A stretch of 64,000 nt of DNA from Cyanobacteria bacterium SBLK (lineage in GTDB: Bacteria > Cyanobacteriota > Cyanobacteriia > Cyanobacteriales > Spirulinaceae), in the NCBI GenBank assembly GCA_017746715.1, contig JAGHZQ010000034.1:62001-126000 (forward strand). The letters run 5' to 3'. Positions 1 through 64,000 of this stretch are shown here, one piece after another; the stretch's first letter is position 1, and each line of letters starts with the position of its first letter. The translations under genes and the position numbers were made by a program. The notes under the pieces are model-generated. The model was given only the letters and a program-made list of their open reading frames with translations, searched no databases and had not been told where the DNA came from.

Positions 1-294
1 GAACAATCGCCCAATTCTTCCGCATCCGTTACTATACATACTCGTCTCAATGCCCTAGAAATCTTTCTCCTGCAAACTCTCGCAACTCCCGAACTGCCTC
101 GGGTTGAAGAAGCGATCGCTCTTAAACTTCTTCCCGTTGATTCTCCCAATTCTCTAAAAATAGGCTGGTTGGGAGTCGAAAAAGTCTTGCGAAATTATAC
201 TCAATATCACCTCAATAAATCTATTCGCTCCGCCGCATTACTCGATACTTTATATCGAGACGGGGTTGGATTATCTCGGGGCAAGGTATTATGA
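1..294 (+). CDS. C-terminal end of an unrecognised protein (5' truncated by window edge)
   Basis: Frame 1 is open from the first base to a TGA at 292-294 and gives 97 residues ending in GLSRGKVL. The segment looks alpha-helical, with alternating hydrophobic and charged residues (for example RLNALEIFLLQTL and KIGWLGVEKVLRNY), contains one in-frame HIP1 site and has normal codon use, so it reads as the tail of a real gene. I cannot assign a family. The downstream DUF2358 gene is on the same strand about 107 bp away. The start lies outside the window. Confidence 0.6.
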   Translation, partial: EQSPNSSASVTIHTRLNALEIFLLQTLATPELPRVEEAIALKLLPVDSPNSLKIGWLGVEKVLRNYTQYHLNKSIRSAALLDTLYRDGVGLSRGKVL

Positions 295-401
295 CCCTAC
301 TTTAGAGCGTTCATTGAGGTTTTATATTTTTTCGGTTAATCTCGAAAAAGCGTTAAATTTTATATTTAACAAAAATTTGACTTTTGAATGTGCTAAAAAA
401 T

Positions 402-791
402 ATGGATATCCTCGATATTCTCCAAAAAGATTATCGGAATTTTCCCGATCGTCAAACCTACAGTATCTATGCGACCGACGTTTATTTTAAAGACCCGATG
501 AACGAATTTCGAGGGCGCGATCGCTACCAAAAAACCATCGCGTTTATGGCGACATGGTTTAAAAATATAGACTTAGAGGTGCGGGAAATCAGGCGATCGC
601 AAAATACCATTCACACCCAATGGACGCTAAGCTGGAATACGCCCTTACCTTGGCAACCCCGCATTACGATTCCAGGACGCAGCGAACTCCAACTCAATAC
701 AGAGAATTTGATTATTTCTCACATTGATTATTGGTATATTTCCCGCCTCGACGTACTCAAACAGCATTTTGTCCCGATTTCCCAGCCCTAA
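402..791 (+). CDS. DUF2358 family protein (NTF2-like fold)
   Basis: A small soluble protein of about 129 residues opening with MDILDILQKDY and carrying the segment IYATDVYFKDPMNEFRGRDRY, typical of cyanobacterial and plastid DUF2358 proteins, which belong to the SnoaL/NTF2-like superfamily. The biochemical role of the family is not established. An upstream in-frame ATG at 384 would add six residues (MNVLKN). I prefer the ATG at 402 because family members begin at the MDI position. It lies 40 bp upstream of the ArsA-like gene on the same strand and may be co-transcribed with it. Confidence 0.8.
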   Translation: MDILDILQKDYRNFPDRQTYSIYATDVYFKDPMNEFRGRDRYQKTIAFMATWFKNIDLEVREIRRSQNTIHTQWTLSWNTPLPWQPRITIPGRSELQLNTENLIISHIDYWYISRLDVLKQHFVPISQP

Positions 792-831
792 GTTAAAATA
801 ATGTTACGAACTTCTCAGATGGGATCGACTC

Positions 832-2007
832 ATGCGCGTAATTTTAATGACAGGGAAAGGTGGCGTTGGCAAAACCTCCGTCGCGGCAGCAACGGGACTG
901 CGTTGTGCGGAATTGGGGTACAAAACCCTTGTCCTGAGTACCGATCCCGCCCACTCCCTCGCCGATAGCTTCGATATGGACATGGAACACGAGGCCAAGC
1001 CCGTGCGATCGAATCTCTGGGGGGCAGAACTCGATGCCTTGATGGAGTTAGAGGGCAATTGGGGGGCGGTAAAACGCTATATTACCCAAGTATTACAGGC
1101 GAGGGGTCTCGATGGCGTACAAGCGGAAGAGTTGGCGGTTCTCCCCGGTATGGACGAAATTTTTGGGTTGGTACGGATGAAACGCCACTATGATGAGGCC
1201 AAATATGACGTTTTAATTGTTGATTCTGCCCCCACGGGAACGGCGTTGAGATTGCTCAGCATTCCCGAGGTCGGGGGTTGGTATATGAGAAGATTTTACA
1301 AACCTTTACAAACCATGTCTGTTGCCTTACGTCCCCTCGTAGAACCTCTGTTTAAACCGATTGCAGGATTCTCGTTACCGGATAATGAGGTGATGGATGC
1401 GCCTTACGAATTCTACGAACAAATTGAAGAATTAGAAAAGATTTTGACAGATAATACGCAAACTTCCGTGCGCTTAGTCACCAATCCCGAAAAAATGGTG
1501 ATTAAGGAATCGTTGCGCGCTCATGCTTATTTAAGTTTGTACAATGTAGCGACGGACTTAATTGTGGCCAATCGCATTATCCCGGCAGAAGTCAGCGATC
1601 CTTTTTTCAAACGCTGGAAAGAAAATCAAGAAATTTACCGCAAAGAAATTCATGAAAATTTCCATCCTTTGCCCGTGAAAGAAGTTCCTTTATATTCCGA
1701 AGAAATGTGCGGCATTGAGGCGCTAGAACGATTAAAAAATACTTTATATGGTGATGAAGATCCCTCGCAGGTTTATTACAAAGAAAGTACCGTGCGCGTG
1801 GTTCAAAAAGGCGAATATTACAGCTTAGAATTATATTTGCCCAGTATTAGCAAAGACAAAGTACAACTCAATAAAACGGGTGATGAATTAAATATCCGCA
1901 TTGGCAATCACCGCCGTAATTTAGTCCTTCCCCATGCCTTAGCGTCCTTAAATCCCGCGGGTGCAAAAATGGAATCAGATTATCTGAAAATTCGCTTTAG
2001 TGCTTGA
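832..2007 (+). CDS. ArsA/GET3-family P-loop ATPase with C-terminal HSP20-like domain
   Basis: 391 residues. The deviant Walker A GKGGVGKT is at residues 8-15, the switch I segment [12 protein letters not shown] starts at 36, and a switch II-like [13 protein letters not shown] lies near 130. These are hallmarks of the ArsA/TRC40/GET3 family. From about residue 318 a beta-rich tail ([20 protein letters not shown]) resembles the ArsA HSP20/CS-like domain found in cyanobacterial members. Family members either energise arsenite pumps or target tail-anchored membrane proteins. With no ars gene nearby and an HSP20-like tail, a membrane-protein targeting or chaperone role is more likely (inference). 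It converges with the glutaredoxin-like gene 19 bp downstream. Confidence 0.9.
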
Positions 2008-2026
2008 TTGCGAATATCTTAATGTA

Positions 2027-2296
2027 TCAAAATCCATGCTTGTGCAAAAACTTTTCTAATTGGCGAACTGAGGTACGAGGAGAAGGACGCGGTAAAACTC
2101 GCTCTTTTTCCTCTATTTCTCGAGCTAAGACGGGAATTTCGTATTGATAGGCCTCAAACCAATCCTCTCGCACGGTGATGTCGCGAAGGATCAATTCTAC
2201 GCCCTTAAAATCTTCTCCACTCAGGCATTGTTCTAGTTTTTCTTGCAGTCCTTCGCATAAATGACAGCCCGGTTTGGCATAAAGAATCAAGCGCAT
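2027..2296 (-). CDS. Glutaredoxin-like protein (DUF836 type)
   Basis: 89 residues in a thioredoxin-like fold, starting MRLILYAKPGCHLCEGL with a CHLC redox motif near residues 11-14, as in DUF836/glutaredoxin-like proteins. A cis-proline segment (YEIPVLAREI) follows at the expected place. It is translationally coupled to hisZ: the hisZ stop and this start overlap as TAATG at 2296. A disulfide or glutathione-linked redox role is inferred from the family. The substrate is unknown. Confidence 0.82.
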   Translation of the reverse strand: MRLILYAKPGCHLCEGLQEKLEQCLSGEDFKGVELILRDITVREDWFEAYQYEIPVLAREIEEKERVLPRPSPRTSVRQLEKFLHKHGF

Positions 2297-3537
2297 TATT
2301 TTTCCCCATTTTCTCCCGTTAAACTTTCAATTTTTGGCGTTCCATCCGCTTCTATCCAAACCAAACGGGAAATGCGAGCGGTGCGGGCGTATTCGAGAAT
2401 TCCTTCCGGGGAACGCCCTCCTAAATCCAATTCTACCCGGACTAAATGTTCCGAATTTCTTAAGGTTTGGGCATAGGTAATGGCAGCAATTTCTGCTTGG
2501 GGGCTGGTGGGGACAACCAACCAATCGCTGGCTGGAGTCGATCGCGGGAGCTCCTCTGAAGAGAGCAAACAAGCGTGCAACTCTTCTAAATTCAAAGCAA
2601 ACCCGATACCAGAGTGTTGCATTCCTTCCGGGTGATAGAGCTCGAGTAGGCGATCGTAGCGGCCGCCTTTTCCCAATACCCGGCATTGACTATTTTGGGT
2701 AAAAACCACTTCAAAAACAATCCCCGTATAGTAATCAATAGTTTGGATTAAACTCAAATCGAGAATGATGGGAAGATTGGGAACGCTATTGTCTAGGCGA
2801 TCGCAGAGAATTTTTAAGTCATTGACAATTTTGCGGCATTGCGTATCTAAGTCCCATTCGGATACAGTTTGCAATACATCCGCCGGTTTTCCTCGCAAAT
2901 CGAATAACATTAACCCTCGCTCTCGCAAACCATCCGTTAAATCCGGATGAGGGAGGGATTCTAAGGTTACGCGATCGAGATGGGCAATACAGTGACGCAC
3001 GACTTGGCGAATGGACTCGGGGAAGAGAGAGAGAAGCGATCGCGTCAGTTCCGCTTCTCCTAAGATAAGATGCCAGTCCGTCAACCCCAACTTTTGCAGG
3101 CTCTGAGCCAATAATAAAAGAATTTCCGTATCGGCCAAACCGCCCGGGGCGTGTAAGAGTTCTACCCCTGTTTGGTAAAACTCCATTTGCTTGCCGTGAT
3201 GTCCCCCAGAAAAGCGGCGAAAAACATTGGCATTGTAATACAGGCGTTGGGGATAGTTGCTCCCGGCCATGCGAGTCACGGCAGCCCGAGCGATCGATGC
3301 GGTAAGTTCCGGTCGCAGCCCCAACCGACCCTCTGAAGCGTCCTCTACTCGAACGACCGTGGCAGGATCGATCGCGCCTCCCGCCACGAGGGAATCCATC
3401 CGCTCTAAAGTGGAGGTAATAATACGCTGATAGCCCCATTGCTGAAAGACGTGCTGCAAGCGATCGAAAATCCAGCGTTTCTGAGCAACGTCAAGGGGCA
3501 ATAAATCTCTAGTTCCGGCTGGGGGTTGGTGGATCAT
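2296..3537 (-). CDS. hisZ: ATP phosphoribosyltransferase regulatory subunit HisZ
   Basis: 413 residues resembling a histidyl-tRNA synthetase catalytic core: N-terminal PPAGTRDLLP, motif 2-like LRPELTASIARAAV, and a C-terminal class II core with IDYYTGIVFEVV. It lacks the full anticodon-binding domain of HisRS, as expected for HisZ, the regulatory partner of short-form HisG in the first step of histidine synthesis. No hisG is in the window, so the pathway genes are dispersed. It forms an overlapping pair with the glutaredoxin-like gene. A true HisS is the main alternative and is less likely given length and domain content. Confidence 0.9.
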   Translation of the reverse strand: MIHQPPAGTRDLLPLDVAQKRWIFDRLQHVFQQWGYQRIITSTLERMDSLVAGGAIDPATVVRVEDASEGRLGLRPELTASIARAAVTRMAGSNYPQRLYYNANVFRRFSGGHHGKQMEFYQTGVELLHAPGGLADTEILLLLAQSLQKLGLTDWHLILGEAELTRSLLSLFPESIRQVVRHCIAHLDRVTLESLPHPDLTDGLRERGLMLFDLRGKPADVLQTVSEWDLDTQCRKIVNDLKILCDRLDNSVPNLPIILDLSLIQTIDYYTGIVFEVVFTQNSQCRVLGKGGRYDRLLELYHPEGMQHSGIGFALNLEELHACLLSSEELPRSTPASDWLVVPTSPQAEIAAITYAQTLRNSEHLVRVELDLGGRSPEGILEYARTARISRLVWIEADGTPKIESLTGENGEK

Positions 3538-3612
3538 GTTTTGTTGCTAACTTCCTCTTCTCTCCCTTCTTGCTCTCCCTCTATTGAGAGGGGGTTGGGG
3601 TTGGGGTGGTTT

Positions 3613-4578
3613 TCACTTTTTCTTGCCGCCAAATAACCCGAACATGCCGCCGCTACCCGATTTATTGTTATTGGACTTGCCGGATTTTCCTTTTCCAGAA
3701 TTTGATGCGGTTTGTTTGCCGCTCGTTTTTCCAGCAAGGCGATCGAGGGCGGCTTTGCCTTTAAGCCCGAGTTCGTCTTGGGGGTTGTATTGCAGGGCTT
3801 TAGTAATATGAACCTTAGCCATGCTGACCTGATTTTGTTTTAAATAGGCCAATCCCATTAAACTATGACAGGAACTATTTTTGGGATCGAGTTTGAGACC
3901 GTCCCGCAATTCCAGTATGGCTTTGGCATAATTTCCTTTTTCAATATATTCTCGCGCCCGACGCAGATAGGGATCGACTGGAGAAGTTTGGGGTTGGGGT
4001 TGAGGTACGCTCCCCGGTTTTGCTGGTTGTCCTTTTTGGGGAGGAGGCGGGGCTTTAGGGACTGTTGAGGTTGAACTGGCGGGCTTTCTGATGCCCTGTC
4101 CTTCTTTTCGCATCAGATAAACCAAATTGAGTTCGCTAATCGTGGCAATTTTTTCGAGGGCTTGAGCGATCGCCTTATACTGCCCCGAAGCCAAACCGGA
4201 TACGGCGCGTTTGTAAGCCGTATCGATATCGCCACTGGCTTGAGAGAGTTGTTGGGCTTCTTCGCTCTCGAGGGGGGGCAGCCCTTCTCCTGCCAAACGC
4301 TTTCCCGTCTGTTCGAGAACGATATGATATTCTTTGCGAGTCTTCGATTTATCCTTGAGGTTTTCGTAAGCGGGATTCACCAATTTGGATAAGATTTCAT
4401 TGGCTTGCTGGCGATCGCGATCGCTGGCATCTCTTAATTTATCCGGGTGCAAGCTATGAGCGAGTTTGAGATACTGTTTGCGAACGGCCTTGGCTTCTGT
4501 ATTGAGGGGAATTCCCAAAATCGCATAGTGATCGGTGATGTCATATTTAAAAAGTCCGCGTTGAATGTTAAAAGACAT
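3613..4578 (-). CDS. J-domain protein with C-terminal TPR repeats
   Basis: 321 residues. The N-terminal J-domain has DHYAILGIP and the HPD motif at residues 44-46, the site that stimulates Hsp70 ATPase activity. A proline-rich linker (about 165-205) leads to tetratricopeptide units (AREYIEKGNYAKAILELRDG and the following repeat). The tail is rich in Gly, Ser and Lys and ends GGMFGLFGGKKK. There is no zinc finger or client-binding C-terminal domain, so this is a class III J-protein. It probably brings DnaK to TPR-bound partners (inference). It lies upstream of hisZ on the same strand, about 75 bp apart. Confidence 0.85.
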   Translation of the reverse strand: MSFNIQRGLFKYDITDHYAILGIPLNTEAKAVRKQYLKLAHSLHPDKLRDASDRDRQQANEILSKLVNPAYENLKDKSKTRKEYHIVLEQTGKRLAGEGLPPLESEEAQQLSQASGDIDTAYKRAVSGLASGQYKAIAQALEKIATISELNLVYLMRKEGQGIRKPASSTSTVPKAPPPPQKGQPAKPGSVPQPQPQTSPVDPYLRRAREYIEKGNYAKAILELRDGLKLDPKNSSCHSLMGLAYLKQNQVSMAKVHITKALQYNPQDELGLKGKAALDRLAGKTSGKQTASNSGKGKSGKSNNNKSGSGGMFGLFGGKKK

Positions 4579-4664
4579 AATTTGCTGAATGGGAAGGAAT
4601 TAACTTATACTACCTCTTGGATTTTGAGGGGTTGTTCGATACTGCTATTTTTGCGTCTCTATTT

Positions 4665-5549
4665 TTAATCGGGTGAAGTCTTTTCTTTTTCTCCCAAATT
4701 TTTCATGGCTTCTAAGTCAGACCAAACCTGAAGGGGCGGTGTTGTCAGAAGCGAACGAGAGAGCATCCCGTGCAGGTTGCTATTAGTGGCTAAAATCCGT
4801 CCGGATTGGAGATCGAAAGGACTTTCATCATAGGCTGTTACCCGCCCTCCCGCTTCTTCGAGGAGAACTATTCCCGCCGTAATATCCCAAGGTTTCAAGC
4901 CTCGTTCCCAGTAACCGTCGAGATTGCCGCAAGCAACGAGGGCTAAATCCAATGCTGCCGACCCTCCTCTGCGAACGCCTTGGGTTAGATGGGTTAAATA
5001 GCAAAACTCGGCGTAGTTATTATCTGTCGTTTCTCGACGATCGTATGCGAAACCCGTCACGAGCAAGCTGTGACGCAGATCGGCGGTTGGGGAAACTTGT
5101 ATGGGGCGGCGATTGCAGGTTGCCCCGAGGCCTTTGGCCGCACGGTAGAGGCGATCGCTCACGGGATCGTAAATTGCCCCCACATAAGGAATATTATCGA
5201 TTAATAAGCCGATCGAAACCGACGAGGCAGGATAGCCGTGGGCATAATTTGTCGTGCCGTCTAGGGGATCGATCGCCCATAAATACCGTTCTCGAGTACC
5301 GCTAATAATTCCCGATTCTTCCGCTAAGATGGGATAATCGGGAAGATGGCGATTGAGAATTTTAATAATAATTTCTTCAGATTGCTTGTCAACTTCGGTG
5401 ACGAGATCTCCGGGTCGCTTTTCTTCAACAGATTCAATCGTTCCCCAGCGATCCCGCAGAATTGCTCCGGCAGAGAGAGCGGCTTCCGTCGCAATATCGA
5501 GGAAGATTTGCAATTGGTCGGCAGAAGGTGACTGCATGGATTTTGGCAA
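4665..5549 (-). CDS. Inositol monophosphatase family protein
   Basis: 294 residues with the family's metal and phosphate motifs: AEESG at 76-80, DPLDGTTNY at 94-102, and a C-terminal PWDITAG. These define Mg2+-dependent, Li+-sensitive phosphatases acting on inositol monophosphate, PAP or related sugar phosphates. The exact substrate cannot be read from sequence. The start could be residue 1 or the Met at residue 5. The upstream gap to the ferredoxin gene contains a heptamer repeat tract. Confidence 0.88.
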   Translation of the reverse strand: MPKSMQSPSADQLQIFLDIATEAALSAGAILRDRWGTIESVEEKRPGDLVTEVDKQSEEIIIKILNRHLPDYPILAEESGIISGTRERYLWAIDPLDGTTNYAHGYPASSVSIGLLIDNIPYVGAIYDPVSDRLYRAAKGLGATCNRRPIQVSPTADLRHSLLVTGFAYDRRETTDNNYAEFCYLTHLTQGVRRGGSAALDLALVACGNLDGYWERGLKPWDITAGIVLLEEAGGRVTAYDESPFDLQSGRILATNSNLHGMLSRSLLTTPPLQVWSDLEAMKNLGEKEKTSPD

Positions 5550-5623
5550 AGGTGTTCCCTTTTAATATCCCATGAATTGGGAGCTTCGGGAGAGGGGGGA
5601 GAAGGGGGAAGAATTTATGCTTC

Positions 5624-5651
5624 ATTCCTCATTCCTCATTCTTAATTCTTC
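5624..5651. repeat. Heptamer repeat tract (ATTCCTC/ATTCTTA), 4 units
   Basis: Four consecutive 7-bp units, ATTCCTC, ATTCCTC, ATTCTTA and ATTCTTC, fill the space between the ferredoxin stop and the inositol monophosphatase start. The exact 7-bp phase matches the short tandemly repeated repetitive (STRR) sequences known in cyanobacteria. A purine-rich stretch (5588-5610) lies beside it. Confidence 0.7.
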
Positions 5652-5653
5652 CC

Positions 5654-6022
5654 TCAGTCGTCGTCGATGGGAAAACCAAAGCGTACCCGTCCTTTGGCAA
5701 AATACTGCCCGAATTGAAGCTCGTAGACTTCATCTTCGTCTTGGGTTTCGACGCGAATATCCGATCGCGCGTAACCGACGCATAATAGAGCATATCCTTT
5801 CTTCCTCAATTCTGGGGAAAGTCCAACGGCTTCGGGTTGGTCGATATCTCCAGACAAAACCCTAACGGCACAAGCAGTACAAGCTCCATTACGACAGGAA
5901 AAGGGAAGCTCGATTTTTTGGTCTTCCAAACTGTGGAGAATATAGCGATCGCTCGGTACTCGAGCGCAATATTCTTTTCCCGTAGCGCGATCGCGTACGG
6001 ATATCTCATAAAATTCGGTCAT
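5654..6022 (-). CDS. [2Fe-2S] plant-type ferredoxin-like protein
   Basis: 122 residues with four cysteines at 43, 48, 51 and 81 in the spacing C-x4-C-x2-C-x29-C (FSCRNGACTACA ... LLCVGYA), which ligates a [2Fe-2S] cluster in plant-type ferredoxins. The C-terminal extension beyond a typical 97-residue photosynthetic ferredoxin, ending in an acidic FPIDDD, suggests one of the accessory ferredoxins rather than PetF itself. The electron-transfer partner is unknown. It is 18 bp from the PatA-like regulator upstream of it and likely shares its transcript. Confidence 0.87.
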   Translation of the reverse strand: MTEFYEISVRDRATGKEYCARVPSDRYILHSLEDQKIELPFSCRNGACTACAVRVLSGDIDQPEAVGLSPELRKKGYALLCVGYARSDIRVETQDEDEVYELQFGQYFAKGRVRFGFPIDDD

Positions 6023-6040
6023 GGGTTGTTCTCGGTGTCT

Positions 6041-7378
6041 CTAATGTGGGTTCTTAACATATTTCTCTACGGTTGCCAAAACCCGTTCGCGATCGACGGG
6101 TTTGGCGAGAAAATCTGTTGCTCCTACCATTTTTGCTCGCACGCGGTCTACCAAACCATTATTTCCCGTTAAGAAAAGAATGGGGGTATCCTTGAATTGC
6201 GTAATGCGACGGATTTGCGTGCAAATTTCATAGCCATTGGCGATCGGCATCATCAAGTCGAGAAAAATTGCCTCGGGCTGGCACTGGAGTAAAGTGGGCA
6301 CGGCTTGAACGGCTTCCCCGATGGTAATAACGCGATATCCTGCATCGGTTAGCAAGTTTTCCATCGCGTGACGAATTCTCTCGCTATCGTCAACACAGAG
6401 AATTAAACCTCGATTTTTCCTTTCAACGCGATCGCCCGCGACAGCCTGACCCGAGTCTTCAATTTCTACCAAGGCGATCGCCTTACTGCGAAAATAAGGA
6501 AGTAAATATTTCGTCAGTCCTAATAAATCTTTTTTCATGAGAATCGCGATATCCCTCAACGTCCGCTTTCCGTTCGCGACTTCAAGAAGACGATGATAGG
6601 TTTTTAGCGAGACCTGCTCTTGCAATATATCGCGATCGTTCAGGATGGGTGCTAAATTCGGCGAACATCGAGCCAGTCCGAATTTTTTCCACGCTTCCCA
6701 TGCTTTTTCGACAATTGTCAGGGATAGTTCTATTTCTAACGTCCATTCTCTGGGAAGAATTCCCGTATCGCTATGAGAAGGACGCACTCCCAAACGGGGA
6801 ATGAGAGTAAAAACATTGTCGCTTTCTGCTTGACTTCTCTCTTTTGATTGACGGGTATCGGCGACCTCTATTGCTTGTAGGATATCAAATAAAATTTCTG
6901 TGACGACTCCTCGCACGATCGCGATTTGTTGCTCTTTATTAATGAGCTTTTGCGCCGAAAGTGCGTTCAATAATCCATAATCCCGACATTCAAAGCGATC
7001 GCTTTGCTTCGTTTTGATTTCCCGAGCAATATTGGCACGAATCAATTGCCGCCGCCATCTCCGCCGTTCGTGTACGCCTTCCGATGCCCAAGCCAAACGA
7101 CCCAATGATAAATACAATTTCCATGTTTGCCCGCAAACATCAATATCGACGCGTCCGGTAAAATGCTGCTTTTGCAATCGTTTTAACTGAGATTGCAAGC
7201 TATTCTCTTCAAGTTCTTCATTATTTTTTTTCTCGGTATTCAGAGGTTTTATCTTTGCGATTTTTTGATATCTCCATTTTTCTGCATGAGATTTATGTAA
7301 ATGTGAAATACTCGATTGTCCGATTTGAACTTTTTTCGCTCCTGTCAGTTGTTGAAATTGCAAAGAGGGAGTAAACAT
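6041..7378 (-). CDS. PatA-like response regulator (PATAN/DUF4388 plus receiver), copy 1
   Basis: 445 residues. The N-terminal PATAN-type domain (FTGRVDIDV near 95, then LYLSLGRLAWASEGVHERRR) is followed by a linker and a C-terminal CheY-like receiver (LILCVDDSERIR, phosphoacceptor Asp in FLDLMMP, conserved Lys in FLAKPV). This architecture is shared by PatA and by the PixG/PilG-type regulators of cyanobacterial pili and phototaxis. There is no DNA-binding output, so signalling is probably by protein interaction. It is strongly similar end to end to the adjacent gene at 7908-9269, indicating tandem duplication. Confidence 0.85.
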   Translation of the reverse strand: MFTPSLQFQQLTGAKKVQIGQSSISHLHKSHAEKWRYQKIAKIKPLNTEKKNNEELEENSLQSQLKRLQKQHFTGRVDIDVCGQTWKLYLSLGRLAWASEGVHERRRWRRQLIRANIAREIKTKQSDRFECRDYGLLNALSAQKLINKEQQIAIVRGVVTEILFDILQAIEVADTRQSKERSQAESDNVFTLIPRLGVRPSHSDTGILPREWTLEIELSLTIVEKAWEAWKKFGLARCSPNLAPILNDRDILQEQVSLKTYHRLLEVANGKRTLRDIAILMKKDLLGLTKYLLPYFRSKAIALVEIEDSGQAVAGDRVERKNRGLILCVDDSERIRHAMENLLTDAGYRVITIGEAVQAVPTLLQCQPEAIFLDLMMPIANGYEICTQIRRITQFKDTPILFLTGNNGLVDRVRAKMVGATDFLAKPVDRERVLATVEKYVKNPH

Positions 7379-7837
7379 GATGCACTCGGAAACTTGATAA
7401 GTTTTATGACAAATTTATTAGATCTAGTCAAGAGTTTACCTCGAAGATACTTCTATTGGCAATAGATAATTGTGAAAATCATGAAGATTGTGAATCAAAA
7501 AAAACGATTGCATGACCGAATGAATACAGAAAATACTAACAATTTTACCGAACCAAGTGCAAAAAATACTGACATTTTTACCTGTCAGTTTTTCCGTAAA
7601 TGTACTGCTATAAAAAAATAGATAAAAAAAAGTTAACCTTTAAGATTTTTTATTTTTTCAGATTATATGAAAAATGTATTAGTCTGCATTTGTATCTGTG
7701 TAATTTTACAATCTTTTACTTAAACAGTTTTGCTAGCAAAATTCAGCAGCCATCCATGATTTTTTTTAAATTAGATACAAAACTTAATATTTTTTGGCGA
7801 TATTTTCACAATTAGACATTAAAACGACTGTCATGCC
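7379..7837. other. AT-rich gene-free stretch between PatA-like paralogues
   Basis: 459 bp of very AT-rich sequence. It should hold the promoter of the downstream PatA-like gene (start 7378). Near 7418-7434 is AGATCTAGTCAAG, related to ATCTACTCAAGG, which occurs twice upstream of the paralogue. A 71-codon plus-strand ORF at 7600-7815 has a low-complexity Phe/Lys/Ile composition and no clear ribosome-binding site, so I do not call it. The hairpin at 7838-7874 lies at its end. Confidence 0.5.
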
Positions 7838-7874
7838 AATATGCCACCCCACAATTGCAGGGTGGCATATTTTT
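7838..7874 (+). terminator. Rho-independent terminator-like hairpin, T-tail on plus strand
   Basis: A perfect 12-bp stem (AATATGCCACCC paired with its complement at 7860-7871), a 10-nt loop CACAATTGCA and a short T-run on the plus strand. Both flanking genes are on the minus strand. Read on the minus strand, the hairpin is not followed by a T-run. It may therefore end an unannotated plus-strand RNA, or act as an imperfect terminator for the gene at 7908-9269. Confidence 0.65.
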
Positions 7875-7907
7875 CAGATTCTTTGTCAATGGCTAGAGTA
7901 ATTGAAT

Positions 7908-9269
7908 TTATTGTCGATCCTTAATATATTGACTCGCTGCGGCCAAAACCCGATCGCGCTTGATGGGTTTGGAGAGAAAATTAGTCGCCCCGACCATCTT
8001 TGCCCGCACTCGGTCTACCAAACCATCATTTCCCGTCAGAATAATAATGGGAATCTCCTTAAAGCGATCGATGCGGCGAATTTGCGTGCAGATTTCATAG
8101 CCATTGGCGATCGGCATCATCAAATCGAGGAAAATTGCATCGGGGTTGCATTCGAGTAGGGTGGGCAAGGCTTGGATGGCTTCTCCAACGGTCACGACGC
8201 GATACCCCGCATTAGTGAGGAGCTTGTCCATGAGCAGGCGAATTTGGGAACTATCGTCAATACATAAAATCGTACCGCGATCGCCTCGTTCTGGTGTTGG
8301 GATTTGCGATTCCTCTTTCTCCTTTCTCTTTGCAGGGGAGAGGGAAGAATCTTCAATTTCCACCAATCCGAGGGCATGAGTGCGAAGATAAGGGCGCAGC
8401 AATTTAGTTAGCCCTAACAGGTCTTTTTTCATTAGAATTGCTAAATCTCGCAGGGTTCGCTTGCCATTAATCAACTCCCTCAGATGCTGGTATGTTTTAG
8501 GGGAAACTTGTCCTTGCAATTGGGTTGGATTTTTGAGAATGGGGGCTAAATTGGGCGAACATAAAGCCAAACCTGCTTTTGCCCAGCTTTCCCATGCTTT
8601 TTCTGTCATGCTCAAAGCTAATTCGATCTCGACCGTCCAATCTCTGGGAAAAATTCCCGTATCGCTATTGGAGGGTCGTACCCCCAAACGCGGGGTTAGG
8701 GTAAAAGGTAAGTTTTGGGTGGGTACGGCTGACTCGATGGGGCGATCGGCAGCCACTTGACTGAAGGAAGCCAAGCGAATGGCTTGGACGATCTCAAACA
8801 AAATTTCTGCAACCGTCCCTCGCAAAATCGCAATTTGTTGTTCTTTATCGATGAGTTTTTTTTGCGATAATAGGGTTAATAACGCATAATCCCAACATTC
8901 ATAGCGATCGCTGTCTTTGACTTGCACGCGTTGGGTAATTCCCGTACGAATTAATTGTCGTCGCCACCGCCGTCCGGGATGAATGCCTCCCGATGCCCAA
9001 GCAAAACGACCCAAGGACAAGTATAAGCACCATTGCTGTCCTTGAACGTCAATATCGAGTCGTCCGGTAAAATGCTGCTGTTGCAAGCGCTTTAACTGAG
9101 ACTTGAAACTATTGTCTTCTGGTTTCTCAATTTTTTTTTCGTTCCAGTCTATGTCATCCCAATCAGGTTGATTATCTCGAATAACTTGGGAACCCACGGT
9201 TGGGGATCCCAATATTCCCGATTTTTTTAAACTATTTTCTGGGTTTGATTCAATGGTCGTACCTTGCAC
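7908..9269 (-). CDS. PatA-like response regulator (PATAN/DUF4388 plus receiver), copy 2
   Basis: 453 residues with the same order as its downstream neighbour: a variable N-terminus, the PATAN-type domain (FTGRLDIDVQGQQWCLYLSLG), a linker containing the shared string RLGVRPSNSDTGI, and a C-terminal receiver with TILCIDDSSQIR, the phosphoacceptor in FLDLMMP and Lys in FLSKPI. The close similarity across the whole length argues for recent tandem duplication. A role in pilus or motility signalling, or in cell patterning, is inferred from PatA/PixG relatives. No cognate histidine kinase is in the window. Confidence 0.85.
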   Translation of the reverse strand: MQGTTIESNPENSLKKSGILGSPTVGSQVIRDNQPDWDDIDWNEKKIEKPEDNSFKSQLKRLQQQHFTGRLDIDVQGQQWCLYLSLGRFAWASGGIHPGRRWRRQLIRTGITQRVQVKDSDRYECWDYALLTLLSQKKLIDKEQQIAILRGTVAEILFEIVQAIRLASFSQVAADRPIESAVPTQNLPFTLTPRLGVRPSNSDTGIFPRDWTVEIELALSMTEKAWESWAKAGLALCSPNLAPILKNPTQLQGQVSPKTYQHLRELINGKRTLRDLAILMKKDLLGLTKLLRPYLRTHALGLVEIEDSSLSPAKRKEKEESQIPTPERGDRGTILCIDDSSQIRLLMDKLLTNAGYRVVTVGEAIQALPTLLECNPDAIFLDLMMPIANGYEICTQIRRIDRFKEIPIIILTGNDGLVDRVRAKMVGATNFLSKPIKRDRVLAAASQYIKDRQ

Positions 9270-9675
9270 GAGACACCTCCAAATTTGGAAGTTAATAACT
9301 TTTTCTTAAATTAGTTAAATTTTAATGCAAAAATGTCGCACATCTTCAATATGCCATGAGTTGCCATGTAAACAAATGTTAATTTTACGAGAAATAGATA
9401 TCGGGAAAATCTGTAAAATTACTCATGGTTTTACGATAAATCTACTCAAGGCGATCGCCATTCAACTGAGAAAAATACACCGATTCGCTTTTTTTTATAC
9501 TATTAATACACCTAGTGTCTCGAATTTTTGACAATTAAGTCGGTCACTTCGATTGTCAAAATCTCATAAGATCTACTCAAGGGAACAAATTTCCCACGAA
9601 GAAAAAATTAATATTAGATAAACAAATGCTCGAAATAACAATAAGTTTTATTGATTTTCGTTAATATTTCGAGAT
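9270..9675. promoter_or_regulatory. Leader/promoter region upstream of the second PatA-like gene
   Basis: 406 bp without a convincing ORF. The dodecamer ATCTACTCAAGG occurs twice (about 9440 and 9575) in the orientation of the gene. A long imperfect hairpin at about 9528-9562 has outer arms TTTGACAAT and ATTGTCAAA. The related string near 7420 sits upstream of the paralogue, so a shared regulatory signal is plausible but unproven. Confidence 0.4.
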
Positions 9676-10098
9676 TTACGGAGTCGTTCGCTCCTCCATT
9701 CCCAAAAGAAAAGGCGCGTTGGGAAAATATCTCGCCCAAAGTTGGGGATCCGGTTGTTGCTGCCACGTTTGGCGATCGACATGCAAGCGAAGAAGGGGAG
9801 CGATCGCGCCATTATTTTTGCCCACCACATCAATCGAGACGAAAGTGACGAGAATATCGCGATCGAAACTGCGTTGGGCGGCAGCCCTCGCCACGACTTC
9901 CGCCCGACGCAGGAGAATAGGGAAAGATTCCCCAGAACGCAGATAAAGTTCGATGGAGATAGCATCGGTATAAGCGAGAACGGAAGGAGGAGCGATCGCG
10001 GCGCGCCCGAGGAAAAAACTCGTTCCCAAACTCAAAGAAATGCCGAGGGCGAGGCCGATTTTTCGTAAGATAGAAAGCGATCGAGAAGGAATTTTCAT
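9676..10098 (-). CDS. Hypothetical protein with N-terminal membrane anchor
   Basis: 140 residues. Basic residues (KIPSRSLSILRK) precede a hydrophobic segment (IGLALGISLSLGTSFFLG), predicting a signal anchor or uncleaved signal peptide. The rest is a compact alpha/beta region with IELYLRSGESFPILLRRAEVV and VTFVSIDVVGKN. I do not recognise a named family. Its HIP1 content and codon use match the neighbours, so it is likely real. It stands alone between the PatA-like gene and a tnpB fragment. Confidence 0.6.
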   Translation of the reverse strand: MKIPSRSLSILRKIGLALGISLSLGTSFFLGRAAIAPPSVLAYTDAISIELYLRSGESFPILLRRAEVVARAAAQRSFDRDILVTFVSIDVVGKNNGAIAPLLRLHVDRQTWQQQPDPQLWARYFPNAPFLLGMEERTTP

Positions 10099-10128
10099 CT
10101 CAAGAATATGCGAGTGGATACCCCATCC

Positions 10129-10344
10129 TCAACGAAGTAGGGGGAGAAGGAAAGGTTTTTTGGCCCACTCAAACTCTTGGGCTAACACTGCACAGTGTTT
10201 GTTTAAGTCAAATTGCTTAACTCCTCGATTATCCATCCAATACCGCAGCGCTTTGTTCCGGATGAAATTAGCTGTTTTTATAGCTTCATCTAGCGCTTGA
10301 TATTGTTCGGTTTTACCTTTGAGTTTCGCTTCAAGAACGAGCAT
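10129..10344 (-). pseudogene. N-terminal remnant of an IS200/IS605-type TnpB
   Basis: The first 60 or so residues (MLVLEAKLKGKTEQYQ..., FIRNKALRYWMDNRGV, CAVLAQEFEWAKK) match the conserved N-terminus of cyanobacterial TnpB (IS891/IS1136/IS1341 group). The match breaks off after WAKK, and the ORF ends ten residues later (PFLLPLLR). The RuvC catalytic domain and zinc ribbon are absent, so this is a decayed insertion. A left-end-like hairpin lies at 10416-10431, upstream of the start, as expected for this element type. Confidence 0.85.
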
Positions 10345-10415
10345 TGTCCTAATAATTTTTTAGGTATTATATATTGACATTTTTTGTCTTTTTTGTCAAT
10401 TTTTTTTAGGCAGAC

Positions 10416-10431
10416 GACGGCTAAAGCCGTC
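10416..10431. repeat. IS200/IS605-like left-end hairpin
   Basis: GACGGCTAAAGCCGTC has a 7-bp stem and an AA loop and lies 72 bp upstream of the tnpB remnant start. The second tnpB remnant has the analogous hairpin GGCGACTTTAGTCGCC at 49312-49327 with compensatory stem changes. A second inverted repeat (ATTGACA/TGTCAAT, 10373-10400) lies between it and the fragment. Confidence 0.6.
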
Positions 10432-10850
10432 CGCACTACATCCCACCTCTAAAGAACGCTTCGCTGCTGGGTTTTGTGCGAGGGTCTATAATTATGAGTA
10501 ATTAGTCCCTTCCTGCTATTCTTGTCAAGATGTCCCGACTGAACGGCGACGAGAGAAATCGTCTTGCAGATAGCTCGAACTAGCGCTTGGGGGATGGCGA
10601 GGTTTCCTCGCCATATCCAACCCGGTAAGAGCGGGAAGTATTCGAGAGTACGTTCGAGACAAAAACTCAATGCAGTATTCAAACGTTGAATCAGGGTTTC
10701 TCCCCCAATCCCCATCCGCCTGTTGGGTAAAATCATTTCTGCGCTTTAAAAGCGCCATATCTCCCTTGAAAAGGGGTAGATTTTGCGCGAAGATTCTAGA
10801 ATCTAGCTTCACTCTGAGGTTACAATCCAAGAAACCAAACAGTAGGGCCA
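10432..10850. other. Gene-free stretch with hairpins before the caspase-like gene
   Basis: About 420 bp. It holds a perfect 9-bp stem-loop at 10594-10614 (ATGGCGAGG, loop TTT) and the palindrome GCGCTTTAAAAGCGC near 10741. A minus-strand frame at 10449-10736 (GWIWRGNLAIPQALVRAICK) reads somewhat like protein but has no recognised homologue or clear ribosome-binding site, so I do not call it. The right end should contain the promoter of the gene starting at 10851. Confidence 0.4.
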
Positions 10851-12713
10851 ATGGCAGCAGACTACACCTCCATCGCAATTGGAATCGATCGCTATCAATT
10901 CATTCAACCCCTGAGCTACGCGCAAGACGACGCGCGGGGCATTCAACATCTTTTGCTCGAAGAGGCAGGGCTTCCCGCCGAACAAGCCCTACTGATGACG
11001 GATAGTTCTCCGTGGCTCGGCGATCGCTCCACCCAACCCAGCAAAGAAAATCTTCTTTATTGGCTCGATGCTTGGCTCGACAAGCAATCGACCTCGCTTT
11101 TGTGGTTTTTCTTTAGCGGTTATGGCGTCAGTTGGCAAGGAACGGATTATCTCATGCCCATTGATGGCAACCCCGCCGATATTCCCAACACGGGAATTCC
11201 GGCGCGGGAACTGTTCGAGCATCTCAAGCAAAAAGGGTTCGATCGCGTTTTAGCGTTGCTCGATATTAACCGCTCTCCTGGGGTCATTGCCGGAGAAGCC
11301 GTGGGGGCGGAAATCGCGCAATTTGCCCCGGAAATGGGCATTTCTCTCATCCTTTCGAGTCAATTGGAAGAATCCTCTCACGAAGCCGTCGCTTTGGGTC
11401 ACGGCATATTCTCTGCCGCTCTTTTAGAAGCCTTGCGTTATTTCGGACGGGAAATCATTCTGCACGATCTAAGCAGCTATCTCCACGATCGCCTACCAGA
11501 ACTGAGCGAACACCATTGGCGACCCATTCAGCACCCTTTAATTATCATTCCCGAACTCGAATTGGCACAACAGTCTTTGCTGCCTCACAAAGGAATGCTA
11601 GAGCCAGCAGCCGCGATGGCCACTGCTCTACCGCCCATCGAAAAGAGCACCCCCGATCCCAACCCTTCCGAGCCCAAGGAACGGGAGGAAGAAGAAGCGA
11701 TCGCCGACAATGGCAAGGCGATCGCCTCGGACGCAACCTTAGAAACAGCGAAACCTCCCAGTTTGCCCGATTTGCCTCCTTTAAAAACCCCTGACGATCG
11801 CACCAATAATGGAGAAGGTTTCAAGGATACCCATCCCGATAACATGCCGCAAATTCCTCCCCCCGAGACCCCGCAAAAGTCGTCTAAGCCTACCAATTGG
11901 TCGATTTTAGCAGGAGTGGGAGCCTTTTGCTTGGTCGTTCTCGCAGGAGCGTGGCTATGGGGACGACAACAACAGGAAACGGCTGAAAATCCCCCACCGC
12001 CGACTTCTCCCGCAGCCCCCGTTGCCACTGCACCGCAAAATGCCTCGCAAAATCCTCCCGATACTTCCCCGCAAAATGCGCCGGAGCCAATAGAACCGCC
12101 GCCGCTAACGGAGGAAGCCAGCCGCTCGATTCTCGCTCGGGCGCGAACTTACATTCAAAGCAACCAAGCCTCGGGCTTCAGTCGCGCCATTGAAGAGGCG
12201 CAAAAAATTCAACCCGGGGCACCTCTTTATGAGGAAGCGCAAGCCGATATTTCCCGATGGAGCGAAGTGATTTTAGATATTTCTCGGGGTCGCGCCGCAA
12301 AAGGAAATTTCGACACGGCGATCGCGGCAGCGGCCTTAGTTCCCCCACAAATTGCCCCCACTTATGCCGAGGCTCAAAAGAATATCAAACTCTGGGAAGA
12401 ACAAAAAGTGCAACAACAAGCGAACAATCGCATTCTTCGTTCGGCTCGAGGGATGGTGCGTTTCACTCAAGCCTCGTCCTATAATAGGGCCATTAACGAA
12501 CTGAAAAAGATTCCTGCGGGTCAACCGGGGTACCTACAAGCGCAAGATTTAACCGAGCGCTGGAGTCGGCGCATTTATCTGATTGCCAATTCTCGCGCCT
12601 CCCGAGGGAGTTTCCAACAAGCGATCGTTTCTGCAAACTTAGTCCCCGAGGGAACCTCTAGTTATGCGGACGCTCAAAAAGCGATCGCTCGCTGGCAAAA
12701 AGGACAAAGGTAA
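10851..12713 (+). CDS. Caspase-like (pseudo-orthocaspase) membrane protein
   Basis: 620 residues. Residues 1-200 form a caspase p20-like domain (IAIGIDRYQ, LLWFFFSGYG, RVLALLDINRS). The catalytic His of the SGHG motif is Tyr91, and the DxC cysteine position reads D138-I139-N140, so the dyad is missing and proteolysis is unlikely. A low-complexity Pro/Glu linker precedes one membrane helix at about 352-371 (WSILAGVGAFCLVVLAGAWLWG). Two helical repeats follow, each with RxYIQ/ARGM..., SSYNRAI and RW signatures. Cyanobacterial pseudo-orthocaspases are known but functionally obscure; a scaffold or signalling role is inferred. Confidence 0.83.
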   Translation: MAADYTSIAIGIDRYQFIQPLSYAQDDARGIQHLLLEEAGLPAEQALLMTDSSPWLGDRSTQPSKENLLYWLDAWLDKQSTSLLWFFFSGYGVSWQGTDYLMPIDGNPADIPNTGIPARELFEHLKQKGFDRVLALLDINRSPGVIAGEAVGAEIAQFAPEMGISLILSSQLEESSHEAVALGHGIFSAALLEALRYFGREIILHDLSSYLHDRLPELSEHHWRPIQHPLIIIPELELAQQSLLPHKGMLEPAAAMATALPPIEKSTPDPNPSEPKEREEEEAIADNGKAIASDATLETAKPPSLPDLPPLKTPDDRTNNGEGFKDTHPDNMPQIPPPETPQKSSKPTNWSILAGVGAFCLVVLAGAWLWGRQQQETAENPPPPTSPAAPVATAPQNASQNPPDTSPQNAPEPIEPPPLTEEASRSILARARTYIQSNQASGFSRAIEEAQKIQPGAPLYEEAQADISRWSEVILDISRGRAAKGNFDTAIAAAALVPPQIAPTYAEAQKNIKLWEEQKVQQQANNRILRSARGMVRFTQASSYNRAINELKKIPAGQPGYLQAQDLTERWSRRIYLIANSRASRGSFQQAIVSANLVPEGTSSYADAQKAIARWQKGQR

Positions 12714-12717
12714 TTTT

Positions 12718-12745
12718 AATGATTAATGAATAATGAACAATGAAC
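12718..12745. repeat. Heptamer repeat tract (AATGAAC), 4 units
   Basis: AATGATT, AATGAAT, AATGAAC and AATGAAC follow in exact 7-bp phase immediately after the caspase-like gene. A second short tract (TTGATAA units, 12850-12863) lies just before the antiporter start. Between them, 12780-12848 is bounded by AGGTCGG/CCGACCT and contains the hairpin GCGAATTGAATTCGC. Confidence 0.65.
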
Positions 12746-12868
12746 GATATTGATGCTTAAACTGAAGGCATTAATAATTGAGGTCGGGAGATGCCATTGC
12801 GAAAAGGCCCAATGAGCGCGAATTGAATTCGCCCTATCTAACCGACCTGTTGATAATTGATAATTGAA

Positions 12869-14866
12869 ATGGCGATCGCAGAACATAAATTTATTCTTGA
12901 CTTAACGGCAGTTTTATGCGCTTCTGCGATCGGCGGTTATCTGGCCAATCGCTTGAGGCAACCCGTTTTATTGGGATATCTGTTCAGTGGCTTTCTTATC
13001 GGTCCTTTTGGTTTGGGACTGCTGAAAGAACTCAATGAAATTAAGTCCCTTGCAGAAATTGGCGTTGCTTTTCTGCTCTTTGCCCTCGGCGTCGAATTCT
13101 CTTTAGCAGAACTCAAACGAGTCAAAGAAATTGCCATTCAAGGCAGTTTATTGCAAATTGGCTGTACCCTTATTCTAGTTACCCTCGCAACGACTGTATT
13201 GGGTTGGGTACAAGGAATTTTGCAAGGCGTATTTGTCGGAGCAATTCTTTCCCTTTCTTCTACGGCTGTCGTCCTGAAAACCCTCACGGAAAAAGGCGAA
13301 ATCAATACCCAACACGGTCAAGTCATGCTAGCAATTTTAATTGCTCAAGACTTAGCATTGGGGATCATGCTAGCGGTTTTACCGGCTTTCGATCGCCCCG
13401 ATAATTTAGTTTATTATCTTTCCCTCTCTATTCTCAAAGCCGTTCTCTTTTTTACCGCCGCCCTCATCTGCGGTTATTGGATCGTTCCTCCCGTTATTAG
13501 AAAAGTTGCCGAAACGGAAAATAGCGAACTGTTTTTGCTGGCAGTGATTACGTTGTGTTTGGGGGTTGCTCTAATTACCTCTGCTTTGGGACTATCCATT
13601 GAAATGGGCGCATTCGTTGCCGGTTTAATGGTAGCAGAAATCGAACATTCCGATCAGGCTCTAACCCGTATCGTCCCTTTACGAGATACCTTCGCCAGTT
13701 TGTTTTTTGCCTCCATTGGCATGCTCATTCAACCTCAAGTTATCCTAGACAATATTGGCACAATTTTAGGGATGGTGGCCTTGGTTATGGTGGGAAAAGC
13801 CTTAATTATTTTTCCCATTATTCTCAGTTTTAATTATTCGTTTAAAACCGCTATTATTTCTAGTTTTGGCTTAAATCAGATTGGAGAATTCTCTTTCGTT
13901 CTCGCTCTAACGGGACTGAAATTCAATCTCTTAACCGAAAAACAATATCTCCTGCTTTTGGGAACGACAGCAATTACTTTAGTCCTGACCCCTATCGGCA
14001 TGAAATTTGCCCCGCGCCTAGCCGATAAACTCTTAACCATGCCCCTGATCAAATATTACTTGCGGAAATTGAAAGGGCGCAAAGCCTTTGCCAAACCCAA
14101 GAAAATTTCCGGTCACGTCGTTGTTGCCGGCTACGGGCGCGTGGGGCGAGTCATTGTCAAAATTTTGCGAGATCGCGGCTACCCGGTACTGGCGATCGAA
14201 AATAGCGAGGCTGCCATTCAGCGCTTGAAACAAGAGGACATCCCCTATATTTTCGGCGATGGGGATTCGGAATGGGTGCTCGAGAGAGCGTATTTGCAAG
14301 ATGCCGTCGCTTTAGCCATTGCCCTTCCCGATCCCGCCAGCACGCGCCTATTGGTCAAGCACGCTCTCGAAATTGCCCCCCACTTGGACATCGTGGCGAG
14401 ATCGCATCGAGACGAAGAGATCGATATCTTAACCCATATCGGGGCGAGAGAAGTCGTACAGCCGGAATTTGAAGCGGGTTTGGAAATGGGGTCTCACCTC
14501 CTCGCCACCCTCGGCCAAAATGAAAGCGAAATTCAAGCGGCCGTCCAAGATATTCGCGGCGATCGCTATACGAGCATTCGCCCGGAACGGAGTAATGCTG
14601 CATTAAGCCAGGATGTGAATACAGTCGCTGCCAGCCTGCACAATGAATGGCTGACCGTTCCCGATACTTCCCCATTACATTGCCAGACCCTTGCCGAGAT
14701 TAACGTTCGTCAGATAACCGGAGCAACGATTTTGGTCATTCAAAAACCCAAAGACACCGTTTACTATCCCAACGGTCAAACTTTACTCGAATGTCGCGAT
14801 CGCCTCCTCGTCATGGGCAAGCGCGTAGAAATTACAACATTGCGAAAATTGCTCGAGGGCCTGTAG
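12869..14866 (+). CDS. CPA2 family cation/proton antiporter with RCK (TrkA-N/TrkA-C) domains
   Basis: 665 residues from the ATG at 12869 (MAIAEHKF); a TTG at 12857 would add four. The N-terminal part, about 390 residues, has roughly a dozen hydrophobic helices with Kef/CPA2 landmarks (RQPVLLGYLFSGFLIGPFGLG, AEIGVAFLLFALGVEFS). It is followed by a cytosolic TrkA-N domain with Rossmann motif VVVAGYGRVGRVIV and a TrkA-C domain near the end. Members exchange K+ or Na+ for H+ across the plasma or thylakoid membrane under nucleotide control. Ion specificity cannot be read here. The stop codon lies in a perfect palindrome. Confidence 0.9.
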   Translation: MAIAEHKFILDLTAVLCASAIGGYLANRLRQPVLLGYLFSGFLIGPFGLGLLKELNEIKSLAEIGVAFLLFALGVEFSLAELKRVKEIAIQGSLLQIGCTLILVTLATTVLGWVQGILQGVFVGAILSLSSTAVVLKTLTEKGEINTQHGQVMLAILIAQDLALGIMLAVLPAFDRPDNLVYYLSLSILKAVLFFTAALICGYWIVPPVIRKVAETENSELFLLAVITLCLGVALITSALGLSIEMGAFVAGLMVAEIEHSDQALTRIVPLRDTFASLFFASIGMLIQPQVILDNIGTILGMVALVMVGKALIIFPIILSFNYSFKTAIISSFGLNQIGEFSFVLALTGLKFNLLTEKQYLLLLGTTAITLVLTPIGMKFAPRLADKLLTMPLIKYYLRKLKGRKAFAKPKKISGHVVVAGYGRVGRVIVKILRDRGYPVLAIENSEAAIQRLKQEDIPYIFGDGDSEWVLERAYLQDAVALAIALPDPASTRLLVKHALEIAPHLDIVARSHRDEEIDILTHIGAREVVQPEFEAGLEMGSHLLATLGQNESEIQAAVQDIRGDRYTSIRPERSNAALSQDVNTVAASLHNEWLTVPDTSPLHCQTLAEINVRQITGATILVIQKPKDTVYYPNGQTLLECRDRLLVMGKRVEITTLRKLLEGL

Positions 14867-14889
14867 AAACTGAGCATGCTCAGTTTCTA
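14864..14889. terminator. 26-bp perfect palindrome overlapping the antiporter stop codon
   Basis: A perfect inverted repeat with arms TAGAAACTGAGCA and TGCTCAGTTTCTA meeting without a loop base. The TAG stop codon of the antiporter (14864-14866) forms its left edge. There is no T-run, so intrinsic termination is uncertain; it may protect the transcript end or be a protein-binding site. Confidence 0.55.
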
Positions 14890-14890
14890 G

Positions 14891-14925
14891 TTGATAATTG
14901 ATAATTGATAATTGATAATTGATAA
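14891..14925. repeat. Heptamer repeat tract (TTGATAA), 5 perfect units
   Basis: Five perfect TTGATAA units lie between the palindrome and the GGT start at 14948. The same heptamer appears at 12850-12863, upstream of the preceding gene. Confidence 0.8.
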
Positions 14926-14947
14926 CAGCTTTCCTCCCGAAAATATT

Positions 14948-16543
14948 ATGCGAGATGCTAATCTTACCTCCTATCCCTATCCCTCCTCTAGAACGGTCAT
15001 GATGGGCAAACGGGGGGCTGTAGCCGCCAGTCAACCCCTAGCCAGTTTAGCCGGGGTGGAAATGTTGTTGGCAGGAGGAAGTGCTGTGGATGCCGCCGTA
15101 GCCATGGCGATCGCTCTCACGGTGGTAGAACCGACAGCCAACGGCATTGGTGGCGATCTCTTTGCTTTGGTTTGGGACGGAAAACTGCACGGTCTCAATG
15201 CCTCTGGGAAAAGTCCCCTGCGACTGACTCGCGATCGCTTTGTCGGCAGGACCGACACGCCGGATCTCGGTTGGTTGACTGTCACCATTCCGGGGGCGGT
15301 ATCGGGATGGCAAAAACTCTGGGAACGCTGGGGCAGACTGGCTTTCGAGCATTTATTCGAGCCAGCCGTGCGCTATGCCGAAGAAGGCTATCCCGTTTCC
15401 CCTCACGTGGCTTTGGTATGGCAGCAAGCAGAACGCAAATATCTCCCGCTAACCGCACCGGAATACCGTGCTTTTCAAAATACTTTCTTTCGCAACAACC
15501 GCGCTCCTAAAGCCGGAGAAACGTGGCAGAGCGATGCCCACGGCTATACTTTGAGGAGTATTGCCAAACACGGCGGCGAAAAATTTTATCGGGGCGAGAT
15601 GGCCGAACAAATCGCTCATTTTTCTGCCGATACGGGAGGATTGATTAATTTAGGGGATTTAATCGCCCACGAAGCAGAGTGGGTCGATCCCATTCAGACG
15701 ACTTATCGCGATGTTACTGTCTGGGAAATGCCCCCCAATACCCAAGGTTTAGGAACCTTGATTGCGTTAAATATTTTAGAAGGATTCGAGTTGGAGCGCT
15801 TCCCGCGAGACTCAGCAGAAAGCTATCACCTGCAAATTGAAGCGATGAAATTGGCCTTTGCAGATATCCATCGCCATGTTAGCGATCGCAATTTTATGCA
15901 AATGCCCATGGAAGCCTTGCTGGCTAAGGAGTATGGCACAAAAAGGAGATCGGAGATTGGAGATCGTGCTTTAGCCTGTGCCAAACCGGGCTTTCCTCAA
16001 GGCGGGACTGTTTACCTCTGCGCCTCGGATGGGGATTTAATGGTGTCTTTAATTCAATCGAATTACGATGGATTCGGGAGCGGTCTTCTCGTCCCCGACA
16101 CGGGAATTGCCTTACACAATCGAGGCAGTTGTTTTTCCTTAGACCCCAACCATCCCAATTGCGTCGGTCCGCGCAAGCGTCCCTTTCATACAATTATTCC
16201 CGGTTTTTTAAGCAAAGACGGCAAACCTTGGGGATCGTTTGGGGTTATGGGAGGACAAATGCAGCCCCAAGGTCACGTACAAGTCGTCACCAACCTCGTC
16301 GATTATGGCATGAATCCCCAAGCGGCTTTAGATGCCCCTCGATGGCGTTTCCTGCGAGATAACCATATTATTTTAGAGTCTGGCGTTCCTTCAGAAGTTG
16401 CTGAGGAATTGGAAAGCAAGGGACATCAAGTTGCCGTTACCCATTCGGCATATTTTGGCAAAGGTCAGGCGATTTTAAAAGAAGATGACGTTTTCGTGGC
16501 CGCATCCGAACCTCGCTCCGATGGTTGCGCGATCGCTATTTAA
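14948..16543 (+). CDS. ggt: Gamma-glutamyltransferase family protein
   Basis: 531 residues from the ATG at 14948 (MRDANLTSYPYPSSRTVMMG); the longer TTG start at 14912 lies in the repeat tract and is unlikely. It has GGT landmarks: GGSAVDAAVAMAIALTVVEP near the N-terminus, EAMKLAFADIHRHV, and the autoprocessing threonine region QGGTVYLCASDGDLMVSLIQ. The proenzyme cleaves before that Thr to yield two subunits. The family hydrolyses or transfers the gamma-glutamyl group of glutathione and related peptides. No signal peptide is evident, unlike periplasmic enterobacterial GGT. It converges with a flavodiiron gene. Confidence 0.88.
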   Translation: MRDANLTSYPYPSSRTVMMGKRGAVAASQPLASLAGVEMLLAGGSAVDAAVAMAIALTVVEPTANGIGGDLFALVWDGKLHGLNASGKSPLRLTRDRFVGRTDTPDLGWLTVTIPGAVSGWQKLWERWGRLAFEHLFEPAVRYAEEGYPVSPHVALVWQQAERKYLPLTAPEYRAFQNTFFRNNRAPKAGETWQSDAHGYTLRSIAKHGGEKFYRGEMAEQIAHFSADTGGLINLGDLIAHEAEWVDPIQTTYRDVTVWEMPPNTQGLGTLIALNILEGFELERFPRDSAESYHLQIEAMKLAFADIHRHVSDRNFMQMPMEALLAKEYGTKRRSEIGDRALACAKPGFPQGGTVYLCASDGDLMVSLIQSNYDGFGSGLLVPDTGIALHNRGSCFSLDPNHPNCVGPRKRPFHTIIPGFLSKDGKPWGSFGVMGGQMQPQGHVQVVTNLVDYGMNPQAALDAPRWRFLRDNHIILESGVPSEVAEELESKGHQVAVTHSAYFGKGQAILKEDDVFVAASEPRSDGCAIAI

Positions 16544-16644
16544 ACAACTCATCTGCCCTATCTCTTACAGCAAGAGTAGCCTTGAGCGAAGCGATCTCGA
16601 CAAAAATTAAGGGATAAAAATTCGTTCGCAATCCGATCGAAAAA

Positions 16645-16674
16645 AGCGATCGCCCAATTGCTAAGGCGATCGCT
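16645..16674 (-). terminator. HIP1-armed hairpin terminator
   Basis: Arms AGCGATCGCC (16645-16654) and GGCGATCGCT (16665-16674) enclose a 10-nt loop. On the minus strand the hairpin is followed by a T6 run (A-run at 16640-16645 on the plus strand), a good intrinsic terminator for the flavodiiron gene ending at 16686. It may also block transcription from ggt. Confidence 0.75.
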
Positions 16675-16685
16675 CGCATCTCAAC

Positions 16686-18407
16686 TTAGTAGAAACTTCC
16701 CGTCTCGCGATAATGAACCGCCGTTTTGCCCTTTTCATCCAACACCTTTCCCATGTCGGTGACGGCATAAATCAACCAATGATCGCTGCATTCCATACGG
16801 CGAGTAATACTGCATTCCAAATAAGCCAAAGCCTCCTTGAGAATCAAACCGCCATTATCGGACTCCTCGGTTTCAATGCCCTCAAAGCGATCTTCCCCAG
16901 GGGCATAATCTCTCATAAATTCCGCTTGCAAGGGATGACCGTCCGGTAAAATGTTGAGGACAAAGCGATCGCCCACCTGCATTAAATTTTCAATGGCCCG
17001 CTCTTTCGCCACCGCGATCGTCAAGCCGGGAGGATCGAAAGAGGCCTGAGTCACCCAAGAGGCTAACATGGCTCGGGAAACGTCGTCTTTTTGTGCTGCG
17101 ACCACGCATAAAGATCCCACGATTCGCCCCATTGCTTGTTCCGTGCGAGCCGCCTCCGACTCAAAACCCGAGGCATGAGATTTGCGTTTGGTCTCCTCTT
17201 GCTTCACCAATTGGGCAAAATCCGTCCCCGCTTCTTCGCAATATTGCAGAATGCTATCGGTGGGCTTAAATTTAACCCGGATCGGTTCGAATCCAAAACG
17301 ATAGCCCGCATCTCGGAACTTGCCCGCCAACAGATCGATCGCCTCCCCACTCCAGCCAAAGGAGCCAAAAACCCCCGCCAGTTGATTTTTATCGGCGGTG
17401 GAAAGAACAATACCCATGGCACTTTGAACTTGGGTGGGGGCGTGACCGCCTAGAGTAGGAGACCCCATGATAAATCCGGAAGATTTTTCGACCGCCGCTT
17501 TAATCTCTTCGGGGGCGGCAGCTTCGCAGTTAATGGAGTTTACCGCAACCCCCGCTTTGGTAATGCCGCGAGCGATCGCTTGGGCGACAGTGGCGGTGTT
17601 GCCATAAGCAGAAGCATAAATGAGAGCAACGGCGTTGGCCTTTTGTTTTTGTTGATCGAGCCATTTCCGATAGAGTTTGGTCAACCCGGTCAAACCGTAT
17701 TTGACGAGAGGACCGTGACTGGGAGCGTACATTTTGGCAGGATAGCGGGCGAACTTTCTCAGAATGCTCTCGACGCGATCGGCGTGGGGTGCCATCAAAC
17801 AATCAAAATAGTAGCGACGATCTTCGACATAACCCGTCCAACTCTCATCAAAGACTTGGTCGCCGCAAACATGGGCGCCAAAATGCTTGTCCGTGTAGAG
17901 AATTTTCGTTTGCGGGTCATAGGTGCAAAGACAATCGGGCCACCTCGGACTGGGTGCGAGGATAAATTGCAAGCGATGACCTTGACCGAGTTCAAGAATG
18001 TCCCTATCTGCAACTGTGCGAATGTTGAGGGGGCGATCGCCGATCAGCTTTTGTAGAGAAACCGCGCCGGGTTGGGAACAAATAAAGGTAACTTGGGGGG
18101 CAAAATCGAGTAACACCTTCAACGTTCCGGCACGATTGGCATTAATGCGACTCAAAATGACGTAATCGATCGCCTTGGGATCGACCCGAGAGCGTAACGC
18201 TTCAATAAACGTTTCGCGAAAACATTCTCCCGGAGGATCGAGCAAGGCAATGCGATCGCTTTGAATCAGATAAGAATTTGCCGTCGAACCTTTTTTGAGG
18301 GCATATTCAATTTCAAATCTCAATCTCGTCCAAGTGCGCGATCTCAGCACTCTCGTTTCTGCACCAATGACAGACATTTGCACGTCGCGGGGTTGAATAG
18401 TTGACAT
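16686..18407 (-). CDS. flv1: Flavodiiron protein, Flv1-like, copy A
   Basis: 573 residues in the cyanobacterial three-domain form: metallo-beta-lactamase-like, flavodoxin (VALIYASAYGNTATVAQAIA) and C-terminal flavin reductase domains. The HxExDH iron-ligand motif is replaced by SRINANR, the next His by Arg (PSPRWPD), and the Asp region by TDKHFGAHV, as in Flv1. Flv1 works with Flv3 as an electron sink downstream of photosystem I, reducing O2 to water with NAD(P)H without releasing superoxide. It lies 176 bp downstream of the Flv3-like copy A. The first His is also lost here, whereas copy B keeps it. Confidence 0.87.
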   Translation of the reverse strand: MSTIQPRDVQMSVIGAETRVLRSRTWTRLRFEIEYALKKGSTANSYLIQSDRIALLDPPGECFRETFIEALRSRVDPKAIDYVILSRINANRAGTLKVLLDFAPQVTFICSQPGAVSLQKLIGDRPLNIRTVADRDILELGQGHRLQFILAPSPRWPDCLCTYDPQTKILYTDKHFGAHVCGDQVFDESWTGYVEDRRYYFDCLMAPHADRVESILRKFARYPAKMYAPSHGPLVKYGLTGLTKLYRKWLDQQKQKANAVALIYASAYGNTATVAQAIARGITKAGVAVNSINCEAAAPEEIKAAVEKSSGFIMGSPTLGGHAPTQVQSAMGIVLSTADKNQLAGVFGSFGWSGEAIDLLAGKFRDAGYRFGFEPIRVKFKPTDSILQYCEEAGTDFAQLVKQEETKRKSHASGFESEAARTEQAMGRIVGSLCVVAAQKDDVSRAMLASWVTQASFDPPGLTIAVAKERAIENLMQVGDRFVLNILPDGHPLQAEFMRDYAPGEDRFEGIETEESDNGGLILKEALAYLECSITRRMECSDHWLIYAVTDMGKVLDEKGKTAVHYRETGSFY

Positions 18408-18413
18408 GGTTCT

Positions 18414-18434
18414 GTTGTTTGTTGTTTGTTGTTC
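18414..18434. repeat. Heptamer repeat tract (GTTGTTT), 3 units
   Basis: GTTGTTT, GTTGTTT and GTTGTTC sit directly upstream of the Flv1-like start (copy A). A second tract of TTTATCC units lies at 18533-18553, and the dispersed element at 18442-18503 sits between them. Confidence 0.6.
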
Positions 18435-18441
18435 GTGTCTT

Positions 18442-18503
18442 GGTGCGCCTTCCTTCTCTTGGTCAGCATTCCCTAGACGAATTCGATTCGCCGGGGTCGC
18501 ACC
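18442..18503. repeat. 62-bp dispersed palindromic element
   Basis: Bounded by GGTGCG and CGCACC, with an internal hairpin around GAATTCGATTCGC. Its reverse complement matches 49359-49450 over most of its length (TGCGACCCC, GCGAATCGAATTCG, CTAG, GGAATGC, GACC, AGAGA), except that the other copy carries an extra 32 bp after CTAG. It lies in the intergenic space of a flavodiiron gene pair. Confidence 0.6.
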
Positions 18504-18532
18504 GCTTGCTTGTGGTTTGGTGACAGAATCAA

Positions 18533-18553
18533 TTTATCCTTTATCCTTCATCC
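18533..18553. repeat. Heptamer repeat tract (TTTATCC), 3 units
   Basis: TTTATCC, TTTATCC and TTCATCC in exact 7-bp phase, immediately downstream (minus strand) of the Flv3-like copy A gene. Confidence 0.6.
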
Positions 18554-18583
18554 TGAATTTTTGAGCCTGAATTCTTTGGCTAT

Positions 18584-20311
18584 TTAATAATAGTTACCGA
18601 CTTTGCGATGGTGAACGGCAGTTAAAGCTGTAGAATTGGCAACGCGACCTTCGGAAACGTGACTGTAAACAACCCAATGATCGTTCGTTTCCATGCGATC
18701 GACTACTTGGCATTCAAGATAAGACAAAGCATCGGCTAAGATGGGAGAACCATTTTTTGCTTCTTGGACTTCTACCCCTTCAAATCGATCTTGACCGGGT
18801 TTGAAGCGCTTGAGAAAATGCTTCATCAAATGCTGATAATTGCCCTCTTCTAAAATATTGAGAACGAAACTATTTCCTACTTGCAATAAAGATTCAATGG
18901 CGCGATCTTTAGCAACGGCAACCGTTAGTCCCAACGGTTTAAAACTGGCTTGGTTGACCCAAGATGCCAGCATGGCTCCTTTGATGTCTTCGTGTTGGGC
19001 AGTGATAATATAGAGTCCGCTACTCAAACGACCCATAGCTTTGTCGAGATCGCTATCGATGGATTTGCGTTTTTTAATCGACTTTTCTTTGATTAAAAGC
19101 TGTCCCATATCCGTCCCCGCTTCTTCGCAGAGTTGATAGGTGGCTTTCGCGGGTGCCTGTTTGATGCGAATGTTGGGAAAGGCTTTCTTAATGCCCATTT
19201 CTCGGAATTGGATGGCGATCGGATCGATGGGTTCGTCATTCTCTCCGTAAGCTTCAAAAAAACCGACCACTTGTTTCTCATGGGCAAAGGCGAGGATCGT
19301 ACTCAAAGTCGTGGCTGCGGTTTCGGCGATTTCTCCGGAGGCTGGCGGCATGCCGATCGCCAACCCCATTGCTTGTTCGGTTAAGGCCCGGACTTCTTGG
19401 GGATCTGCCCCGATCGCATCCATAAACTCCACGGCCATTCCAGTTTTGGCAATGCCTCGGGCGATGGATTGGGCTAGGCGATCGCTATCCCCATAGCCGG
19501 AAACGTAAAAGATGGCCACGGTCTCTGGATTGGGTTTTTGGGCTTTACTCCAGTCTCGATAATAGCCGACCAATCGCGAGACGTGATATTTGAGAATCGG
19601 CCCGTGACCGTTGGCAATGAGTTCGATCTCCCCCAATTTATCCATGCGTTTGAGGGCATTTAAAACCGAACGAGCATTCGCAGCCATCAAGCATTTATAG
19701 TAAAATTCGTAATCGGCTTCGATATCCTCTAAGCTGACATCGAAAAGCTCGTTCGAACAGTAGTGCATGCCGAAAACATCGCAAGTATACAATGTTTGCG
19801 TTCCCCAATCGTAGGTCATAATCGTGTCCGGCCAGTGCAAATTGGGGGCGTTGACGAATTCTAAAACGTGACCTTTGCCCAAATCCACGCGATCGCCGCT
19901 TTTGACAATTTGACGTTTAAAGTTGCGATGAACGAATCCTTCGAGGAATTGAATGGCAACTTTAGAGCCGATCACCGTGAGGCTGGGATTGATTTGCAGC
20001 AAATCCTTGGCCAAATCGCTATGATCCGGCTCCGTATGACTGATCACTAAATAATCGATCGTGCGCGGATCGATCAAGCCGGAGAGGGTATCGAGGTAGA
20101 GTTGGCGAAATTTAGCATGAGACGTATCTACAAGGGCTATTTTCTCACCTCTAATGAGGTGGGAGTTATACGTCGTCCCATTTCGCAATCCAAATTCGAT
20201 ATCAAAGCGATCGCGATCCCAATCCAAACAACGGATCGTAAGGGTATCGGTGGTAATGTCCTCGACTTGCAAGGTTAAGCGCTGTTCGGGCCGGGTTAGC
20301 GTTGCGACCAT
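18584..20311 (-). CDS. flv3: Flavodiiron protein, Flv3-like, copy A
   Basis: 575 residues with the complete diiron site: HTEPDH (HxExDH), His in NLHWPD, Asp in CDVFGMHYC and His in NGHGP. A flavodoxin domain follows (IFYVSGYGDSDRLAQSIA), then a flavin reductase domain. The N-terminal RCLDWDRDRFDIEFGLRNGTTYN is close to Synechocystis Flv3. Flv3 dimerises with Flv1 for Mehler-like O2 photoreduction. It lies upstream of the Flv1-like copy A on the same strand, so they are probably co-transcribed. The absence of an sll0218-like gene between them argues against Flv4/Flv2. Confidence 0.88.
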   Translation of the reverse strand: MVATLTRPEQRLTLQVEDITTDTLTIRCLDWDRDRFDIEFGLRNGTTYNSHLIRGEKIALVDTSHAKFRQLYLDTLSGLIDPRTIDYLVISHTEPDHSDLAKDLLQINPSLTVIGSKVAIQFLEGFVHRNFKRQIVKSGDRVDLGKGHVLEFVNAPNLHWPDTIMTYDWGTQTLYTCDVFGMHYCSNELFDVSLEDIEADYEFYYKCLMAANARSVLNALKRMDKLGEIELIANGHGPILKYHVSRLVGYYRDWSKAQKPNPETVAIFYVSGYGDSDRLAQSIARGIAKTGMAVEFMDAIGADPQEVRALTEQAMGLAIGMPPASGEIAETAATTLSTILAFAHEKQVVGFFEAYGENDEPIDPIAIQFREMGIKKAFPNIRIKQAPAKATYQLCEEAGTDMGQLLIKEKSIKKRKSIDSDLDKAMGRLSSGLYIITAQHEDIKGAMLASWVNQASFKPLGLTVAVAKDRAIESLLQVGNSFVLNILEEGNYQHLMKHFLKRFKPGQDRFEGVEVQEAKNGSPILADALSYLECQVVDRMETNDHWVVYSHVSEGRVANSTALTAVHHRKVGNYY

Positions 20312-20880
20312 CTCTTGTCTCCTCGTTCTGAGTTGGAAATTCTTGATACTTCTACCCTAACAAATATATCTTTAAAAGTCAATATTTTTATTGAAATAAC
20401 TTGTTGGGTTTATTCGGGTTATTTCTAACTTGTCGTTCAAGATACTCTTCTCCGTATGTTTCCCGATTTTAAAACGGGAAAAGCCCACCGTATTTTAATG
20501 GGGCGCATATTTACTTAAGCAGTTAAAATGCTTGAGTTATCGGATTAATTTGAGGTTAACTCGCACGACAAACCCGAGAGGATTTGCACTCATAATGAAT
20601 GCAATGATAGAGCGGGCAATGCCCACCCTACGAAATATCCCGATCTCTCGGGGATTTGCACCCCAAACTTCAATCAATGAAAATTTTTCATCGATATTTG
20701 ATAGCAATGCAACGCGATCCACACAATATAATAATAACAGGGGTAATAGATTGACTGTCGTATCAATAGTCACTTAAAACATTCAATATCTCAACTCGCG
20801 TTTTCATGTCCGTTTAGTCTGCAATAAATCGGTTAATTTAGCGTTTTTTTCTGTTCCTTAAAATACATTTCTGGAAAATC
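20312..20880. other. Gene-free stretch between the two flavodiiron pairs
   Basis: 569 bp between copy A flv3 and the copy B terminator. It should contain the promoter for copy A. Visible signals are a direct repeat GGATTTGCAC (20580-20589 and 20652-20661) flanking the palindrome-bearing string GGGCAATGCCCACCCTACG, a common cyanobacterial intergenic motif, and an imperfect hairpin CCCGATTTTAAAACGGG near 20463. No coding region is supported. Confidence 0.45.
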
Positions 20881-20920
20881 AGCGATCGCCTTAATTATTC
20901 TTAAATTAAGAGCGATCGCT
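20881..20920 (-). terminator. Long HIP1-armed hairpin terminator
   Basis: AGCGATCGC plus CTTAATT pairs with AATTAAG and GCGATCGCT (one bulged A), giving a 16-bp stem. On the minus strand it is followed by GATTTT. It lies 14 bp past the stop codon of the Flv1-like copy B gene. Confidence 0.7.
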
Positions 20921-20934
20921 CGCTTCAATCCAAC

Positions 20935-22653
20935 CTAATAAAAATTCCCGGTTTTGCGATAATGAACTGCTGTTTTTTGCTTTTCGTCCAACACTTTGCC
21001 CGTATCGGTAATCGAATAGACCAGCCAATGATCGCCGCATTCCATGCGACTGCTAACGCGACATTCTAAATAAGCCAAAGCATCTTTGAGAATTAAGCCG
21101 CCATTACTCGCCTCTTCGGTGTCAACGCCCTCAAAACGGTCTTCTCCTGGAGCGTAATTTTTCATAAAGCGTTTTTGAATAATGCTTCCTTCGGGCAAAA
21201 TGTTAAGGACGAAGCGATCGCCTCCCTGCATCAAGTTTTCAATCGCCCGGTCTTTGGCTACTGCCACGGTAAATCCCGGTGGATTAAAAGAGGCTTGGGA
21301 AACCCAAGAGGCCAGCATCGCCCCGGAAAGCTCTCCTTTTTGCGCGGTAACAAGGCAGAGAGACCCCACCACTCGCCCGACGGCTTGAGCGATCCGAGAA
21401 GCCTCCGACTCGGATCCCGAGGCTTTCGCTTGGCGTTTTTTCTCTTGTCGCTTCAACAGTTGAGCAAAATCCGTCCCGGCTTCCTCGCAATATTGGAGAA
21501 TGCGATCGGTGGGTTTAAATTTGACCCGGATCGTCTCAAAACCGAAGCGATAACCCGCATCGCGGAATTTGCCTTCCAAAATATCGATTGCCTCCCCACT
21601 CCAGCCAAAAGAGCCAAAAACCCCCGCCAGTTTGTTTTTATCGGCAGTGGAGAGAACGATACCGAGGGCGGTTTGGATTTGGGTGGGGGCGTGACCGCCG
21701 AGGGTGGGAGACCCCATGATAAACCCGGCCGATTGTGCTACGGCGGCCTCGATTTCCTCGGGTTCGGCGGCTTCGCAGTTGATGGAGGTAACGGCGACTC
21801 CTGCTTTGGTAATGCCTCGGGCGATCGCTTGGGCGATCGCGGTGGTGTTCCCGTAAGCGGAGGCGTAAATGAGAGCCACTGTCTTGGCTTTTTTTTTCTG
21901 CGCTTCCACCCACGCTTTATAGAGATTGGTCAGTTCGCTCAAACCGTATTTGACGAGGGGGCCGTGACCGGGGGCGTATAATTGGGCGGGATACTCGGCA
22001 AATTTATTTAAAGCCGTCCCGACTTGAGTGGCATGGACTGCCATCAAACAGTCAAAATAATAGCGACGATCTTCGGCGTAAACCGCCCACCCTTCATCAA
22101 AGATTTGATTGCCGCAAACATGCGCCCCAAAAAGTTTATCGGTATATAAAATCTGGGTTTTCGGGTCGTAGGTACAAAGGCGATCGGGCCATCTCGGACT
22201 GGGGGCAAGGATGAATTGCAGATGATGGCCCTGGCCGAGATCGAGGGTTTCCTCCCCTTTAATGACAGTAATATTTAACTCTTTTTCTTCAATCAGTTTT
22301 CCCAGAGCGATCGCTCCCGGATTGGAACAAACTAAAGTAATTTGTGGAGCAAGATCGAGCAAAACTTTCAGCGTGGATGCGCGATTGGCATTGATATGTC
22401 CCAAAATGACATAATCGATAGTTTTGAGATCGATACGTTCTTTTAACGCCGTCAGAAATCCTTCTGTAAACGATTCTCCTGGGGGATCGAAAAGGGCAGT
22501 TTTATCCCCTTGAATGAGAAAAGAATTTGCTGTCGTGCCTTTTTGTCTGGCATATTCGATTTCAAATTTGAGTCGATCCCAAGTGCGCGATCGCAGCACT
22601 CTCGTTTCTGCTGCAATGGGAAACACTTGCACGTCGCGAGGTTTTTCTATCAT
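20935..22653 (-). CDS. flv1: Flavodiiron protein, Flv1-like, copy B
   Basis: 572 residues from the ATG at 22653 (MIEKPRDVQVFPIAAETRVLRS). A TTG at 22698 would add 15 Gln/Asn-rich residues encoded by repeat DNA and is unlikely. It has the same three domains as copy A. The iron-ligand motif reads GHINANR: the first His is kept but the Glu, Asp and second His are lost. Arg replaces the next His (PSPRWPD). Flv1 partners Flv3 in O2 photoreduction. Copy A and copy B are clear paralogues along their whole length. It is 78 bp downstream of Flv3-like copy B. Confidence 0.87.
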   Translation of the reverse strand: MIEKPRDVQVFPIAAETRVLRSRTWDRLKFEIEYARQKGTTANSFLIQGDKTALFDPPGESFTEGFLTALKERIDLKTIDYVILGHINANRASTLKVLLDLAPQITLVCSNPGAIALGKLIEEKELNITVIKGEETLDLGQGHHLQFILAPSPRWPDRLCTYDPKTQILYTDKLFGAHVCGNQIFDEGWAVYAEDRRYYFDCLMAVHATQVGTALNKFAEYPAQLYAPGHGPLVKYGLSELTNLYKAWVEAQKKKAKTVALIYASAYGNTTAIAQAIARGITKAGVAVTSINCEAAEPEEIEAAVAQSAGFIMGSPTLGGHAPTQIQTALGIVLSTADKNKLAGVFGSFGWSGEAIDILEGKFRDAGYRFGFETIRVKFKPTDRILQYCEEAGTDFAQLLKRQEKKRQAKASGSESEASRIAQAVGRVVGSLCLVTAQKGELSGAMLASWVSQASFNPPGFTVAVAKDRAIENLMQGGDRFVLNILPEGSIIQKRFMKNYAPGEDRFEGVDTEEASNGGLILKDALAYLECRVSSRMECGDHWLVYSITDTGKVLDEKQKTAVHYRKTGNFY

Positions 22654-22731
22654 TTGTTGTTGGTTGTTGGTTATTGGTTGTTGGTTGCGACTCTTCAATT
22701 CTTAATTCTTCATTCTTCATTCTTAATTCTT
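22654..22731. repeat. Intergenic spacer made almost wholly of heptamer repeats
   Basis: The 78-bp gap between Flv3-like and Flv1-like copy B consists of two back-to-back tracts: TTGTTGG-type units (22657-22684, four) and ATTCTTA/ATTCTTC units (22698-22732, five). The second tract runs up to the flv3 stop codon. Confidence 0.75.
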
Positions 22732-24462
22732 TTAATAATAATTGCCGACTTTGCGATGGTGAACGGCAGTTAAAGAGTCGGGTTTGGAGACGCGTCCTTC
22801 ATTGACTTGGCTGTAGACAACCCAATGATCGGGGGTTTCCATGCGGCTGGCAACTTCGCATTCGAGGAAGGCTAACGCCTCGACTAAAATAGGAGAACCA
22901 TTTTTTGCATCTTGCACTTTGACCCCTTCAAAACGATCTTGACCGGGTTTAAAACGCTTGAGAAAATGCTTCATTAAATGTTGATAGTTGCCTTCTTCTA
23001 AAATATTGAGAACAAAGCGATCGCCCACCTGCATTAAGGATTCGATCGCTCGATCTTTAGCAACGGCGATGGTGATTCCCAAGGGTTCAAAACTGGCTTG
23101 CGTCACCCAAGAAGCGAGCATTGCCCCTTTAATATCACCTTTTTTTGCGGTAATGATATAGAGTCCGCCGCTAATGCGACCGATCGCTTTGTCGAGGTCG
23201 CTATCGAGGGATTTGCGCTTTTTAATCGACTTTTCTTTGCTTAAAAACTGTCCCATATCCGTCCCGGCTTCTTCGCAGAGTTGATAAGTCACCTCGGTGG
23301 GTGTGTCTTTAATGCGAATGCTGGGAAAAACTTTGCTTAAACCCAACTCCCGAAACTTGGTTAAAATCGGGTCGATGGGTTCGTCATCATCGCCATAGGA
23401 TTCAAAAAAGCCCATCACTTGTTTATTATTGGCAGAAGCTAGAACGGTACTGAGAGTTGTTGTTGCTTCTTTTGCTTTTTCTCCAGAAGCGGGAGGCATG
23501 CCGATAACTAACCCCGCAGAATGCTCGACTAATTCGCGCACGTCTTGGGGATCTGCCCCGATCGCATCCATCATTTGTACGGTAATCCCGGTTTTGGTAA
23601 TGCCTCGGGCGATTGACTGAGAAAGGCGATCGCTGTCTCCGTATCCGGCAACGTAAAAGACGGCAACGGTCTTATCGCCTTTGGTTTGTTCGAGGCTCCA
23701 ATCTCGATAGCGTCGGATTAACTCATCGACGTTATATTTGAGTAAAGGACCGTGACCGTTGGCGACCATTTTGACTTCCCCGACGCAATTATCCATGCGT
23801 TTGAGGGCAGACAGGACAGAACGAGCATTCGGCGCCATCAGACATTCATAATAGAAGTGGTAGTCGGGAGCGATCTCGCTTAAATTGATATCAAAGAGAT
23901 CGTCGGAACAGTAGTGCATTCCGAAAACATCGCAAGTATATAACGTCTGCGTTCCCCAGTCGTAGGTTAAAATCGTATCCGGCCAGTGTAAATTCGGCGC
24001 ATTGACAAATTCTAAAACATGATCTTTCCCCAAATCAATTTTATCGCCGTTTTTAACCACTTGGCGCTCGAATTTGTCGTGTACGAATCCTTCAAGAAAT
24101 TGAATGGCAACTTTTGCCCCCACCACGATAACTTGGGGGTTTAATTTGAGAAAATCTTTCACCAAACCGCTATGATCTGGCTCCGTGTGGCTGATAATCA
24201 GATAATCGATTTGTTGGGGATCGATGAGTCCCATCAGCGTGTCGAGGTAGAGTTGGCGGAATTTTTCGTGGGAGGTATCGACGAGAGCGATTTTTTCCCC
24301 GCGAATGAGGTGAGAATTGTAGGTGGTTCCGTTTTGCAGTCCGAATTCGATATCAAAGCGATCTCGATCCCAGTCCAAAGAACGAATCGTGGTGGTATTG
24401 TCGGCAATATCCGCCGTTTGTATCGTTAAGCGTTTTTCCGTTCTTGTAAGGGTTGCTACCAT
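22732..24462 (-). CDS. flv3: Flavodiiron protein, Flv3-like, copy B
   Basis: 576 residues with an intact diiron site: HTEPDH, NLHWPD, CDVFGMHYC and NGHGP. A flavodoxin domain (VFYVAGYGDSDRLSQSIA) and a flavin reductase domain follow. N-terminal RSLDWDRDRFDIEFGLQNGTTYN is Flv3-like. It heads the four-gene minus-strand series Flv3B, Flv1B, Flv3A, Flv1A. Some heterocystous species keep separate vegetative and heterocyst Flv1/Flv3 pairs, usually at different loci; here the pairs are adjacent, suggesting local duplication. Which pair serves which condition cannot be told. Confidence 0.88.
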   Translation of the reverse strand: MVATLTRTEKRLTIQTADIADNTTTIRSLDWDRDRFDIEFGLQNGTTYNSHLIRGEKIALVDTSHEKFRQLYLDTLMGLIDPQQIDYLIISHTEPDHSGLVKDFLKLNPQVIVVGAKVAIQFLEGFVHDKFERQVVKNGDKIDLGKDHVLEFVNAPNLHWPDTILTYDWGTQTLYTCDVFGMHYCSDDLFDINLSEIAPDYHFYYECLMAPNARSVLSALKRMDNCVGEVKMVANGHGPLLKYNVDELIRRYRDWSLEQTKGDKTVAVFYVAGYGDSDRLSQSIARGITKTGITVQMMDAIGADPQDVRELVEHSAGLVIGMPPASGEKAKEATTTLSTVLASANNKQVMGFFESYGDDDEPIDPILTKFRELGLSKVFPSIRIKDTPTEVTYQLCEEAGTDMGQFLSKEKSIKKRKSLDSDLDKAIGRISGGLYIITAKKGDIKGAMLASWVTQASFEPLGITIAVAKDRAIESLMQVGDRFVLNILEEGNYQHLMKHFLKRFKPGQDRFEGVKVQDAKNGSPILVEALAFLECEVASRMETPDHWVVYSQVNEGRVSKPDSLTAVHHRKVGNYY

Positions 24463-24547
24463 CTGCCGCCTCCCATGAGATTTGTTAACTTTTCTTTATA
24501 TTTTCCATTCTGCCATGTTCTTTCCGTAACAGTAAATTATTTATTTT

Positions 24548-25348
24548 ATGGTTAACCCCAAAAATCTTAATCCTTCTGCATTGCCATCATTTCTCGCTTT
24601 GGCGATCGGTAATTCTCGCCTGCATTTCGCTTATTTTGCCGAGGGAAAGTTGTCTGTGTTGTGGGATACGGTGCATATCGATCGCCAGATAACAACGCTA
24701 CCCGATGAGATTTTTCCCGATAGGGTTGCTGGTAAGATGGGCGATCGCCTGCCGCTTTATATTGCCTCTGTGGTTCCCCAACAAACCCATTTTTGGCAGG
24801 GTTATCCCTACAGCAAAATTATTACTTTAAAACATCTTCCTTTAGAGGGAATTTATCCGACAATGGGGATCGATCGCGCGTTGGCGGTGTATGGTGCGGC
24901 GAGATTTTGGGGGTTTCCCGTACTGGTTATTGATGGGGGGACGGCGTTAACTTTTACGGGAATTCAAGAACATTATAAATTAGTGGGCGGGGCAATTTTA
25001 TCAGGGCTGCGATCGCAGTTTTTATCCCTTTCTCGATCGACGGCAGCATTACCCAATGTTACCTTACCTTCTCGTTTGCCCGAGCGATGGAGTTTGAATA
25101 CGGAAGAAGCGATCGCGAGCGGGATTATCTATACAATTCTTGCAGGAGTTCGCGAATTTATCAAGAGTTGGCGGGCGGATTTTCCTGACAGTTGGGTGAT
25201 TTTTACGGGAGGAGATGGGTTTTGGTTAAAGCAAATGTTACCCGTGCTTTATCCAGAGTTTTCTCAGAAAATAGCGATCGATTTGGATTTGGTTTTTAAG
25301 GGAATTTTGGCGGTTGTGAATTTGTACGATGGGAAGATGGAAGAATAG
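24548..25348 (+). CDS. coaX: Type III pantothenate kinase
   Basis: 266 residues. N-terminal phosphate loop-like LALAIGNSRLHFAYF, central GIDRALAVYGAARFWGFPVLVIDGGTALTF and a C-terminal VIFTGGDGFWL match the ASKHA-fold CoaX family. It catalyses the first step of CoA synthesis (pantothenate to 4'-phosphopantothenate), usually needs a monovalent cation and resists CoA feedback. The usual DxGN at the N-terminus reads IGNSR, a variation seen in cyanobacterial members. It is divergent from the Flv3-like gene, 85 bp apart. Confidence 0.88.
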   Translation: MVNPKNLNPSALPSFLALAIGNSRLHFAYFAEGKLSVLWDTVHIDRQITTLPDEIFPDRVAGKMGDRLPLYIASVVPQQTHFWQGYPYSKIITLKHLPLEGIYPTMGIDRALAVYGAARFWGFPVLVIDGGTALTFTGIQEHYKLVGGAILSGLRSQFLSLSRSTAALPNVTLPSRLPERWSLNTEEAIASGIIYTILAGVREFIKSWRADFPDSWVIFTGGDGFWLKQMLPVLYPEFSQKIAIDLDLVFKGILAVVNLYDGKMEE

Positions 25349-25366
25349 CGATCGTCTCGGAATATA

Positions 25367-25386
25367 ATCAAATCAGATGATTTGAT
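25367..25386. terminator. Hairpin between coaX and the surface-protein remnant
   Basis: ATCAAATCA, loop GA, TGATTTGAT: a perfect 9-bp stem 18 bp after the coaX stop, between converging genes. No strong T-run follows on either strand. Confidence 0.5.
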
Positions 25387-25450
25387 CTGGAATGAAGTTA
25401 ACTCAAACCTAATTGTTGTTTTAAGCGATCGGGTACATTAATTGCTCGAT

Positions 25451-28400
25451 CTAATCCTCGAACTCCTTCACTTCCCCGCTATCCAAACTTAATGTATCCG
25501 TATCGAGATAGCTATCTGCATTGAGAGCAAATGATAAAGCAGCAGGATCGAAGTTAGGAATCTCACCGATAATAAAATTTTGCTCGAAGACTTCGCTCGC
25601 CATTCCATTACGATCGTAAATCGTTGCCCACAGGCTATAATTGCCCTCGGTTAATACCAATGCACTCAAATCGAGATTATAGTTGAAAAATCCTTGGCGA
25701 TTGTCTGAATTAGAAGGTGTAAAATCGGTAACATCGCTCAGATCGATTAAAGTTCCATCCCCATAACGCAGGTAAAAATCGATATGAGATAGATCGCTAA
25801 TACCATCGCGATCGCTAACATTTCCAGAAGTAATCGTTAAAGTTTGAGAAACACGATAAGCTGTTTTATTCAGATTAAAATCAACAGAAATTGGTGTATT
25901 ATTGGCGGGTTGAAGTTTAGTTACAAAAATACTCATTCCATCCGGACTGGTTAGCGTAAACGTATCGTCTCCGGGATCGAAATCCGTCGTATTTTTAAAT
26001 CCACCAATTAAATAAACCTCACCACGATTGCCTAAGGCCAAGCTCGTTAGAATATCAGAATCATTACCTCCGATTTGTTTGACTTCTTGCAAATTTCCTT
26101 GGCGATCGAGCATCCCAAGAAAAGTATCGGACTGACCGTAGCTTGTTAGATTATAAGCTCCTGTCCCTAGATTAAAATCTATAGTTTCGTCAAACGAACT
26201 TGCAATATAGAGAGTATCTTCGTTATCGATCTCAATCTTAATACCCGGTAGCGAATTTTCAAAAACATTATCAATTTGTTGAATCCATTCAAGTTGGCCG
26301 GACGCATTCAGTTTCCAGATATAGCCATTTGCGCCCTGACTGCTAAGATTATAAGTTTCATTTCCAGAGGCAATCTCAAAACTTTGAAAAAAACCACCAG
26401 CACTATAAATATCACCGTGACTATCAACAGCAATGTTGAGAGGGGTTGTCATTATAGTGCTTACTTGTCTTGCCCAACGAAAATTTCCTTGTTCGTTGAG
26501 TTTGAGAATAAACTGATTAATACGAGAGTTTTTGCTGGTGAGTTGGTAAGTATTGGCACTAGGATCGAAATCAGCCGTTCCAGAAAAATCACCTATTACG
26601 ATGATATTACCTTGGGAATCGACGGAAATATCTTCACCAGAATCGCCCGCGTTACCTCCCATTTGTTTCGTCCAGAGGAAATTTCCATGGAGATCGAGCT
26701 TTGAGATAAAAATATCATAACTATCACTGCTTAAAATTTCATTTCCTGTATCTATTGTTCCGTTAAATTTCCCTTCCGGGATCGAAATCAATTGTATTTT
26801 GGAATAATCCCGTAAGATAAACATTATCTTGGCTATCTATCGCAATTTTGCTGTTATACTCAAATCCAGCACTTCCAAACAGTTTTGCCCAAAGGAATTT
26901 ACCTTCTTTGTCTAATTTTGTAATATAGATGTCCGATCTTTCGCGACTGGTTAGCGAGTAAACATCTTCCCCCGGATCGAAGTCCATTGTTCCACTTAAA
27001 GTTCCTGTAATATAACTATTTCCTTCACTATCGATCGCAACTTCAATATCGTGCATATGTTGGTTATTAGCATCTCCCATTACTGTGGCCCAAGCAAATT
27101 CTAAATCATTGTTACTATTGCCATCATTAGGAGATGTTACTGTAAAAATACGCTCGACGAGTTCGCTTTCTCGACCCATGCGATCGCGAACAATTCCTTG
27201 TAATTTATATTCTCCGGCAACCAATCCCAAATCACTCGTATTAAAGACGCCATCGAAACTTCCCCAGCGATCGTCTTCTGAGGAAGGTGTAAAATGATCG
27301 ATCGCACCGAGATCCACCGAAGAACCATTATTTTTAATCAATTTCAAGACAATTTGCTTGATTTCGTCGATCCCTGCCTCATTTTGAACGAATCCCTCCG
27401 TAATCGAGAGATTTTCCGTTGGCAAAATAGTTGTGCGATTGAGATTAAAGAGTAATACTGGGACAGTTTCGATCGCTTCTAATATGAATGTGCGTTCAAA
27501 AGAATTGCTGCTTTCTCCAGCGCGATCGTAAGCGATTCCTCGCAAACTGTATTCTCCGCTTTCTAATCCCAAATCGCTGAATTCTACACTATAAGAAAAA
27601 TTTGCCCAAGTTCCCAGATCGTCCCATGTTGCCGAAATAAATTCAGTAATGTTCTCTAGAGAAACAATCTGCGATCCTTCTTGCCAAATTGCCCATTCAA
27701 TTTTATCGATATCTTCCACTCCATTTCCATCTTTCAACCAACCGTAACTTAAATTTAACGTATCGCTATTGGTATAGTGATTATTAGCAAGATTAAAACT
27801 GAAGTTGCTCGGAGCTTCATTGAGATCGAGATCGGGAGACGCAATCGCAAAACTTCTAGAAAATACCTCGGAAATCGCTCCAGCGCGATCGTTCGCAATG
27901 CCCTTAATAACATAATTACCATCGCTTATACTCAAATTGGCTAGGTTGAAATCGTGACTAAAACTGACCCAATTTTCCGACCAAGATACAGAAGTTAAAT
28001 TTCTCGTACTCGTATCGTGTAAAATTGTTCCTTGACTGTCTTGAATTTGCAGGTCAATGTCTGTCAAATCCGTCGCACCATCTTCATCCTGTACCCATCC
28101 CCCGACTATTCTTAATATACTATCGGGACTGTACTGATTGGACTCCAAACCAAAACGCAGATTTGTCGGGGCTGTATTTTGCGTTTGTTGCGTTTGCGTT
28201 TCTAGGAAAAATGCGCGAGAAAAAGGCGTGCTGGCATTCCCAAAGCGATCGTAAACCGTTGCTTGTAAATAATAAGTTCCTTCTTGTAACGCTTCCCAAT
28301 CCGTTAAGTTTAATGAAATGTTAAAGTTTGCCCAATGCTCGTCCCAAGTTGCGATCGCAAAATCGCTGAAGCTGCGAATGCTTCCAATTTCAGTATTAGG

Positions 28401-28454
28401 GATAGAATATTGTTCCTTGAAAATAGTATAACGCGAAATTATTCCAAGGGAGAA
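25451..28454 (-). pseudogene. Broken gene for a large beta-repeat surface/secreted protein
   Basis: Two minus-strand frames, 26763-28454 and 25451-26824, encode one continuous repeat protein. The upstream half has at least four units of about 110 residues with RDRxGxxSExxxRxFxV-type ends (NDRAGAISEVFSRSF, YDRAGESSNSFERTF). Both halves carry SBBP-like propeller units (GNSYITGTLSGTMDFDPG, DIYITKLDKEGKFLWAK). Phase is lost near 26765-26780 at GGAAGGGAAATTT, where NTIDFDPGREI stops and KFNGTIDTGNEI resumes in another frame. The upstream frame is open to 28454 but has no start codon or signal peptide, so the 5' end is also missing. A sequencing error at the internal site is possible. Confidence 0.75.
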
Positions 28455-28549
28455 TTAATGCAAAATTTCCTTACTTCTATCCCAACAATTCACTTTAATA
28501 GATCGAATCATTTTGTTTGATGAATTCAAGTGAGATCTACCTGTTGCCG

Positions 28550-29305
28550 TTATCTCAATTCCTCGTGTAAAAAAGCCCCGACAATTTTCGCCAACTCCTC
28601 CGAACCGCGATCGCGAAAATGAACATCTCGAGGAATTTGCCATGTTTTTAAATTCTTGCGTGCAGGAGTCCAAAGATCGAGAATGGGAAGCTCTTTTTTT
28701 GTCATAATTTCTCGAGCGATCGCATTAATTCGTTCTGCTTCTCCAGCTTTGCGAAATAATGTCCTTGAAGGCACTGGAGTCGTGTTTATCCAAACAATAC
28801 GAGCGTTAGTTGCTTGGAGTTTAGTCGCGATCGCCTCCAGATTTCGGCGATATTCCCTCGGTATCCCCACCCCTTTCACAAAATGGATATCGTGCAAGCC
28901 AAAATTAAACGCAATAATATCCCAATCGCGATCGCCCAGCCAGCGATCGCACTGCTTTAACCCATAACGGCTATGTCGGGCATTTTCGGGCACGCCGTAA
29001 ACATTGGCAACCCCTGCCATTTCTGCGCGCAAATCGAAAAAATAGCCGGAAACGATGGAATCGCCGATAATGAGGATATTTGCAAGATCGGGATGAGGAT
29101 ATTCTAAGACTTCAAAACCCGTGAGAGAAGGGGTATAGAACAGATCGTAAATGCGACTGCGTTCGAGAAAAACAGCAGAGAGCAACACCACAATCGCCAA
29201 TCCTCCCATCAATTTTTTCTTTTTTGAAAATGATAGAATAGGATAACCTTCCACGCTGCAAAATTTCCTATCACTGTAGCGCAAACCCTCCATTTTTAGC
29301 GCCAT
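28550..29305 (-). CDS. SGNH/GDSL hydrolase with N-terminal membrane anchor
   Basis: 251 residues. Lys-rich SFSKKKK precedes a hydrophobic helix (LMGGLAIVVLLSAVFL, about 33-48), so the catalytic domain is probably periplasmic. SGNH blocks are visible: GDS in LIIGDSIVSG, Asn in FNFGLHD, and Asp/His in PRDVHFRDRG. Members are esterases, lipases or acetylhydrolases acting on lipids or polysaccharides; substrate unknown. The start is only 6 bp from the divergent pyrF-pyrE gene, so a start at the Met near residue 5 or 33 may be used instead. Confidence 0.78.
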   Translation of the reverse strand: MALKMEGLRYSDRKFCSVEGYPILSFSKKKKLMGGLAIVVLLSAVFLERSRIYDLFYTPSLTGFEVLEYPHPDLANILIIGDSIVSGYFFDLRAEMAGVANVYGVPENARHSRYGLKQCDRWLGDRDWDIIAFNFGLHDIHFVKGVGIPREYRRNLEAIATKLQATNARIVWINTTPVPSRTLFRKAGEAERINAIAREIMTKKELPILDLWTPARKNLKTWQIPRDVHFRDRGSEELAKIVGAFLHEELR

Positions 29306-29311
29306 TCACGA

Positions 29312-30760
29312 ATGAACTTTTCCTCAAAACTGAATCATGCGATCGCCAAAAATAACAGCATTTTAGTTCTCGGTTTAGACCCAAATCCGGAAATGCTCCC
29401 CGATCGCTACGGCATCCCAGATAATAAGTCCCAATATATTACTGCCTTTGGCGACTGGTTGACGGGACTCATTCAACAAACGCAAGATTGCATCTGTGCC
29501 TACAAACTCGGTTTTGGTTTTTACAAATCCCTTGGAGCATCCGGTTTAGAACTCCTCGAAACTATCCTTGCAGAAATTCCCCCCCATCTTCCCGTCATCC
29601 TCGATGCCAAACATGGGGATCTCAATACCAACGCCATTTTTGCCCGTACTGTCTTTGAAGAGTGGCAAGTGGATGCCGTTACTCTCAATCCCTACGCGGG
29701 ACAGGATCAAGCTGCACCCTTCCTAGTCTACCCCGATCGCGCCGTTTTTATCCTCTGCCGCACCTCCAACCCTTCCGCTATCCCCATTCAAGAATATCCC
29801 CATCCTAACTCCAATTCTCCTCTTTACCTACAAGTGATACGAGAAGCGAAAGCATGGGGAACCCCGGAACAATTGTGCTTGGAGGTGGGGACGACTTCCC
29901 CGGATGTCTTGGCAGATGCGCGAGCGATCGCACCAGAACGGACGATCTGGGTGCGAAGTATTTGGTCAGAAGAGGAGAATCTGGAACGTCTCGTTAAAGC
30001 GGGATTAAATGAGGGTGGAGAGGGATTATTGTTACCCGTCCCGCAAGATTGGTTGAGTCGCGAGGATATCGTCTCTTCTCTGGCATCTCTCAACCGGAAA
30101 ATTGAGGTCATTCGTGGGGACGCGCAGCGATCGGGGACGACTTGTGAGGTGTGGATGTCCGATGTTTGTTTGTTGAACCAACACCCCCATCAAGATTTAA
30201 TCCTGCAATTGTTTGATATTGGCTGTATTCTTTTTGGGGACTACGTGCAGGCATCGGGGGCGACTTTTTCCTATTATATAGACCTCCGCACGATTATTTC
30301 TCGCCCGCAAGTATTCCATAAAGTTCTCAATGCCTACGAGGGTGTTTTAAAAAACCTAACTTTCGATCGCATTGCCGGAATTCCCTATGGTTCTCTTCCC
30401 ACCGCAACGGGATTATCCTTAAGATTGCACCATCCCATGATTTTCCCCCGTAAGGAAGCGAAAGCACACGGGACGAGAAAAGCGATCGAGGGTAAATTTC
30501 ATCAAGGAGAAAAGGTGGTGGTAGTGGACGATATTCTCATTAGCGGCAAAAGCGCGATCGAGGGGGCGAATAAGTTACAATCTGCGGGGTTAGTGGTGGA
30601 AGATATCGTCGTTTTGATCGACCATGAGGGAGGAGTTAAAGATCGCTTGCGAGAAAGGGGTTACAATGCTCATTCCGTCTTGGGAATCTCGGAAATTACC
30701 CAAACCCTCTACGAAGCGGGACGCATTGACGAACAACAATATGCAGTTTTGTTGGGGTGA
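29312..30760 (+). CDS. pyrFE: Bifunctional orotidine-5'-phosphate decarboxylase / orotate phosphoribosyltransferase
   Basis: 482 residues. Residues 1 to about 270 are a PubB-type OMP decarboxylase (LVLGLDPNPEMLP, VILDAKHGDLNTNA with the catalytic Lys/Asp, AVTLNPYAGQDQ). Residues 290-482 are an orotate phosphoribosyltransferase with the PRPP loop VVVVDDILISGKSA. They catalyse the last two steps of UMP synthesis. The order PyrF-PyrE is the reverse of eukaryotic UMP synthase and is known in cyanobacteria. A run of HIP1 sites separates it from the convergent HEPN gene. Confidence 0.93.
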   Translation: MNFSSKLNHAIAKNNSILVLGLDPNPEMLPDRYGIPDNKSQYITAFGDWLTGLIQQTQDCICAYKLGFGFYKSLGASGLELLETILAEIPPHLPVILDAKHGDLNTNAIFARTVFEEWQVDAVTLNPYAGQDQAAPFLVYPDRAVFILCRTSNPSAIPIQEYPHPNSNSPLYLQVIREAKAWGTPEQLCLEVGTTSPDVLADARAIAPERTIWVRSIWSEEENLERLVKAGLNEGGEGLLLPVPQDWLSREDIVSSLASLNRKIEVIRGDAQRSGTTCEVWMSDVCLLNQHPHQDLILQLFDIGCILFGDYVQASGATFSYYIDLRTIISRPQVFHKVLNAYEGVLKNLTFDRIAGIPYGSLPTATGLSLRLHHPMIFPRKEAKAHGTRKAIEGKFHQGEKVVVVDDILISGKSAIEGANKLQSAGLVVEDIVVLIDHEGGVKDRLRERGYNAHSVLGISEITQTLYEAGRIDEQQYAVLLG

Positions 30761-30841
30761 GGGGAGGTTGTGCGATCGCTTTTCTTGAGGTTACGAATAC
30801 CCTTGATTTTTTAATGATTTTGCATTCTGCGATCGCCTCTC

Positions 30842-31222
30842 TCAAATTATTTTAACCAATAATGAGATGATTTCTTGAGAGCGTTTTACAGATTTATGAC
30901 TTTTCTTAGCAAGATCGAGAACACAATTTTGATAGTCTGCTTTGTTTCGATCTGTGCGTAAGTTCTTTAAGTTTTGACCGATGCGTTTATAGTCTGAATC
31001 TAAATTTTTGCTAAAATAAGACATGACTTCTTGATGAACCCTGCCCGTTTTGGAAAAGGTGCATCCCTTACGATCTTGCAGGTAGTTTCGTGCCGATACA
31101 AAAGCAGCATAATAAGCAAGATGAATGGACGCACGATACCGACATTCTCGATCGATGAGAGGTGTTGATTGTCCTAATATTTCTTCTGCTAAAGTCAAAT
31201 ACTGCGACCAATCAAATGCCAT
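30842..31222 (-). CDS. HEPN domain protein (putative RNase toxin)
   Basis: 126 residues, all helical, with N-terminal YRASIHLAYYAAFVSARNYL and a C-terminal LRTDRNKADYQNCV, matching HEPN proteins of the UPF0332-like group. The conserved R...ADY segment replaces the classical Rx4-6H. Several HEPN proteins are ribonuclease toxins paired with a small neutralising partner. Its start overlaps the stop of the upstream gene as TAATG at 31222, so the two are translationally coupled. The toxin role is inferred; a degenerate, non-catalytic HEPN is the alternative. Confidence 0.75.
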   Translation of the reverse strand: MAFDWSQYLTLAEEILGQSTPLIDRECRYRASIHLAYYAAFVSARNYLQDRKGCTFSKTGRVHQEVMSYFSKNLDSDYKRIGQNLKNLRTDRNKADYQNCVLDLAKKSHKSVKRSQEIISLLVKII

Positions 31223-31581
31223 TATTCAACCGAAACACAAAAGATTTCGCGTACTTTTGCAGACAAATTGAGATACCAGTCGTAGGAAAGTTGTTTTTCA
31301 ATCTCAAGCGATCGATCGATTTCTTCATCACTCTTTCCTTCTGTGACAATTTTCAAGAAAAGTTGCTGATAGTCTGGAATTTCTGGATCGACATGATATT
31401 CAAGGATTAAGTCATTATTTGGGAAATAATTGCGAATGCGATCGTGTCCTTCCGACAAAATCGAAATGATTTCACGATTTTCTTTGAGAAATTCTAGAAC
31501 TTCGTTTTTTTGTTCAAACTGATAAAACGCTTCTAGTTCGTCAATTCTTGTTGATAAGTTTGGTTGAGTAAGTGTTATCAT
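31222..31581 (-). CDS. Small acidic partner of the HEPN protein (putative antitoxin)
   Basis: 119 residues, first gene of the HEPN pair. It is acidic, with a helical N-terminal half (RIDELEAFYQFEQKNEVLEFL, ISILSEGHDRIRNYF) and a beta/helix C-terminal half (LILEYHVDPEIPDYQQLFLKI, LSYDWYLNLSAKVREIFCV). It has no nucleotidyltransferase GSxxxxxSDxD motif, so it is not an MNT-type partner. I know of no assigned function. Gene order, overlap and acidity suit an antitoxin. Its start lies just downstream of a tandem 20-bp repeat that may serve as an operator. Confidence 0.65.
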   Translation of the reverse strand: MITLTQPNLSTRIDELEAFYQFEQKNEVLEFLKENREIISILSEGHDRIRNYFPNNDLILEYHVDPEIPDYQQLFLKIVTEGKSDEEIDRSLEIEKQLSYDWYLNLSAKVREIFCVSVE

Positions 31582-31582
31582 T

Positions 31583-31622
31583 TTGATTAGTAAAGTTACA
31601 AGTTGATTAGTAAAGTTACAAG
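31583..31622. repeat. Tandem 20-bp direct repeat in the HEPN-pair promoter
   Basis: Two perfect, abutting copies of TTGATTAGTAAAGTTACAAG begin 2 bp upstream of the partner-gene start (minus strand). The position, over the leader or promoter, suits autoregulation by a toxin-antitoxin complex. A recent replication slip is the trivial alternative. Confidence 0.75.
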
Positions 31623-31713
31623 AAATCTTGAGTCTACTTGTATAGTTTTAAGTTTAATGCCTTATAGTTATAGGCTACATAACTTAGTAAAACATGGTAT
31701 ATTAGTCTTTAGA

Positions 31714-31766
31714 GTCGAAAATCGACAGAAAAATCGGCAGATTGAGATATGTTGTCGAAAATCGAC
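31714..31766. promoter_or_regulatory. Duplicated palindrome, candidate operator pair
   Basis: GTCGAAAATCGAC occurs twice (31714-31726 and 31754-31766), each a 5-bp inverted repeat around AAA, 40 bp apart start to start, about four helical turns. They lie in the 311-bp divergent region between the HEPN pair and the HTH-ATPase gene. Same-face spacing suggests cooperative binding, possibly by the HTH protein encoded next door (inference). The rest of the gap is AT-rich and holds no ORF. Confidence 0.6.
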
Positions 31767-31892
31767 ATCTAGCATTCTGCTTGACACAAGCCCATTCTGT
31801 CTGTACGTAATAGGGATAACTCTAGATAATTCTCCCTACTCATGTAGATATCCTATATAGATTGACTCATCTATCAAACCTCAAGGGGTTAC

Positions 31893-33281
31893 TTGACTCC
31901 TATTAGATCGATGGCTCAAAAATTTCGTCTAACAAACAGTGGATTCAAAAAGGTCAATGAAAAAATTGGCAACATTGACGACACCGTAATTTCTGAGAAA
32001 TGTGATATTCACAGACAAACAGTTGCAAAAATCACAAAAAAGCAAGAACCTGTTAAAGACGTAACTATAATTAAACTTTTTCAGGGTCTCGATCTCGGCT
32101 TCCCCCAAGAAGGAAGAGATTATGAAGAATATTACGAACAAACGGATGCTAATTTAAAAAGCTCATCACAAGATACTATTTTACCTGCGAGCGATCAAAC
32201 AATACAAACTGAGAAAGCTATCGAAGAGACAAACCCTTTTTATATACAAAGATATGCAAAAAATTCTAACAAATCTTTAGAAGAGCAATGCTCTAAAATA
32301 TTGCAACAGTCCGGAGCATTAATTAGAATAAAAGCGCCTCAAGGCATGGGGAAAAAAAGTTTGATTTATGAAATCGCTAAGAGATTAAAACAGGAAACAA
32401 GTTATAATCTTGTTCTTTTAAATTTATCTCAAATCTTTGAGATTAAGACTCTAAGCAACTTAGAGAATTTTCTCAAAAATTTTTGTTTTTATGTTAGCGA
32501 TCGTCTCAAGATTCAAGAAAAAAGAAATATAAAATGGGATAATAATATTTCATCGCACTATAATAGCACGCGTTATTTTCAGGAATATCTCTTGCCTACC
32601 CTATCTAATCCAATTGTATTAATTATGGTAAACTTTGATAAGTTATTTGACAGTACAATTGTTGATGATTTTTGCAGTTTACTGCGTTCTTGGCATGAAG
32701 ATAGTCACCTCAATAACTCTGTATGGAAAAATCTTAGATTAGTTTTATCTTACAATACAGAAAGTTATGGTGCATTTAATATTAATAAATCTCGTTTGGG
32801 TAATGTTGGAATTCCAATTGAATTACCAGAATTTTCTAAACAACAAGTTTATCAATTGGTAAATTGTTACAGCCAAAGTCAACAGCTTTCTTGGAATTCT
32901 AAAATTATTAATCAATGGGTAGAAAGTCTTATGAAATTGGTAGGAGGGTATCCAAAACTATTGCGAGATTCACTAGATTACATTTCTGTATATAGCAAAA
33001 CCACAGTTGATGAATTCAAAAGTAATGCTTTAAGAGGTCAAGAACCATTGGGCAATCATTTGTTAGAGCATTGGAATATATTACGAGCAAATCCAAAATT
33101 ATATGAGGAATTTTGTCAAGTAATTATGAAGGATAAGTTAGTTTCATTACCACCAGAAAGTAGGTTTAAATTATACGGTATGGGTCTAATTAGCTATGAT
33201 GGAGAGAAAATTATTCCACGCTGTCAGTTATATCAAGATTACTTTTACGAACAATTTAAAAATTCAGGAGGTAATCAATGA
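31893..33281 (+). CDS. HTH-containing AAA-like (AAA_35/STAND-type) ATPase with altered Walker B
   Basis: 462 residues from a TTG preceded by AAGGGG; an ATG at 31911 (MAQKFRLTNSGF) is the other option. Residues 12-66 look like an XRE-type helix-turn-helix (DTVISEKCDIHRQTVAKITKK). A linker leads to a P-loop ATPase resembling the cyanobacterial AAA-like domain family: Walker A APQGMGKKS at 148-156. The Walker B region (IVLIMVNFDKLF) lacks the usual Asp-Glu pair, so hydrolysis may be impaired. The C-terminal part is winged-helix-like. It overlaps the next gene by 4 bp (ATGA). It may act as both DNA-binding regulator and ATPase partner (inference). Confidence 0.72.
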   Translation: MTPIRSMAQKFRLTNSGFKKVNEKIGNIDDTVISEKCDIHRQTVAKITKKQEPVKDVTIIKLFQGLDLGFPQEGRDYEEYYEQTDANLKSSSQDTILPASDQTIQTEKAIEETNPFYIQRYAKNSNKSLEEQCSKILQQSGALIRIKAPQGMGKKSLIYEIAKRLKQETSYNLVLLNLSQIFEIKTLSNLENFLKNFCFYVSDRLKIQEKRNIKWDNNISSHYNSTRYFQEYLLPTLSNPIVLIMVNFDKLFDSTIVDDFCSLLRSWHEDSHLNNSVWKNLRLVLSYNTESYGAFNINKSRLGNVGIPIELPEFSKQQVYQLVNCYSQSQQLSWNSKIINQWVESLMKLVGGYPKLLRDSLDYISVYSKTTVDEFKSNALRGQEPLGNHLLEHWNILRANPKLYEEFCQVIMKDKLVSLPPESRFKLYGMGLISYDGEKIIPRCQLYQDYFYEQFKNSGGNQ

Positions 33282-35869
33282 CAGAGATAAAGTCTTCGTC
33301 TGAATATTTTACAGTTGGTGGTAGTCTAAAGGCAAATGCATCCTCCTATGTAAAAAGAGCAGCAGATAGCGAATTGATCGAGAGTCTACTAGCTGGTAAA
33401 TTTTGTTATGTTCTTAATTCACGTCAAACAGGCAAGAGCAGCTTACTCACTCGGACAAAATATGAACTAGAAAAAAAAGAAAATTTTATATGTATTGCTA
33501 TAGATCTCAATCAAATAGGCATATCAGGAGTTTCAATTAAGCAATGGTATTATTCTTTAATGTATAAATTAAGAGATAATTTAGAACTTGACGTAGATTT
33601 GGAAAATTGGGAACAAGAGCGTCCCAATTTATCTCCCGGACAATATCTAGTTGAGTTTTTTGAAAAGATTGTATTAACACAAAGACAAGAAAATATTTTT
33701 ATTTTTATAGATGAAATTGATACAGTTTTAGGACTTAAATTTTCGATTGATGATTTTTTTGCTCTACTTCGGTCATTTTATAATGAACGAACTTACAAAC
33801 CAATATATAATCGTTTATCGTTTGCTTTATTTGGTGTAGCAACTCCTTATGACTTTATTCAAGATGCTCGAAGAACTCCCTTTAATATTGGTCAAGCAAT
33901 TAATTTAAAAGGCTTTCAAGTTGAAGAAATACACCCTTTAATTAATGGATTGAAGTCGAAAGCAGAAAATCCTGAAGCTGTAATACAAGAAATACTCTTT
34001 TGGACTCAAGGACAACCATTTCTGACCCAGAAAATTTGCGATCGGGTTTTAACTTCTCAGGAATACATTACCGAGGAGCGCGAAAAACAATATATAAGAG
34101 ATTTAGTATCATCTTCCATTATTAAAGATTGGGAAACTCAAGATGAGCCAGAACATTTAAGGACAATTCGCGATCGCGTCCTTTATCAAAAAGATTTTAA
34201 CGATCCAGATGTGCTAGATCGTCTAGCACTATACCAAAAAATTTTACAGGATGACGAAGTTAAATCTGAGGATAGTCCTGTCGCAATGAGCTTGAGACTT
34301 TCAGGATTAGTTATTGAAAAGAATAAAAAACTGAAAGTTTATAATCCTATCTATAAAAAGATTTTCAATCAAAATTGGGTAATTCAGCAACTTTCTAAGC
34401 ATGAACGTCCTCATGCAGAACAACTAACTAGACATCTAGAATCCAAAAACAAAGATTTCCCCTATCTTTTATATGGGAAATTATGGGAGGAATTTGATAG
34501 CTGGGAGAAAGGTAAAACTATAAGCCGCATGGAAAGAGACTTATCCTATGAAAGTAAATTGTCACACGAAAAAATATATCGTTATTTAGACAATATAAAA
34601 CCAAAAGAAACTATTATAAATACAGTTTTTTATTGGACATCAGGCCAAAAATTCTTAACAGAAACGATCGCAAAAACTATTGCACACTCTGTACTCAAAG
34701 CATTAAATCAAGATTATGAGCAACAAACCATTGATAATATCATTCAAGAATGTATATATAAAACTGATGAACAAAATATACATAATCATTTTCAAACAAT
34801 CGAAAAATATTTTCTTGTTAATCCGGGGGATTCTTTATTAACAGCTTATGAAAAAATATTAAAAAATCAAGAGATAGAAGCAGAAGAGAATGAAGAATAT
34901 CAAAAATTACAAGAAATAGGTTTAGTAGTCAAGAAACTAAGAAATCTTGTTATTGCTAATCGTGTTTATAAAGAGTATTTTGATCTGAATTGGATCGAGA
35001 AAATCCGTCTTTATGGAAACAAGCTACATAAATGGCTATCTTCCGATCGCCAAGATAATTCTCTGCTCTTGGTAGCTCAAGAGCTACATGATGCTATAGA
35101 ATGGTCAAAGCATAAACTTTTGAAATCTGAAGACTGTCAGTTTTTCATTGTTAGCCAAGTTTGGAATTCAAAGGGGAGACAAATGAATTGGCATCCTCAA
35201 GATGAAGCAGGCATTAAAATCCTCTTGGATTTTGTAGCCGAAATACAAGAGTCACAGAAAATGAATAGCCCAATTTCTCTTGTAACTCCAATACTCTCTT
35301 GGACTGATTGCGAACCCAATCTCACTAGAATAATTTGTCAACACATTCGTAACTCTGATGAAATTCCAATAGATAATGAAGAGCAGTTTGTTAATCAAAT
35401 TGTGGAAACTAGAATACTTGAGAATTGGGATGCACAGGAAGGAGCGGAACACTTGAAACAACTTCAAGAGTTAATTCTTAGTGATGAGAACGCTATCAGA
35501 CTGTTAAAATTATATAAGCAGGTTATCCAAAATAATACTCTTGGAGACAATACATATGATTTACAAGAAACCTTGTTAAAATTAGGTTTACTGAGAAAGG
35601 ACAATGAGAGACTCAAACTAGGTAATCGTATTTACGAAAAAGTTTTTGATTTGAATTGGATTGAAACAATGTTAAATACACTCAAACCTTACACAAAACA
35701 ACTCAATAATTGGTTAGAATCAAATTGTCAAGATGACGATCGGCTTTTGCAAGGAAAAGACTGGAAAAAGGCTGAAGAATGGGCAAAAAATCAAAAATTA
35801 AGTCCGGAGGAGAATTTGTTTTTAATAAAAAGTGTATTATTGAATCAACGGAGAGAAAAAAATGTTTAA
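33278..35869 (+). CDS. Multi-module AAA-like ATPase
   Basis: 863 residues with its own AGGAGG ribosome-binding site. Residues 1-230 are an AAA-like domain with Walker A NSRQTGKSS (47-55) and an intact Walker B IFIFIDEID (141-149). Three modules of about 210 residues follow, each with a WTxGQ-like start (242, 453, 675), a G-L-V turn, an NxIYKKxF segment and a helix at NWI (366, 571, 793). The third is cut at residue 860, and its continuation (NFDTIFQNFVLKAQEEQN) is at the start of the next gene in the +1 frame. Related cyanobacterial proteins join AAA, modules, a membrane helix and WD40 repeats in one chain. Cytoplasmic; signalling role inferred. Confidence 0.75.
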   Translation: MTEIKSSSEYFTVGGSLKANASSYVKRAADSELIESLLAGKFCYVLNSRQTGKSSLLTRTKYELEKKENFICIAIDLNQIGISGVSIKQWYYSLMYKLRDNLELDVDLENWEQERPNLSPGQYLVEFFEKIVLTQRQENIFIFIDEIDTVLGLKFSIDDFFALLRSFYNERTYKPIYNRLSFALFGVATPYDFIQDARRTPFNIGQAINLKGFQVEEIHPLINGLKSKAENPEAVIQEILFWTQGQPFLTQKICDRVLTSQEYITEEREKQYIRDLVSSSIIKDWETQDEPEHLRTIRDRVLYQKDFNDPDVLDRLALYQKILQDDEVKSEDSPVAMSLRLSGLVIEKNKKLKVYNPIYKKIFNQNWVIQQLSKHERPHAEQLTRHLESKNKDFPYLLYGKLWEEFDSWEKGKTISRMERDLSYESKLSHEKIYRYLDNIKPKETIINTVFYWTSGQKFLTETIAKTIAHSVLKALNQDYEQQTIDNIIQECIYKTDEQNIHNHFQTIEKYFLVNPGDSLLTAYEKILKNQEIEAEENEEYQKLQEIGLVVKKLRNLVIANRVYKEYFDLNWIEKIRLYGNKLHKWLSSDRQDNSLLLVAQELHDAIEWSKHKLLKSEDCQFFIVSQVWNSKGRQMNWHPQDEAGIKILLDFVAEIQESQKMNSPISLVTPILSWTDCEPNLTRIICQHIRNSDEIPIDNEEQFVNQIVETRILENWDAQEGAEHLKQLQELILSDENAIRLLKLYKQVIQNNTLGDNTYDLQETLLKLGLLRKDNERLKLGNRIYEKVFDLNWIETMLNTLKPYTKQLNNWLESNCQDDDRLLQGKDWKKAEEWAKNQKLSPEENLFLIKSVLLNQRREKNV
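35856..35862 (+). other. A7 run at the split between ATPase and WD40 genes
   Basis: Seven A residues precede TG. ORF 33278 reads GAA AAA AAT GTT TAA, while ORF 35862 starts with the last A of the run in the +1 frame. Six As would join both into a single frame of about 1,425 codons. A GGAG at 35850-35853 could also serve as a ribosome-binding site for the ATG at 35862. Options are transcriptional slippage, translational coupling, a recent mutation or an assembly error. Confidence 0.7.
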
Positions 35870-37556
35870 CTCTGATGATCGTGGAAATTTTGATACAATT
35901 TTTCAAAACTTTGTACTTAAAGCTCAAGAAGAGCAAAATATTGATAATCCCTTTGAATTGGTATCTCAAATTTCATTGTGGACCGGACAAAATTCGAGCA
36001 TGTGCAAACAGCTTTGTCAATTTATTCTCAATGGCAAATTTGAAATAGCTGATGGTAAAGAAAAAGTAGCGATGGAAAGGATTGTTGAAGCATATCTAAC
36101 ACAAAAGCTCCCTAATGAACTCCAAGAGAATTTACAGGATATCAAAAACTCTTTCTACACTAGAAAGTTCCAATATTGTCTTCATGAAGATGGAGGGAAA
36201 ATTTCTAAAAATAATCGTGTTTATTTAAACATCATAAAAGACCAAATTAATTTAAGTGAAGGACAAGCAGAAGCAGTAGAGAAAGAACAATATGAACCCT
36301 ATAATCAAAGAGAAGAGAACTTTAAAAAATATAAAGATTTTTACGAAACCCTGATTCAAAAGAAAAGTGAAGTAGGAAACACAGATCGAGAAAAACTTAC
36401 AAGTATTCAAAAAATGCTAAATCTTTCCGATAGAGACATACAAAGTATTGAAGAGAATACACTAAACAATAAGAATGCTATAGTTAAATTTAAACTTTTG
36501 TTTGGCCGACAAAAAAATATAAATATTTTCTTGGTATCTCTAATTTTTTTAGTTGGTTTAGGTACTGGTGGTGTTATTGGATTTTCTCTACCTTATCGGA
36601 TATCTGTAAGAGATAATCCGTCTATCACAGAGGCAAACACTCCGTTCAAGATACCCAATTTTAAAGAAAATTTTGATCTTAGTAATCACTTAACACAAAA
36701 AGATATTGCAGTCAATAGTATTGCTTTTACCCCTGATGGAACAAAAATTGTTATTGGCGGTCAAAATGGCAAACTCATTATCTGCGATCTAGAAACAGGA
36801 GACGTACTAGCAGAATCTCCCAACACTTCTAATGCAAATATTTTATCAATTGCTGTCAGTCCTAATAGCAATGAAATAATTAGTGGAAATGCAGCAGGAG
36901 CTATCAGAATATGGAATTGGAGAACCAATCAAGATAGATTGATTGGAGAGCATTCTTACCAAGTCAATTCTATTGCTATTAGTAAAAATGGAGAATATAT
37001 CGTAAGTGGTGATATAGATGGGTTAATTGAAATTTGGAATTTGAACGATCGCACTGATGATAAAACGATTGTTAGGGAGCGTCATCCAGTCAGAGTTAAT
37101 TCCATTGTATTACATCCATATCTTCTGGAGATTGTTAGTGGGAGTAGTGATGGTACATTAAGGCGATGGGATTTGAATTCAGGAGAATTAATTGAGATTT
37201 TTGATGCCGGTAAACCTGTCTTCGCAGTTGCTGTAGAACCAACCGGACAAACACTATTTGCCGGTTTAGAAGATGGAACAATTAGACTTTTTAAGTTTAA
37301 TAATCAAGCTAATATTACGCTTAAAGGCAGTAACTCAAAAATTTCATCTTTAGCAATTAGTCAAAATGGTAGAATTCTCGTAAGTGGCGATAACGATCGC
37401 AGAGTTCGCATCTGGGACTTAAGAGACCAGAAAGGAATACAATCTTTAGAGGAACATCCTACTTATATTACTTCCGTTGCTATTAGTCCTGATAATCAAA
37501 CGATTATCACTGCTAGTAGAGATAAAACCATTAAAGTATGGCAAGGAGAAAAATAG
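35862..37556 (+). CDS. Membrane-anchored seven-bladed WD40 protein
   Basis: 564 residues. Residues 1-140 carry the continuation of the upstream ATPase's repeat module (ISLWTGQN at 37-44, NNRVYLNIIKD near 117). A coiled segment (YKDFYETLIQKKSEV ... LNLSDRDIQSIEEN) precedes one membrane helix at 219-243 (INIFLVSLIFLVGLGTGGVIG) flanked by FGRQK on the inner side. Residues 281-562 form seven WD40 blades, for example VNSIAFTPDGTKI, VNSIAISKNGEYIVSGD and ITSVAISPDNQTIITASRD. By the positive-inside rule the propeller would be periplasmic (inference). It overlaps the upstream ORF by 8 bp, and the SBP gene follows 74 bp downstream. Confidence 0.78.
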   Translation: MFNSDDRGNFDTIFQNFVLKAQEEQNIDNPFELVSQISLWTGQNSSMCKQLCQFILNGKFEIADGKEKVAMERIVEAYLTQKLPNELQENLQDIKNSFYTRKFQYCLHEDGGKISKNNRVYLNIIKDQINLSEGQAEAVEKEQYEPYNQREENFKKYKDFYETLIQKKSEVGNTDREKLTSIQKMLNLSDRDIQSIEENTLNNKNAIVKFKLLFGRQKNINIFLVSLIFLVGLGTGGVIGFSLPYRISVRDNPSITEANTPFKIPNFKENFDLSNHLTQKDIAVNSIAFTPDGTKIVIGGQNGKLIICDLETGDVLAESPNTSNANILSIAVSPNSNEIISGNAAGAIRIWNWRTNQDRLIGEHSYQVNSIAISKNGEYIVSGDIDGLIEIWNLNDRTDDKTIVRERHPVRVNSIVLHPYLLEIVSGSSDGTLRRWDLNSGELIEIFDAGKPVFAVAVEPTGQTLFAGLEDGTIRLFKFNNQANITLKGSNSKISSLAISQNGRILVSGDNDRRVRIWDLRDQKGIQSLEEHPTYITSVAISPDNQTIITASRDKTIKVWQGEK

Positions 37557-37630
37557 GTAAAAGAACTTGTTCTAGTATGAACTCTAGATTTATCGTATAA
37601 CCTTTTACTCAAAATTTTGACATACAAACA

Positions 37631-38710
37631 ATGTTTTCCATTCAAAAAATTGTACTTCTATTGGTTTTCCTCTTAACCTTATTTTCTAATGCTTGTTCTC
37701 AAACTTCTGACGACATAGAATCAGAGCTAAATCCAGAGCTAAATCTGGATAGTCGCTTAAATTTAATTCTCGATCGAAAAAAGATAATCTGTGGAATTAA
37801 TGGTGCATCACCGGGAATTAGTTTTGAAGAGCCAAATGGTCGATATACCGGCTTAGATGTTGATATTTGTCGTGCGCTCGCAGCCGCTTTATTCGACGAT
37901 CCAGAAGCAGTAGAATATGTAAAACTTGATTCTACGAGGCGTTTTGCTGCGCTTATTCAAAATCAAATTGATGTTTTATCTCGCAATACAACTTGGACTC
38001 TTAAACGTGATGGGGCTGTTGGTATTGCATTTGGTCCAACTATCTTTTATGACAGTCAAGCTGTGATGGTTCGTAAAGATGGGACAATCAGGAAATTATC
38101 ACATTTCCAAAATAAATCTATCTGCGTTGAAGATGGAACAATAACTGCACTCAATTTAGATGACAAAATGCAAGAGCTAGACATTCTTTATGGAAAGATT
38201 GTCTTAAAGGATACTTCAAATACCTATAAGCCCTATGAAGATGAGAAATGTGATGGGGTGACTGCCGATCGCTCTCAACTCATCGTCCGTAAATCACAAT
38301 TGCAGAATCCAGACGATCATATTATTTTAGAGCTAGAGGAACGAGAACAAATATCAAAAGAACCGTTAGGACCTGCTGTTGCCGATGGTGACTCGCAATG
38401 GTTTGATATTGTACAGTGGGTGGTCTTTGCTCTCATCGAAGCGGAAGAATTGGGAATTACTCAAGCAAATATCGACCAATTGGAAAACTCTAAAAATCCT
38501 GCCATTCGACGTTTTTTAGGGAAAGAGGGAGAGTTGGGTGCGGGGTTGGGGATATCCAACGATTTTGCTAAGCGGGTTATCAAGCATGTGGGAAACTATG
38601 AGGAAATCTACGATCGCAACCTCGGAGCCAAATCCCAGTTTAAAGAACCTCGGGGGTTAAACGCACTGTGGAAAGATGGCGGACTCCTGTACTCCCCTCC
38701 CTTCCGGTAA
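37631..38710 (+). CDS. Amino-acid ABC transporter substrate-binding lipoprotein (AapJ/BztA-like), orphan
   Basis: 359 residues. The signal peptide ends in a lipobox LFSNAC with Cys22, so the mature protein should be lipidated and periplasmic. The mature domain has PAAT-family features of AapJ/BztA: IICGINGASPGISF, GLDVDICRALAAALF, LDSTRRFAALIQNQIDVLSRNTTWTLKRD and a C-terminal NPAIRRFLG. This family binds L-amino acids. No permease or ATPase gene is adjacent, so it either serves an importer encoded elsewhere or acts as the ligand sensor for the membrane WD40 protein encoded just upstream (inference). Same strand, 74-bp gap. Confidence 0.82.
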   Translation: MFSIQKIVLLLVFLLTLFSNACSQTSDDIESELNPELNLDSRLNLILDRKKIICGINGASPGISFEEPNGRYTGLDVDICRALAAALFDDPEAVEYVKLDSTRRFAALIQNQIDVLSRNTTWTLKRDGAVGIAFGPTIFYDSQAVMVRKDGTIRKLSHFQNKSICVEDGTITALNLDDKMQELDILYGKIVLKDTSNTYKPYEDEKCDGVTADRSQLIVRKSQLQNPDDHIILELEEREQISKEPLGPAVADGDSQWFDIVQWVVFALIEAEELGITQANIDQLENSKNPAIRRFLGKEGELGAGLGISNDFAKRVIKHVGNYEEIYDRNLGAKSQFKEPRGLNALWKDGGLLYSPPFR

Positions 38711-38919
38711 CGCGATCGCCCTTGCAACCCTGCAAAACTCGCAACACGAGAACGCATCTCCGATAAAAAGCGCAACAAAGCGTCAAAAACCTTTACAATG
38801 GGGAAAAGGAGAATTTCTGCTCGGAAGGACGGGTACAGGTCATCGCGTCTTTGAGTTAGATTGTTTCTCACGATTGATTTACACTTGTTCTTAACTTACA
38901 ACAAAAGGGTTTAAAAACA

Positions 38920-39039
38920 ATGACACCAACACTTTCTAACTTTTTCTTCAGCCTGATTGCCGGCGCATTGGTTGTTGTAGTTCCTGCAACTGTCGGTTTG
39001 ATTATTATCAGCCAAGCTGACAAAATCAAGCGTACCTAG
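38920..39039 (+). CDS. psbX: Photosystem II protein PsbX
   Basis: 39 residues starting MTPTLSNFFFSLIAGAL and ending IIISQADKIKRT, a single membrane helix with the PATVGLI motif typical of PsbX. The Synechocystis protein begins MTPSLANFLWSL and shares PATVGLIFISQ. PsbX is a thylakoid subunit near cytochrome b559 that affects quinone exchange at the QB site. It has its own strong terminator 44 bp downstream and no close gene upstream, so it is probably a monocistronic transcript. Confidence 0.95.
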   Translation: MTPTLSNFFFSLIAGALVVVVPATVGLIIISQADKIKRT

Positions 39040-39082
39040 AACAAAAATTGTCTTGATTTCACTCTCGTATTCTATAGACGGA

Positions 39083-39119
39083 AGGTGCGTTCGCAACAGC
39101 GTAACGCACCTCTTTTTTG
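39083..39119 (+). terminator. Rho-independent terminator of psbX
   Basis: AGGTGCGTT (39083-39091) pairs with AACGCACCT (39103-39111), followed by a run of six T on the plus strand. It also separates psbX from the convergent methyltransferase gene. Confidence 0.9.
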
Positions 39120-39120
39120 A

Positions 39121-39720
39121 CTACACGCGTTGCAATAAACCAAAATGTTCTTCCCCTTTGCGTCTGGGAATAGAAGCCTCTGCGGATGCAAAAGAAAGGA
39201 TATCAAAAGCGGGTTGGAAATAAGTGTAAATTTCTTCTGGAGTCGTCCCGAAAGGCGGTCCATCGGGACGAGAATGGGTGAAGAAAATGCCGATTAATAA
39301 TCCTTGCGGTTTGAGGAGCGATCGCGCGATTTCCACATAGCGATCGCGCTGTTCGGGTAAAATGGCACAGAAGCAAGTATGCTCCACCAAATAGTCAAAT
39401 TTTTCGGGAAACTCTGGGGCTAAAGTAAAGATATCTCGCTGTAAAAATTCCGCTTGAACGTTCATTTCTCGAGCGCGATCGCGGGCAGAAGCGATCGCCC
39501 CTGGGGCAAAATCAAATCCCGTCACGGTAAATCCCCGTTGGGCAAATAATAGCGCATCATTCCCCGTCCCGCACCCCAGAACAGCCGTTTCACCGGGTTT
39601 TGGAGACTGAGGCGAATCGAGAAAACTCGCAAAAGCTGGAGCGGGCTGGTTTAAATCCCAAGGAATATCTCGCTCTTGATAGCGATTTTCCCAATATTGC
39701 GATCGCGCCGTGTCGTTCAT
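39121..39720 (-). CDS. SAM-dependent methyltransferase, thiopurine-methyltransferase (TPMT)-like
   Basis: 199 residues. N-terminal YWENRYQERDIPWDLNQPAPAF and the SAM-binding motif AVLGCGTGNDALLFAQRG, then FDFAPGAIASA and LVEHTCFCAI, place it in the TPMT-like class I methyltransferase family. Bacterial members methylate small thiols, selenium or tellurium compounds, or halides; the substrate is not deducible. It is 23 bp downstream of the TetR-type gene on the same strand and probably co-transcribed with it. Confidence 0.85.
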   Translation of the reverse strand: MNDTARSQYWENRYQERDIPWDLNQPAPAFASFLDSPQSPKPGETAVLGCGTGNDALLFAQRGFTVTGFDFAPGAIASARDRAREMNVQAEFLQRDIFTLAPEFPEKFDYLVEHTCFCAILPEQRDRYVEIARSLLKPQGLLIGIFFTHSRPDGPPFGTTPEEIYTYFQPAFDILSFASAEASIPRRKGEEHFGLLQRV

Positions 39721-39743
39721 GGTGATTCGAGAGGAATGCTTCC

Positions 39744-40964
39744 TTATTCTAGAGCTTGTTGTTCGCGATCGGGTTGAGGCGATTTTCGATCTAATCGCGT
39801 TGCTTCTTCGATCGCCGCTTTTTCTTTGGCCCTGCGAGCATAGGGTTTCAATTGCTCCAACGCCAACCCCGAAAGAATGCTAAGATTCTCCAAACTCATC
39901 CCTCGCATTAGCATCTCTACGCACCAAGTTTGTTGCGCTCGAGCGATCGCGGGAATTTCTCCCGTTGTGAGGGATTCTAACCACGTTTGCCAGCATTTTT
40001 GGATTGCTAACGCAGAGATCGGCTTTTCTTCTTCATTAAGAAACAGAGCCGCGTTTTCATCTTTGCGACTTTTGAGCCATTTTGTCAAGGGATTATTGAG
40101 ATAGGAGCCGTAACGCTTGCCGAGAATCCATTGATTGACAGGAACCTGTCGCCATTGTCGTGCAACCTTGACTTGCAAAATATGTTGGTTTTTGTCACAA
40201 ATTTGTTGAAACTTCTGCAAGCTGGCAATTTCTACGGGAGATAATCCCGCACCAAAAAGAAGATAGGCGATCGCAAAATCCTGCAACCCGCATTTTTTGG
40301 CTTTTTGGAGAATTTGATGGACTAAAGGGGCGGGAAGATCGAGAATATCGGGGGAGATTTCCACTGCTCCATCGGATTTTGGGAAAGTTCCGCTTGCAAA
40401 TAAAGTCGCCAAACTTTCGAGAAAATCCTCGCGATCGCGCCACAGTTGATGAAATTCGCTAGTCAAGACGATTGCGCCATAACCCGTTAACAGGGCAATA
40501 AATAAGCCGGCAAGGCGATCGGGGGAAATTGGACTTTCCGGGAGCGTCAGGGCGAGATAATCGGCAATCGGGCGAGCGATCTCCTCGAAACGCTTGCCAA
40601 TGGCACGGCGATTTTCTTCAGGATATCCATCGGCTTCCCCAATTAGCGATCGGAAGAGTTCCGGCATTGATTCTAATGAATGCAAGTAATAACTTGCATA
40701 TTCTCTCGAATCGGTTTCTCTTGCTCCTGATGGCGTAAATCTTTGCGATAAGGTCTTTTCTAAGTTAATAAAGACGGAAGATTCTTCAATAACGGCAAGG
40801 AGCAACCCGTATTTATTGCCAAAATGACGAAAGAGAGTCACCTCGTTGACCTCTGCTAAATTAGCGATTTGGCGGGTGGTCGTATTGCCAATGCCTTGAG
40901 AAATAAAGAGTTCCACGGCAGCTTGTATCAGACGATCGCGGGTGGATGAAGATTTTGCCGTCAT
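39744..40964 (-). CDS. TetR/AcrR-type regulator with integrase-like C-terminal half
   Basis: 406 residues, about twice a normal TetR protein. Residues 8-55 are the TetR HTH (TTRQIANLAEVNEVTLFRHFGNK), and 56-190 form the usual ligand/dimer region. The extra C-terminal 200 residues resemble a tyrosine-recombinase catalytic fold: QDFAIAYLLFGAGLSPVEIASL parallels the box I region, and ARAQQTWCVEMLMRGMSLENLSILSGL parallels the HxxR/helix region. I see no complete Arg-His-Arg-Tyr set, so recombinase activity is unlikely. It is divergent from the desaturase gene with inverted repeats between, suggesting control of itself and desC. Confidence 0.8.
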   Translation of the reverse strand: MTAKSSSTRDRLIQAAVELFISQGIGNTTTRQIANLAEVNEVTLFRHFGNKYGLLLAVIEESSVFINLEKTLSQRFTPSGARETDSREYASYYLHSLESMPELFRSLIGEADGYPEENRRAIGKRFEEIARPIADYLALTLPESPISPDRLAGLFIALLTGYGAIVLTSEFHQLWRDREDFLESLATLFASGTFPKSDGAVEISPDILDLPAPLVHQILQKAKKCGLQDFAIAYLLFGAGLSPVEIASLQKFQQICDKNQHILQVKVARQWRQVPVNQWILGKRYGSYLNNPLTKWLKSRKDENAALFLNEEEKPISALAIQKCWQTWLESLTTGEIPAIARAQQTWCVEMLMRGMSLENLSILSGLALEQLKPYARRAKEKAAIEEATRLDRKSPQPDREQQALE

Positions 40965-40976
40965 AAAAATGTAAGT

Positions 40977-41035
40977 ATTGCTTGCAATTTTAGAGGGAAG
41001 TTGTTACGATAATATCATGCAAGCAATCATTGCAT
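40977..41035. promoter_or_regulatory. Candidate TetR operators in the tetR-desC divergent region
   Basis: ATTGCTTGCAAT (40977-40988) is an inverted repeat around TT. ATGCAAGCAAT (41017-41027), continued by CATTGCAT, is a near-perfect reversed copy and part of a second inverted repeat, ATGCAA/TTGCAT (41017-41035). Both lie in the 147-bp gap between the divergent starts, a normal arrangement for a TetR autoregulator. Confidence 0.55.
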
Positions 41036-41111
41036 CAATTGGCTTCCCGATCTCCCAATCGGTTAACGGGAGCAAAAAACAGGTTTCCTTTCATTTTCGG
41101 GATATTCGCAT

Positions 41112-41966
41112 ATGAATTTGCAATCCATTGCCACTCGCTCTTCCGGGGGCGATAATTCTCTTGTCTTAAATTGGTCTTATCTCTTATTTTTCACTATTTT
41201 TCATGCGATCGCCCTATCTGCACCTTGGTTTTTCTCGTGGCAGGCTCTAGGAGTCACCCTATTTTTACATTGGCTGTGCGGGGGAATTGGGATTTGTTTG
41301 GGTTATCATCGCTTGTTGAGTCATCGCAGCTTTGAAGTTCCGCAGTGGCTCGAATACGCGATCGCCATTTGCGGCGCCCTAGCTCTACAAGGAGGACCGA
41401 TCTTCTGGGTGGGGGGACACCGACAGCATCACGCTCATACCGAAGACGTTGAGAAAGATCCTTATTCTGCCAAGCGAGGGTTTTGGTGGAGTCATTTCCT
41501 CTGGCTGATTTATCCGAAACCGGAAGCCTTCGAGCGCGAATATTACGGGAAATATGCCTCGGATTTATTGCGTCAACCCTTTTATCGCTGGCTGGATCGC
41601 TATTTCTTATTGTTGCAAGTGCCTCTTGCCGTGCTGCTTTATATTTTCGGAGGTTGGTCTTTTGTCATTTACGGTATTTTCTTGCGCTCGGTGTTATTGT
41701 GGCACTGTACGTGGTTTGTGAATTCTGCCACTCACACTTGGGGCTATCGCACTTTTGCCGCGAAAGATAATGCTCGCAATCTCTGGTGGGTAGCACTTTC
41801 TACCTATGGCGAAGGCTGGCACAACAACCACCACGCTCATCCGCGATCGGCACAATCCGGTTGGCACTGGTGGGAAATGGATCTCACTTGGCATACCATC
41901 CAATTCATCGAACGTTTGGGATTGGCGAAAAAGGTTCGCAGAATTCCAGTCAATCAAAAAAATTAA
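41112..41966 (+). CDS. desC: Acyl-lipid/acyl-CoA fatty acid desaturase, delta-9 type
   Basis: 284 residues with the three histidine boxes of membrane desaturases: HRLLSH (66-71), HRQHH (103-107) and HNNHH (237-241), which hold the di-iron centre. Four membrane helices are evident (SYLLFFTIFHAIAL, GVTLFLHWLCGGIGI, LLLQVPLAVLLYIFGG and the next). DesC introduces the first double bond into stearoyl chains of membrane lipids and matters in cold acclimation. It is divergent from the TetR-integrase-like regulator. A hairpin terminator follows. Confidence 0.9.
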   Translation: MNLQSIATRSSGGDNSLVLNWSYLLFFTIFHAIALSAPWFFSWQALGVTLFLHWLCGGIGICLGYHRLLSHRSFEVPQWLEYAIAICGALALQGGPIFWVGGHRQHHAHTEDVEKDPYSAKRGFWWSHFLWLIYPKPEAFEREYYGKYASDLLRQPFYRWLDRYFLLLQVPLAVLLYIFGGWSFVIYGIFLRSVLLWHCTWFVNSATHTWGYRTFAAKDNARNLWWVALSTYGEGWHNNHHAHPRSAQSGWHWWEMDLTWHTIQFIERLGLAKKVRRIPVNQKN

Positions 41967-41991
41967 ACAAGCAATCGTAACATCGAGTGCG

Positions 41992-42013
41992 GCATCCTCT
42001 CACTGGGGGATGC
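41992..42013 (+). terminator. Hairpin downstream of desC
   Basis: GCATCC (41992-41997) pairs with GGATGC (42008-42013) 26 bp after the desC stop, followed by AAAATGTCTGTTT. The stem is short and the T-tract weak, so this is a modest terminator candidate. Confidence 0.45.
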
Positions 42014-42116
42014 AAAATGTCTGTTTGTCAATCTTTCATTCTCGATCGTAATTTTGCCTCGTTCCCCACAAAATTATTGTATTGTTGTTTGATAATCAAA
42101 ACAGATTTATTTGGGA

Positions 42117-42157
42117 TTTAACCCAAAAATAACTCAAGCCTAAACCTCTATTAATCC
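42117..42157 (+). promoter_or_regulatory. Pho-box-like array upstream of phnCDE
   Basis: Four octamers at exact 11-bp spacing: TTTAACCC (42117), AATAACTC (42128), CCTAAACC (42139) and ATTAATCC (42150). The cyanobacterial Pho box consists of tandem octamers resembling PyTTAAPyPyT/A separated by three bases. The array ends 32 bp before the phnC start. It suggests PhoB/SphR-controlled induction under phosphate limitation. Confidence 0.65.
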
Positions 42158-42189
42158 TAAAAATAGACACTAGCTCTGGCGAAGTGTAG

Positions 42190-42999
42190 ATGAGTAAAAC
42201 ATTGTCCAATCTTGCAGCAATCGAAGTCATCGACTTAAGCAAAAGTTTTAAAGGCAAACCCGCCCTACGGCACGTTAATTGTACCGTAGAGGATGGAGAA
42301 ATGGTTGCATTAGTCGGTGCTTCCGGGTCGGGAAAATCTACCCTATTACGACATTTAAATGGCTTGCAAGAGAGCGATCGCGGCACTGTCAATATTTACG
42401 GTATGCCTTTACAAAGCAATGGTCGCTATCACTCGAAAGTTCGCCTTCTCCGCACCCAAATCGGGTGCATTTTCCAACAATTTAATCTCGTTAAACGCCT
42501 GAGCGCGATCGAAAATGTTTTGGTGGGTAATTTGGGAAGAATGTCCCTGCTCAAATCGAGTTTTCGCCTTTTTAGCAAAGAGCAGAAACTTCAGGCATTA
42601 GCCGCTCTCGATCGCGTGGGGATTTTAGAACAGGCATACAAAAGAGCCTCGCAATTATCCGGAGGACAACAGCAACGGGTGGCGATCGCTCGCTGTTTGA
42701 TACAGGGAGCAAAAATTATCCTTGCCGACGAACCCATTGCCTCCCTCGATCCGGAGTCGGCGCGAAAAGTGATGGAGTTACTCGTTCAACTTAATCGAGA
42801 ACGGGGAATTACGATTGTTAGTTCCCTCCATCAAGTGCAAATGGTACGTCATTACTGCGATCGCGCGATCGCCCTCAAGGATGGAGAGGTTAAATTTGAC
42901 GGGGCAACCCCGAACTTAGACGATACCAAACTCAATGACATTTATGGCGCAGCGGCGGAAGAATTAGTCTTGCGCGGTCACGGCGAATTGTTAGTATAA
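42190..42999 (+). CDS. phnC: Phosphonate/phosphite ABC transporter ATP-binding protein
   Basis: 269 residues with Walker A GASGSGKST (43-51), the PhnC-type Q-loop IGCIFQQFNLV, signature QLSGGQQQRVAIAR and Walker B IILADEPIASLDP. PhnC powers import of phosphonates, phosphite or related compounds through PhnDE. It is the first gene of a three-gene plus-strand set followed by PhnD and PhnE. No C-P lyase or phosphite dehydrogenase gene is in the window, so the imported substrate is open. Confidence 0.9.
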   Translation: MSKTLSNLAAIEVIDLSKSFKGKPALRHVNCTVEDGEMVALVGASGSGKSTLLRHLNGLQESDRGTVNIYGMPLQSNGRYHSKVRLLRTQIGCIFQQFNLVKRLSAIENVLVGNLGRMSLLKSSFRLFSKEQKLQALAALDRVGILEQAYKRASQLSGGQQQRVAIARCLIQGAKIILADEPIASLDPESARKVMELLVQLNRERGITIVSSLHQVQMVRHYCDRAIALKDGEVKFDGATPNLDDTKLNDIYGAAAEELVLRGHGELLV

Positions 43000-43030
43000 A
43001 TTTCATGAAAACTCTCTCGATAATTTTATC

Positions 43031-44062
43031 ATGCAAAGACGTTTTTTAATTAAATCTGTTTCTTTATTTCTCCTCTCGGTAAGCGGTGCAAAATTCTTAT
43101 CGGCTTGTAGCAATACGGATTCCAATCCAGATGCAAGCGAAACCAGCGAAGAAACCATCGAAGTTAAAGAACTGAACTTTGGTATTATTTCCACAGAATC
43201 TCAAGCCAATCAAAAACCGATTTGGAAACCGTTCATTGAAGCAATGTCGGAAGAACTGGGGATGCCTGTTAAGGCTTTTTATGCGACTCAATATGCTGGT
43301 GTTATCGAAGCCATGAAAGCGAAGAAAGTCGATCTTGCTTGGTATGGAGGAAAATCTTATATTGAAGCCGCAAAACGCGCCAATGCAGAAGCCTTTGTGC
43401 AAACCGTCGCTCTCGATGGTTCAAAGGGTTATTACTCTTATTTGATTACTAACAAAGATAATCCCATTTTGAGCGACATTGATATAGACAAAGGAAATGG
43501 CGATGAATATACGATCGAGAATGCAGCACAGTTAACTTTTGCTTTTAACGATCCCAATTCAACCTCTGGTTTTCTCGTTCCCAGTTACTACGTTTTTGCT
43601 CAAAATAAAGTCAATCCTAAAGAAGCATTTGAACGATTGGTTTTTTCTGGCAGTCACGAAGCGACAGCTTTAGCCGTTGCCAATAATCAAGTTGATGTGG
43701 CAACGAATAATAATGAATCTTTGAGTCGTTTGGAAAAAACCGATGCAGAAGCACGAGAAAGAATCGAGGTGATTTGGACTTCTCCCGTGATTCCCAGCGA
43801 TCCGATCGCTTACCGCAAAGATTTACCGGAAAGTCTCAAAGAAAAACTCCAAGACTTTTTCTACAATTATCAAGATCGAGCCATTCTCGATCCTCTAGAA
43901 TGGTTGCGTTTCGATCCGGCAAAAGATGAAGATTGGAATACGATTCGCGAGTTAGATTTTGCTAAACAAATCCTTGAAGTTGAAACCAATGAAGATTTAA
44001 GCGAAGAAGACAAGAAAAAACAACTCGACGAACTCAATAAAGCCTTGGACGCATTAAAATAA
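43031..44062 (+). CDS. phnD: Phosphonate/phosphite ABC transporter substrate-binding lipoprotein
   Basis: 343 residues. N-terminal MQRRFLIKS and hydrophobic core end in a lipobox-like FLSACS. The mature part has PhnD-family features: LNFGIISTESQANQKPIWKPF, a YAGVIEAMKAKKVDLAWYGG segment and the binding-site string DPNSTSGFLVPSYYV. It captures phosphonate or phosphite in the periplasm. It lies 31 bp after phnC and 84 bp before phnE. The C-terminus is a charged helical tail (EDLSEEDKKKQLDELNKAL). Confidence 0.9.
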   Translation: MQRRFLIKSVSLFLLSVSGAKFLSACSNTDSNPDASETSEETIEVKELNFGIISTESQANQKPIWKPFIEAMSEELGMPVKAFYATQYAGVIEAMKAKKVDLAWYGGKSYIEAAKRANAEAFVQTVALDGSKGYYSYLITNKDNPILSDIDIDKGNGDEYTIENAAQLTFAFNDPNSTSGFLVPSYYVFAQNKVNPKEAFERLVFSGSHEATALAVANNQVDVATNNNESLSRLEKTDAEARERIEVIWTSPVIPSDPIAYRKDLPESLKEKLQDFFYNYQDRAILDPLEWLRFDPAKDEDWNTIRELDFAKQILEVETNEDLSEEDKKKQLDELNKALDALK

Positions 44063-44146
44063 AAAGTAAGGTGGGCAAATTGTTTGCTCGCCTTATCCAT
44101 TGTCCCCAGCAAAAATAATAAACAAACAACACTTTGGTAAAGCTCA

Positions 44147-45004
44147 GTGCAAGTAACTAACAACGAAAAACCCACATTTCAGCAAAACTCAGTGCAAGCA
44201 AAAAATAACAATGTTATTGCCATATTAAAACAGGAAGAAGAACGCGCAAAAAAAGTTCGTATTTTTTATATTTTAGGCGCGATTGCTATCCTTATTCTTT
44301 TAGTTTTTTCTTATGTCAAAAGCGAACTAAACTTTTGGCTATTAATCCGCGACTGGCGCAATATGTGGGATTTAATTCTTGATTTTTTCCCACCGGATTT
44401 TACTTATTGGAAGCTCTATTTCGACGATACAATTGTCACGATCGCCATCGCTATTTGGGGAACATTAATGGCGGCGATCGTGTCGGCTCCTCTCTCCATG
44501 ATGGCATCGACAAATATTAGTCCGACTTGGATTGTATTCCTCATTCGTCGTTTATTGGATGCCATGCGAGCGATTAATGAATTGGTCTTCGCGTTGATTT
44601 TTATTGTTGCGGTTGGTTTGGGTCCCTTTGCTGGAGTTTTAGCAATTTTCGTACATACGACGGGGACTTTGGGGAAACTCTTTTCCGAAGCAGTCGAAGC
44701 GATCGAACCCGGTCCTATCGAAGGCATTCGCGCAACGGGTGCGAGTAAATTACAAGAAATTCTCTTCGGCGTTATTCCACAAGTGATTCCTCTCTGGACT
44801 TCCTTTACCCTGTATCGCTTTGAAGCTAACGTGCGATCGGCTTCCGTTTTAGGGATTGTCGGTGCGGGAGGGATTGGCGTTTCTCTTTACCAAAGTTTCG
44901 GCTCTTTTGATTATCCTAAAGTTTGTGCTATTTTAATTATTTTGATTTTAGCGACCAGTTTAATCGATCTGGCTTCTTCTCAATTGAGAAATTGGCTGAT
45001 TTAA
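44147..45004 (+). CDS. phnE: Phosphonate/phosphite ABC transporter permease
   Basis: 285 residues from a GTG at 44147; a second in-frame GTG (SVQAKNN) a dozen codons later is an alternative, and the string CTCAGTGCAAG surrounds both. About six membrane helices are visible, starting with IFYILGAIAILILLVFSYV. The PhnE EAA-type loop region is AVEAIEPGPIEGIRATGASKLQEILFGVIP. It completes the importer with PhnC and PhnD. Confidence 0.9.
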   Translation: MQVTNNEKPTFQQNSVQAKNNNVIAILKQEEERAKKVRIFYILGAIAILILLVFSYVKSELNFWLLIRDWRNMWDLILDFFPPDFTYWKLYFDDTIVTIAIAIWGTLMAAIVSAPLSMMASTNISPTWIVFLIRRLLDAMRAINELVFALIFIVAVGLGPFAGVLAIFVHTTGTLGKLFSEAVEAIEPGPIEGIRATGASKLQEILFGVIPQVIPLWTSFTLYRFEANVRSASVLGIVGAGGIGVSLYQSFGSFDYPKVCAILIILILATSLIDLASSQLRNWLI

Positions 45005-45124
45005 GGTTAAATCGCCGATGTAAAAATGAATGGGCGCATCCTAGAATAGTATCGAGGAGACTCGTCGGGTATACTTTGATAGACTCGTTCGCTCGATCTA
45101 AATTTTAAATTCAGGAGATAAACT

Positions 45125-45670
45125 GTGTTCAAAAAGACTGTGATGGTTGTCTTCGGTGGGATTGTCGGAACCGCGATCGCAATTTCCCCAACTTTTGCAA
45201 CCGATATGTTGGTCGCTCTGAGATCGTCCCTAGGTACTTATCTTACCGCAGAAGGCGGCGGAGGCGGTGAAGTCAGAGCCAATCGTCCCGAAGTCGGACC
45301 TTGGGAAACCTTTAAGCTCTTCGATCTAAGTACCGGAGATTTAAATACCGGCGATCGAATCTGTTTGAGAACCCAAAATGGCAGCAATTATCTTCGGGTG
45401 GATCGAGGAAAATTAGATGCAGAAGGAGAGGCTTGCTCCCCCGAAGCCATGTTTGTCATTATTAAAGTTGATGGAGGTTCATCGGGAACCCGCATCAATG
45501 CTTGCGATTCTATTGCTCTGAGAGGAGTTGAAAGCGAACAATATATAAGTGCGGAAGGTGGAGGAGGAACGGAACTCAGCGTCGATCGATACCATCCTCC
45601 CGGTCCTTGGGAAACCTTTATTTTTGGCGGTCAACCCAATAGTCCGACGAATGCGACATCTTGTAAATAA
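45125..45670 (+). CDS. Secreted fascin-like beta-trefoil protein
   Basis: 181 residues from a GTG with AGGAG eight bases upstream. A signal peptide (FKKTVMVVFGGIVGTAIAISPTFA) is followed by two related halves with fascin-type signatures: SLGTYLTAEGGGGGEVRANR ... GPWETFKLFDL and EQYISAEGGGGTELSVDR ... GPWETFIF. Fascin-like trefoils bind carbohydrate or protein surfaces. Two cysteine pairs may form disulfides in the periplasm or outside. There is no enzymatic motif. It is a single gene after phnE, with a hairpin downstream. Confidence 0.75.
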   Translation: MFKKTVMVVFGGIVGTAIAISPTFATDMLVALRSSLGTYLTAEGGGGGEVRANRPEVGPWETFKLFDLSTGDLNTGDRICLRTQNGSNYLRVDRGKLDAEGEACSPEAMFVIIKVDGGSSGTRINACDSIALRGVESEQYISAEGGGGTELSVDRYHPPGPWETFIFGGQPNSPTNATSCK

Positions 45671-45685
45671 GCGATCGCATTGACG

Positions 45686-45715
45686 ATTTCTCCTCCCTTA
45701 CCAGATCGGAGAAAT
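45686..45715 (+). terminator. Hairpin downstream of the fascin-like gene
   Basis: ATTTCTCC (45686-45693) pairs with GGAGAAAT (45708-45715) 15 bp past the stop. There is no clear T-run. The remaining 240 bp before the next gene hold HIP1 sites but no ORF. Confidence 0.5.
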
Positions 45716-45956
45716 TAGTCACCCATTGTACTCGCCAAGATGGGGTGCTTCTCCAATTTGTAAATTGATAATTCAGTAGAATATTGCAATAAAGCGATCG
45801 CAATGGATAGTTTTCTCGCTCAATGCTTTAGCCGTATCGCCCGATACAATACTCTGATAGCTATTTTTCGGGAGATCGCTCGATCGGATGTTCTACACTT
45901 GAATCCTCTCATATTGCCAATTATTGTTAAACTGTTAACGAGCAGACCGATCTAAT

Positions 45957-46628
45957 ATGGAGACCAAGAGAATGCCAAACGATCCTCCATCTTATACAAC
46001 ATCCTCCTACAACCAAACTGACGCGGTTGCAGGATCTACAATCGTTGTAAAAAACAATGAAGATATCGAACAAACTGCGAGAGAAATTCAGGCTCTATTG
46101 AATCAACTTTCTGAAATGTATCCCACTGAAACTCTTGCTGAGAAAGCTGCTGTTGCTGAAAAAGCGATCGCACAAATCAAAAGCAGTCGCTCTTGGTTTG
46201 AGACAATCTTAGAAACTAATAGAACAATAGGGATCGAGGCATTTGTCAAACTCATTCATTTTCATAATCCTATTATCAATATCTTGCGAGTAGGTTTAGA
46301 AGAAGCAATTGCAGAAACTGCTGCTGAAATATATGATGGGGAAAGTGTTTCTGCGGAAAGATCTGAGTATTTAAGTGCTACCGGAAATATAGTCGTAGAA
46401 GACGATACCGATTATTCTAGTATGGAAGATGAGATTGTAGGCGCTGATGTTGAGATATATGACAAGGATCGCGTTTCTAAGGACAAAGAAATTCAACATA
46501 TCATTGATGATATTTTGACGGAAATTCAGAGTATTGATGTTCGTATAGATGAAAAACAAGAGGTTATTAAAAATTTGCGATTGGAAACGCAAGTAATGAT
46601 GGCCGCATTAGGAGAAGTTGTGGATTAA
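45957..46628 (+). CDS. Hypothetical protein with cyanobacterial helical domain
   Basis: 223 residues. Residues 30-115 (DIEQTAREIQALLNQLSEMY ... AAVAEKAIAQIKSSRSW ... VGLEEAIAETAAEI) resemble a helical module common in cyanobacterial multi-domain regulators, often next to effector domains. Its function is unknown to me. The C-terminal region is acidic and coiled (IQHIIDDILTEIQSIDVRID). The start is an ATG two bases after TAAT. It overlaps the next ORF by one base (TAATG), so the two are translationally coupled. Confidence 0.65.
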   Translation: METKRMPNDPPSYTTSSYNQTDAVAGSTIVVKNNEDIEQTAREIQALLNQLSEMYPTETLAEKAAVAEKAIAQIKSSRSWFETILETNRTIGIEAFVKLIHFHNPIINILRVGLEEAIAETAAEIYDGESVSAERSEYLSATGNIVVEDDTDYSSMEDEIVGADVEIYDKDRVSKDKEIQHIIDDILTEIQSIDVRIDEKQEVIKNLRLETQVMMAALGEVVD

Positions 46629-47017
46629 TGTGGGAAAAATTACTTGAATTCGGCAAGCAACTCTTAGCACTCAAAAAACAGGTGGAGAAAAATACGCAAG
46701 AACTGCAAGAATTGCGTCAAGACCTGAGAAAGATTTTTTCTTATGTTAGAAAGCTAGAAAAGGCTATGGTTAAGGACGATCGCGAAAAAGAAAAGTTAAT
46801 CTTAAAACTACAGAATGAGTTCAAAAATGAAAGTCTCAAAAACGCACATGAAATCGAAAAAATTATCTTAAAATTAGAAAATGGATTGGGAACGGAAAAA
46901 AATGAACGGGAAAAATTAATTTTGCGGTTAGAAAATATTTTACTGAAAGTTCAGCGTCAATTTGAACGGCAAAGCGATCGCCCCTTTCTCCTCGAAGAAA
47001 GCAACGATGAAGAATAG
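46628..47017 (+). CDS. Coiled-coil hypothetical protein
   Basis: 129 residues beginning MWEKLLEFGKQLLALKKQVEKN, a recurrent N-terminus of short cyanobacterial coiled-coil proteins. Nearly the entire chain is heptad-rich, with three REKLILxLxN-type repeats (EKEKLILKLQNE, EKIILKLENG, REKLILRLEN). No enzymatic or membrane features. Translational coupling to the upstream gene suggests a complex of the two. Function unknown. Confidence 0.7.
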   Translation: MWEKLLEFGKQLLALKKQVEKNTQELQELRQDLRKIFSYVRKLEKAMVKDDREKEKLILKLQNEFKNESLKNAHEIEKIILKLENGLGTEKNEREKLILRLENILLKVQRQFERQSDRPFLLEESNDEE

Positions 47018-47047
47018 AACGATTGCGAAAAATAACCCCCTAAGAAA

Positions 47048-47074
47048 AGCGATCGCCCACCCCGAGCGATCGCT
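47048..47074 (-). terminator. HIP1-armed hairpin terminator of gdhA
   Basis: AGCGATCGC (47048-47056) and GCGATCGCT (47066-47074) flank a 9-nt loop. The minus-strand continuation is TTTTCTTA. It lies between the converging coiled-coil gene and gdhA. Confidence 0.65.
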
Positions 47075-47110
47075 GCTATCCTTTCAAATCAAAGCCGATT
47101 AATGCTTGGA

Positions 47111-48430
47111 TTAATGCTTGCCATTGGTATAATAATCTCGCGTTCCCTTAGCATCCAAGGCTTCACCGAGGCGGTTGAGGGCGTGAATATAAGCCGCCGT
47201 TCGCATAGAAGTCTCGAACTCTCGGGCGATCTGCCACGTCGCTTGTGCCTCTTCTACCATTTTCGGTTTCAGATGTCGGTGAACTTCATCGAGACTCCAA
47301 TACATGCCACTGCGATTTTGTACCCATTCAAAGTAACTCACGGTAACGCCCCCCGCATTAACGAGAATATCGGGAAAGACATAAATGCCCTTTTTCTCCA
47401 AAATGCGATCGCCAGCCGAGGTAATCGGACCATTTGCCACTTCAAAAATATACTTTGCAGAGATATTATTGGCATTAGCTTCAGTAATTTGATTTTCCAA
47501 AGCCGCCGGAATCAAAACGTCCACATCCAAAGCCAATAACTCCTCATTGGTCACGACTTCATGTTCGACGATATTGCATACCGTATCCTCGCAATACACC
47601 GCCTTAATACTGCGACTTTCGTTCTTGTATTGACGAATACTGGGAATATCCAAACCGCGATCGCAATAGATTCCCCCTTGAGAATCGCTCACCGCCACGA
47701 CTTTATACCCGGCATTAGCCAGTAACTCCGCCAAGGCCGCACCGACCTTACCAAATCCTTGTATTGCCACCGTCGTGCGTTCGGGAATGCGATCGAAATA
47801 GGGTAAAAGGGTATTAATGACGTAAAATGCTCCGGTTGCTGTCGCCGTACTCCGACCTTGAGAACCCCCCATCATCACGGGTTTACCCGTCACCACCGCC
47901 GGACTGACCTTGCGCTTGATAATCGAATATTGATCCATCATCCAACCCATAATCATCTCATTAGTGTACATATCTGGCGCCAGGATATCCACATCGGGCC
48001 CGATAAAATCCGCGATCGCATCGATATAGCCCCGACTCAAACGCTCTAATTCCTGACGGGATAATTCTTTCGGATTTAAAGCAATTCCCCCTTTTGCCCC
48101 GCCAAAAGGTAAATTCATTAAAGCTGCTTTAAACGTCATCCAAAAGGCAAGAGATTGTACTTCATCCAAAGTTACGTTGGGATGATAACGAACTCCCCCT
48201 TTTCCCGGTCCTCGCGTGTCGTCATAGCGCACGCGATACCCTTGAAAAACCCTTAACGAACCGTTATCCATGCGTACGGGAATGGAAACGCTCAAACTGG
48301 CTTTGGGAGATTTCAAGCGTCTCAAAGCATCTTCAGAAATTGCCACGTACTTTAATACCCCTTCGAGGCGGCTGCTGGCATCTGCTAATAAAGACTGGGA
48401 TAATCGATCTGTTGGTATCGCGATCGTCAT
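47111..48430 (-). CDS. gdhA: Glutamate dehydrogenase (Glu/Leu/Phe/Val family)
   Basis: 439 residues with the conserved N-terminal catalytic region (RVRYDDTRGPGKGGVRYHP, LPFGGAKGGIALNPKELS with catalytic lysines) and the NAD(P)-binding motif VAIQGFGKVGAALAELL. It interconverts 2-oxoglutarate plus ammonium and glutamate. In cyanobacteria it is secondary to GS-GOGAT and is linked to late growth or high ammonium. Cofactor choice cannot be read with confidence. Monocistronic on the minus strand, with a HIP1 hairpin downstream. Confidence 0.9.
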   Translation of the reverse strand: MTIAIPTDRLSQSLLADASSRLEGVLKYVAISEDALRRLKSPKASLSVSIPVRMDNGSLRVFQGYRVRYDDTRGPGKGGVRYHPNVTLDEVQSLAFWMTFKAALMNLPFGGAKGGIALNPKELSRQELERLSRGYIDAIADFIGPDVDILAPDMYTNEMIMGWMMDQYSIIKRKVSPAVVTGKPVMMGGSQGRSTATATGAFYVINTLLPYFDRIPERTTVAIQGFGKVGAALAELLANAGYKVVAVSDSQGGIYCDRGLDIPSIRQYKNESRSIKAVYCEDTVCNIVEHEVVTNEELLALDVDVLIPAALENQITEANANNISAKYIFEVANGPITSAGDRILEKKGIYVFPDILVNAGGVTVSYFEWVQNRSGMYWSLDEVHRHLKPKMVEEAQATWQIAREFETSMRTAAYIHALNRLGEALDAKGTRDYYTNGKH

Positions 48431-48861
48431 AACCGAATTTAAACCTCATAATCGTACTCGGAACGCATTTAAATATCGGCGAAATCAAATCCTCACAATC
48501 CTATCTTTTTCAAAAGAAATCAGGGTATTTTATCCCTCAGTTTCATTATATACTCGCCAATTGCGGTATCGCCGTCAACGAAAATGTCTTCTGAAAGTGT
48601 TAACCCTAACAGAGATTTGTTAACTCGGCATTTTTTACCGCACTTAATTGCTTTGTCCTTAACATTATTACAGCATAGATAAACAGTATAAAATGTTACT
48701 TTTTAACAAAAGTTAGTTTTTAGAAATATATTGAAATATTCTTTGATGTCGGAATATAGCAAGGATTGCCCGATTTGGCCCAAAAAAAGGCAGAATAGGA
48801 AGAAATCGCTCGAACTGCCAATCAGCCTTCAAGATTAATCCTATGGGGTGCGAAGCATTTC
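48431..48861. other. Gene-free stretch upstream of gdhA
   Basis: 431 bp of AT-rich sequence up to the tnpB remnant. It should contain the gdhA promoter. I see no ORF, hairpin or repeat that I can support. Confidence 0.4.
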
Positions 48862-49224
48862 ATTGCATTTGTGGATCGTTTTGAGTGCGATACAAACCCC
48901 GCTTCATTCGCTTTCCTGACGCTTTCCAGCTGGAACGCTGCGCGAACGGTTTTTTTCACCAAATGTTGGCAAGAAATCATCATCTAAATTTCAGCCAAAA
49001 ACAATCCGACTCATCCTATTTTCTAAGCAACGATCGATCGCCAATTTCGCAGCATTGTTGAGTGCATCTCTCCTCTGTCGATTACATCTTTCCGCGATAC
49101 GAGATAGACGCTTTGACCAAAATCTTTGGGGCTTTCCCTCTTTGATTTTTGCAATCTGCTTATTATAAAAAAGTCCTCTAGAAATGGCAGGATTTCCGAA
49201 TTTTTGATTAGATCTTGTTGGCAT
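48862..49224 (-). pseudogene. Decayed tnpB (IS200/IS605 type)
   Basis: The frame from 49224 encodes YNKQIAKIKEGKPQRFWSKRL ... CNRQRRDALNNAAKLAIDRCLENRMSRIVFG, the central TnpB region. A TGA follows at the expected FGWN tryptophan. The text then resumes with LDDDFLPTFGEK and, after a further shift, KRGLYRTQNDPQ, both near the TnpB C-terminus. The intervening RuvC/zinc-ribbon part and the N-terminus are missing. A left-end-like hairpin lies upstream at 49312-49327. Confidence 0.8.
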
Positions 49225-49311
49225 TCGTACATTTTATTTTCTTCCTTCTTTAACAATATTAAATTATTTTAAAGCCATCAATCTTTTGTTACAATTAATT
49301 ATTATCATGCA

Positions 49312-49327
49312 GGCGACTTTAGTCGCC
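49312..49327. repeat. IS200/IS605-like left-end hairpin
   Basis: GGCGACTTTAGTCGCC: a 7-bp stem with a TT loop, 88 bp upstream of the tnpB remnant. It is the structural counterpart of the hairpin at 10416-10431, with changed bases paired on both arms. Confidence 0.6.
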
Positions 49328-49358
49328 GTGTCGATTTTCTACCCCGCTCTAAAGAGCA

Positions 49359-49450
49359 GTGCGACCCCAGCGAATCGAATTCGCCTAGCGGTCAGACCCC
49401 GGTGAGGAAACCCCACCTAGGGAATGCCGACCCAGAGAGGGAACGGGCGC
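49359..49450. repeat. 92-bp copy of the dispersed element with a 32-bp insertion
   Basis: It matches the reverse complement of 18442-18503 (GCGACCCC, GCGAATCGAATTCG, GGAATGC, GACC, AGAGA), interrupted by 32 extra bases (49389-49420) that end in a duplicated CTAG. It lies between the tnpB hairpin and the DUF4126 gene, whose start is 41 bp away. Confidence 0.6.
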
Positions 49451-49490
49451 AAAGAGAGACGGGGCTATTAATCTCCCGTTCTTTTCTCGT

Positions 49491-50057
49491 ATGAGCATCG
49501 CGATCGTTGGACTTTTAGCCGCACTTTCTGCCGCCGCCGCCGCCGGGATGAGAATTGCGCTGCCCTTGTTGGCGATCGGATTGTTGCAAAGCGATAGTCT
49601 TTGGTATAACGTACCGTTGCTATCGGCAATTCATCCGCCAGTCTTATTGGGAATTCTGACCAGTTGGTCGTTATTTGAACTTTTTGGTTCAAAAAAACTT
49701 TTGGGGCAACGAGTCAATCAGCTTTTGCAACTCATCCTCAGCCCAGTGGTGGGAGGATTGATGGCCATTACGGCAATCAAAATCAGTTCGGTAGACTTGC
49801 AACCGTTATGGATTGTGGCAACGGTTGGAGGGCTTTTGGCATTTGTCTTGAAATTGGTGCAGGTGGGTTGGTTTTTTCGCTTGCAAGGTTTGCCCTTATG
49901 GGTCATTTTCCTTGAAGATGCACTCTGCGTTTTTTTAGTCTTTTTTGCCTTTAATGCCCCCGAGCAAGGGGGTTTGATTGCCATGTTTTTACTATGGCTT
50001 TCCGTTCGCAGTTCGGGAGAATGGTATCGTTGGTATAAATCTGCGAAGAAGGGGTGA
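49491..50057 (+). CDS. DUF4126 family membrane protein
   Basis: 188 residues, very hydrophobic, with about five helices (IAIVGLLAALSAAAAAGMRIALPLLAIGLL; VVGGLMAITAIKI; WIVATVGGLLAFVLKLV; WVIFLEDALCVFLVFFAF). The N-terminal Ala/Gly-rich helix followed by a short loop is characteristic of DUF4126. Function is unknown; the family is widespread in cyanobacteria as a single-domain inner or thylakoid membrane protein. It ends two bases before a heptamer tract. Confidence 0.75.
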   Translation: MSIAIVGLLAALSAAAAAGMRIALPLLAIGLLQSDSLWYNVPLLSAIHPPVLLGILTSWSLFELFGSKKLLGQRVNQLLQLILSPVVGGLMAITAIKISSVDLQPLWIVATVGGLLAFVLKLVQVGWFFRLQGLPLWVIFLEDALCVFLVFFAFNAPEQGGLIAMFLLWLSVRSSGEWYRWYKSAKKG

Positions 50058-50059
50058 AG

Positions 50060-50142
50060 AGTTGACAGTTGACAGTTGACAGTTGACAGTTGACAGTTGA
50101 CAGTTGACAGTTGACAGTTGACAGTTGACAGTTGACAGTTGA
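50060..50142. repeat. STRR tract: 11 perfect AGTTGAC heptamers
   Basis: Eleven uninterrupted AGTTGAC units (50060-50136) and a partial twelfth fill the gap between converging DUF4126 and peptidoglycan-binding genes. Heptameric STRR sequences are a known cyanobacterial class. This is the longest tract in the window. Confidence 0.95.
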
Positions 50143-50148
50143 GATCGA

Positions 50149-50727
50149 TTATCGCAGCAGTATTTCCCAAGTTTTTGCACCGACGATGCCATCAACTGTA
50201 AGATTATTTTGCTGTTGAAAAGTTTTAACGGCTTCTAAAGTTTGTTCGCCAAAAATACCATCGATTTGACCGGAGAATAATCCTAAATCTCGTAAGCGTT
50301 GTTGTAATCGCTTCACCGCTTTGCCCTGCATGGGCGATCGCAGAATTGGTAAATTGGCACCTTGGGAATTTGCCGAGCTCCCAGAAGATTCCGATGATGA
50401 AATGAGAGGGGGAGGGGGGCTATTTCCCGATCGCAAAACGGGAGAAGGAGGAAAGAGACGCTTCCACGTTTCCGTCCCCATAATGCCATCTATCGGTAGT
50501 TTTGCAGCTTCTTGAAAACGAGAAACGGCAATCACCGTACTTTCTGAATATCGTCCGTCTACCGCTCCCGTATAAAATCCCAATAACAATAAAGCCGCTT
50601 GTAATTCTCGCACTGCTTCTCCTTGAGAGCCGATACGAAGGACGGGACGGCTTAGAGATTGAGCCGCGCAGATCGTCGGCGAGAACGCAAAGAGAAGCGA
50701 AATGAGAAAGAGAAGAGATTTCTTCAT
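50149..50727 (-). CDS. Secreted protein with two peptidoglycan-binding domains
   Basis: 192 residues. A signal peptide (KKSLLFLISLLFAFSPTICAAQ) is followed by two PG_binding_1 domains: LRIGSQGEAVRELQAALLLLG ... GRYSESTVIAVSRFQ ... DGIMGTETWKRL, and LRSPMQGKAVKRLQQRLRDLG ... GIFGEQTLEAVKTFQ ... DGIVGAKTWEILL. A Ser/Pro-rich linker separates them. There is no hydrolase domain, so it is probably a cell-wall anchoring or organising protein in the periplasm. Confidence 0.88.
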   Translation of the reverse strand: MKKSLLFLISLLFAFSPTICAAQSLSRPVLRIGSQGEAVRELQAALLLLGFYTGAVDGRYSESTVIAVSRFQEAAKLPIDGIMGTETWKRLFPPSPVLRSGNSPPPPLISSSESSGSSANSQGANLPILRSPMQGKAVKRLQQRLRDLGLFSGQIDGIFGEQTLEAVKTFQQQNNLTVDGIVGAKTWEILLR

Positions 50728-50931
50728 CGAGGATTTGATGAATGAAGGAGCAGCGATCGCGCGCCCTTAATTGTATCGCGTTATGGAAGGGGAATCCCAT
50801 TCGCAGCGAATTCCCCAAGCGAGCGGGCAGAGTTTCCGATAAAATGAGATCGATTTATCCTTTCCCTCAATAGAAAAGACTATTTTTGAAAGGAAGAAAC
50901 CGTTCGATCCTTATGCCAACCCGTACAAATC

Positions 50932-51978
50932 GTGGCACTAGAGCACCCCTTACTGTCGCCCATATCGAGAAAGCCACCCTTGGCACTCACCCTGACTTCC
51001 ACCATTCAAGAATTATTTCTCGATAAATTTCAGATCGAACGTTCCCGTCCCAGTCTTGAAGCGCTTAAAGAATTCGAGCAATCTCCCATCCGTCCGGGGG
51101 CTATCCTCACGGAGGAGGGAGAATTTGCGGGCATGATTTCTCGCGAGCGATTCTGGGAGCATATGAGTCGTCCCTATAGTTTGGAATTATTTTCCAATCG
51201 CCCCATTCATAACCTATACGAATTCGTGCGGGCCGATCTCCTGCTCTTAAAAGGAGAAACTTCAGTAGTCGAAGCTGCCCGTTATTCTTTACAGCGATCG
51301 CCGGAATTGCTGACGGAACCCATTGTCGTCATTCTCTCTCCCCGAGAGTATCGACTCCTCGACTCCCATCAACTCCTCGTCGCCCAAGGGCGAATTTTGC
51401 AATTAACCACCCAACTCCTGCAAGAGTCCAGCCAAAAACTCGAAGAAGCCAATCTGGAACTGCAACGCCTCGCCTCCTTAGACGGTCTAACAGGCATTGC
51501 CAATCGCCGTCATTTTGATAGTTACCTACTGCAAATGTTAAAACAATCGGCGCGATCGCGCTTGCCTTTATCCCTTTTACTGGCCGATGTCGATTTTTTT
51601 AAAGCCTACAATGATTGTTACGGTCACTTATCGGGAGATGATTGTTTGGTACGCGTTGCCACGACTTTACAAAAGAGCGTCCAAGAAAGTGGAAATTTAG
51701 TGGCGCGATACGGCGGAGAAGAATTTGGGGTGATTCTCCCCAATTGCGAAGGGAATGTCGCTTGGCAAGTTGCACAAACCATTCGCAAAAATATTGTGTC
51801 TTTGCAGATTCCCCATCACCGCTCTCGCGTCAGCGATCGCGTGACCCTCAGCATTGGGGGAGCGAGTTTTATTCCCGAGGGGGTCGATACGCCACAAACC
51901 CTTATCCAAGCTGCCGATCGCGCCCTCTATCACGCCAAGCAAGCCGGACGCGATCGCTGCATTTTTCAGCATATTTAA
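50932..51978 (+). CDS. GGDEF diguanylate cyclase
   Basis: 348 residues from a GTG; an ATG 19 bp earlier is in another frame. Residues 1-170 contain a CBS-like region (RPGAILTEEGEFAGMISRERFWEH). A coiled linker leads to a GGDEF domain (LASLDGLTGIANRRHFD, LLLADVDFFKAYNDCYGHLSGDDCL) whose active-site loop reads GGEEF, an active variant for c-di-GMP synthesis. The product controls motility, aggregation or biofilm. It lacks membrane segments, so input is cytoplasmic. Confidence 0.87.
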   Translation: MALEHPLLSPISRKPPLALTLTSTIQELFLDKFQIERSRPSLEALKEFEQSPIRPGAILTEEGEFAGMISRERFWEHMSRPYSLELFSNRPIHNLYEFVRADLLLLKGETSVVEAARYSLQRSPELLTEPIVVILSPREYRLLDSHQLLVAQGRILQLTTQLLQESSQKLEEANLELQRLASLDGLTGIANRRHFDSYLLQMLKQSARSRLPLSLLLADVDFFKAYNDCYGHLSGDDCLVRVATTLQKSVQESGNLVARYGGEEFGVILPNCEGNVAWQVAQTIRKNIVSLQIPHHRSRVSDRVTLSIGGASFIPEGVDTPQTLIQAADRALYHAKQAGRDRCIFQHI

Positions 51979-51990
51979 TTTTTATCGCGG

Positions 51991-52039
51991 GTTATTTGTT
52001 ATTTGTTATTTGTTGTTTGTTATTTGTTGTGGGTTGTGG
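51991..52039. repeat. Heptamer repeat tract (GTTATTT/GTTGTTT/GTTGTGG), 7 units
   Basis: GTTATTT (three), GTTGTTT, GTTATTT, GTTGTGG (two) in exact 7-bp phase between the GGDEF gene and the PlsY fusion gene. Confidence 0.8.
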
Positions 52040-52074
52040 GTTCTTCCTCGATAACCGATAGCAAAGCACTGAAA

Positions 52075-54999
52075 ATGGATATTTTTCTGGGTTCGGCGGC
52101 AATTTTTATTTTTTGCCCCCTTTTAGGGGGACTCCCATTCGTGGATTGGATAACCTTTGGGTTGACGGGGAAAAAACTCGCCAAAATCGGAACGGGAAAC
52201 GTTTCCGTATCGGCGGCTTTTTATCATGGGGGAACTGTCGCGGGCATTCTCGCCGCTCTTGCAGAAGCCGGTAAGGGAATTGCTGCCGTTGCGATCGCCG
52301 GTTATTTTTTCCCCGGGCAACCCACATGGCAATTGATTGCCCTCATTGCTTTAATTATGGGACGCTACTGGATGGGGAAAGGGGCGGGCGCAACCAATGC
52401 CTTTTGGGGTATTGTCGTTCACGATCCCGCTGCTGCCAGTTTGATTGTTTTAATTAGCGGCATCAGTTTTACCATTTTTCGCCATCGGGCAACGGGGCGT
52501 TTGGTGGGTTTGAGCGTGTTAGCGCTAATCCTCGCCCTACGCCGTCCCCACAATACCGATTATATTTTTGCCGCGATCGCTCTTGCCGTCTTGTTAGGTT
52601 GGATTTATCAAAAAATTCCCGACGATCTCGACTTGCCCGAATCTCAAGCCCAATCCGAATCTCAAAGCGTCTTTCGGTTTTTCCGAGGAGATAATGCCTT
52701 GCTTACCTTCAACGATCGCCTCGATCCCCTCAAAGTGGGAGCAAAAGCCGCAAGCCTCGCTCTCCTCAAACGCTGGAATTATAACGTTCCCCGTGGCTGG
52801 ATCCTGCCAGCGGGAGACGATCCCCAGCCCCTCATTCTCTCGGTTTCTCCTTCGGAGCAGAATCCCTTCATCGTTCGTTCTTCAGCAGTGGGGGAGGATT
52901 CGGAAACGGCTTCGGCAGCGGGACAATACCTCACCCTTAGCAATATTACCGATCGCGTTGCTCTCGAGGCGGCCATTATTCGCTGTCAGACTTCTTATCA
53001 CAGCCCTGCCGCAACTCGTTACCGACGCGATCGCGGTGGGGATACCGCCAATGTTGCGACAATGGCGGTTATCGTCCAGCAACAAATTGCCGGGGTTTTT
53101 TCTGGGGTGGCTTTCAGTCGCGATCCGGTGGATCCCGTCGGCGAGGCCGCGATCGTCGAGGCTGCATCGGGAGGGGCGGCGCAAGTGGTTTCCGGACAAG
53201 TAACCCCGGAACAGTATCGCGTTTATTTGGACGTGCGATCGCAAGGATTTCCGGAGTCATCGCAAACCTTAATCGAGGGAGAAGGCCAAACCCCCTCGGG
53301 TCTCGTGCGGGAAGTTGCCCAGATCGTTCGCGACTTGGAAGATCGCTTTCACGGTATCCCCCAAGATATCGAATGGACTTATGACGGGGAAACCTTGTGG
53401 TTGTTGCAAGTTCGTCCCATTACTACCCTAATTCCCTTATGGACGCGAAAAATTGCGGCCGAGGTCATTCCGGGAGCAATTCCTCCCCTGACTTGGTCGA
53501 TTAATCGGCCGTTAACTTGCGGGGTGTGGGGCGATATTTTTAAAATTGTTTTAGGCGATCGCGATCGCCATTTAGATTTTGCCGAAACGGCTACTTTACA
53601 CTATTCTCACGCTTATTTTAATGCCACTTTATTAGGGCAAATTTTCCACCGCATGGGTTTGCCTCCAGAAAGTTTGGAGTTTCTCACTCGCGGGGCAAAA
53701 TTCTCCAAACCGCCTTTATTGTCAACCTTAAAAAATGTTCCCGGATTACTGCGTTTATTAGGACGAGAGCAGTCTTTAAAAGCAGATTTCGATCGCGACG
53801 AGCGCAAATGGTTTGCGCCAGCTTTGAGTCCCTCGCAATCCCCAGCTGAATCTTTAAATGAAGAAGAGTTACTTGCCAGAATAGACTCGATTTTAGCAAC
53901 CCTCGAGCGGGCAACTTATTACAGTATTTTAGCTCCTTTGAGTGCAGCCTTGCGACAGGGCATTTTGCAAGTTTCCGAAAAATATCTCGATAATTCCCAA
54001 TTGCCGGAGGTCGAATCCTTGCGATCGCTGGCAAAGTTGGCAGGAAAAACGCGAAATTTACTCCCTCTCTCTCGCTTGAATTTTGATAGCTGTCCCTCGT
54101 TATTTGCCTATTTAGCAGAAACGCCGGATTGCGAGAGCATTCTGCAACAATTTAACGAATGGTTGGAATATTACGGCTATTTAAGTCAAGTGGCAACGGA
54201 TATTGCCGTTCCCCGATGGCAGGAAGATCCTCGCCCCATGCGGGAACTTTTTTCGCAATACATTTTTCACGATCGCGATCGCCAACTTGCAGAAGAAAAT
54301 ACGCACTTTGATGGGATTCACGGTTTGCGATCGCGCATCGTACAGGAGAGATTAAATTTAAAAGGACGAGTGAGCGAAGTCTATTCGCGTTTGTTGGCGA
54401 GGTTGCGATGGACGTTTTTGGCTCTAGAAAAACACTGGTTGGCAGCAGGGATTTTGAAGGGAGAGGGAGATATTTTCTTTCTCGAGATCGAGGAAATTCG
54501 TATCGTGTTGGAAGAAGAAGATCTGGCGTTGCGATCGCGTTTTCCCGATTTGGTTCGTCAGAGGCGATCTCGTTGGGAAAAAGATAAAAGACTCTCTCAA
54601 GTTCCTTATGTGGTTTACGGTCGAACCACTGAAGGAGATTTACCGATTTTATCGAGTTTGCCTCCCAAACAAACTTTAACGGGGATTCCTGCCAGTTCTG
54701 GGATTGTCGAGGGGCGAATTAAGGTGGCGCGATCGCTGCAAGACGGGGCGGAAATCGATGGGGAAACCATTCTCGTGGTTCCCTATACCGATGCGGGTTG
54801 GTCGCTTTTACTTTCTCGTGCCAAGGGAATTGTTGCCGAGGTGGGAGGAAAGTTATCCCACGGGGCAATTTTAGCGCGGGAATACGGCATTCCGGCGGTG
54901 ATGGACGTGAATAATGCGATGCAGTATTTGCGAGACGGTCAATTTGTCCGTTTGGACGGTCAAAAAGGAATTGTGGAGATTTTAAAGGAGAGCTTGTAG
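52075..54999 (+). CDS. PlsY-like acyltransferase fused to PEP synthase/Rph-like phosphotransferase domains
   Basis: 974 residues from the ATG at 52075 (MDIFLGSAAIFIF); an earlier start at 52003 would translate repeat DNA. Residues 1-185 are a PlsY-like membrane domain (GKKLAKIGTGNVSVSAAF, GRYWMGKGAGATNAFWG). From about 215 a PPDK_N ATP-grasp domain follows (VPRGWILP, FIVRSSAVGEDSETASAAGQ, PQDIEWTYDGETLWLLQVRPI). The last 90 residues are the swivelling phosphohistidine domain (GGKLSHGAILAREYGIPAV). The C-terminal PEP/pyruvate barrel of true PEP synthase is absent, as in rifampicin phosphotransferase. PlsY transfers acyl from acyl-phosphate to glycerol-3-phosphate; how the halves cooperate is unknown. 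Confidence 0.82.
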   Translation: MDIFLGSAAIFIFCPLLGGLPFVDWITFGLTGKKLAKIGTGNVSVSAAFYHGGTVAGILAALAEAGKGIAAVAIAGYFFPGQPTWQLIALIALIMGRYWMGKGAGATNAFWGIVVHDPAAASLIVLISGISFTIFRHRATGRLVGLSVLALILALRRPHNTDYIFAAIALAVLLGWIYQKIPDDLDLPESQAQSESQSVFRFFRGDNALLTFNDRLDPLKVGAKAASLALLKRWNYNVPRGWILPAGDDPQPLILSVSPSEQNPFIVRSSAVGEDSETASAAGQYLTLSNITDRVALEAAIIRCQTSYHSPAATRYRRDRGGDTANVATMAVIVQQQIAGVFSGVAFSRDPVDPVGEAAIVEAASGGAAQVVSGQVTPEQYRVYLDVRSQGFPESSQTLIEGEGQTPSGLVREVAQIVRDLEDRFHGIPQDIEWTYDGETLWLLQVRPITTLIPLWTRKIAAEVIPGAIPPLTWSINRPLTCGVWGDIFKIVLGDRDRHLDFAETATLHYSHAYFNATLLGQIFHRMGLPPESLEFLTRGAKFSKPPLLSTLKNVPGLLRLLGREQSLKADFDRDERKWFAPALSPSQSPAESLNEEELLARIDSILATLERATYYSILAPLSAALRQGILQVSEKYLDNSQLPEVESLRSLAKLAGKTRNLLPLSRLNFDSCPSLFAYLAETPDCESILQQFNEWLEYYGYLSQVATDIAVPRWQEDPRPMRELFSQYIFHDRDRQLAEENTHFDGIHGLRSRIVQERLNLKGRVSEVYSRLLARLRWTFLALEKHWLAAGILKGEGDIFFLEIEEIRIVLEEEDLALRSRFPDLVRQRRSRWEKDKRLSQVPYVVYGRTTEGDLPILSSLPPKQTLTGIPASSGIVEGRIKVARSLQDGAEIDGETILVVPYTDAGWSLLLSRAKGIVAEVGGKLSHGAILAREYGIPAVMDVNNAMQYLRDGQFVRLDGQKGIVEILKESL

Positions 55000-55014
55000 T
55001 TGTTTAAAAATAAA

Positions 55015-55046
55015 GGAATATCCAGGTTTTTTCACTTGGATATTCC
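55015..55046 (-). terminator. Hairpin terminator, minus-strand T-rich tail
   Basis: GGAATATCCA (55015-55024) pairs with TGGATATTCC (55037-55046). On the minus strand TTTATTTTT follows, so it should end the transcript of the pentapeptide-TPR gene about 130 bp past its stop. It also blocks read-through from the converging PlsY fusion gene. Confidence 0.7.
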
Positions 55047-55067
55047 GGGAATTGATAATTTGTGATA

Positions 55068-55174
55068 TTAGCCTAGATTATCTGTTTTAGAGTTATTGGG
55101 GTTTGACACGGGAATACGTCGCTTGTTAATTCTTCGAACATGATAGTCAGGATATTGCCCCGCTTCTATATTCT
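55068..55174 (-). other. Coding-like 3' segment without a usual start codon
   Basis: Downstream of the pentapeptide-TPR stop, another minus-strand frame reads VFVLENIEAGQYPDYHVRRI and then KRRIPVSNPNNSKTDNLG before a TAA at 55068. The composition looks protein-like and it lies before the terminator, but the frame has no ATG, GTG or TTG between the preceding stop and this text. It may be a remnant of a gene tail, a very small gene with a rare start, or chance. Confidence 0.35.
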
Positions 55175-55951
55175 CTAAAACAAAAACGGTAAAATAGAAG
55201 AAGTTACGCCTCCGAGAATATTGAGTAAATCGATTCCCAATCCACTACCACTGGTGGGATTATTTTGCTTTTGGACATAAGCGACAAAATCGTCAACGGC
55301 TTTTACGCCGAGTTCGTTTCCTTGTTGTTCGAATAATTGGGCGGCAATTTGTACGTTTTGCATTGCGCCTCTTTCATCGGTTAGTCGATAGAGCATGAAA
55401 CCCCGCCCTAAATAAGCAAGGGCAAATTCAGGATTCACCTGTAAGGCGCGATCGTAATATTGGATCGCACCGGTATAGTTGTTCTGACTGGCTTCTCGCA
55501 CGCCGCGAACGTATAATGACTCGGCACTTTCTCTGAGATAGGGCAAACCCACCGTTCCTTGAATATACGCTCCATCGAGGCGGGTTTGAGAAAAAGTTGC
55601 CCCCATTAAATAAGCATTTCGCAAATCCGCACCGGTAAAATTGCTCCCCACCAAAATCGCACCCGCGAGATTTGCCCCGTTGAGAGAAGCACCCGTTAAA
55701 TTCGCACCGCTCAAATCTGTCCCGGTTAAATTCGCTTGGCTGAAATTGGCAAAACGCAAATCCGCACCGCGCAAATCCGCACCCTGTAAATCCGCCAAAA
55801 TTAAACTCGAATGCCGCAAATCGCATTGCACGCATTGTTTGCTGGAGAGGAGTTGACGAATGGCGGGTAAATTTTCAGCTTTTGCGGGGGTTGAAAAGGG
55901 CAATGCTGACAGCATGAGGGAAGTCGCGATCGCCAAGGTTGTTGTTTTCAT
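55175..55951 (-). CDS. Periplasmic pentapeptide-repeat plus TPR protein
   Basis: 258 residues. A signal peptide (KTTTLAIATSLMLSALPFSTPAKA) is followed by a CVQC pair and about 15 pentapeptide units of the A(D/N)LxG type (ADLQGADLRGADLRFANFSQ) forming a right-handed beta-helix. A TPR-like region (NNYTGAIQYYDRALQVNPEFALAYLGRGF) comes next and the tail is hydrophobic (ILGGVTSSILPFLF). Such proteins are numerous in cyanobacteria, usually as binding scaffolds of unknown partner. Confidence 0.82.
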   Translation of the reverse strand: MKTTTLAIATSLMLSALPFSTPAKAENLPAIRQLLSSKQCVQCDLRHSSLILADLQGADLRGADLRFANFSQANLTGTDLSGANLTGASLNGANLAGAILVGSNFTGADLRNAYLMGATFSQTRLDGAYIQGTVGLPYLRESAESLYVRGVREASQNNYTGAIQYYDRALQVNPEFALAYLGRGFMLYRLTDERGAMQNVQIAAQLFEQQGNELGVKAVDDFVAYVQKQNNPTSGSGLGIDLLNILGGVTSSILPFLF

Positions 55952-56383
55952 GGTGGGGATGGGGGCGAGATTTCTCCTATTTTAGCGGCAGGCGGGATAA
56001 GGGGCGATCGCTCCATTTTTTATTTTCTTATCATACTCTAGTGGCGTAACACAAAGTAGATTAGCGCATCCATCTTAATGGGTTGGGTAAAGCGATCGCT
56101 TACGCCTTGTAAAATATGGCTTACAGAATTCCGCAAAAATGTGCAGGTGTTACCCTTCCTCATCCGAAAAAATACTCATTAAAAAACTCCTCTTTTTCCG
56201 TGATATCACAATCCGTAAAATACTAATAAGCGATCGCAAAAAATAGGGAATTTTTGGGATGGCACGAGCAAAAGACTTTGCAATAATCAAGTTAACGATT
56301 AAGTTTTTTATAAAACCTCTGATTCATTAAACCTCCACAAATATTCTCATCTCAGTTTTCCCTTTTCCTTTCATGAGTTCAAC
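55952..56383. other. Gene-free stretch, possible small-RNA locus
   Basis: 432 bp with no supported ORF on either strand, ending at a strong plus-strand intrinsic terminator (56384-56417). Because no plus-strand gene lies upstream after 54999, a short non-coding transcript may arise here. I cannot identify its promoter or match it to a known RNA family. Confidence 0.35.
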
Positions 56384-56417
56384 GCGATCGCCTCATCTTG
56401 AAGCGATCGCTTTTTTT
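56384..56417 (+). terminator. HIP1-armed intrinsic terminator with T7 run
   Basis: GCGATCGC (56384-56391), an 11-nt loop, GCGATCGC (56403-56410) and seven T on the plus strand. A textbook terminator shape, but with no plus-strand coding gene in the 1.3 kb upstream. Confidence 0.75.
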
Positions 56418-56442
56418 GGATTAATCTATTATTTATGCCCCT

Positions 56443-56470
56443 TTTTGAATTTTAAATTTTGAATTTTGAA
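56443..56470. repeat. Heptamer repeat tract (TTTTGAA), 4 units
   Basis: TTTTGAA, TTTTAAA, TTTTGAA, TTTTGAA in 7-bp phase, ending 8 bp before the exbD start codon. Confidence 0.65.
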
Positions 56471-56478
56471 TTAAAAAA

Positions 56479-56880
56479 ATGCGCCTCCCTGAAGAAAGCG
56501 ATCGCCCTTTTTCCCTCAATATTATCTCTGCCATTGACGTTATTTTTGCCATCTTGGCATTTTTTATTTTATCCAGCCTCGATCTGACCCGCTCTCGAGG
56601 CTTGCCCGTCAACTTACCCCCAGCCGTTACGGCATCGGCGCAACAAAATACTCGTATTACCCTCACCCTTGCCGTCGATGGCACCATTTTCCTCAATCGC
56701 CAACCCGCACCCTTTGCAGATCTAGAAAATGCAGTGCGCCCGTTACTTGCACCCGATGAAACAACAATTCTCATTGAAGCAGACGAACAAACCAATCACG
56801 GACGAGTTGTAGAAGTTATCGATCGCCTGCGCAAACTAGAGGGCGTAAAAATTGCGATTGCAGTACGAGAAACCCCTTAA
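56479..56880 (+). CDS. exbD: ExbD/TolR family protein
   Basis: 133 residues. Short N-terminus, one membrane helix with the family's aspartate (ISAIDVIFAILAFFILSSL, Asp near residue 20), then a periplasmic domain (LPVNLPPA ... ILIEADEQTNHGRVVEVIDRLRKL). ExbD works with ExbB and TonB, using proton flow to energise outer-membrane transport. No exbB or tonB is adjacent, so partners are elsewhere. It is preceded closely by a heptamer tract. Confidence 0.87.
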   Translation: MRLPEESDRPFSLNIISAIDVIFAILAFFILSSLDLTRSRGLPVNLPPAVTASAQQNTRITLTLAVDGTIFLNRQPAPFADLENAVRPLLAPDETTILIEADEQTNHGRVVEVIDRLRKLEGVKIAIAVRETP

Positions 56881-56909
56881 AGCCATGCACGCTTTGCACG
56901 AAAAACGTT

Positions 56910-58088
56910 TTATTTTTTCCCTTCATGAGAGTTGCTGCGAAATTCAGCCATCAAGTCTTTTTCTGGTGGTTCGGTGACGGGAGGAGTCTGACGGGTATCG
57001 GTAATCAACCAATCCAACGCCGCCGCCTTCACATCGATCGCCGCCCCATTTTTATCCACGCAATAGCGCCCGAAAACCAGCTTATCCACCAAGCGCACGT
57101 CAGAACCCAAGCGAGAATATTCAAAAATAACGCTATTCTCCACTGTCGCCCCGCTACAAATATGACAGCTCGGGCCGATAGCCGTCGGTCCGACAATTTT
57201 CACCCCGTCTTCAATGCGAGTCATGCCGCCAATGTAAACGGGCCCTGTGATATTCACCTTATCCCGATTCATCACCACATTCAGTCCCGTGTAAATGCCC
57301 GGTTCGATCTCCCTGCCCGGAATAGCAACATTTTTAATCTCGCCGCATAAAACGCCGCGAATGGCATGCCAGTAGTCGGGAACTTTCCCGATATCCACCC
57401 ATTGAAAATCCATCGGCACTGCATAAAAAGGCGCGCCCATTTCCACCAATTTTGGGAAGAGGTTGCCGCCAATATCGAAAACGGTCTTGGGGGGGATAAA
57501 ATTGATAATTTCCGGCTCGAAAATGTAAATCCCCGTGTTAATGGTCGTGCTGAGAGCTTCTTCGACGCTCGGCTTTTCCTGAAACGCTTGAATGCGCCCG
57601 TCTTCATCCGTCACCACGACCCCATAACTGGAAACCTGCTCTCGGGGAACATTTTTGGTGACGATTGTCGCGATCGCGCCCTTAGCCTTGTGCATTTTCA
57701 CGGCTGCGGTTAAATCCAAATCGATCAGGGCATCGCCGCAAAGCACGATAAACGTATCGTCAAAAAAGGGATTAAAATCTTGAATGCGGCGCAGCCCCCC
57801 CGCAGACCCGAGGGCTTCTCCCACCAGATGACCGCTATCGTCGATGTAGCCTTCAAAAGAATAGGCAATCTCAACGCCAAAGCGCTGCCCGTCGCGAAAG
57901 TAGCTTTCGATTTCCTCAGCTAAATGAGAAACATTCACCATTACTTGGTCGAAGCCATGTTGTCGCAGCAACTCGAGCAAAAACTCCATCACGGGTTTCT
58001 GCAAGATAGGAATCAAAGGTTTAGGAATCGTATAGGTAATGGGACGAACGCGGGTTCCCCTACCTGCTGCCAAAATCATGGCTTTCAT
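56910..58088 (-). CDS. Sugar-phosphate nucleotidyltransferase with left-handed beta-helix
   Basis: 392 residues. N-terminal MKAMILAAGRGTRVRPITYTIPKPLIP is the nucleotide-binding signature of NDP-sugar pyrophosphorylases; FIVLCGDALIDLDL carries the metal-binding Asp. From about 265 hexapeptide repeats (NITGPVYIGG, KIVGPTAIGPSCHI) form a left-handed beta-helix. Likely a mannose-1-phosphate guanylyltransferase or glucose-1-phosphate nucleotidyltransferase-type enzyme for polysaccharide precursors. Specificity is uncertain. It lies 47 bp downstream of scpA on the same strand. Confidence 0.85.
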   Translation of the reverse strand: MKAMILAAGRGTRVRPITYTIPKPLIPILQKPVMEFLLELLRQHGFDQVMVNVSHLAEEIESYFRDGQRFGVEIAYSFEGYIDDSGHLVGEALGSAGGLRRIQDFNPFFDDTFIVLCGDALIDLDLTAAVKMHKAKGAIATIVTKNVPREQVSSYGVVVTDEDGRIQAFQEKPSVEEALSTTINTGIYIFEPEIINFIPPKTVFDIGGNLFPKLVEMGAPFYAVPMDFQWVDIGKVPDYWHAIRGVLCGEIKNVAIPGREIEPGIYTGLNVVMNRDKVNITGPVYIGGMTRIEDGVKIVGPTAIGPSCHICSGATVENSVIFEYSRLGSDVRLVDKLVFGRYCVDKNGAAIDVKAAALDWLITDTRQTPPVTEPPEKDLMAEFRSNSHEGKK

Positions 58089-58135
58089 ATTAATTTTCCT
58101 CGAATCTACTCTTTGAGATTGAATTCACTCCGATT

Positions 58136-58921
58136 TTATCCCAATCTCTGGGTTGGACTGTTAATTAGAGGCTTTATTGTTAGATCTTGGTAAAACTCGG
58201 TTTGGGATAATTCCACTTTGGATTGGGCCGAGAGCAATAAGAGCGCCCAAAAAACGCCAACGCGATGATGGGCGATGGGATAGTTCTTCTCTTCGGGTTG
58301 GGTGTCGCTCCACCACGCCACCAGTTGATTTAAATCGATTAAATCGCGATCGCCAGCAAGTTGGGGAAAAACGTTCTCAAAAAATGCCTCGAGCAATCCC
58401 GCCATTTCCGTTAAATTTTCATTGTGGGCGAGTTGAGAGATGTGGCGTGCGGCTTCTTTGCGAGATTGCGTCCGTTTTTTGCGCGGCTGGGCGGCTTTGG
58501 TTTCCAAAACCGCTGCCATTTCTTGGATCTGTTCGATTAATTCGTTTAGAGTCACGCGACGGCGGCGCAGGGGCGGGGCGGAAGGGCGACGGCGAATGTG
58601 TTTTTCCAAACGCAGGGGGAGGGCACGCTCGCGAGGATCGAGTTCTTCGCTCAAAAATTCTTCTTCTTCTTCCTCTTCTTCTCCCAATTGCTCTAGAGTG
58701 TTGGCCTTGAGCAAAATGAGCGTGGAGGCCCAAAGAAAAGCTTGCCCGGATTGGGGCAAATCGGCCGTTTCTCGTTCGGGATCGGGGGTTGCCGTTAAGG
58801 AAATCTTACTCAAGTAGAGATCGATCGCTTCGACGACGTTCACGTTCCAAGGATCGATTTCTCCTTGTTGGGCGAGGTCGAGGAGGACGGCGATCGCTTC
58901 TTTAGCAAAATTTTGAGTCAT
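58136..58921 (-). CDS. scpA: Segregation and condensation protein A
   Basis: 261 residues with ScpA landmarks: N-terminal AIAVLLDLAQQGEIDPWNVNVVEA and a C-terminal winged-helix (VGVFWALLLLSAQSKVELSQ). The middle carries an acidic run (EEEEEEE near 80) and a basic Arg-rich stretch. ScpA is the kleisin that bridges SMC and ScpB in chromosome condensation. A purine-rich repeat of about 8-bp period (58922-58969) lies directly upstream of the start. Confidence 0.88.
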   Translation of the reverse strand: MTQNFAKEAIAVLLDLAQQGEIDPWNVNVVEAIDLYLSKISLTATPDPERETADLPQSGQAFLWASTLILLKANTLEQLGEEEEEEEEFLSEELDPRERALPLRLEKHIRRRPSAPPLRRRRVTLNELIEQIQEMAAVLETKAAQPRKKRTQSRKEAARHISQLAHNENLTEMAGLLEAFFENVFPQLAGDRDLIDLNQLVAWWSDTQPEEKNYPIAHHRVGVFWALLLLSAQSKVELSQTEFYQDLTIKPLINSPTQRLG

Positions 58922-59002
58922 GGGGAGAGTGGAGGGAGTGGGGGAATGGGGGAGATGGGGAGTAGGGTAAATTTACTCATTTCTTCTCTCCCACTCCTCA
59001 AC

Positions 59003-59335
59003 TTATTTTTTGGCAGGGGGGAGGGTGAGTTGGGTTTCGAGTTCTTGTTTGTAACGTTTGATGTCTTTTTCGAGTTCTTTGATGCGTCTGTCTTTGGCTC
59101 GCGATTCGTTCATATCCTGAAAGGAGAGAATTTGACGTTGGAATTTTACCCAGACGCTAAACAGCCACGCTAGAATTGCGCCAACTCCCACCGTTAATAC
59201 TAATTCAACGGAGAGGGGGGCTTGGACTTTCAAACCCGGAATCAGTTGAATGGTGACAAGGTCAATATTTTCCAGACAAAATAGCCCGATCGCCAGGCTA
59301 AAGAGAAAAATCAGTAAAAAGTTGATTTGTCGCAT
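59003..59335 (-). CDS. LapA-like (DUF1049) membrane protein
   Basis: About 110 residues from MRQINFLLIF (ATG at 59335; another ATG three codons earlier). Two membrane helices (INFLLIFLFSLAIGLFCL and VELVLTVGVGAILAWLFSVWV) flank a short loop. A cytoplasmic coiled coil (DRRIKELEKDIKRYKQELE) follows. The layout fits LapA/YciS-type proteins, which in enterobacteria take part in LPS assembly control; the cyanobacterial role is not established. Confidence 0.78.
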   Translation of the reverse strand: MRQINFLLIFLFSLAIGLFCLENIDLVTIQLIPGLKVQAPLSVELVLTVGVGAILAWLFSVWVKFQRQILSFQDMNESRAKDRRIKELEKDIKRYKQELETQLTLPPAKK

Positions 59336-59489
59336 GGGAAACATAAATTATTTCAAAAATAAGTAGCTCTCGATGGGTAACGGGGAAGCGATCGCCCTAA
59401 CTTTGTGGAAAATTGTTAAAAAACTTTACAATAGAGCGGTAAAGTTTATTCGCTCCCCATTCCTTACAAAGTATAAGATATCCCATTCA

Positions 59490-60134
59490 ATGAACATTTC
59501 TGTTGCCAATCTGCGTCAAAACTATACTCGCTTCGGCTTGCTCGAAACCGATGCCGATCGCGATCCCCTGCAACAATTTAAAACATGGTTTGAGGAGGCG
59601 ATCGCGGCAGAAGTTCCCGATGCCAATGCCATGACCCTTGCCACGGCAACCCCCGAGGGAAAACCCACGGCAAGAATCGTTCTGCTCAAAGGGTTTGACG
59701 AGAGCGGTTTTGTTTTCTATACCAATTACAACAGCAAGAAAGGACAACAATTGCAAATCAATCCTCATGCTTCTTTGGTGTTTTGGTGGCAGCCTCTCGA
59801 ACGCCAAGTTCGCATTAACGGGAAGGTGGAAAAGACATCCGAGGCAGAATCCGAGCGCTATTTTACCAGTCGTCCCCGAACTTCGAAATTAGGAGCGTGG
59901 GCTTCCGAACAAAGCCAAGCGATTGGCGATCGCCAATTGCTCGAAGGACGCTTTCGCGATTTCGAGGTCGAATATAGCGGGGGAGAGATTCCTCGTCCTC
60001 CGCATTGGGGCGGATATCGCGTCATTCCCGAAGCGATAGAATTTTGGCAGGGTCGTCCCAGTCGCCTCCACGATCGCCTCTCTTATCGCTTGCAAGGGGA
60101 TGGAACGTGGCATCGAGAACGCCTTGCCCCCTAA
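59490..60134 (+). CDS. pdxH: Pyridoxamine/pyridoxine 5'-phosphate oxidase
   Basis: 214 residues from the ATG at 59490 (MNISVANLRQNYTRFGLLE); the longer frame from 59373 adds 39 residues unlike the family. Typical FMN and PLP motifs: ARIVLLKGFDESGFVFYTNY, SKKGQQL, WWQPLERQVRINGKVEK, GAWASEQSQ and a C-terminal SRLHDRLSY. It makes pyridoxal 5'-phosphate by oxidising PNP/PMP with O2. It probably serves salvage if cyanobacterial PdxST provides de novo PLP (inference). Confidence 0.92.
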   Translation: MNISVANLRQNYTRFGLLETDADRDPLQQFKTWFEEAIAAEVPDANAMTLATATPEGKPTARIVLLKGFDESGFVFYTNYNSKKGQQLQINPHASLVFWWQPLERQVRINGKVEKTSEAESERYFTSRPRTSKLGAWASEQSQAIGDRQLLEGRFRDFEVEYSGGEIPRPPHWGGYRVIPEAIEFWQGRPSRLHDRLSYRLQGDGTWHRERLAP

Positions 60135-60281
60135 TTCAGTTATCCCTTCGGCAAGGCTCGGAGCCAGCAATTATCAGCTCTCGCCAACTCAAATCTAAAT
60201 TTTCTCTTTCACCTTGCAGGATCCTCAAAATCCATAAGCTAGATTGAAAGCAAACCGATATTTCAGGAGAGCGATCGAGCA

Positions 60282-60902
60282 GTGAACTCAGTTGTCGAAC
60301 AGCGCGACTATACCGTAATTATCGATAAGAGTGGCAGCATGTCCACTCCAGATCAGCCGGGTGGCAAAAGTCGTTGGGATGCCATCCAAGAGTCCACCCT
60401 TGCCCTCGCCAAGGAATGCGACAAGTTCGATCCCGACGGAATTACGGTTTATCTATTTTCGGGGCGATTCAAGCGCTACGATAATGTAACCCCCGATAAG
60501 GTGTCCCAAGTCTTTGCCGAACACCAACCCATGGGAAAAACCGACCTTGCGGCGGTTCTTTATGATGCCCTCGACGATTATTTCCAACGCAAGGAAGCCG
60601 GAACTGCCAAACCCAATGGGGAAACCATGGTCGTTGTCACCGATGGGGAACCCGACGATCGCAAGTCGGTGATGCGCTTGATTATTGAAGCCTCTCGCAA
60701 AATCGATCGCGATGAGGAATTGGGTATCTCTCTCATTCAAATCGGTCGCGATAAGTTAGCAACGGAATTTCTCGTGGCTCTCGACGATCGCCTTGCTGCG
60801 GCAGGTGCCAAGTTTGATATTGTCAATACTGTCACTATCGAGGATATCGATCGGGCCGAGATTAGCTTAACTGATGTCCTTCTCAAGGCAGTTTTGGAAT
60901 AA
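60282..60902 (+). CDS. von Willebrand factor A domain protein
   Basis: 206 residues from a GTG, 11 bp after AGGAG. Nearly the whole chain is a vWA fold with a complete MIDAS: DKSGSMS near residues 15-21, a Thr in GKTDLAAVL and an Asp in VVTDGEPDD. These bind a metal ion and mediate protein contact. Single-domain soluble vWA proteins occur widely in cyanobacteria; partner unknown. It is followed by a clear terminator. Confidence 0.87.
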   Translation: MNSVVEQRDYTVIIDKSGSMSTPDQPGGKSRWDAIQESTLALAKECDKFDPDGITVYLFSGRFKRYDNVTPDKVSQVFAEHQPMGKTDLAAVLYDALDDYFQRKEAGTAKPNGETMVVVTDGEPDDRKSVMRLIIEASRKIDRDEELGISLIQIGRDKLATEFLVALDDRLAAAGAKFDIVNTVTIEDIDRAEISLTDVLLKAVLE

Positions 60903-60931
60903 AAGACAATGAAACTGGCATTTTTATACTA

Positions 60932-60960
60932 GCCTTTGGTGTCTTGCCAGAGGCTTTTTT
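60932..60960 (+). terminator. Rho-independent terminator of the vWA gene
   Basis: GCCTTTGG (60932-60939) pairs with CCAGAGGC (60947-60954; one G-U pair), with a 7-nt loop and six T residues. Confidence 0.85.
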
Positions 60961-61017
60961 ATGAGCGAGATCGCTCAAATTTTTTCTATAATCTTCCTCG
61001 AGTTAATCTTCGTGAAG

Positions 61018-61470
61018 TTAATCTTCTTCTATGCGATCGCTATTCCCAGCTTTGACCCAACCCTCATTACTACTTCCGGGAAGTCGCACCCGATCCCACT
61101 TACCATCATCCGTTGTTCTTAAAACAATCATTTCTGCTTCGTAAGGAATAACTTCAAGGCGATTGGCATCTAAACTGGGTTTATCTCGCAAACTCAAGCC
61201 ATCGGGCCAATTGACCCGCACGCGATAAGCACCCGAAGGTAATTCCGCAGGGGTGGGTTTGGGAATGGTTGCTTCTTCCTCTTGTCCTCCTGCCTCTGAG
61301 GTTGCCGGTGCTTCTGAAGATTGGGGGCGTTCTTCTGGAAAAACGGGCTTGGAAGGAGTAACGGCCATTTTACTGAAAAAATAGTACCCCGCCGCCGCAC
61401 CACTCACGCCTAAAATCGAGATTCCCAAGATAACCCCGAGCAAAAACTGAGCAATACTGGATAAATTCAT
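61018..61470 (-). CDS. Membrane-anchored SH3-domain protein
   Basis: 150 residues from the ATG at 61470 (MNLSSIAQFLLG); an upstream ATG at 61548 adds a basic 26-residue stretch and is less likely. One membrane helix (FLLGVILGISILGVSGAAAGYYFF) is followed by a Pro/Glu-rich linker and a C-terminal bacterial SH3 domain (YRVRVNWPDGLSLRDKPSLDAN ... DGKWDRVRLPGSSNEGWVKA). It probably contacts peptidoglycan or envelope proteins in the periplasm. Confidence 0.8.
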   Translation of the reverse strand: MNLSSIAQFLLGVILGISILGVSGAAAGYYFFSKMAVTPSKPVFPEERPQSSEAPATSEAGGQEEEATIPKPTPAELPSGAYRVRVNWPDGLSLRDKPSLDANRLEVIPYEAEMIVLRTTDDGKWDRVRLPGSSNEGWVKAGNSDRIEED

Positions 61471-61656
61471 AAATTTACGAGTTAAATTTTTTTGATTTTT
61501 TAAAAGGCTGCGTTTTCTAGGATAGCGCGATCGCGATCGCCAATTCAAAGTATTTCTTCGCAGACGATTGGATATTTGTCAACCTTGGGAGAGAAGTAAT
61601 TTCGCGAGATAATTTGAGAAATTGAATTAAATTGGCTCAATATTCACAAGACGACA

Positions 61657-62634
61657 ATGGCAGATATCAAAAACGGTTTTATCAGTACGGTAGGCAATAC
61701 ACCCCTCATTCGCTTAAACAGTTTTAGCGAGGAAACGGGGTGCGAAATTTTGGGAAAAGCGGAGTTTCTCAATCCAGGGGGATCGGTGAAAGATCGAGCT
61801 GCCCTCTATATTATTGAAGATGCCGAACGACAAGGACTTCTCAAACCCGGAGGAACCGTCGTTGAAGGGACTGCAGGCAATACGGGCATTGGTTTGGCAC
61901 ATATTTGCAATGCCAAGGGTTACAAATGCTTGATTATTATTCCCGAAACCCAATCCCGAGAAAAAATCGAATTGTTGCGAACGTTGGGGGCAGAAGTTCG
62001 CACGGTGCCGGCAGTTCCCTACAAAGATCCGAACAATTACGTGAAACTGTCTGGCAGAGTTGCTTCAGAGATGGAGAATGCAATTTGGGCAAATCAATTC
62101 GATAATTTAGCCAACCGCAATGCTCATTACGAAACAACGGGCCCGGAAATTTGGCAGCAAACGGATGGGAAAGTAACGGTATGGGTTGCCGCGACGGGGA
62201 CGGGAGGAACTTATGCCGGAACATCCATGTTTTTGAAGGAGAAAAACCCGGAAATTAAATGTATTCTTGCCGATCCGATGGGCAGTGGTTTATATAGCTA
62301 CGTGAAAACTGGAGAAAGCAAACCGGAAGGGCGATCGATTACCGAAGGAATTGGGAACAGTCGCATTACGGCAAATATGGAAAATGTTCCTATTGACGAG
62401 GCCATTCAAATCGACGATAAGGAATGCGTGCGCGTCGTTTATCAACTCCTTCAAAAAGATGGCCTATTTATGGGAGGCTCTGTAGGGATTAATGTGGGGG
62501 CTGCTTATGCACTGGCCAAACAATTAGGACCCGGACAAACGATTGTTACCGTGTTATGTGATGGAGGTTCTCGCTATCAGTCTAAACTGTTTAATCGCGA
62601 TTGGCTGGCAGAACGAGATTTGTTACCCGATTAA
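61657..62634 (+). CDS. cysK: Cysteine synthase (O-acetylserine sulfhydrylase)
   Basis: 325 residues of the PLP fold type II family. Substrate loop TVGNTPLIRLNSF, the PLP lysine in NPGGSVKDRAA, the phosphate-binding GTAGNTGIGLA and a Gly-rich TGTGGTYAG are visible. It makes cysteine from O-acetylserine and sulfide. Cyanobacteria carry several paralogues, and a cystathionine-synthase-like or CysM-like specificity cannot be excluded. It converges with the ferrochelatase-like gene; a long palindrome lies between them. Confidence 0.87.
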   Translation: MADIKNGFISTVGNTPLIRLNSFSEETGCEILGKAEFLNPGGSVKDRAALYIIEDAERQGLLKPGGTVVEGTAGNTGIGLAHICNAKGYKCLIIIPETQSREKIELLRTLGAEVRTVPAVPYKDPNNYVKLSGRVASEMENAIWANQFDNLANRNAHYETTGPEIWQQTDGKVTVWVAATGTGGTYAGTSMFLKEKNPEIKCILADPMGSGLYSYVKTGESKPEGRSITEGIGNSRITANMENVPIDEAIQIDDKECVRVVYQLLQKDGLFMGGSVGINVGAAYALAKQLGPGQTIVTVLCDGGSRYQSKLFNRDWLAERDLLPD

Positions 62635-62647
62635 ATATATTCGAATT

Positions 62648-62681
62648 TTTGTAGGGACGTAGCATGCTACGTCCCTACAAA
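62648..62681. terminator. 34-bp perfect palindrome between converging genes
   Basis: Arms TTTGTAGGGACGTAGCA and TGCTACGTCCCTACAAA meet without a spacer. It lies 13 bp after the cysK stop and 1 bp from the ferrochelatase-like stop, and has T-rich flanks on one side. The motif GTAGGGACGTAGC is a common cyanobacterial intergenic repeat, so it may be a dispersed element used as a bidirectional terminator. Confidence 0.75.
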
Positions 62682-62682
62682 T

Positions 62683-63849
62683 TTAATGGTGATGGTGATG
62701 GTGTCCGTTGTGGGAATGGCCGTGATGATGATGGTGGGAAACAGTAGCTAGTTGAGGATTAACAATCACGGCTTCTTGCGATCGCAATGCCTCAATTTGC
62801 GGGTTGGCCCAGTTTGCTGCCATTTGGAGAAATTCCGGGCGATCGTTAACGCAAGGCATGCGAATATAGGTCACTTTTTTGTTATATTTTTCGAGACTTT
62901 CGATAATATGTTCGACATCTAAAATCGTTTCATGATTTTCTGTCACAAATCCGATTGGCATCATCACAATTGCCGTTGCACCGAGATCGATTAAGTTTTT
63001 AGCTGCTAATTCTGTATGGGGTTGAGTCCATTCGATTAAAGGGGTGTCGTGGTTCAACCAACCCACGGAAATCAAAGGATATTTATAGATGAGTTTCTCG
63101 CGAACTTTTTCGTATAAAGCCTCGCTTTCGACGATTCCGGAGGTGAATCCTTTGGCTTTATGGGGACAGCCGTGGTTCATTAAAACAATGCCGATTTGAG
63201 AGGGTAAATGGGCGGAAATTAAATCTTTTTGAATGGTTTCCTCTACCATTTGTGCCAAGAAATCGATATAGTCTTCGCGATCGTAAAATGAGGGAATATA
63301 GCGCGTTCCTTGCAGCCAGTGTTCTCCTTTATCGCTTAATTGACTCAAGGCATTATTAACTTGTTCGACGGCGATGCCACTGGTAAAAATAGAATCGACG
63401 ACTAGTAGAGGATAAATTAATAATTTAGTAAATCCTTCTTCTTTAATTTCTGCGAGAACTTGCTCGGGAAGGAATGGTGCACAAAAGTTAAAGGCTTTAA
63501 AAACTTTGATGCGATCGCCCCATGTTTTTTGTAATTCTCGTTCGATTCCCGATCGCTGTTCTTCAAAAATTTTGTTATGAGGTGAAATAAAATTACCGTG
63601 CTGGTGTCCCCATTCATGCAGGTCAAACAAGGCTAATAATTTTGCCAAAGGGGGATAAATCCATGTGGGAACGGGGGCGAATTTTGCCGTTAATAAGTTG
63701 AGTGCTTGTTCGTTATAGTTGGCAAAGTCTTCATAGCTTTCAACTTCTCCGTAGCCCATTAATAAGACGGCAACGCGATCGTCTCGAATGCGATTCTCTT
63801 TTGGGGTTTGCGAGGATGTTGTTTGGACTTTTTCGGGGGTAGCAACCAC
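62683..63849 (-). CDS. Ferrochelatase-family protein with C-terminal polyhistidine tail
   Basis: 388 residues. Two Rossmann-like chelatase halves: VAVLLMGYGEVESYEDF near 28 and IGIVLMNHGCPHKAKG with the metal-binding His near 216. The second conserved acid lies in GFVTENHETILDVE near 305. The usual SAHSLP reads MNHGCP. The last 17 residues comprise thirteen His plus Gly, Ser and Asn. No chlorophyll-binding tail is present, unlike the main cyanobacterial HemH. Likely a metal chelatase or metal-storing relative; the metal and tetrapyrrole are unknown. Confidence 0.78.
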   Translation of the reverse strand: MVATPEKVQTTSSQTPKENRIRDDRVAVLLMGYGEVESYEDFANYNEQALNLLTAKFAPVPTWIYPPLAKLLALFDLHEWGHQHGNFISPHNKIFEEQRSGIERELQKTWGDRIKVFKAFNFCAPFLPEQVLAEIKEEGFTKLLIYPLLVVDSIFTSGIAVEQVNNALSQLSDKGEHWLQGTRYIPSFYDREDYIDFLAQMVEETIQKDLISAHLPSQIGIVLMNHGCPHKAKGFTSGIVESEALYEKVREKLIYKYPLISVGWLNHDTPLIEWTQPHTELAAKNLIDLGATAIVMMPIGFVTENHETILDVEHIIESLEKYNKKVTYIRMPCVNDRPEFLQMAANWANPQIEALRSQEAVIVNPQLATVSHHHHHGHSHNGHHHHHH

Positions 63850-64000
63850 GTCATCACTCCTAAGTTAATTCAAATTTAAACTCAAGGTTTTCACCCTGCG
63901 ATCGCTACTATAACACCGATTGAAAAAATAGGGGGGAGGGGGATTCGAGATTTTTTTTGCAATCAAAAAAATCTAAAAAAAATATGTATAAATTAAGAGA
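63850..64000. other. Upstream region of the ferrochelatase-like gene
   Basis: 151 bp to the window edge, AT-rich toward the end with a T8 stretch and several A-tracts. It should hold the promoter of the gene starting at 63849. No other feature is supported. Confidence 0.35.

What the first reader, a model, noticed from the sequence alone, without database searches (positions are those of the whole stretch)
31893..38710. Candidate split membrane sensing system: HTH-ATPase, modular ATPase, membrane WD40 propeller and orphan ligand-binding lipoprotein
Four consecutive plus-strand genes. The first three overlap (4 bp and 8 bp). They encode a DNA-binding AAA-like protein, an AAA-like ATPase with three repeats of about 210 residues, and a fourth repeat joined to a membrane helix and exactly seven WD40 blades. 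The positive-inside rule puts the propeller in the periplasm, where the AapJ/BztA-like lipoprotein encoded 74 bp downstream would also be; that lipoprotein has no permease beside it. Inference: the lipoprotein binds an amino acid, docks on the propeller, and the signal reaches the ATPases and the HTH protein. I know of no described system with this layout.
Basis: partly seen in the sequence, partly recalled or inferred. Interest (0 to 1): 0.75.

Follow-up and report, generated by a model that had tools for sequence, protein, structure and literature searches.

The report
Split NLR-like membrane signalling operon
This cyanobacterial operon encodes a pair of related ATPase-family proteins, one of them predicted to have the fold of NLR immune receptors, that would likely carry a signal from a predicted periplasmic WD40 propeller, perhaps helped by the amino-acid-binding lipoprotein encoded next door, to a likely DNA-binding protein; the same two-gene pairing, with other sensors and outputs, occurs in 8 of 12 cyanobacterial genomes examined (its own included).

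Summary
The four genes are real. Genes 1-3 are a three-gene version of a recurrent module in which an output-bearing AAA_35 protein (P1) precedes a sensor-bearing one (P2): 20 ordered pairs among 50 P1-type matches in 12 genomes, 0 in reverse order, about 0.04 expected. P1's modelled core has the STAND/NLR fold. P1 partners elsewhere carry GerE HTH, GGDEF, cyclase, TIR or trypsin; P2 partners carry TM-WD40, CHASE2 or PG-binding domains. A paralogous operon here (L050) has the same P1-P2-P3 order, P3 ending in kinase-TM-periplasmic binding protein. In the window P1 has an HTH-like N-terminus and degenerate Walker motifs (likely pseudo-ATPase), P2 intact ones, P3 one TM and seven blades, predicted outside. 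Its role rests on SBP fusions and L050. A palindrome pair upstream is a candidate operator.

The parts
31713..31727 (.). palindrome copy 1, AGTCGAAAATCGACA (candidate operator)
31753..31767 (.). palindrome copy 2, TGTCGAAAATCGACA, 40 bp from copy 1; the only pair of near-identical 6-3-6 palindromes within 100 bp in the window, and 2 of the 3 sites with at most 1 mismatch in the 7.44-Mb genome
31911..33281 (+). P1: N-terminal HTH-like domain (predicted) plus P1-type AAA_35 STAND-like core, degenerate Walker A and B
31935..32087 (+). P1 residues 9-59, four predicted helices, HTH-like
   Evidence: no Pfam hit
32334..32360 (+). P1 Walker A, APQGMGKKS (GKK where paralogues have GKT or GKS)
32613..32639 (+). 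P1 Walker B, IVLIMVNFD (V where paralogues have the Walker B Asp)
33278..35869 (+). P2: P2-type AAA_35 ATPase with intact Walker A (GKSS) and B (IFIDEID), plus two further copies of its C-terminal lobe
35862..37556 (+). P3: half lobe module, helical linker (low model confidence), one TM, seven-bladed WD40 propeller
36525..36581 (+). P3 transmembrane helix (residues 222-240)
36669..37553 (+). P3 seven-bladed propeller (residues 270-564), predicted extracytoplasmic
37631..38710 (+). orphan NatF/AapJ-type substrate-binding lipoprotein; possible accessory ligand-binding input

Best explanation
Genes 1-3 are one member of a recurrent module in which an output-bearing AAA_35 protein (P1) is encoded just before a sensor-bearing AAA_35 ATPase (P2/P3), and this member would likely relay a signal from a predicted periplasmic WD40 propeller across the membrane to a likely DNA-binding protein, perhaps with the neighbouring lipoprotein as an extra input. 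Shown by sequence: the gene order and overlaps, the AAA_35 domains, the repeated lobe modules, intact Walker motifs in P2, degenerate ones in P1, one TM, seven WD40 hits, and the recurrence of the P1-P2 order with differing outputs and sensors. Predicted by model: P1's core has the STAND/NLR fold, its N-terminus is a small helical HTH-like domain, and the propeller has seven blades. Inferred: (1) the propeller lies in the periplasm and binds a protein or ligand; (2) binding alters the P3 lobe/linker, which packs with P2's homologous lobes; (3) ATP cycling by P2 makes or breaks a P2-P1 assembly, with P1 a pseudo-ATPase that cannot act alone; (4) this changes the oligomeric state or freedom of P1's HTH, which acts at the doubled palindrome in front of its own operon and perhaps elsewhere; (5) least certain (about 0.4), the lipoprotein, still able to bind amino acids, presents its ligand-bound state to P3.
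For: P1-P2 ordered pairs: 20 among 50 P1-type matches in 12 genomes, reverse order 0, about 0.04 expected if placed independently. P1 outputs: GerE HTH in L129, GGDEF in L131, cyclase in L130, Trypsin-TIR in L050, TIR in L051, HTH_3 hits below cut-off in L048 and L049. AAA_35 is also printed as an accessory domain of cyanobacterial sigma factors (2.80% of accessory domains; passage of PMC11119718), a precedent for AAA_35 on a transcription protein. P2 sensors in pairs: TM plus PG_binding_1 in L129 and TM-WD40 in L131, CHASE2 in L052 and L051, TM-TPR in L049. L050 in the same genome is a three-gene paralogue: P1 33% and P2 42% identical over 366 and 645 aligned positions, and P3 starts with the same half module (E 1e-7 in a comparison of few sequences) and then has kinase-TM-Peripla_BP_6. 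Fusions: 11 of the 120 P2 homologues listed (of 4568; the query is one of the 120) carry a binding-protein domain (9 PF12849, 2 PF01094/PF13458); four were fetched, and three of those have a TM called between AAA_35 and the binding domain. Topology: SBP fusions, 11 of 11 called TMs have more K/R before than after, 10 of them valid (P0036's lies inside its binding domain); WD40 fusions, 19 of 22; histidine-kinase fusions, 0 of 10 have a TM; PAS/GAF fusions, 1 of 6. Fold of P1 (Z, rmsd, aligned): 2qen 20.4, 4.1, 305; NLR WRR4A 18.4, 4.1, 294; CED-4 17.5, 4.4, 305; Apaf-1 apoptosome 15.8, 4.2, 298; 8bob (maltose regulator, MalT by recall) 13.3, 3.5, 229. Palindromes.
Against: No orthologue of this exact operon was found. 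P2's listed homologues other than itself are at most 52% identical over about half of it, the full-length ones 35-39%, and P3 residues 1-275 find nothing but themselves. The HTH has no Pfam hit. Membrane anchoring is not universal: of the 9 pairs in this genome, 5 lead to a TM protein (two through a third gene, the window and L050), L048 and L055 have none called, L054 is a fragment and L053 is cut by its contig end; L130's P2 has no TM called after the ATPase. GUN4-fused AAA_35 proteins have the same single TM (7 of 7), although GUN4 is usually held to be cytoplasmic/stromal (recalled), so the slot is not proven to be outside. Two of 22 WD40 fusions have more K/R after the TM, one ties, and 3 of 25 have no TM called. 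Thirty of 50 P1-type matches are not paired by my rule, and 4 of 12 genomes have no pair. P1 and P2 are homologous, so an old tandem duplication could explain adjacency without a shared function. The lipoprotein link is not conserved. Of the five paralogous pairs with a named output above the cut-off, one (GerE) is transcriptional. The palindromes lie between two divergent transcription units, so they may belong to the HEPN side.
Confidence: 0.55

Rival explanations
1. The lipoprotein is a bystander: a NatF/AapJ-type binding protein that lost its permease, landed downstream of the operon, and works with another transporter or alone; genes 1-3 signal without it.
For: In 28 of 29 relatives' loci a permease-family ORF lies downstream (two cluster members checked with Pfam); none has an ORF similar to P1-P3 within 1.5 kb. 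The best homologue P0122 (70%) is on a contig of 29,376 bases, a length that does not appear among the 120 listed P2 homologues (a capped list showing the longest contig only). Of 17 SBP matches in this genome (two SBP families searched), 2 lie within 3 kb of an AAA_35 match: this one and L050's fused domain.
Against: No NatG-like permease remains in the genome (best hit 35% over 107 residues; genome 95% complete; the second permease of such transporters was not searched). AAA_35-TM-SBP fusions and the L050 operon show binding proteins as natural inputs of this module. In two more operons of this genome a possibly exported protein directly follows the sensor gene: L052 DUF928 at 24 bp (clear N-terminal hydrophobic segment) and L049 PG_binding_1 at 5 bp (weak one, 1.54, below the TM threshold).
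Confidence: 0.5
2. The module is an NLR-like conflict or cell-death system (defence against phage or rivals); the P1 N-terminus is an adaptor that recruits an effector rather than a DNA-binding domain.
For: NLR/CED-4 fold; TIR and trypsin on paralogous P1 proteins; 47 matches in this genome against 1-9 in five family relatives; STAND conflict systems of multicellular bacteria (passages of PMC7159879 and PMC8195603). A HEPN gene pair lies next door.
Against: No PADLOC model hits genes 1, 2 or 4 at E 0.01, and gene 3 only through its propeller. Outputs in relatives include GerE HTH, GGDEF and cyclase, which are ordinary regulatory outputs, and sensors include CHASE2 and binding proteins.
Confidence: 0.25
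3. The propeller is cytoplasmic and the TM only anchors the complex, with P3 a scaffold.
For: GUN4-fused AAA_35 proteins have the same TM (7 of 7); WD40 domains are mostly cytoplasmic in general (recalled).
Against: K/R bias before the TM (4 against 2 in P3; 19 of 22 in WD40 fusions); extracytoplasmic domains in the same slot in relatives.
Confidence: 0.15

Closest known systems
STAND/NLR signalling ATPases (Apaf-1, CED-4, plant NLRs, MalT)
   Different: Effector and sensor sit on two ATPase-family proteins encoded side by side, the sensor side is membrane-anchored, and P1's Walker motifs are degenerate.
Plant paired NLRs (sensor/helper, e.g. RRS1 with a DNA-binding domain; recalled, no call)
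   Same: Two adjacent NLR-type genes, one with a DNA-binding domain, one with an intact P-loop.
   Different: Plants, not membrane-anchored by a TM sensor; homology at pair level not tested.
AAA_35 (PF14516) TM-WD40 proteins of cyanobacteria
   Same: Same AAA_35-lobe-TM-WD40 order, in examples such as P0057, P0102 and L131 as one chain of about 1150-1200 aa.
   Different: Here split into P2 and P3, with two extra lobe modules in P2 and a half module in P3.
System 4 of PMC7159879 (section 33 read)
   Same: A membrane-associated two-gene system with some TM-extracellular PBP domains.
   Different: Its genes are EACC1 and a caspase-type protein; no caspase hit appears among the Pfam families listed for these proteins.
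NatF/AapJ/BztA amino-acid binding proteins
   Same: The lipoprotein is 46-55% identical to the 11 members aligned besides P0122, with the SRNTTWT motif kept, and matches solved chain 4z9n. The family names NatF/AapJ/BztA are recalled.
   Different: No permease beside it (ORF list) and no NatG-like permease in the genome.

Membership tests
AAA_35 (PF14516) | domain above the curated cut-off in P1 and P2 | tested here: met
   303 and 122 bits, cut-off 27
STAND NTPase | NLR-like NTPase fold | tested here: met
STAND NTPase | effector, NTPase and sensor in one chain | tested here: not met
   split over P1, P2 and P3
STAND NTPase | intact Walker A and B in P1 | tested here: not met
   GKK and V for D
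STAND NTPase | intact Walker A and B in P2 | tested here: met
   GKSS, IFIDEID
XRE-type HTH DNA-binding protein (P1) | HTH domain recognised by a profile | tested here: not met
   no Pfam hit up to E 5 for residues 1-90
XRE-type HTH DNA-binding protein (P1) | helices in HTH arrangement | tested here: inconclusive
   helices 9-19, 24-31, 35-42, 50-59, block pLDDT 71-82; not compared with solved HTH folds, as spans 99-456 only
seven-bladed WD40 propeller (P3) | seven four-stranded blades | tested here: met
   28 strands; 5yzv chains TM-score 0.90-0.95 normalised by target
SBP_bac_3 / NatF-AapJ type | SBP_bac_3 domain | tested here: met
   55 bits, cut-off 26.4
SBP_bac_3 / NatF-AapJ type | cognate (NatG-like) permease nearby or in the genome | tested here: not met
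   one permease of relatives used as query; genome 95% complete
TIGR01096 lysine/arginine/ornithine SBP | above curated cut-off | tested here: not met
   129 bits, cut-off 256
known defence systems (PADLOC) | model hit outside the propeller | tested here: not met
   genes 1-4 at E 0.01

The most novel reading that the evidence does not exclude
Cyanobacteria own a further kind of transmembrane two-gene signalling, a split NLR: a STAND ATPase with a membrane sensor (binding protein, WD40, CHASE2, PG-binding domain) activates an adjacent-encoded partner STAND protein that carries an interchangeable output (HTH, GGDEF, cyclase, TIR, protease). The window shows a derived form in which the output partner is a pseudo-ATPase transcription factor with its own doubled operator and a captured amino-acid receptor lipoprotein.
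Probability: 0.4. Interest if true: 0.87.

Novelty: new variant of a known kind. Interest (0 to 1): 0.63.

Why it matters
If right, NLR-type ATPases, known as single-chain immune and cell-death switches, also serve as paired, membrane-anchored receptors with swappable inputs and outputs, comparable in logic to histidine kinase/response regulator pairs. It would give a function to a large family (PF14516) whose accession found no paper in the library searched, and the pairs give a defined experiment: does the sensor ATPase control its neighbour? A WD40 propeller outside the cytoplasm and a substrate-binding protein recruited from a transporter would each be notable.

Tried and rejected
Conserved co-occurrence of all four genes was looked for and not found: SBP searches of 59 genomes and 388 genomes of the order, and P0122 in 386 genomes of the phylum, the own genome counted in each. 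In one search the neighbours of 29 of 40 strong matches outside the own genome were looked at (1.5-kb flanks); for one search's further matches they were not. The genome-contig scan with A1 used two short peptide patterns and returned 20 loci, none named as cyanobacterial. Reading the site through the downstream methyltransferase in 19 genomes (own included; 9 with a match) gave no informative synteny. P3 residues 1-275 found no homologue. Promoter and terminator scans were at chance level (27 against 28.8; 4 against 4.0). Structural matches not listed are not excluded. P3 residues 54-269 were not modelled with confidence, and rank 1 (9ijj, rmsd 66) was set aside as not a compact match.

Rows dropped before the count: fragments at 166, 88.8, 66.4, 49.6 and 27.9 bits in G044; 106.1 and 21.9 in G097; 46.6 and 28.2 in G001; 32.7 in G070; 50.7 and 22.9 in G000. 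P1-type and P2-type were split by score (over 200, up to 140 bits), my own rule. The 12 genomes were chosen by me (own genome, five family relatives, six near-complete genomes of other families). In one search the sets were hand-picked from the 120 listed homologues by their Pfam column, plus window and own-genome proteins; P0036's called TM lies inside its binding domain and P0078's was missed at the threshold. In one search the Walker A pattern was found in 16 of 18 other own-genome P1-type proteins and the Walker B pattern in 9 of 18; one of the 19 others (C10) was not fetched. In one search the PsbX query was one base out of frame; nothing rests on it.

Papers: PMC7159879 passages and section 33; PMC8195603, PMC10907252, PMC11119718 and PMC9679502 passages; all others only as search listings. 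Searches whose listings and passages showed no description of AAA_35 pairs: (open-licence papers only; most listed papers not opened).

Full report
Observation. The four plus-strand ORFs, their overlaps (4 and 8 bp) and the 74-bp gap are as described. P1 more likely starts at the ATG at 31911. P1 and P2 carry AAA_35 (PF14516), P3 seven WD40 stretches, gene 4 SBP_bac_3. An HMM made from P2's AAA_35 C-terminal lobe and its homologues finds three copies in P2 and about half a copy in P3.

The module. AAA_35 matches fall into two score classes, P1-type (over 200 bits) and P2-type (up to 140), with few between. P1-type is followed on the same strand within 1 kb by P2-type in 20 of 50 cases in 12 genomes; the reverse order occurs 0 times; about 0.04 are expected if placed independently. 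Eight of the 12 genomes, the own one included, have at least one pair; G001, G004, G068 and G110 have none. In the window's genome 9 of 20 P1-type matches are paired, 8 of them with 67-103 bp between matched domains. Pairs annotated with Pfam: L129 GerE HTH-AAA_35 then AAA_35-TM with PG_binding_1; L131 AAA_35-GGDEF then AAA_35-TM-WD40; L130 AAA_35-cyclase then AAA_35 with WD40-like hits but no TM called; L050 Trypsin-TIR-AAA_35, then AAA_35 with repeats, then kinase-TM-Peripla_BP_6; L051 TIR-AAA_35 then three AAA_35 plus CHASE2; L052 P1-type then two AAA_35 plus CHASE2; L049 P1-type then AAA_35-TM-TPR. In these, outputs lie on P1 and sensors on P2 or P3. Of the 9 own pairs, L048 and L055 have no TM called, L054 is a fragment and L053 is cut by its contig end, so membrane anchoring is common, not universal.

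The nearest paralogue. L050, in the same genome, has the same three-gene order. P1 is 33% identical (366 aligned positions) and P2 42% (645), and P3 begins with the same half module. Its P3 ends, after the TM, in a periplasmic binding protein, where the window has the propeller and, next to it, a free binding lipoprotein. This is the best argument that the lipoprotein belongs, together with 11 binding-protein fusions among the 120 P2 homologues listed out of 4568.

P3. Seven blades, 28 strands; the best compact solved match is a prokaryotic WD40 domain, 5yzv. K/R counts before and after the TM are 4 and 2. In SBP fusions 11 of 11 called TMs have more K/R before (10 of them valid); in WD40 fusions 19 of 22, with 2 the other way and 1 tie; histidine-kinase fusions have no TM in 10 of 10; PAS/GAF fusions none in 5 of 6; GUN4 fusions have the TM in 7 of 7, which speaks against taking the slot as always outside.

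The lipoprotein. It is the only strong NatF/AapJ-type match in the genome, 70% identical to P0122 and 46-55% to the 11 other cyanobacterial homologues in alignment A2; the lipobox Cys and the SRNTTWT motif are invariant there. In 28 of 29 relatives' loci (1.5-kb flanks; 29 of 40 strong matches) an ORF of one BLAST cluster lies downstream; two members were tested and both are BPD_transp_1 permeases. L017 is the exception. None of the 29 shows an ORF similar to P1-P3. The genome lacks a NatG-like permease. In two other operons here a possibly exported protein follows the sensor gene at once: L052 (DUF928) and, less clearly, L049 (PG_binding_1). I put the lipoprotein's participation at about 0.4.

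Control DNA. Two near-identical palindromes at 31713 and 31753 are the only such pair within 100 bp among 388 near-palindromes of the window, and two of three sites with at most one mismatch in the genome. They lie between P1 and the divergent HEPN pair, so either side may use them.

Verdict. Genes 1-3: a split, likely membrane-anchored STAND/NLR-type signalling module, well supported as a gene module and inferred in mechanism. Gene 4: plausible accessory input, not shown. No description of such pairs was seen in the searches listed under Tried and rejected.

Noticed in passing
window 30842-31581 (-): HEPN-domain gene (PF05168, 23.1 bits, cut-off 22) overlapping a 119-aa partner with a weak PADLOC PDC-M04B hit, divergent from P1: a possible toxin-antitoxin-like pair sharing the palindrome-bearing intergenic region.
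   Followed up: partly
window 38920-39039 (+): 39-aa ORF that looks like photosystem II PsbX (name recalled).
   Followed up: no
G000, 47 AAA_35 matches: Many AAA_35 matches in this genome against 1-9 in five family relatives and 3-19 in six genomes of other families.
   Followed up: partly
L065:2808-6074 (-): AAA_35 fused to a Na+/H+ exchanger domain, suggesting ATPase-controlled transport.
   Followed up: no
L049:5303-6316 (-) and L052:9788-10729 (+): Possibly exported proteins (PG_binding_1; DUF928) encoded 5 and 24 bp after a membrane AAA_35 sensor gene.
   Followed up: partly
L134:6947-8745 and L135:6783-7130: Low-complexity LLVVGCW tandem repeats beside AAA_35 genes in G007.
   Followed up: no
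L104 (G000:C46:99580-100707): Alignment with P0122 extends 17 residues upstream of the lipoprotein ATG through a stop, hinting at a conserved leader.
   Followed up: no
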